Of a stretch of DNA of 64,000 nt, positions 1 through 64,000 are shown one piece after another. The translations under genes were made by a program, and so were the position numbers. This stretch comes from Antedon bifida (taxonomy: Eukaryota > Echinodermata > Crinoidea > Comatulida > Antedonidae), in contig OY727098.1 of assembly GCA_963402885.1 (NCBI GenBank), positions 6,009,001 to 6,073,000 of the forward strand. Direction: 5' to 3'. How positions within the stretch are numbered: position 1 is the stretch's first letter; every line of letters starts with the position of its first letter. The notes beneath the pieces were generated by a model. The model did not search any database. It had not been told where the DNA came from and saw nothing but the letters and a program-made list of their open reading frames with translations.

Positions 1-3000
1 TGTAAATTGGTTCTTAAAGTTTTGTACTGAAAGTGCTCTGTTAAAAAAAGATTACTGTACTTTACAGAAGATGTAGTTAAAATACTGTAAAGCTCTGTCT
101 ACATTACAGACAAAAAAAAGCGCGATGTGCCTAAATATGGTAGTGATATGACCAAATATGGTAGTGATATGACCAAATATGGTAGTGATATGACATCATC
201 ATGTCAATATATGGGTACATCACATTAGATTTTGTCAAACTAGTTTGATAGTGTAGATAGAGCTTTAAACCTACAAAATGTTGCCCATGGGCTTCTTTCT
301 TTTAGGACTGCTTCTTTTTGAGATGCCTTTTTTTTTCGAGATTACTTTTACAAACTATAGTACTACTATACAACAAAGAATGTAATTTATTAAAATATTA
401 ATTTGTATCTTAATTTCATTTTATGATTTTTGATTGCAATTGCATTATGAAAATTAAAAATGAATAAATTTATCCTGCATTAATATTTGTTACGACTACA
501 AGACCAAAATACATGAATTACTTTCTGCCAGGAAATAATAGATTACCCGATTCCATTCTGTATTTAAAAAATGGAAGCAGCCAATTGTTGTCCATAGATT
601 TGAGATGATGTAATTGTGTAGACTAGCCACTGTATAATAAACTAGTAGTAGACATATTAATGCAATGCTTGGTTACTGTATCAATATTATAATATATGGA
701 ATCAAAATCATAATTTAATATTTCATATATTAAATTATTCATGCCCAATATCGTTTTCAAAAAAAGCAGTCTAAGTAGAAGTATATTTTAAATTATTTTT
801 ACACCTTTTGGGCTGTGTTTGATTTTCCACCTATTGGCACCAAAAAACCTCTTTGAAATCTATGTATCCGTTTTTGTGAAAACCGAGCAATAAAATAATT
901 AGAAAATGCTGTGTTTTCACTGTACAGTGATATATCTGAATGGTTGCTACACAGTCTAAAAGGACCTGTGTGTACCTGTAAAGTACAAAGTGTGAGTTGA
1001 AGTCCACCTAAATTTAGATTAAAAATGACAGAACTTCAAGTTTTGTAAACGTACCCTTGTATTTCTCCTAAGGAATTTTGATATTACTGTTTGCTAATTA
1101 GTAATTAAAAATCAATTTCTCTGGGGAAAAAAATCATAGGTTTGTTAATGTTATTGTACTGTGAGTTGTAAAATAAAAGTCCCTGGTACTGTACTACTGT
1201 ACTGTAAGAATTGTGTAATCAAAATTACTCACAAAATATGGAAAGAGGTCATTGAACTTTATTGACCTTCAATAATTAGTTCAATTAGCCATCGAAAGGT
1301 CATTAACTTTGAGTTGAGTTTCAGATACATATGTTATGAATCACTGGTCAGTATAATGTTGCCAAATAACATTGAATGTAACATTTCTGCTGCAATGGTA
1401 CTGTAGTTCACTGACCTACAGTACATGTACAGTTACTACTGTATATTAACATTCTATTTACAGCTAGTCTGAATAGCAAAATAATCCGCCATTGAAACTA
1501 GGTAACCTTACAAGGTGTTAATGTAAAATTATGTGTGTCAATGCTAATGTAAGATGTGTACTGTACCCAAAATATTACACTGTACATAATGTTTAGACTT
1601 CACATAATTTTTCACTATTCTCACTCCTTGTTATTTTTCATTGGTGACCGAATAAATATTCATTATTTATTATTATTAATAACACGGCTTGTGGATATAA
1701 TCATTCTTATAATTCTGTAAAAAATTGTCTTATAATAATAATAATAATTGTTGAATGGAAGTATTTAGTGGTAAAAGTAGTGCTTTATAATTATATTCGG
1801 GAAATACAGCAATAAAAATTTACTACCTTTTGAAAAACATAGTGTTGATTAAATGTGAAGGTAGTCTTCAATATTAAACTGGAGGTCATAACACATACTG
1901 AAGAATTTAAACATGAATTTAATTTTACTCGATATACTATAAGCTACAGTAGGCAGACTGAAGAATTGAGGATTGATTTCATGCAGTTAATAAGAATGGG
2001 TTTGGTGTGAGGCCAAGTAAAACAATATTTTTTTCGTTTGATTTTAAAAAAAAAATATGGAGAATGTGGGTGCTTTATAAAAAATATGTTTTGATTTGTT
2101 TACACAGCAAACAACCCTTTAGTATACAGTACATTACAACACCATCAGAACATACTGTACTGTATGTCTACAGGATCAGCACAGGTTGTCAGATTGCTGT
2201 TGCATACAATCTGCAATAAATTTACTGTTGTTTTTGTAAATCTGTTATTTTTCCCACCTCTCTAAGCCTACAGTACAGTACGTACAGAATGGCCAGTCAG
2301 TTTCACAAATTGGAGATCAACTGTTTAAAGTTTACCTAAAAATTTATCAAAATAAATATATTTGCCAACCGGTTGGAAATGAACAACAGAAATTTGTGGA
2401 GAAAACAACCCAAACGATGACATTTAAAAACAAATTAGTCTAGTACAATAACTGCTGCTTTCCATCGATATGAATGTAAAGAATACTACTAGAATTAAGA
2501 ATAATCTATTTATATACACAGCCTCTCATATTAAAAAAAAAATCCTTATTCCAAGAGAAAATTGAATTTAGACTGTAAAGTAAAACAATCTTGCAAGAAA
2601 TATGTAAAAGTAAGATTAGATAAAGACCAAACCAAAAAAAAATTATAAAAAAAAATTAAATGAGTAATATTAATAAAACAATGAAAAACTAGAAAAGATA
2701 ATCGGGCTGATGTACAGTATAGTAGACTGATGATGTACTGTACTGTAGACCACAGTACTAAAAAATTATAATTGAAAAACAAAACCTGTATCAACACAAA
2801 TGATAAAAACTTTCCTCAGGCAGGGTAATTATATTACGTAGCAAACTGGCGCCATATTAGTTTGTTGAAAGGATAATTTATTAAGGCATATTAGTATCCA
2901 TATAACAGAGTTACAGTATCCATAGAGGCCCGAGCAACCCTAAATTTTGTAAATTCACAATGTAAAAGATAGGACATTAGATTCAATTTAATTTTACTAT

Positions 3001-3232
3001 TTTTAGACACCCCTCCCCTATTTCAAAATCATAGATTTGCCAATGACGCTACTGTGTGTAAACCACATTTGTAGATCCAAATAAATTATTTTTGTCCATC
3101 AAACTTCGAAAATAAGGCAAATAGCTTGATTTCGTTGTGACGTTTGCTCCCAAATCCTTTCCACCATGCGTCGTTGTGCGCTATTTGCAATAAACCTTAT
3201 GTTACATTGTTTAAATTTTTGTTTTCTTGTAG
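1..3232 (+). other. KAT6: KAT6 intron (partial)
   Basis: AT-rich sequence before the first exon in view. It holds one CArG-box MITE (88-267) and no coding segment that I can support. The missing N-terminal exons must lie before base 1. Confidence 0.7.
88..267 (+). mobile_element. CArG-box MITE, copy 1
   Basis: First of 12 family members. Ends read AAGCTCTGTCTACACTATCA and its complement, with an inner arm AAACTAGTTTGACAAAAA. The body repeats CCAAATATGGTAGTGATATG one to three times and ends GTCCATATATGGGCACATCA. Flanks are TAAA/TTTA, compatible with insertion at a TA or TTAA-like site. No coding capacity. This copy has three tandem units, two with a perfect CArG box. Confidence 0.85.
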
Positions 3233-37547
<34,315 letters not shown>

Positions 37548-38238
37548 AACTAGAAGAATATTTTACATGTTTATACCAAATTTATCGGATCAATTTAAAA
37601 GAATATTTTTTTGGTATTTAATAATTTTAATAATATTTAAGAAAATGTTGTCATATTATTATTATTATATTCTAAAGATTTGAGAGAGTGCATGAGTTTT
37701 GGTACTGAGAATTTGTGTGAAATTATCATTTATTTAATAATTATCATCTATATAAATGTTGCTGATTTTACAACAACAGTTTTAGTTATCAAAAGAAATA
37801 TTTAAATATGTTTTACCAAAAGTTGTGTCAAGAACTGTCATAGAATATTACAAAACACATTTTATCCAGCAAGAAAAGTACATAAAAACAACATTATTTA
37901 CATTTGTTGTTGATCTTTTAAGTTAAGAAAACATTAGATATATAAGAATTAATTTCTGTAAAAATCACTGCCTTCAATTAAATTTTTTTATCTTTATAAA
38001 GAAAACTTTTATGGAAAAAAAATATCGCTGACTGCAATACACTGTGTTTATTCAAATTATGTTTGCCGTGGATGTTGTTGGGAATATTAAAAATAAACAA
38101 TAATTTGAATGAAATTAAGAAAATTGGTTTTTTACGATTACTACTCAGGCAAATTTGTACACAAGTGAATATACGAAAGAAGGGAAATCCTTTTTAATAA
38201 TATATTCATCATTTATTATCTTCATATAAATTACAATA

Positions 38239-38479
38239 CAGTAGAACCAGGCCCCTATTAAGGGGACACCTCAGGATGAAACAGAATGTTCCCTTAATAA
38301 GGGTGTCTCCTAAATAGAGGTAGTATTAAAACATCTATTGCCTGAAACTGTTCCCTAAGGCTCTATCTACACTATCAAACTTTATGTGACAAAAAAATGT
38401 GATGTGCCCATATAATGGACATCACACTTTGTTGTCAAACTAGTTTGATAGTGTACAGAGCTTTATAGGGGTTTTACTA
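38239..38479 (+). mobile_element. TA-site MITE with a CArG-box MITE nested in it
   Basis: Left end TA-CAGTAGAACC followed by cccctattaaggggacacc; right end GGGGTTTTACTA-TA. The halves are separated by the insert at 38355-38464. Confidence 0.75.
38355..38464 (-). mobile_element. CArG-box MITE, copy 11 (nested)
   Basis: Short copy, ctctatctacactatcaaac to gatagtgtacagagcttta, lying inside the TA-site MITE. It is the younger of the two. Confidence 0.85.
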
Positions 38480-39758
38480 TACATCTGAATACGTTGGAAG
38501 TATTGTAATAATGAAAGACTAAGTAGTGCCATTGTTAGGAGAAGTTATAATTACCGAATTATTTAGAGAAGGTACTGTGAAGGTGATGTGTACCAATTGT
38601 GCTTCCATTGTCTTTAAAAATGACAAAAAAAAAGAGGAAATTCTGAAATTGACACAACAATTACGCTTTATACATGTTACATTCTGATTGTCCAAATTGG
38701 TGAAGTAAACAGGTATCAAATATTATTCTCATTTATAAAAACCAGTGAAATAAATTATGCCTTAAGTTATTTAATTTAGATTAGCAAATCATTTTAAGAC
38801 GCTTATTATTTTTCTATTTTCGTTCTGACTATGAATCTTTATTGTACCAAATCAGGTAATTTATTAGTCAATATCACAACAAAAAAAAAACACTGTCAGT
38901 TGCAGCTTATTAAATTGCTTTAACAATATTGTGTATAGCTTAAAAAACCATGACAATTTCATGGTAGTATTTTTGTACAGTTAAGTATAAAAACTATTAT
39001 TTGATCAAGACAATGTAATTATTTACTGATTTTTATTTTTATTATAACAGGAAGGTTTTATACCTACTTAAAATATATTTATTAATTTACAACTGAGAAC
39101 AAAGTTCACGTCCCACTGGGAATTTAAACAATTATATATATATTAGCACCTTGGTTTACACATGTGGTCCGTGAAATATTCCTGGACACTTTATATTCTG
39201 TTTGGGGTAAAGGTGAAAGGTTAAAGGTTGTAGCTTGCATGTTTTATTTGGTAAATGTTTTTCACTTAGTGGTTTGTTTATTTATTTTCTTTTTTTAAAA
39301 TCTTACACATTTATATTGCTATGGAAGTATACTTTAGTTTTAAAAGGTTTGTACAGATTTCAGGGTATGTTTTTTAAGTACATTCAAGTTGTGAAAATTG
39401 TTTAACCAACTGCCAGTAACATTTATCAATTTCTGTACGGTAGTAATCTATTTATATCCTTGTTGCTTACCGTCATACAGCTATCTATAAATGTATTATG
39501 TAAGATCAAAATTAGTCATTATTGTTCTTAACTTCAAGAACTTTAATCTTAGGGCATCAATTATTTACAGAATCATGGTTTTTTTTTCAGTTTGTACATA
39601 ATGAAAAAGATTCTGGAGTAGTTGAGTTATACAAATATTTAGTTTTTTAAAGTTGCAGAGTGACTGTAGCTATGTAATGTGTCTAGTATTGTACATTTGC
39701 ATGAAAGATTGTTAAACCCATGTAAATGTTGATATATTTTCACTGTGTACAGTTACCC

Positions 39759-39764
39759 AATAAA
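39759..39764 (+). terminator. KAT6: Poly(A) signal AATAAA
   Basis: cccAATAAAtctac followed by gtgtattgac and a T-rich run; the best candidate 3' end of KAT6. Confidence 0.55.
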
Positions 39765-39785
39765 TCTACTTTTGAATCAGTGTAT

Positions 39786-40994
39786 TGACATTCAGATTTG
39801 ACATGTTTTTACTCTTTTCTTTTGATCTATTCAGGATTTCTGATTCATAATATTTAAAATGAACTTGGGGAGCATTGCTACTTGTTAAACAAGAAATATT
39901 TCTTACAAAAAACGCTGCTCGACATTTTAAAATTAATCATTGTTCTTTCTTCATATATATTTATGATTAATTATTAAAAAGGTGTCCTTTAATCGCAAAA
40001 ATACATACAAATCAAATTATGATTCACATGCCCATTTAAAAATGGTCAATTTTGAACTTTAATGTGCTGTGTGTGTGACCTTAAGCTGTTGGAATGCAAC
40101 TGAATACCCTCTAGAGACAACGTGACTTCACGGCGGCGCGGTACAAGTGAGAAATTCTTCCCAGTCTGTTGATTCGCGTCAACCAATCAAAGGGCGAGAA
40201 TCCAAAATCGTTCAACCGTGAGCCCTCATAGACTCTCTTTTTCCAGATGTTTTTTGGGTCCAGCAGCTGGGATCTATAAATTTTAGTCGAGTTTACAATG
40301 TCGCAAAACTGTCGGCCTTAGATACTATAACTGCTGCTTGCTTTAGCTTCTGAATGAGTAGTCTTCATGGGACGTAGCTGGCTAGAGCAGCAGCGTGAAA
40401 ACATAGGCATATTTACGTGGGTTTTCGTAATCTCCGCCCACACCCACTAAACAAATCGATCTGTGCGTGCGCAAACATTATGATAAACTTTAGTTACGTA
40501 CAAACGGAGCCATATAATAATATGGCTTTGCGAACAAAGATCGTATAGCGCCACCACTATGTGGCGCTAATAGTATCTTTGGTTACGTACGTCCGGTCTA
40601 AAGATACTGTGGGCTTACTACACTACCTTTGGTATATTGGGTGATAAATAAGATATTGCGATGAACAGTTCTTATTGTTTGACAACAAAAACATAACATA
40701 AAATTTACCATTTGTTTTCTTAATCATTTTGCATTTACCGATTATTCTACGTTTCGATACCATTCAGTTAACGTTTTTCATTACGCTATTTTTCAGAAAT
40801 AAGGTTTTTCAACTTAACGATTTGACTCGCCGTAAAATTGGACACATGTTCATAATTATTATCTACCAATTCCAGTTGTTACTTGATATTATCGAGTGAG
40901 GGCAGCACTGTACAGACTTGATATACCTGACACTTTGAGCTGTTGTTCTCATTGTGTGTCACGGTACAAAACGTTTGAGGTACCGTAACTTGAA
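39786..40994 (+). promoter_or_regulatory. Intergenic region and probable promoter of the ankyrin-cGLR gene
   Basis: Base composition turns more GC-rich from about 40120. It includes a CCAAT box (caaccaatcaaagg, near 40180), a TATA-like ctataaatt near 40274 and a hairpin at 40533-40584. The transcription start cannot be fixed from sequence. Confidence 0.45.
40533..40584. repeat. Inverted repeat upstream of the cGLR gene
   Basis: TAGCGCCAC and GTGGCGCTA form a 9-bp perfect stem with a 6-base loop. It extends imperfectly outward through aacaaagatcgta and agtatctttggtt. A second palindrome, gccatat/atatggc, lies at 40509-40526. Confidence 0.7.
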
Positions 40995-43790
40995 ATGGCG
41001 TTTCGAGTGAATCTACGAGAAGAGAATGCGAAATACTTGTCTGAAAGGAAGCTGAAAATCCATAATCCTCTTATGCTTGCAGTTGTACTAGGACAAGAGG
41101 AAAGGGTGTGTAGCCTTCTCAAAGATGGGGTCGATCCAAATATTCCAGCCCAGATAGAATGTCTGGCGGTGTCTCAAAATGAAGACGGCTCTAAAGACAT
41201 ATTAGAAGAACTTAGTCTGAGTAGACCAACACCGCTAATTGCCGCTGTGTGTTTTAGACGACTGGATATTGCTAAAATTCTTCTGGACAACGGCGCAGAT
41301 AGTCAAGGTGTTGATATACATGAACGAACTCCTTTGGCGTATGCAGTAGGCTTTCAAATAACATCTGTGGAAATGATAGAGCTGTTAATTGACCGTGGAG
41401 CAGATGTGAACAGAGCAGACAAATATGATAAAACCATCTTTATGCTTGCTTTAAAAAATCGTACTTTCCCTTTGAAGCAATTAGATATTCTTTTGAAGTT
41501 ATCAGATGTGACGAAAAAGGATCATTATGGACGCTCAGCAATTCATTTCATGTTGGAGCGGATGCATGACCGAAAGTTTCTAAATGAACAATTAAATGGA
41601 AAGCATGCATGTGTGAAGTTTCTTCAGGACCTAGTCACACGTGGGGTTGATGTAAACGAAAGAACATTTGATGGCGCGACACCTTTACATGAAGCTGCTT
41701 ATTCTAAATGTCCAGACTCCTTGAGTTTCCTTCTTGGTCACGGTGCATCATTAACATCTCGAAATGCACATGATATGACTCCACTGTTCGGCCTCTGTAT
41801 ATACGATTGCAGAAATGTTGTGTGTTGGGACACAGAAGTAAAGAATATGCGTAAATGTGTGTCAATTTTCGTCAATCATGGAGTGGATTTAAATATATCG
41901 CAAGAGCGCAACTGGAGATTGTTACACACATTTGTTAATATGTACCTGCAGCCAGATGTTCTTGATGATATGTTGGCAATTCTATTGGACGCAGGAGCAA
42001 ATCCGAATGCTGCTGATAACACAGGATTGACATCTTTACACAAGTTTGTGGGCTTTTGGAGTTCTGAGAAAACTGGATCGACTGAAAGGTCATTACGACA
42101 ACTACTCAGTAAAGGTGCAAACCCGAATGCAAAATCTCTTAAAGGAGATAGTCCTTTGCACCGAGTTGTACGTAGAGACAATGCGGTATTTGCACGAATA
42201 CTATTAGAAAATGACTCTGATGTCAACTTAGCAAACAATATGGGTATAACCCCTGTTCATTTGGCAACCCATGGAGATGAGATATTTTCTCTTCTACTTG
42301 ATCATGAGAGTAATTACCAAGCAAACTGGGCCATCCAGGACGAAAATGGCTCTACTCCCTTGCACTGGATAGCGTCAAGTAGAAATGCTAGAGCAAAAAT
42401 TACCCGACTGGCACAAGTGGTAGAAAAATATGTATATCCATTGGATGCGCAAGGTAGAACCTATCATGACCTGCTGATGCTTTGGGGCGTCATACCAAAC
42501 CCAAACAATATACATGCTGTGCCAGTGAAATCAATATTTTCACATTTTGAAAAAGGGATGCCCGATTCGGAATGGATAAAATGTCTCAAGCACTATGAAA
42601 GTGGTGAAAGTGAATGTTCGGTGAATACACTTGTGTTGAACATTTTGAGCAGAAATGATATGGGTTTATCTATTAATACCACAGAAAACAAAGAGATCGA
42701 GGAGTTGATAAGGCATGTGCTGACACAAGCATTAGACCAGATGACAAAGGAAGAACCCTTAGTGGCCTCAGAATTGGTGCTAGCAGGAAGCGTCAGGGAA
42801 GGCACGAAGACGGATTTTCCAGATGAATTTGACGTTCTGTGTGTTTTAAAGAAAATAGAAGACTTCTTTCACCCAGAAATTGACGAGTATGTGCCTCATG
42901 GAATGATAAAACTTGTCCTAAATGAAGACGTCAAGCATGATGGAATACCACCTATGCAACATGTGCATAAATTTACCTTGCAGGGTGGAGAGTTACTAGG
43001 TTCCTCTCTCACAAGGATCGTGTACCACAACCTAGCTCAGAACATCGAGCAAATTGTTACGAACAATAAAGAAACTAAAAAACTTGAAGTGATCAAGTCT
43101 TTGAATGATATGAAAGGAAGCATTGATACCTGTACCTTCCTGTACTTCGGACATACCTACCATTTTCTTTCAATAGACGTGGACGTGGTAATAACCATTG
43201 AACTTCCGAACTGGAAGCCACCAGAGTACTTTAGGGCAAGTGGCGCTTTAGTAACACCGAAAATATGCAAGGCACCTCTTCAAGTTGTGTTGCGAAACGT
43301 ACATGCTTCCAACCCAAAACCCTTAGTTTCTGACGTCTACTATAGGGTGTCTGTTGCCAGATGGGAGACAGAAATATTTTGCAATATGCCATCACCAATT
43401 AAAAGAGCCTATATTGCGATTAAAGCCATCGTTCATGAGCCTTCACTTCACGTCGGAATTGACAACGGAGAGACACTGATTATCACTTATATGGTGAAAA
43501 ATTGTTGTTTCCACGCTATAGACGACCATCTTCAACTAACTGGAACACCTTTTGACGATTGGGTTATCTCCATGAGGAAAGAAAAGGGAAACAAGGCCAT
43601 GTCAGTTCAATGGATGACTAAAATATGTGAAGTATTCCGCAAGTGTGTCGACAAATCTTGCTTACCAAGCTACTTCATTCCATCTATAAATCTCTTTCAT
43701 GATGAAATGGGCAGGTTAAAATATGACATCAATTCTCTGGATTCAGCAGTTTACAGATTGGAAACCGTGTTAACAAATTATGAAATTTAA
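40995..43790 (+). CDS. Ankyrin-repeat cGAS-like receptor (cGLR, Mab-21 fold), single exon, 931 aa
   Basis: Probable cytosolic nucleic-acid or pattern sensor that makes a cyclic dinucleotide, by analogy with cGAS and animal cGLRs. Residues ~24-470 hold about 11 ankyrin repeats (TPLHEAA, LLDAGANPNAAD, SPLHRVV). Residues ~495-925 are a Mab-21/cGAS nucleotidyltransferase: G598-S599, then E611-F-D613, with Ser-to-Glu spacing of 12 as in human cGAS. The third carboxylate is D730 in DVDVVITIE, aligning with SVDIILALE of cGAS. The helical half has SPIKRAYIAIKAI and TLIITYMVK. I see no cGAS-type zinc thumb. An in-frame TAA three codons upstream and a good start context (gaaATGG) fix the start. There is no intron, while its neighbours are intron-rich, so retroposition or a tandemly spreading family is possible. 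The enzymatic product is not predictable from sequence. Confidence 0.92.
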   Translation: MAFRVNLREENAKYLSERKLKIHNPLMLAVVLGQEERVCSLLKDGVDPNIPAQIECLAVSQNEDGSKDILEELSLSRPTPLIAAVCFRRLDIAKILLDNGADSQGVDIHERTPLAYAVGFQITSVEMIELLIDRGADVNRADKYDKTIFMLALKNRTFPLKQLDILLKLSDVTKKDHYGRSAIHFMLERMHDRKFLNEQLNGKHACVKFLQDLVTRGVDVNERTFDGATPLHEAAYSKCPDSLSFLLGHGASLTSRNAHDMTPLFGLCIYDCRNVVCWDTEVKNMRKCVSIFVNHGVDLNISQERNWRLLHTFVNMYLQPDVLDDMLAILLDAGANPNAADNTGLTSLHKFVGFWSSEKTGSTERSLRQLLSKGANPNAKSLKGDSPLHRVVRRDNAVFARILLENDSDVNLANNMGITPVHLATHGDEIFSLLLDHESNYQANWAIQDENGSTPLHWIASSRNARAKITRLAQVVEKYVYPLDAQGRTYHDLLMLWGVIPNPNNIHAVPVKSIFSHFEKGMPDSEWIKCLKHYESGESECSVNTLVLNILSRNDMGLSINTTENKEIEELIRHVLTQALDQMTKEEPLVASELVLAGSVREGTKTDFPDEFDVLCVLKKIEDFFHPEIDEYVPHGMIKLVLNEDVKHDGIPPMQHVHKFTLQGGELLGSSLTRIVYHNLAQNIEQIVTNNKETKKLEVIKSLNDMKGSIDTCTFLYFGHTYHFLSIDVDVVITIELPNWKPPEYFRASGALVTPKICKAPLQVVLRNVHASNPKPLVSDVYYRVSVARWETEIFCNMPSPIKRAYIAIKAIVHEPSLHVGIDNGETLIITYMVKNCCFHAIDDHLQLTGTPFDDWVISMRKEKGNKAMSVQWMTKICEVFRKCVDKSCLPSYFIPSINLFHDEMGRLKYDINSLDSAVYRLETVLTNYEI

Positions 43791-44557
43791 TTCTTGACTT
43801 AAAGACGAACTGAATTTTCCTGAGACAGTTGTGAAAATACCTGAAAATACAGAATGGAAACGGTACAAAAAATACAGCATACGCTACAGCGAACACTAAA
43901 GACGAACCGATATACCAGGGCGTCGACCCGAAGCAAGAATGAAAATAGACATAATTTAGAAATGACAATGAAAATACTATACAAATGCAGTAATTCACGT
44001 TGAAGAATTATCCGAGACACCCACCGAAACATTCCCCATGAAGAACATTTTTAAAACCATTTGAATACATAGACATACTTTGGTGTGCTATGTGGAAGAT
44101 ATATTTAATTTTTTTTTCCTAAAAAAAATGAATAGAATAATAACAATTACACGAGATTTAAAGAATGATTTTTTTTTTTTAAATCACCACTAAGATAAAA
44201 TGAACACAAATACTATGCTATGTACCGTTGATAATACTATTTATGTACTTGTGTATTATCCTACATGTACCTACATTTCTGGGTGCTTGCAACATTTCAT
44301 ACTACTGTATATTCTATGCGACATATACAGTTCATATAATATGTTATAACACACATCACCTTTCAATCAGTGACACAAAAAGTGTTGCAGTCAAGTTTAA
44401 AAACAAACAGAAAATTGGAAATTCTTAATTAAACAATAAAAAAGGAAAAGAAATGGGAAGTGCCCATATAATATTTTAGAATTAAAGCTAATCACAGAGT
44501 AATTTTATTAAAATAAAGATACTGGAATACAAACAGCAATACTATTTTGGATATGTC
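43791..44557 (+). other. 3' flank of the cGLR gene
   Basis: AT-rich. AATAAA at 44435-44440 and 44512-44517 are candidate poly(A) signals. No other gene seen. Confidence 0.5.
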
Positions 44558-44584
44558 TGTGAAGTTGGTTACTATAGTTCCTAG

Positions 44585-45935
44585 TTGGTTATCCGCACTT
44601 GGCAGATAACCCCTTGTTATTGTCAGGATCTTTTTTTTTGGTTATCCGCACTTGGCGGATAACCCCTTGTTATTGTCAGGATCTTTTTTTTTTTTTTTTT
44701 TTTTTTTTCTTTCTTATTCTTCTTTCTTTCCCAGAATTTTGTTGCGCGTGTATCTCTAAATCTTCTCAACATAACAGTGTATAACTTTATCAAAAGATTG
44801 ACCTCTATCTGAAGATGTCGTAATAAGGTTTTCGGTCCCGTGCGAGTGGCGCAGCGTAAGTTACGCGCAATTTTATGAATTTCGCGTACTTAATTTAGAC
44901 CTCTATCTGAAGATGTCGTAATAAGGTTTTCGGTCCCGTCCGAGTTACGCAGCGTAAGTTACGCGCGATTTTATGAATTTCGCGTACTTAATTTAGATCA
45001 AAAACCATTAAACTATTTAAATTGAAACTTGGCAAAAGTTTAATTTATATCATGCGCTAACTTTCTATGGAGAGAAAATGGCATGTTTTACAGAAAGTTA
45101 CGCGCGCACGCGCGTTTAAAATTTTAAAATGTGACAAAAATCAATTTCTAATCAACTTTCTATGCGTTTCATGTCATTTTGAGCATGCCAAAAATTCCCA
45201 CGCGCGCGTGCGCACATAGCGTTAAAAACATACTTTTTTCGCGTGATTTATGTTTTTCCAGCCTTTTCTATTAATTTTACCAACTTTTAAACAATTTCGA
45301 CTCAAAATCACGTCATACGAGCACGTGGAATTGGATAATTTGCGCGAGTTTTTGATGAAAAAGTTCAAAAATTTGTCAAAATTATGCCTTTTTTTAAACA
45401 GTCATAGATTCTAAACTACAAGGTGAATTTTATTGTTTATTACATATTCTGAAAGTAGATGAGTTGTAGATATCGAATCATGCATTGATATGGCTAACCC
45501 GATATTGTGACGTCATCGTATGGCCACTCGAATATAAAATAGAGGATTTTTGTCTCTTTCGTCATAGCTCATCACATTTAATAGAGCGCATCTCCACTTA
45601 TCCGTATTTCATTTTCCCCCATGTTTTTATATTGTCTAGGTCAATCAATTATCTTTCGCATGATTTACCATTTTTAAATTTTTTGTGACGTCATCATGTC
45701 CAAAAGCGTCAATAACTTTGGTCACTTATTTTCACCTATTCTGCACTGTATGTAGTACGTATACAGTATAGTGTTATACTGTATATACTTAGACGTGACA
45801 CAAAATAGAGAGCGCACTAACATTTTTTCAATGGCATAATCGTTTTTCTGCGCGCAATATTCTAACGTATGACGTGCACGTGGCGTTTGCGCTGCGGATA
45901 ACCTAACTCGTCCGTAGTGACGAGTTCAAATCTAG
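44585..45935 (+). mobile_element. Helentron-like (Helitron2) non-autonomous element
   Basis: Inserted in the left foldback arm: the uninterrupted right arm shows the empty site ctagttcc. The 5' end is GGTTATCCGCAC. The matching TGCGGATAACC lies ~35 bp inside the 3' end, after which comes a hairpin AACTCGTC/GACGAGTT (45905-45926) and a CTAG terminus (45932-45935). These asymmetric inverted ends plus a 3' hairpin fit Helentrons. The 5' ~55 bp are duplicated in tandem, and a ~97-bp direct repeat lies at 44801-44996. Ends are ambiguous by 6 nt. Confidence 0.7.
44801..44996 (+). repeat. Direct duplication of ~97 bp
   Basis: acctctatctgaagatgtcg through cgcgtacttaatttag occurs twice in succession with few differences. 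Confidence 0.85.
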
Positions 45936-46786
45936 TTCCTTATTCAAATTCAATTAAAAGGACAGTTCACAAATATATTTTTAAAAACAGATTTTAATAC
46001 GTAATAACTGTCTAATTGAGGTGTTATTGCATCAACATGTTAGCCTTGACCTCCTCTACTTCTTCCGGTCAAAGTTCAATAACATTTTATGCATTTACGC
46101 CCTCTACGGCGAATAAGTAACTAGCTTTTACGAATGATATAACACTTGACCTACTTAATATTTTCAAAATATTTTGGTATAGATCGATGACCCTTGACCT
46201 AATCTACCATTTTCCACCCTAGTTCCGCAAACTTTTTTGCATCTACGCCCTCTACGGCGAATAAGTAACTGGCTTTACGAACGTTATAACACTTGACCTG
46301 CTTAATTTTTTCAAAATATTTTGGTATGAATCGATCACCCTTGACCTACTCTACCGTTTGCCACCCCAGTTCCGCGAACTTTTTTGCGTCTACGCCCTCT
46401 ACGGCGAATAAGAAACTGGCTTTACGAACGTTATAACACTTGACCTACTTAATATTTTCAAAATATTTTGGTATAGATTGATGACCCTTGACCTACTCTA
46501 CCATTTTCCACCCTAGTTCCGCAAACTTTTTTTGCATCTACGCCCTCTACGGCGAATAAGTAACTGGCTTTACGAACGTTATAACACTTGACCTGCCTAA
46601 TTTTTTCAAAATATTTTGGTATGAATCGATGACCCTTGACCTACTTTACCATTTGCCACCCCAGTTCCGCGAACTTTTTTGCGTCTACCCTCTACGGCGA
46701 ATAAGTAACTGGCTTTTACGAACGTTATAACACTTGACCTACTTAATTTTAAAAAATATTTTGGTATGAATCGATCACCCTTGACC
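45936..46786 (+). repeat. Left foldback arm: ~147-bp tandem repeats
   Basis: The word ctctacggcgaataag recurs at about 46103, 46249, 46398, 46546 and 46690. Units also carry aacgttataacacttgacct and tcaaaatattttggtat. Units are inverted relative to 54118-55190. Confidence 0.93.
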
Positions 46787-46940
46787 TATCGTAACTATTA
46801 TCACTCAATGAATAGTGTGCGCTTTTTAATTGTTAATATTAACGGTAACAGTATTAATGAATATGTTAATTTTGCTGTTATAAGGTAGTGTAAACTGTTT
46901 TTAAGTAACAGTTGCTGTAATGACATTCGAAAAAAAACCA
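46787..46940 (+). repeat. Inner repeat of the foldback, copy 1
   Basis: tattatcactcaatgaatag through aagtaacagttgctgtaatg recurs in the same orientation at 53617-53745, with a partial copy near 53395. These are direct, not inverted, repeats. Confidence 0.8.
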
Positions 46941-47863
46941 TTAGTTCAGCTTTGTTTGTTTTTTTGTGCGCTTATACAGGCGCGGATTTAGAAAAAAAAA
47001 TTTATCAGCCATGTCTTTTTAAAATAAAATAATGACTATTTTTATTTGTCTGCAACACGTCGGATCGTTTATCATTTAGGCCCGGGCCTAGTTTAATTAT
47101 TATTAAGTTATCTTAATAAACGGTCGCTGAATAACGAACGTTGTGTGTGATCTATTTGCCGCACACGCACCCTCTAATAAGAAATTTCACACGACGTCTC
47201 TCGTACGTACGACGAAGGATTGAAAAAACAATTCCTTTTGACGTACACGCACCCTCTGATAAGAAAATACCATTCGCGTTCCAGCATGGTGTAGTCCATT
47301 ATACGTGTAAAATTAGGGGTGTCCACTTTTTGGTACTAAATTTTAGTACCAAAGTTAAACACGCACCTCAACCGAAGATCGTTGGAAGTATATTATATTT
47401 ATATGTTATCGCACCCACCTCAATAATCCAGCCGACAGATCATCGAAAAATCTTGTTTAACAACGTCATACACTAAATAACCGAACGCGTTTTTACCGAA
47501 CTCAAGGAAATGTGGATTATACTAACAAAAAAGCTTCAGAAATCGAAACTCGGAAAATAACTATAATTTATATTCTACTACATAATTCAATTCAATTCAA
47601 CTTTATTTCAGACAAACTGTCCATATGAAACATATAAATACAATAAAAAATAATACAAAGCATTATGTGACAACCGTCATGGAGAGAGGACTAATAATTA
47701 TTTGTTGACATATAGTGCCTCTTAAAATATGTGGATTATGTTTTGAGGTTTATTGGATGTAGACTGTAGACATTATTATATTATTGATTACTATAGTTTA
47801 CAAAACAACACATTATTATGGCTATACTGATACTAGTTAACACACGTAAAAGTATACATGAGA

Positions 47864-50698
47864 TTATATATACAAAAGTTCTGTCCATTTTCTATGCAAC
47901 TTTGAATCTTTTAGAATACGAGAAAAAACACATGTAATTAAAGTATTACAGCTTTTTTCAATTTTTGTTTTGAAACAAAAAATTGATTTCCGAATGTACT
48001 CATAGAAGGAGGGAACATGGTTATCAACATACATAGCACTAGCACTACAGCTCCTTGAGCGTCTTAAAATCTTTCTAAGTGCGTTATTATAACAGACCTG
48101 TAATGACTTTATAGTTTTTACATTAAAATCGCACCATAAGGCCGCACAATACATACTAATACAGTATGACTTAAACAAAGTAATCTTAACATCTGTTGAG
48201 CATTTACTAAATTTCCTACAAAGAGAGTTACCTCTAATACATAATGATCGATATTGCCTTTTAATATCCAGTTCGTCCCTAGTATCATTGCTGATAACAC
48301 AACCAAGGTAGGTAGTGGATTTAACGTAATTTAGTTCTTTACCACATAGAACAGTAACATAATTACCATTCAGTTTTCTTTTCCTAGGGCAAAAACACAT
48401 GCAAATTGATTTTTTTGAATTATATAATACATCAAAGTCATTAGCAAAATCCTCACATATGTTAACCATCTTTTGGAGGGCATCTAAAGAGGGCGCAAGT
48501 AACACCATGTCATCTGCATAACTTAAGTTGTTGAACTTTGTATTATTGAGCTCACAACCAAAATTACAATCACTAAGCATACTGTTTAAATTGTCAATGT
48601 AAACATTATATAACAGAGGAGACATAACACCACCCTGTCTAACGCCATTGGTAACTTTAAAACCTGAAGACATAGAGTTACCCCATCTAACAAAAAATCG
48701 TTGATTCTCATACCAAGATTTTAGAAGTCTAATAGCAATAATGTTTGTTTCTCTCATAATTAATTGCCTGTACAGTGACCAGTGATTGACTCGGTCGAAC
48801 GCTTTACTCGCGTCGAGAAAACAAGTAAATACGGGGCTCCCATTCCTATTATAGTAATCCACTATCTGCTTAAAAACAAAGATACAAGTATCCGTTGAGT
48901 GTTGACTTTTAAAAGCAAACTGGTGATCCCCTGACTTAAGGGTATCTCCACAATAATTGATTAACAATGTTTCAAATATCTTAGATACAACAGAAGCAAG
49001 AGCTATAGGCCTATAATTATCCATACTCGTAATGTCACCAGATTTACTCTTAATTATAGGTACCAGTACAACTCGTACCATTTCATCAGTGACATGGCCG
49101 TGAATACACATAGCATTAAAACATAAACTAAGTAAAGTAATAACATGTTTTGAAGCATACTTCAAATGCTCTGCACTAAGCCCGTCAAACCCAGGGGATT
49201 TACAACTATTGAGCTTATTTATACTATCCAATATATTACTATCAGTACAAATTTTATCATCAAAAGCAGATACATTAATTTCATTAAGATGTCTTTCAAC
49301 ATAAATTCTATGAGTATCATTGTTAACACAATTGAAAAGCTTCTCATAATGATCAGCCCATGTTTTACATATATTATTATCCCCTCTAACATCATTAATA
49401 ATGTTAGATGAACCAGAAGATGAGTTGTTCATACGCTTTACGTTATTCCAAAAACTGTTAAAATCGTTATTAATATAAGAGTTCGCAATCTTATCAGCTC
49501 GAAGTTGCTCTTCATTCTGTCTGCAGTTCCGAAGAGCCAGTTTAAAACGAGATCTAGCAACTTTCATGGTATCAAATAAAGGACCATGTCTAGGTTTCCC
49601 ATTAAATTTCCACAACAAGAAAGCTTCCCTAGCTATATCATGAGCTTCCGAAACATAGTCGTTCCAACCGGGAACAACGTTAAAAGATTTACTTTCATGC
49701 GAAACAAATGAATGATTAGCAGCTTGATTAAGACAAGAAATTATATTATTATACAAAGTATCAATATCATCAAAATGTTTAGTGTCACCACAATTCACAT
49801 CATTGCATGAACATACTGAAGGAGGAATAACAACATCATTAAGCAACAATTCAGTACGCTCCTGATAGTTGTAAATTTCCTGATGAGTAACCTTCTGCCA
49901 ATTTATATTGCTTGTATAATTCTTTTGGTTATCTTTTTCATGTTCAATTTCAAAAGAAAAATCATAAACAAAGCAAACTGGAAAATGATCCGAACCGATC
50001 ATGTCATAACGTATGGAAAGCTCTTTTATCCGAGCATTAGCTCCGTTGGTAGACAGGACATGGTCAAGCCAACTCGTTGTAGCAAAAGCATCACTGATAT
50101 AAGTAAAGTTATCAGAGTGCTGTCCTAATAAATTTAAATCAGTTAAAATTAAGTCGCACTCGGATGTAAAATTTAACAATTCAGCACCAAATCTTTTTTT
50201 GTGATCAGCATTAAAATCACCACATACAATAACTTTATCACCATGGAAATCACTAATTATAGATTGAATTGTACCCAGGTAGTCAACAAATTCAGCGAAG
50301 TGCTCATCGCACTCATAAGGAAGATATACATTGATAAAGAGTGTAATATCATTACCACTTCCTAGTTCCAAACCAATAATCCTATTGTCGTTGTAATTAA
50401 CTGTTTTGATGTAGTCGTGCAAACATTTTCTATAAAATATGGCAATGCCTCCATAGGGGCGTCCTTCAAGTAAGCCATCGGAACTCTTAACAGACGATAT
50501 CCCAAAACAATCAAACTCTTCATGTAATGATTTTAATATAGGTAACTCGTCATCAAGCAGCCAATGCTCCTGAATGGCAATAATATCATTACTCATGCAA
50601 AGATCATAAATTTCTTTTTTGCGAGATTTAAATGACCTACAGTTAAAAGAAACACATTTCAGTTTACTACAATTAATTTTAGATTCACTATCCATCAT
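47864..50698 (-). CDS. LINE ORF2: AP endonuclease and reverse transcriptase, 944 aa
   Basis: Makes and primes the cDNA of the element at its target. The N-terminal ~240 residues are an APE-type endonuclease: FNCRS, QEHW, GGIAIF, CGDFNAD, SWLDHVL and SDHFPV. The middle ~300 residues are a reverse transcriptase: KSPGFDGL, NYRPIAL, CFLDASKAFDRV, RQGGVMSPLLYN and the catalytic LSYADDMVLLAP. The C-terminal ~200 residues have a CR1/L2-like tail with several Cys. The frame is fully open, which suggests a young insertion. The start ATGATGG overlaps the end of the upstream ORF by 11 nt, suggesting reinitiation. It lies within the foldback element. Confidence 0.93.
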   Translation of the reverse strand: MMDSESKINCSKLKCVSFNCRSFKSRKKEIYDLCMSNDIIAIQEHWLLDDELPILKSLHEEFDCFGISSVKSSDGLLEGRPYGGIAIFYRKCLHDYIKTVNYNDNRIIGLELGSGNDITLFINVYLPYECDEHFAEFVDYLGTIQSIISDFHGDKVIVCGDFNADHKKRFGAELLNFTSECDLILTDLNLLGQHSDNFTYISDAFATTSWLDHVLSTNGANARIKELSIRYDMIGSDHFPVCFVYDFSFEIEHEKDNQKNYTSNINWQKVTHQEIYNYQERTELLLNDVVIPPSVCSCNDVNCGDTKHFDDIDTLYNNIISCLNQAANHSFVSHESKSFNVVPGWNDYVSEAHDIAREAFLLWKFNGKPRHGPLFDTMKVARSRFKLALRNCRQNEEQLRADKIANSYINNDFNSFWNNVKRMNNSSSGSSNIINDVRGDNNICKTWADHYEKLFNCVNNDTHRIYVERHLNEINVSAFDDKICTDSNILDSINKLNSCKSPGFDGLSAEHLKYASKHVITLLSLCFNAMCIHGHVTDEMVRVVLVPIIKSKSGDITSMDNYRPIALASVVSKIFETLLINYCGDTLKSGDHQFAFKSQHSTDTCIFVFKQIVDYYNRNGSPVFTCFLDASKAFDRVNHWSLYRQLIMRETNIIAIRLLKSWYENQRFFVRWGNSMSSGFKVTNGVRQGGVMSPLLYNVYIDNLNSMLSDCNFGCELNNTKFNNLSYADDMVLLAPSLDALQKMVNICEDFANDFDVLYNSKKSICMCFCPRKRKLNGNYVTVLCGKELNYVKSTTYLGCVISNDTRDELDIKRQYRSLCIRGNSLCRKFSKCSTDVKITLFKSYCISMYCAALWCDFNVKTIKSLQVCYNNALRKILRRSRSCSASAMYVDNHVPSFYEYIRKSIFCFKTKIEKSCNTLITCVFSRILKDSKLHRKWTELLYI

Positions 50699-51326
50699 GA
50701 TGTATTGTTTGCCTTATCGGTTCATAATACCGTCTGATTATAGCAGATTGAGGCCAGAGCTCCGCTTCATTAATACAGTTCTTATGTGCAAAACCGCATT
50801 CAACCATAAACGAAGTATAGTCAGAACGCTTACTAGGCAACACTTCCACAGTAACGTCAATTTTCTTTACTCTTTTTAGATACGATTTTATTTCTTCCGC
50901 TTTAGTATCAGGACTCAGATTTCCTACATACATCTTGTAAGGTGGGGGATCCCTACCTTTTAAAGCAATATCAACACCGGTTCCACGCTTGAAATTACCC
51001 CGTTTGCGTTTTCGTCTTGGGTACTGAAAGCCGTCATCACAATCCATCCAATCACGAGCGTCCGGATCACTGGAAGGCGGAGCTTGCCTACGCGCATGAG
51101 TCATTACGTCATGTTTGTTTACTTCTGGACGGGTAATTCCCCTCTTCAATACTGGTACGGTAGCTGATTTCACAAACTGTGTTACCGAAGCGGAGTTGCT
51201 GTTCTTACTATTAGCAACTGGGCCGGTATTGGTTGCTACTACGTTAGAAAACAGTTTGTTACTTACAGTGTTTGTAATAGGTTGCAAATCACGATCAGCT
51301 AACTTTTTGTGGGAATCCATTAACAT
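50688..51326 (-). CDS. LINE ORF1, C-terminal part with RRM-like domain, 212 aa
   Basis: Probably the RNA-binding part of the element's ORF1. A basic stretch RRKRKRGNFKRG is followed by an RRM-like fold, YKMYVGNLSPDTKAEEIKSY, ending ELWPQSAIIRRYYEP. This arrangement is typical of ORF1 in CR1/L2-like elements of marine invertebrates. The upstream ORF ends 33 nt before the ATG used here and is in another frame, so either ORF1 is frameshifted or two proteins are made. The ATG chosen is the first in the frame. Confidence 0.75.
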   Translation of the reverse strand: MLMDSHKKLADRDLQPITNTVSNKLFSNVVATNTGPVANSKNSNSASVTQFVKSATVPVLKRGITRPEVNKHDVMTHARRQAPPSSDPDARDWMDCDDGFQYPRRKRKRGNFKRGTGVDIALKGRDPPPYKMYVGNLSPDTKAEEIKSYLKRVKKIDVTVEVLPSKRSDYTSFMVECGFAHKNCINEAELWPQSAIIRRYYEPIRQTIHHDG

Positions 51327-51358
51327 CCCTCACTTGTTGAGCAAGTTTACATCGCTGG

Positions 51359-51904
51359 TTAGTAGCGTAGGCATGTGTCGGCCTTAACACAATGGAATTC
51401 TATCCTCAACCTTTGTAGTTCTCTGAAAATCAATGGGGCATCAATAGCATCCACAGGCACAACCGGTATTTTATTAAGGTTTGCTGCAGCAAAAATAGGC
51501 AATTTAGACAGGTCACATTGGATGAGATAGCCCAACACATCATTTAGTATACCATCAGCTTTGCGTCGAGGTTTATGAATCGCATTTTCAGGATCACCTA
51601 CACAGACGCATAACATCTCCTTGGCCTTCTTTATGTCATCATTTGGAAAATTGGCCATACAAATAGCATGTAACCGATCAAATGTCATACTACCCATGTT
51701 ATTGACTATAAAGCACAGAAGTTCATTAATCAATACATCATTTGGACCTTTTCCAGTGGAATCATGATGATCAAATTGGGTGTCATCATCTTCATCAGCA
51801 CCACCATGATTAGCATTCGAGTTATCATCATGATCGCCATGTAATTGACTTCGTTGTAGAATGTCTTCGGTTCCAGCTAGCCCCCTTTCAGATGACGCCA
51901 TCAC
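51359..51904 (-). CDS. LINE ORF1, N-terminal part, 181 aa
   Basis: Acidic start, then a helical domain (LINELLCFIVNNMGSMTFDR; ILNDVLGYLI; LNKIPVVPVDAIDA; RELQRLRIEF) that commonly heads ORF1 of CR1-like retrotransposons. It ends at a stop just before the RRM-bearing frame opens. ATG at 51904 with a second Met next to it; start context not distinctive. Confidence 0.7.
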   Translation of the reverse strand: MMASSERGLAGTEDILQRSQLHGDHDDNSNANHGGADEDDDTQFDHHDSTGKGPNDVLINELLCFIVNNMGSMTFDRLHAICMANFPNDDIKKAKEMLCVCVGDPENAIHKPRRKADGILNDVLGYLIQCDLSKLPIFAAANLNKIPVVPVDAIDAPLIFRELQRLRIEFHCVKADTCLRY

Positions 51905-52800
51905 TACGCGCCAATTTCAAGGGGACGCTACCGGTCAAACAATGGGCTCACACAGGTTGGACAAAAGGTGATCCCAATGACAGTTCGGGCTAGCTTTTAC
52001 TGACACAGAGACTGATAAAAAACATCAATCTTAACAGAATATCTTCACCGATCTTGAATTTTCATACTAGTAGTACATTACCCAAATATATAGGCCTACT
52101 AAATTTTCAAAATCCTGTTAGATTTGTATCAAAAATCGGGAAAATAAGTCAAATGTCCGGAAAAATCAAAACATCACGTCCGAAGTCGTTGAGTTACATT
52201 ATTCTCCTTTTCATTGGCTTAATTTTTACCGTGGTTAAAACTCTGTGTATGAATAGTTGTAGTTAAGGCCTACAAGCAAATTTTTCATGTTTTCTCCGTC
52301 CGCTGCTACTAGCAGCTATTAGTTAGGCTAAGTAGCTTGCTGTTAGGGTCTTGGTTGGCTTCACATGCCTTTTTTGATCGCATTGTTTGAAACTAAACGA
52401 AACACAGGACGGTAGACGCTAAACATCGTACCTTATTTATTATTATTATATGGATCGTAAGATGTAGACAGTCCTCTTCTACTACTACGTACGCTATCTG
52501 ATGAATAGGGGAAATCCCCCAAAAAATGTTTGCGGGTAGAATTTTTTTTTTTTTAATTCCACCCGGGCGCTCAACCGGAAACAAGCTGTTTTTTATTTTG
52601 GCCTAGTTATTAAAATATTTTTTAATGTTGGCCTTGGTGCCCCTTCGATTTAAAACAAATGGCCTTGGTGCCCTACCCATTTGGCCTTGGTGCCCCTCAA
52701 ATCAACGAAAACCAGAGGCCAAATGGCCTTGCCCATAAAATCCCCAAATTGACCCTCCCTACAATTTGTGACGTTTTTAAAAAAGAATGCATATATATAC

Positions 52801-52940
52801 CTTAAAAACATTAAGCCATGTCATTCCTTGTCTTAAATGTACGTTTTATGGTAAATATGATAAAAAGAGAGAAACATGCACTAGGCCTACCTAAGTAGCT
52901 CGCGGTGAATCCTCTCGTGGACGGTCTTTAGGCCTAGCCT
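52801..52940 (+). repeat. Dispersed repeat, copy 1
   Basis: cttaaaaacattaagccatg through tcgtggacggtct recurs at 62814-62950 with about 90% identity by eye. The segment includes taagtagctcgcgg. Confidence 0.85.
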
Positions 52941-53616
52941 TTTTGTAGGCCTAATTATTTGTCGGGGGAAATTTCTTTATGATGTATTTCATTGGCCATG
53001 GTGTTGAGGAGATAATTTCATAGCAATAAACAATATCTACAAATGTCATTGTACTCTTATTTATTCAGTGCGAGTTTTGTGATCCTCTTGACAAAAAATA
53101 CATGCGGTCTAATCTATGCCGCCTTACAGTATGTTCGTTTACATATTTTGTATAGCTGCATTCACTGAAGCTGTTGTTTTTGTGTGTGAGATTCTGATGG
53201 TCATTGATAAAAAAACAATCCATAAATCAGTCTTGAAAGCGTCAGATACCGAAATTTTCCCGGGCCTTCGGCCCTTGGACCCCGACCGGGGCCTTGGCGG
53301 CCCCCTGGCCCCCAGCTACTTACAGTTCAACATTACATTTGTTACATTACAATTATTGTATTGTTTTTAAAACAACTTTCATCACCCAGGGAAGAATGTG
53401 CGCTTTTTAATTGTTAATTAATAAAGGATTATTAATGAATATGTTTCACATTAAAGGTTAAAGGCCTATTTCACAATATGTTAATTTTGTTGTTATAAAG
53501 TCTATAAGCCTAAACCGTTTTTCAAACAATATTCCACCCAATTTAGTTTGTGAGGTATAGACGGCCGGGTACTGTGCAAATATAGTTTTACAAATATTAC
53601 TGTATATTGTGTTTAA

Positions 53617-53745
53617 ACGACTATTATCACTCAATGAATATTGTGCGCTTTTTAATATTAATAACAGTATTAATGAATAATATGTTAATTTTGCTGTTAG
53701 GTAGTGTAAACTGTTTTTAAGTAACAGTTACTGTAATGACGTTTA
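53617..53745 (+). repeat. Inner repeat of the foldback, copy 2
   Basis: Same orientation as 46787-46940; shares cgctttttaat, taatgaat and gtaaactgtttttaagtaac. Confidence 0.8.
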
Positions 53746-54117
53746 AAAAGATATTACATTTGATCGATTGCAACTGTTGTAATTAACGAGAAAAAATAGC
53801 CTGGCATAACATTTATTGAAGTGGGGCGGTATTGAATAACTATACAGTGTGTCGTCACATGTTGACGTAAGAAGTTATTTATTAGTTCTAGTTTATATAC
53901 TACGATAGAGCCTACTTTAAATGCTGTTTTAATTTCAGGTAGTCATGTTGTACTTGTGTTGAAAAGTTTTAATGAATCATAACGGAATAATAACTTGTGG
54001 TTATCGTTTATAACCAAACTGTTGTATTTGTGTTTGCTTCAGAAATTATCTTCTAAAATTGCATGTTGTAACAAGTCAAAACAAAACTAAAATGAATTGG
54101 CCATAAAAGGACATAGG

Positions 54118-55210
54118 TACAAGTTCGCGGAACTAGTTTGGCAAATGGTAAAGTAGTCAAGGGTCATCTAACCATAACAAATTACTTATTCGCCGTAGAG
54201 GGCGTAGATGCAAAAACTATTTTGAAAAAATTAAGTAGGTCAAGTGTTATAACGTTCGTAAAAGCCAGTTACTTATTCGCCGTAGAAGGCGTAGACGCAA
54301 AAAAGATCGCGGAACTGGGTTGGCAAATGGTAAAGTAGGTCAAGGGTCATCGATTCATACCAAAATATTTTGAAAAAATTAAGTAGGTCAAGTGTTATAA
54401 CGTTCGTAAAGCCAGTTACTTATTCGCCGTAGAGGGCGTAGATGCAAACAAGTTCGCGGAACTAGGGTTGCAATTGGTAAAGTAGGTCAAGGGTGATCGA
54501 TTCATACCAAAATATTTTGAAAAAATTAAGTAGGTCAAGTGTTATAACGTTCGTAAAGCCGGTTACTTATTCGCCGTAGAGGGCGTAGATGCATAACAGT
54601 TCGCGGAACTGGGGTGGCAAATGGTAAAGTAGGTCAAGGGTGATCGATCCATACCAAAACATTTTGAAAAAATTAAGTAGGTCAAGTGTTATAACATTCG
54701 TAAAGCCAGTTACTTATTCGCCGTAGAGGGCGTAGACGCAAAAAAATTCGCGGAACTGGGGTGGCAAACGGTAGAGTAGGTCAAGGGTGATCGATTCATA
54801 CCAAAATATTTTGAAAAAATTAAGCAGGTCAAGTGTTATAACGCTCGTAAAGCCAGTTACTTATTCGCCGTAGAGGGCGTAGATGCAAAACAGTTCGCGG
54901 AACTAGGGTGGAAAATGGTAGAGTAGGTCAAGAGTCATCGATCTATACCAAAATATTTGGAAAATATTAAGTAGGTCAAGTGTTATAACGTTCGTGAAAG
55001 CTAGTTACTTATTCGCCGTAGAGGGCGTAAATGCATAAAATGTTATTGAACTTTGACCGGAAGAAGTAAAGGAGGTCAAGGCTAACATGTTGATGCAATA
55101 ACAACTCAATTAGACAGTTATTACGTATTAAAATCTGTTTTTAAAAATATTTGTGACTGTCCCTTAATTGAATTTGAATAAGGAACTAGGAACTAGTAAC
55201 CAACTTCACA
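54118..55210 (-). repeat. Right foldback arm: ~147-bp tandem repeats and outer end
   Basis: cttattcgccgtaga occurs seven times, the last six spaced 146-148 bp, inverted relative to the left arm. Outside the array, 55040-55210 mirrors 45936-46100 and then 44558-44584. Confidence 0.93.
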
Positions 55211-56457
55211 ATCACCTCTGCTCCCCTTCTTGCTGCTCGGTTCAGTTCCATTTTCCATGGTGGTATGGTATCGATTAATAATTTAATCAATTGCATTTCA
55301 AATAAAATTAAACTATTGTAGCAGACCTACCACATAACTTTTGAACATTTCAACATTTACTTTTAATTTGATTATTTATACATCCTCTATATATCTCTTT
55401 ATTTAACCTCACATTGACAGGTTACCTTCCTGTTACCTTCACTTTTCTAGCTAATGGATTTTAAGAATGTTAATGACTCTAACAGAAAACCACATTAATT
55501 CTCTTAATCCTAATTGGTCAGATGAGATGGGCCAATAGACCGTTAATATTAACAATTAAAATGTCAAAGACCAACTGATGAATGTGGAATTTGCGTGTAT
55601 GGTGGTTTGATTCCGTAATACTGTATTTTGATGATGGCAACTATTGCATTTTCTATGTATATGTACAGGCGCGTAGCAAGGGAGGGGGGGGGGGGTTATG
55701 GTTAGGGCGAACCCCCATCCCCGACATGCCCAATACCTCACCCTCATCTCTGAAAATCCTCCAAATACGTGCCCCACACAGTACAAAAGGTTAAATTGAA
55801 AAATTCGTAAACTCGTTCGTGAATAACTCGATACCTTCTTCGCTGTATGAGCGTATGTCGAGCGATACGTGTCTGTAAATTGCTAAAGAGTTGCAAATGA
55901 ATTGCCGATTTTCACTTGAAATCCCTGGATGTAACATGATATTGATGCGTGTATCGTACTGGACGTACGTTCACATTGAACTTGAACGCAAAACTAAATA
56001 CCGAGTGAATGATAAAAAAAAGTACGAATACGATCGTTTTGCTCATTGGTAGCATGCTGCATGAGAGTGTCTTTTCTGACCAATTAGAGGTGCCATTTAT
56101 TATGAATGTTATGTGCGAGAGTACCGGCCATCTAGGGGTGTCATTTAACCAAATTCGCTTCGCCCCTCCAGATTTAGGATGGCTTTTAAGTAAGGGTAGA
56201 ATTAAACGACATTCAAACTTATCAGATTAACATAATTCGTTTTTGCTGTAGCATACGTCGATACACAGTGCACGACGTAACCGTCGGTAAAATTCGCCTG
56301 GAAAGTAATACTACGACACATTTTGGTCCCTGGATGGAATATGATATTACGCGTCTGGACCCAACGTTGAACGATTCGTACAAAGGGACATCGCCAGACA
56401 AGTGCGTACCTATTGTTTAGTAGTTGGATTGCTGGCAATAATGAAGGCATATAAAGT
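55211..56457. other. Intergenic, no gene seen
   Basis: A gcgcgtagcaagggagggggg motif near 55670 is typical of decayed repeats. Open frames here look like chance. Confidence 0.55.
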
Positions 56458-56467
56458 GCATTAATAG

Positions 56468-57308
56468 GGGTGTGTAGAAAGCGACGACCTCGAATTGGAC
56501 GACCCCAACGACCCGGGCGACCTCGAATTGGACGACCTAGAATTGGACGACCCATAACACGAAACCGACGACCCCTATAGCCTAGCCTAGCCTAGGCCTA
56601 AGTGTGGTATTAACATCCCGAAGCCGAACATAGCCAAAGATCTTTAAACCATACCTTATATAATACTCGCAAGCAAGCAATTGGTTGAAAAAATACAGAA
56701 ATATCGCCATTTGATACTGAATGTGTCGACACGAACAAACGAACATATATGGAACGCCAAGAGTGCATCATTAAAACTGCATTTGACTCGATTGGCACAC
56801 GAAATATCATAAACATGGCAAACCGGGTAAAAAAACGGCCCCTTTTTCAGCGGCGGGTAAGGTTTGCTCAGTGGATTGGACATCGCTAACCCAAATAATC
56901 AAATCAAATCAAATCACCTTACCCGCCGCTGAAAAAGGGGCCGTTTTGACCTGATTTCCCATGTTTATGATATTTTGTGTGCTAATCGAGTCGAATGCAG
57001 TTTTAATAATGCACTCTTGGTGTTCCATATCTGTTCGTTTGTTCGTGTCGACACATTCAGTATCAAATGGCGATATTTCTGTATTTTTTCAATCAATTGC
57101 TTGCTTACGAGTATTATATAAGGTATGGTTTAAAGATCTTTGGCTATGTTCGGCTTCGGGATGTTATACCACACTTAGGCCTAGGCTAGGCTAGGCTATA
57201 GGGGTCGTCGGTTTCGTGTTATGGGTCGTCCAATTCTAGGTCGTCCAATTCGAGGTCGCCCGGGTCGTTGGGGTCGTCCAATTCGAGGTCGTCGCTTTCT
57301 ACACACCC
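56468..57308. mobile_element. Hairpin foldback element, 841 bp, 10-bp target duplication
   Basis: Arms 56468-56862 and 56917-57308 are inverted copies around a 54-bp loop containing (caaat)n. The outer ends GGGTGTGTAGAAAGCGACGA match perfectly. Outer parts consist of ggtcgtccaattcgagg words. The perfect direct repeat gcattaatag flanks it at 56458-56467 and 57309-57318. A 9-11 bp duplication suggests mobilisation by a Mutator-like transposase (inference). Confidence 0.93.
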
Positions 57309-57318
57309 GCATTAATAG

Positions 57319-59259
57319 CCCTCTGACGTACTCGCGGTCAATGGAACGTCACGGTTTTCTAGGCGCTAAAGCTATGAGGTCAACGCGAACGATTTTTACT
57401 GTATTCCCCGACTCGACAAAAAGTACCTGTGTTCCCAGACAGAGGATGGGGGATAGGCTCCCCGACGAGGGGATAGAGCCCACGCAGCCCATCCCATCCC
57501 CCACTCACCTATTCGGATACACAGTTGATGATTTTAACCTGGATGTTTTACTATTTTTATGAGATTTAAAACTTTTTTCTTAGAATATGCCAATTGCGCA
57601 TTCTTTTGACATCATACTTTACTATCTTATGACGTCATAGGTACGTTATATGGTAATTTAAATATTAATTGGAAAGTTTAATACCACATTTATATAGCAA
57701 CTATTCTGAATTTATGCTAATTAACCTTTTTTATGTCTGACCTTATCATGTTCATTTCAACAGAAAAAATTTTAGAAAATTGTTTTCCTGTGGTTTCTAC
57801 ATTTTTTTGAACATAGGATAATGTCATTTAAGCAGTTATAACATAATATATGACATCACAACTACCTTATGACGTCATAGTTACGTCATATGGTAATTTA
57901 AATATGCTAATTTGAAAGTTTAATGTCACATTTATATTTAGTCGTAATGCACTTAGGTGGTCTAAAACCAACCGTTGAGGAGATACGGGAACTTCAAATG
58001 GTAAATGGCGGCCATTTTGAATTTATGCTAATTAACCCACTTCCCGATGTCCGATTTCGGTAAACTTTGGATATGATGTTTATTTGGACCATATCAACTA
58101 GACAACAAAATTCTGTTGCATTTAACATATCTAAACGATTTCCTCTTCATAAAATGACTTATTTGACCTAATTTGACATTTGACCCTTCATATCTCGAAA
58201 ACGCCCCCTCCCCGTTGCGATCAACATTCATATTCGTATTCTACAGCCAAAACTACCCCAGAAAAAATAGATGAAGTAAACTCTGCAAAAAGTGACACCT
58301 ATACCTCAAATACGACTGGTCTACAAGCCCAATATTACCATGCACTGATCACATTATTAACACACTCTTTTCTCAACCAGCATCTTAGCTACATCGTTTA
58401 TTGCATTGTCTTATCAAATATCGTATATTGTATATTTTATCTATTAATTCTCACTTGATTCACTTGGAATAAATTTCATAGTTTACTGTATACATTTAGT
58501 AGTTGTTTTATTTTACCGTTGCGCCGACAATTACTAAACTATAATGAAATATTAGAGTAAATACAGTATTAGATAATATAGTATTAATCGGTATAGTTTT
58601 TGTTGAAATCCTGCTAAATGATAACAGTGGCTTATATTTGAGAGTATGCCCTATCATTGAAAATATTAATTGTGTTATTTATTTATTTATTTGTTGCTTG
58701 GTTTCAATTGATTTGATTTATTTATTTTAGGCGCCACAAAACTTCAGTTGATAGATGCAATAGTAATTCAGGATTTCTATCCTCGATTGACTAATTAAAT
58801 CAACTCAAAGTATGAAGGTAAAATACGTTGAAGCAGCAATGAATACACGGGGAATACACGAAGGAAAAAAAGACTTCCGATGCTGTTCTCCTCCTGAGAA
58901 GTGCATTTGTATATATAGCGCCCTCTCTAATGAAAACAAAATTATTTACCGGAAAAATTGTAATTTAAAGCAAAAAATATGGGGTTTTTAGTTAGAATTA
59001 ACCTGTTATTTTGTCTTTTTATACAACGAATCATTATTTTTGTTGGTTTTTTTTTCTACAGAAGTGAATAACTTTATTAAAACTGCAAAATGACCTATTC
59101 ATTTTCATGTTTTTGGGAGACAATACATCTTTAATTTTATTGTTATAATTGGATACATAAAGTGTATATAGTGAGTGAATAAATGACCATATTTTCTCCA
59201 CACACACCCCAAAAAGAAAAAAAAACAATTGTGATAAAATAATAAACAGAACAGTCCAC
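57319..59259. other. Intergenic, repeats only
   Basis: Includes a ~115-bp segment with ttatgacgtcat and gttatatggtaatttaaat at 57621-57735, duplicated at 57861-58045. Nothing coding supported. Confidence 0.6.
57621..58045 (+). repeat. Direct repeat pair with TGACGTCA palindrome
   Basis: Copies begin near 57621 and 57861. Both share cttatgacgtcatag, catatggtaatttaaat-like words and aatttatgctaattaacc. The 8-bp palindrome is a CRE consensus, but that may be chance. Confidence 0.65.
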
Positions 59260-59265
59260 TTTATT
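59260..59265 (-). terminator. DYDC: Poly(A) signal AATAAA for the DYDC-like gene
   Basis: Reads AATAAA on the minus strand about 275 nt after the stop codon. Confidence 0.5.
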
Positions 59266-59539
59266 TAATTTATGCTCCTTAAATATATACAATTTAACAG
59301 GCATCTCTGTGTCCCCTCCCATGTTACCCTTACATCCCTCATAATGTACAGTGTACCCAAAATTAATTTTTTTTTTGACATTTTAAATCATAGCTATTTT
59401 TAATCATAATAAAAAAATAACAAATAGATACATAATAACAAAAAGATATGGTAAAGTGTTGACATCATGTACTGTGGACTGAAAAAATGTCTTTGTTTAT
59501 AGTTAATATTCGTTTAATAGCAGATTGCAGAAGCCCTTA

Positions 59540-59668
59540 TTAGCTGGTTGATTCCTCTGCTTTTGCTTCCTCTGCCTCTGTTCCTTCATTGCCACCACCT
59601 TCTTCCTCTCCAGCTGCTGCTTCTGTCACCTCTTCGTTCGTACCCTCTGTCTTTTCGGCATCAGTTGG
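59540..59668 (-). CDS. DYDC: DYDC-like last exon
   Basis: Acceptor aatgccag. Encodes a Glu/Ala/Gly-rich tail ending EESTS with TAA at 59542-59540, followed by a second TAA. Confidence 0.72.
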   Translation of the reverse strand, partial: PTDAEKTEGTNEEVTEAAAGEEEGGGNEGTEAEEAKAEESTS

Positions 59669-61132
59669 CTGGCATTAAAAAAAATTTAATAATTAAGTCA
59701 TGTTAATTTTTATATTGAAAAGACGGTGACAACCATCAGAAACACGAAAGTATATTAATCCCTCTTTTGGGACACTTTCCTGGGAAATGAATGAGGGGAA
59801 ATAAGTTTTAAAACTAGGGTTAACCCCTATTCAGGAGATACACCTATTAAGGTGACCTGTGAAATGATCAAGGTGAAATACAGTGTATGTGTTTTTTATT
59901 TTATGTCTTTAGGCACATGTGGCTAAGGATTACCAATAGTAAATTAATAACTGTCCTATCAGATAGGTGGTAATCCCCCTGATACAGGGCTATTTTGTGA
60001 ACAGTTCACCAGGGTAACCCCCTACTCGTCTTGAATGATGAACTTTGTTTTTAAAGTGCATAGGGATTATAACTGTGTATACTGGACCTACGGTTTATAG
60101 TCTTTATCCAAGAAGACTTGTTCCACTCTACTACTGTACAGTATTTGAATTTAAGAAGGAAATAAATGTACCTTAGGTGTGCCGCTGGTATCGTCTGATA
60201 TTTCTTCGGCTTCAGGTACAGTTTCCAGGTTGGGGGCGCCTGGTAGTGCAGGTTTGTCTTTAGCAGCAGTTGATTTGTCATTATCTTCAACTACTACTTG
60301 GACAACTGGAGCTTCTGGTTCTGCATCCTAAAAATAAAAAAATGTCTTGTCAACTGAATTTAGAGTATGTTAAGCTCTGTCTACACTATCAAACTTTATG
60401 TGACAACAAAATGTAATGTGCCCATGGACATGATGATGTCATATCACTACCATATTTAAGCATATCACTACTATATTTAAGCATATCACTACCATATTTG
60501 GGCACCTCCCACTTTTTTTTGTCAAACTAGTTTGATAGTGTTGATATGGCTTTAGTGTTACAGTATAAAAAAAAACATTTAGTAAGAAATTAATTAGGTG
60601 AAAATCAAATCATTTTATTAACATCTATCTATAATAATTTGTCTACAAATGTTAAAAACATAAGTTAAAACAAGAAGAAAAAAGTTAGGCAGAATCAAAC
60701 AAGTTACAAGTGGACGAACTAATCTTTTGGTACACGACTGTGGAAAGACAGAGAAGGGTGAGTTGGACAAGAGTGTGAGAAAAATTATGAAAATGATGAT
60801 GTCTGGGTCGGTTGGTAATTACACCAGTTGTTTTTCTGCATTAATTTTACAACAATACCTTTATTGCCTGTGTTTCTTCCTCTGCCAGCTTCTGTGCTTC
60901 TTGCCTCATCTTTTCTTCTTGTTCTCTTTCTAGTTCTGCCATTTCTCTCTCTTTTTCTAACTGTAGGGTCATGGCAACGTCCTCTTTATCATTCCTTTCG
61001 TTCATTTTGTACTTGTTTGTATAACCAATTAGCAAGGTACTCAATAGGATCTATTGGTCGCTTCTCTACAATCTCAGCTAAGCCTTTCGACAGGCAATGC
61101 CCAACATGTTTCTTTAGATATTCAGTATCCAT
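59540..61132 (-). CDS. DYDC: DPY30-motif protein (DYDC1/2-like), three coding exons, apparent frameshift
   Basis: Exons on the minus strand: 61132-60859, 60327-60172 and 59668-59540, with consensus splice sites and phase 0 junctions. The first 40 residues ([30 protein letters not shown]) are a Dpy-30 dimerisation motif as in human DYDC1/DYDC2, proteins linked to cilia and sperm. A charged coiled coil and a Glu/Ala-rich tail follow, about 184 residues in all. The motif frame meets a stop soon after WLYK. The coiled coil continues only if the four bases at 61012-61015 are skipped; they sit inside a repeated TACAAA word. This may be an assembly error, a polymorphism or a true lesion. An acceptor (attacag) two bases before the ATG implies a 5'UTR exon upstream. 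Confidence 0.8.
60078..60130 (+). repeat. Dispersed repeat, copy B
   Basis: Diverged copy of 13718-13770 (ggtttatagt, cttgttcca), within an intron of the DYDC-like gene. Confidence 0.45.
60172..60327 (-). CDS. DYDC: DYDC-like exon 2
   Basis: Acceptor tatttttag, donor gtacat, exactly 52 codons. Acidic, Pro/Val-rich sequence with no known domain. Confidence 0.72.
60370..60554 (-). mobile_element. CArG-box MITE, copy 12
   Basis: In intron 1 of the DYDC-like gene. Good ends (ttaagctctgtctacac; gatagtgttgatatggctt) and three diverged body units, one with a perfect CCATATTTGG box. Confidence 0.85.
60859..61132 (-). CDS. DYDC: DYDC-like exon 1: Dpy-30 motif and coiled coil
   Basis: Starts with ATG at 61132. 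Donor GTATTG follows 60859. It carries the frame change at 61012-61015. The coiled coil reads [19 protein letters not shown]. Confidence 0.78.
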
Positions 61133-61134
61133 TT

Positions 61135-61993
61135 CTGTAATGATAATTGTATAAAATTAGTACAAAATAAAATATTTGTATATTTATATTTTGTTATCAT
61201 AATATAAATTTTAAATATAGGTCTAGGCCTATTTCCAAATAATAATTAGTACTGTTTCAGGCACAATAATAATAGTAGCTAGCCTAGTAATGTTTTGTAG
61301 TGTCCTCAAACCTGCTCTTAAAAGACTTAACAAATTAATAACAATATTAATAGACAGGCGCGCCACAACTCTTGAATAGGTCACGTTTTTCCTTACTTCC
61401 ATTAATTTCATTAATTTGTCCAGGCCTAGGGCCTACTACTTACTATCTAGGCCTATACTACTACTAGGCTAGGGCCAGGCCCTAGAGTAGTTCGTAGACT
61501 AGCCTGTCTAGCTATCTACTCCTTCTAGCCGCGCCTAGATAGAGACTGAGAGAGGCTAGGCCTAGCCTACTTTTCTAATTGAATTGCGTGAGCTGACTGA
61601 GCCTGGTGGCCTAGCCTAGCTCTCTAGTCAATCTAATTATATAGAATAGTAATAACAATTAGATACCCGTAAATAAATAGTAACTTTCACACAAGTTACG
61701 AGGTATTTTACAGTGTTTTTTCACAGTCCTTTCGTCGTGTTGCTATGGACCATTGGATATGTTGTTCGCATACAAACTTTTTTGTTTATTATTTTTAATA
61801 ATAGAGGGCGTTTTTCAATGTTTAGACTAGTAAACCCAGACGAAAATGGCTGTTTATTGGAGGCTAGGCTGTGGAACCATGCAGGCACATGACAGCGGCG
61901 GGAAAACGCCGGAAAAGGTGAGAGAGGAAAGCAGGAGGAGGAAAGGAAACTATAATACAGCAAGCTAAAAATACTAAAGGCAGCTCTATAAAA
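61135..61993. promoter_or_regulatory. Probable bidirectional promoter region
   Basis: Lies between the DYDC-like first coding exon (minus) and a candidate first exon (plus). Parts are rich in GGCCTAG words (61420-61620), with a GC-richer stretch at 61860-61930. No TATA box stands out. Confidence 0.4.
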
Positions 61994-62067
61994 ATGTCTG
62001 ATTCTGATTCCGGAGAACCTGTGCAAAAGAAAGCCAAAGAAATATCGAAGCCGGCGCCTGATTGTTG
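61994..62067 (+). CDS. Candidate first coding exon of an unidentified gene, 3' partial
   Basis: ATG with A at -3 (aaaATGT) opens MSDSDSGEPVQKKAKEISKP and runs to a donor gtatgc after 62067, leaving two bases of a probable Trp codon. The Ser/Asp-rich start followed by QKKAK looks like a nuclear protein N-terminus. I do not recognise the family. Later exons would lie beyond the window or in the unassigned sequence after it. Confidence 0.4.
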
Positions 62068-62180
62068 GTATGCTGACAACACTTTACTTTATTTAAAGAC
62101 CCCTTCCCTGCAATTTTGGACGTTTTTTGGAAAATAATACATAGGCCTAGCCTAGGCCTAGGCCTATAGGCCTAGGTTCA

Positions 62181-62788
62181 GGGACGATTCGGCCCTGAGA
62201 CGATTCGGCCCGGGACTATTCGGCCCACTTTTGGTGGGACGATTCGGCCCACTTTTGGGCCGAAACATCCCACTTTGTGGGCCGAAACGTCTCACTTTAG
62301 ACCAAATTCATATTCATTTTTTTTTTATTTATCAAGTTTTTAAAGGTGTTTAACAATCCGTATTTTATTGATATTGACAAAGTTGATATAATGTATATAG
62401 GCCTAATAAATTACTAAAAAAACGTAATTTTATATTCAATTTATTACTTCGAAAACCTTGTTTATTTCGTGCATTCGCCAAGCGGCCAACAGAGGGCGTA
62501 ACTTATTTACATCGCGCGCGTGACTAAAAAATGATTATTTTCGACAATGTTTTCAAAATGTTTGCTTTATTGCATCTTTATCCCTAGTAGTGCTACCCCA
62601 TAGTCTCTCTGAAAATAAAGTTTGGGGAAAAAAGCTTATTTTATGCTTATAAATGCATATCAAAGCCGATAAATGTAAGTGTGCCGAATCGTCTCAGGGC
62701 CGAATCGTCCCGGGCCGAATAGTCCCGGGCCGAATCGTCCCAGGGCCGAATCGTCCCGGGCCGAATCGTCTCAGGGCCGAATCGTCCC
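62181..62788. mobile_element. Foldback element with 15-bp tandem repeats in its arms
   Basis: Left arm 62181-62290 and right arm 62682-62788 are built from GGGACGATTCGGCCC units and their complement, about seven in the right arm. The ~390-bp centre is AT-rich and non-coding. 15-bp repeats in inverted arms recall sea urchin TU elements. No clear target duplication. Confidence 0.8.
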
Positions 62789-62813
62789 GTTACCGGCCTA
62801 TAGGCCTATATCA

Positions 62814-62950
62814 CTTTAAAAACATTAAACCATGTCATTCCTTGTCTTAAATGTACGTTTTATGGTAAATTATGATAAAAAAGTGAGAAACAATGCACTA
62901 CCTAAGTAGCTCGCGGCGATCGACCTCTCGTGGACGGTCTTAGGCCTAGC
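62814..62950 (+). repeat. Dispersed repeat, copy 2
   Basis: Partner of 52801-52940; directly follows the 15-bp-repeat foldback. Confidence 0.85.
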
Positions 62951-63571
62951 CTAGCTAGGCTTAGTTTTGTAGGCCTAGCTGGTAAACATCGGTAACGTAC
63001 GAACATCGTACGCTAGCTATATACCTAGCCTGACGTTGTATAGTTGCTGCATTAATTGTCTTTCTATTTTTGCCAGACTCCGTTGATACAAATTGGGGAA
63101 AACCCGGTATTTTCGCTGAAAAGTTAGGAGTCTTCCATTTGTTTTGGCCTCACGATCGATCGAAAAGTGGGCGAATTACAGGTGAAAAACAAAAATATCA
63201 ATCTGCGCGCAATGCATTTTGGGATTTATAGCGGGCCACTATAATTATTAGAATCGACTTATTTTTTACATTTTTAACCGTTTAAAGACGAAAAACGTTA
63301 TCGCAATAGGACCATATAGTATTATTTTTACATTAAATATAGTTTGTGATCTTAAATTAGATCTAAAAAACGTAGGGAAGGGGGCTTTAATGCATAATTA
63401 GGCCCTAACTAACTAAAGGACAAATTATAAAAATAGTAAATACTATTATTAGCTCGAAAGGGGTATATCACTTTGGTCGGGTTGGTCATGCATGGATGGA
63501 TGGCTAATTATAATGCAGGTTTACCCATGTATGAGGTATAACTCCATGTTTTACCCAATTAAAATAGTGAA
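62951..63571. other. No gene recognised
   Basis: A possible acceptor (tttttgccag, ending 63076) precedes an open stretch, but no family match supports an exon. Confidence 0.4.
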
Positions 63572-64000
63572 CTAGACATGAAACTCGTCACTTTGACGAG
63601 TTAGTTATCCGCACCACGACAAACGCCACGTGCACGTCATACGTTGGAATATTGCACACAGATAAAGATTATGGCATTATGACAAGAACTGAAGAATATG
63701 ATATGCTGTTAGTGCTGAATTCTGTCAATTTTGTGTCATATAGTATATACATGCAAACAGTATAAGCTGTATACATATTACATACAGTGTAGAATAGGTG
63801 AAATTACGGGACCCGCCATTTATTCCAATTTTTAACATGGCGACGGTATCAAAATGAAACACTTAGATAGCAATTTCAGAAGGAAATTATCTCAGGAACA
63901 ACATATTAACGTGTAGAAGAAATTTGAATACGTAAAATATAGATGCGCACCCTTTTAAATGTGATGAACTATTACGCAAAATATGAAATACAACTTTTTT
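63572..64000 (-). mobile_element. Helentron-like element, second copy, 3' end in view
   Basis: Read on the minus strand it ends TGCGGATAACTAACTCGTC, hairpin AACTCGTC/GACGAGTT (63582-63602), then CTAG, as in the copy at 44585-45935. Inner sequence matches too (cacgtgcacgtcatacgtt). It runs off the window. Confidence 0.75.

Follow-up and report, generated by a model that had tools for sequence, protein, structure and literature searches.

The window, that is the whole stretch of 64,000 nucleotides analysed here, comes from the crinoid Antedon bifida (GenBank assembly GCA_963402885.1, contig OY727098.1, positions 6,009,001 to 6,073,000 of the forward strand). At 40995-43790 (+) it carries a frame of 931 codons running from ATG to stop with no internal stops. 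The corresponding stop-to-stop frame opens two codons 5' of the ATG, so any upstream coding run-in would need a splice acceptor within the frame. The gene has the following parts (window positions; "ankyrin members" are the window protein and its six ankyrin-bearing relatives in this genome):

40995..43790, + strand: whole open reading frame, 931 amino acids plus stop; ankyrin array, linker and Mab-21/cGAS-like nucleotidyltransferase (NTase) with C-terminal helical lobe
41061..42410, + strand: ankyrin-repeat array, residues 23-472, about 10 repeat-like units (Pfam Ank_2 and repeat scan; some units weak)
42477..42665, + strand: linker, residues 495-557, model confidence mostly low
42666..43787, + strand: NTase core and C-terminal helical lobe, residues 558-931 (profile match, AF2, Foldseek)
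42786..42791, + strand: G598-S599, the GS motif, which opens a helix in the model topology; kept in 7/7 ankyrin members
42825..42833, + strand: E611-x-D613, catalytic acids 1 and 2, on model strand 117-124; kept in 7/7
43182..43184, + strand: D730, catalytic acid 3, in the profile column that falls on the third Asp of Cv-cGLR1 and cGAS, and on model strand 231-243; kept in 7/7

The surroundings contain several other features. A low-complexity open frame of 1274 codons at 33723-37547 (+), for which Pfam gave nothing at E 0.01, is perhaps a large exon of a neighbouring gene. A LINE-like frame with endonuclease and reverse-transcriptase domains occupies 47864-50713 (-) and is flanked, within 45970-55155, by inverted arrays of a 147-bp unit whose 561-nt arms are 95% complementary and lie 8.1 kb apart. 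The outer arm has 242 genome matches (247 candidates, 40 scored); among the matches listed, 41 cover nearly the full length at 95% or higher and the rest are partial. Nested inverted repeats at 56460-57316 have arms of 151 nt (99% complementary) and 223 nt (95%), with 15-bp minisatellites at mirrored places. Short arrays of a 21-bp minisatellite unit, identical or similar from place to place, recur on both strands at positions 133, 4066, 12029, 18233, 24310, 32932 and 60440.

An earlier note, made from the letters of the window alone, had described about 11 ankyrin repeats fused in one frame to a Mab-21/cGAS NTase. The fusion was confirmed by the open frame, by Pfam, by a profile search and by the predicted fold. 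The ankyrins are recognised strongly (Ank_2, E 3e-42, 143.5 bits), and a crude consensus scan counted 10 units from residue 23 to residue 472. How many of these units stand by themselves? In 200 shuffled sequences the best score was at most 36 in 95% of cases and 44 at the maximum. Four units score above this maximum, four others (39, 43, 43 and 43) fall between 36 and 44 and are singly not beyond chance, and two (32 and 33) lie below the 95% mark and are doubtful. The figure of about 11 was reasonable, but the count is approximate, the scan giving 10 units, several of them weak. Eight phage records were also matched, with the best place in each consisting of ankyrins only (Wolbachia phage WO and Leptospira phages). 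In viral contigs seven stretches fitted a peptide pattern, and none of them encoded a relative.

Taken alone, the window NTase lies below the Pfam cut-offs, with 16.1 bits for PF03281 and 22.9 bits for PF20266 (cut-off 24.1 bits each), and the Mab-21_C match of the window protein is sub-threshold at E 9.4e-5. The Pfam search proposed in the earlier note thus succeeded for the ankyrins, but not for PF03281 with this protein by itself. In a phmmer search of the PDB with the window protein, the best matches were the cGAS chains 7kxs and 7lz3 (E 0.0013), and the alignment with cGAS is ungapped from GS to ExD, in agreement with the claim that this spacing equals that of cGAS. A profile of four members, consisting of the window NTase and three genome relatives, matched Cv-cGLR1 (8gjw) at E 8.4e-15 and cGAS chains at E 6.9e-12 to 5.5e-9, and also Mab-21-like 1 (E 2.4e-7) and MB21D2 (E 0.0012). 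In the three profile alignments printed, GS, ExD and the third Asp fall on their counterparts in Cv-cGLR1 and cGAS.

The fold was predicted with AF2 for residues 495-931 from 22 aligned rows (the window protein and 21 relatives). The model reached pLDDT 82.4 and pTM 0.83, with 238 of 437 residues at 90 or above; the stretches below 50 are the linker and model residues 277-280. In the model GS stands at the start of a helix that follows a strand, and ExD and D730 are on strands. A single-sequence AlphaFold2 run on the full frame gave pLDDT 38.9 and was set aside uninterpreted. Foldseek found 674 matches of the AF2 model in the PDB, 260 of them at E 0.001 or better; the best 50 of the 674 are all cGAS or Cv-cGLR1, at probability 1.00 and E 3.8e-15 to 5.6e-13, with TM scores of 0.67-0.75 by target and 0.54-0.63 by query. 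Structure prediction against cGAS, as the earlier note had proposed, therefore gave a clear match, and the lack of a Mab-21/cGAS match, which the note had named as a refuting outcome, did not occur: the NTase has such a match both in the profile (E 8.4e-15) and in the fold. All five residues named in that note (G598, S599, E611, D613 and D730) were found in the frame, and the topology of the model together with the alignments is consistent with their clustering. Homology, fold and catalytic residues place the window protein in the Mab-21/cGAS superfamily: the sequence relation appears in the profile, and the NTase core with its C-terminal helical lobe in AF2 and Foldseek.

Is this gene alone in its genome? 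We searched 315.6 Mb in 27 contigs. PF03281 gave 53 matches, all above the cut-off, and since the window gene and two of its relatives, L039 and L050, are absent from these, there are at least 56 NTase places; these are places and not genes, and the search scored the best candidates. Searches that used the window NTase and, in addition, three relatives as queries, together with a reading of PF03281 places, yielded six ankyrin-NTase relatives: L016 (C1), L034 (C7), L032 (C15), L048 (C11), L050 (C12) and L039 (C11). The idea of a paralogue family was thereby borne out, the window gene being one of at least seven ankyrin-NTase genes.

Ankyrins and NTase share a single frame in L016, L034, L032 and L048, and these four pass the PF03281 cut-off, which is missed by L039 and L050. 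In the latter two the ankyrin frame is adjacent to the NTase frame, upstream of it and on the same strand. Frame-keeping GT/AG pairs between the two frames (57 in L050 and 35 in L039), and a GTAAGT-like donor at the end of the ankyrin frame in each, are the grounds on which we read both as genes with an intron there, which likely splits their ankyrin and NTase frames. The end of the C-terminal lobe of L016 is absent from its frame, and reading three frames by eye across about 1.5 kb of downstream sequence did not reveal it, so that this gene may be truncated or may end in a far exon. As a separate observation, an uninterrupted piggyBac-like transposase frame of 716 amino acids (L016:87-2234, + strand; DDE_Tnp_1_7, E 7.6e-79) lies about 1.5 kb from this ankyrin-NTase gene with the shortened lobe (L016:3718-6183, - strand).

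Phylogenetic relatedness was evaluated with a tree of 35 NTases (7 ankyrin, 13 stand-alone or solo, 14 long of about 660-710 aa, and 1 Mab-21-like), which took in the fetched and kept frames out of the at least 56 places. Five fetched matches with short or split frames (L006, L019, L023, L025 and L027) and L033 (871 aa, odd N-terminus) stand outside the alignment and tree. The ankyrin, solo and long groups each occupy one side of a branch, with support of 100/99, 99/99 and 100/99, respectively, and several ankyrin rows sit on long end branches. The window NTase is 29% identical to its nearest genome relative (E 8.9e-23) and 15-26% identical to the NTases of the other ankyrin members (20-26% in the four-member alignment). 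In the four-member alignment G598, S599, E611, D613 and D730 are among the invariant columns; in the 35-sequence alignment the same G, S, E, D and D, together with an E-x-T-K step after GS, are kept in 7/7 ankyrin members.

The two other groups have features of their own. The long class consists of 14 frames of single-frame Mab-21 proteins (among them L015, L017, L018, L020, L021, L022, L024, L026, L028, L029, L030 and L031) with GS, DxD and the third Asp kept and a C-terminus of about 300 aa; a Pfam search with three of these C-termini found nothing above cut-off. Stand-alone cGLR-like genes, most of them basic with QGS, lie in two clusters, at C9:15.71-15.85 Mb and C9:16.43-16.52 Mb, within which L061 is acidic amid close basic relatives.

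Does the window protein belong to the cGLRs as these have been catalogued? PMC9980059 gives the screening motif h[QT]GS X8-20 [DE]h[DE]h X50-90 h[DE]h. The catalytic GS, [DE]h[DE] and third acid of this definition are present in the window protein and in 7/7 ankyrin members. The strict motif fails in the window protein at LAGS and at the spacer of 114 residues from ExD to the third Asp. In 6/7 ankyrin members GS is preceded not by [QT] but by A, A, V, S, G or A; 12/12 solo members whose start is complete have Q there. If any residue is allowed for "h", the motif is matched by 1/7 ankyrin, 12/13 solo and 5/14 long members, the failing solo member being L063, whose start is absent. The X50-90 spacer has little power to discriminate, as it can be fulfilled by other acids, and the ankyrin clade is not alone in its departure, since the long class matches in 5/14. 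Held to the letter of the published motif, the window protein falls outside the strict cGLRs; judging from homology, fold and catalytic residues, it most likely works like one. Cataloguing by motif would leave a gap here, as 6/7 ankyrin members and 9/14 long relatives would fail the published pattern.

The earlier note had left it undecided whether such fusions were already catalogued. As described in PMC9980059, 87% of cGLRs have no extra domain and some carry ankyrin or TPR modules, while three of 42 Stylophora pistillata cGLRs come as fusions with additional domains, ankyrins and death domains among them. The architecture is therefore already known from print, and the points of interest are the departure from the motif and the acidic NTases.

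The window NTase has a pI of 5.8 and a net charge of -11 (whole protein, pI 6.0). NTase pI is 4.9-6.1 in 7/7 ankyrin members, 8.3-9.5 in 12/13 solo relatives (the exception, L061, has 5.7; L063 is partial) and 5.1-9.0 in the 14 long relatives; at full length the five single-frame ankyrin proteins also have 4.9-6.1. A rank test on NTase pI gave p 0.0003 for ankyrin versus solo and p 0.038 for ankyrin versus long members, but since clade members do not count as independent, what is contrasted is clades and not independent events. The charge of the spine helix showed a weaker contrast between ankyrin and solo members (p 0.013, relatedness ignored), with outliers in L034 (+2) and L062 (-10) and a stretch of merely 12 residues in L039. 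The pI and net charge of the window NTase, which describe the whole region rather than its surface, speak against a basic DNA-binding face like that of cGAS. No Cys-rich, zinc-ribbon-like insert was seen when the alignments were read by eye at what we take to be the place and motif of the cGAS zinc ribbon, and an identity as zinc-ribbon cGAS was rejected on this ground.

According to PMC9980059, nucleic-acid-sensing cGLRs have a pI above 8.5, and for acidic cGLRs a positively charged, non-nucleic-acid ligand has been proposed; our values refer to the NTase region and were computed with Biopython, whereas that work used DTASelect. Read by this rule, the acidic NTases of the ankyrin members would support an input other than nucleic acid. 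The earlier suggestion of such an input is strengthened by 7/7 acidic NTases but stays a suggestion. Could the NTase nevertheless sense dsRNA or dsDNA, with the ankyrins placing the protein or recruiting partners? The kept catalytic residues and the top profile and fold matches, cGAS and Cv-cGLR1, are what such a sensor would have, but the acidic charge of the window NTase and whole protein, its recurrence in all seven ankyrin members and the Cys-rich insert not seen by eye make this unlikely.

We give rather less credit to a catalytically silent scaffold or developmental Mab-21-like protein, which would keep the fold and signal by protein contacts only. Some superfamily members, L001 of this genome among them, lack catalytic residues (in the alignment L001 has EG for GS and Gln at the third acid), and the Ala before GS in the window protein departs from the cGLR motif. 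However, catalytic residues kept in 7/7 proteins of low mutual identity are hard to explain without catalysis. An OAS-like or other NTase with a linear product instead of a cyclic dinucleotide is very doubtful: low sequence similarity leaves the product chemistry open, but the Mab-21_C match, although sub-threshold, points elsewhere, and other NTase families are not found among the best 50 of the 674 Foldseek matches.

The single exon had been taken in the earlier note as a hint of retroposition, and this was not supported. The NTase lies in one open frame in 26/27 solo and long relatives of the tree (L063 lacks a start), a count that covers the NTase part of the genes and excludes the five matches with short or split frames; 2/7 ankyrin members (L039 and L050) look intron-split. 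Because single-frame NTases are common in the relatives, a single frame is no sign of recent retroposition here, and with the nearest relative at 29% identity no recent parent copy was found in the genome. Between 40000 and 46000 no stretch of A reaches nine, and no flanking direct repeats of 14 nt or more were seen around the gene. Its intronless coding frame notwithstanding, a recently retroposed copy or pseudogene is very unlikely with 931 intact codons, so distant a nearest copy, common single-frame relatives and no such A run nearby, while an ancient retroposition event is possible.

A candidate reader for the product may be encoded in the same genome. STING_LBD gave 15 exon-sized genome matches; 14 exceed the cut-off, and in 4 the matched frame is broken by stops. 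The 15 lie within C9:20,658,532-20,702,487 (L053-L056), about 44 kb, which to judge from the sequence is probably a tandem array of several genes.

With moderate confidence we therefore favour a predicted enzyme of dinucleotide-messenger synthesis, gated through its ankyrins by a cue other than nucleic acid. The ankyrin array would bind a protein, either a pathogen's or a host protein disturbed by pathogens, or would clamp the enzyme in an autoinhibited state. Binding of protein to the ankyrins would release or order the NTase active site, and the NTase would join NTPs into a dinucleotide, probably cyclic, which STING-like receptors might read as part of a putative immune response.

If the ankyrin members form a clade with shared departures, then we can ask: do they represent a receptor class of their own? 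We offer only tentatively the proposal that ankyrin-cGAS-like enzymes form a class of animal immune receptors which separated long ago, senses proteins and not nucleic acids, and has departed from both the [QT]GS pattern and the basic NTase. If this were true, an ankyrin solenoid would read a pathogen effector or guard a host protein and turn on the synthesis of a nucleotide messenger; the class would be a cGAS-type counterpart of protein sensing of the NLR type, and catalogues based on the motif would under-count it. What activates those animal cGLRs whose cue is other than nucleic acid is an open question, for which the seven acidic ankyrin members give a concrete set of proteins, with the ankyrin arm as a natural handle for ligand finding in a genome with a STING-domain cluster.

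Among known systems, the ankyrin-cGLRs of PMC9980059, including some of Stylophora pistillata, share the ankyrin-NTase fusion, a comparison made with their description there. A further shared feature is an animal with many cGLR-like genes and several STING-domain pieces. A possible difference is that 6/7 ankyrin members of the present genome lack [QT] before GS. Cv-cGLR1 of Crassostrea virginica (8gjw) is the best profile match (E 8.4e-15), reaches a TM score of 0.75 by target and shares GS, ExD, the third Asp and the T-K step after GS; it differs in that its solved chain (355 residues) has no ankyrins, and its identity in Foldseek is 16%. Mammalian cGAS has the same fold (Foldseek, E 3.8e-15), catalytic residues and GS-to-ExD spacing, with 16-20% identity in the Foldseek rows of the best 50 of 674 matches. 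Unlike it, the window protein has an acidic NTase and an ankyrin N-terminus, and no zinc-ribbon-like insert was seen. The 13 stand-alone cGLR-like genes of the same genome belong to the same superfamily and keep the catalytic residues in 12/12 cases with a complete NTase start, but they form a separate clade, with a basic NTase in 12/13 and QGS in 12/12 complete members.
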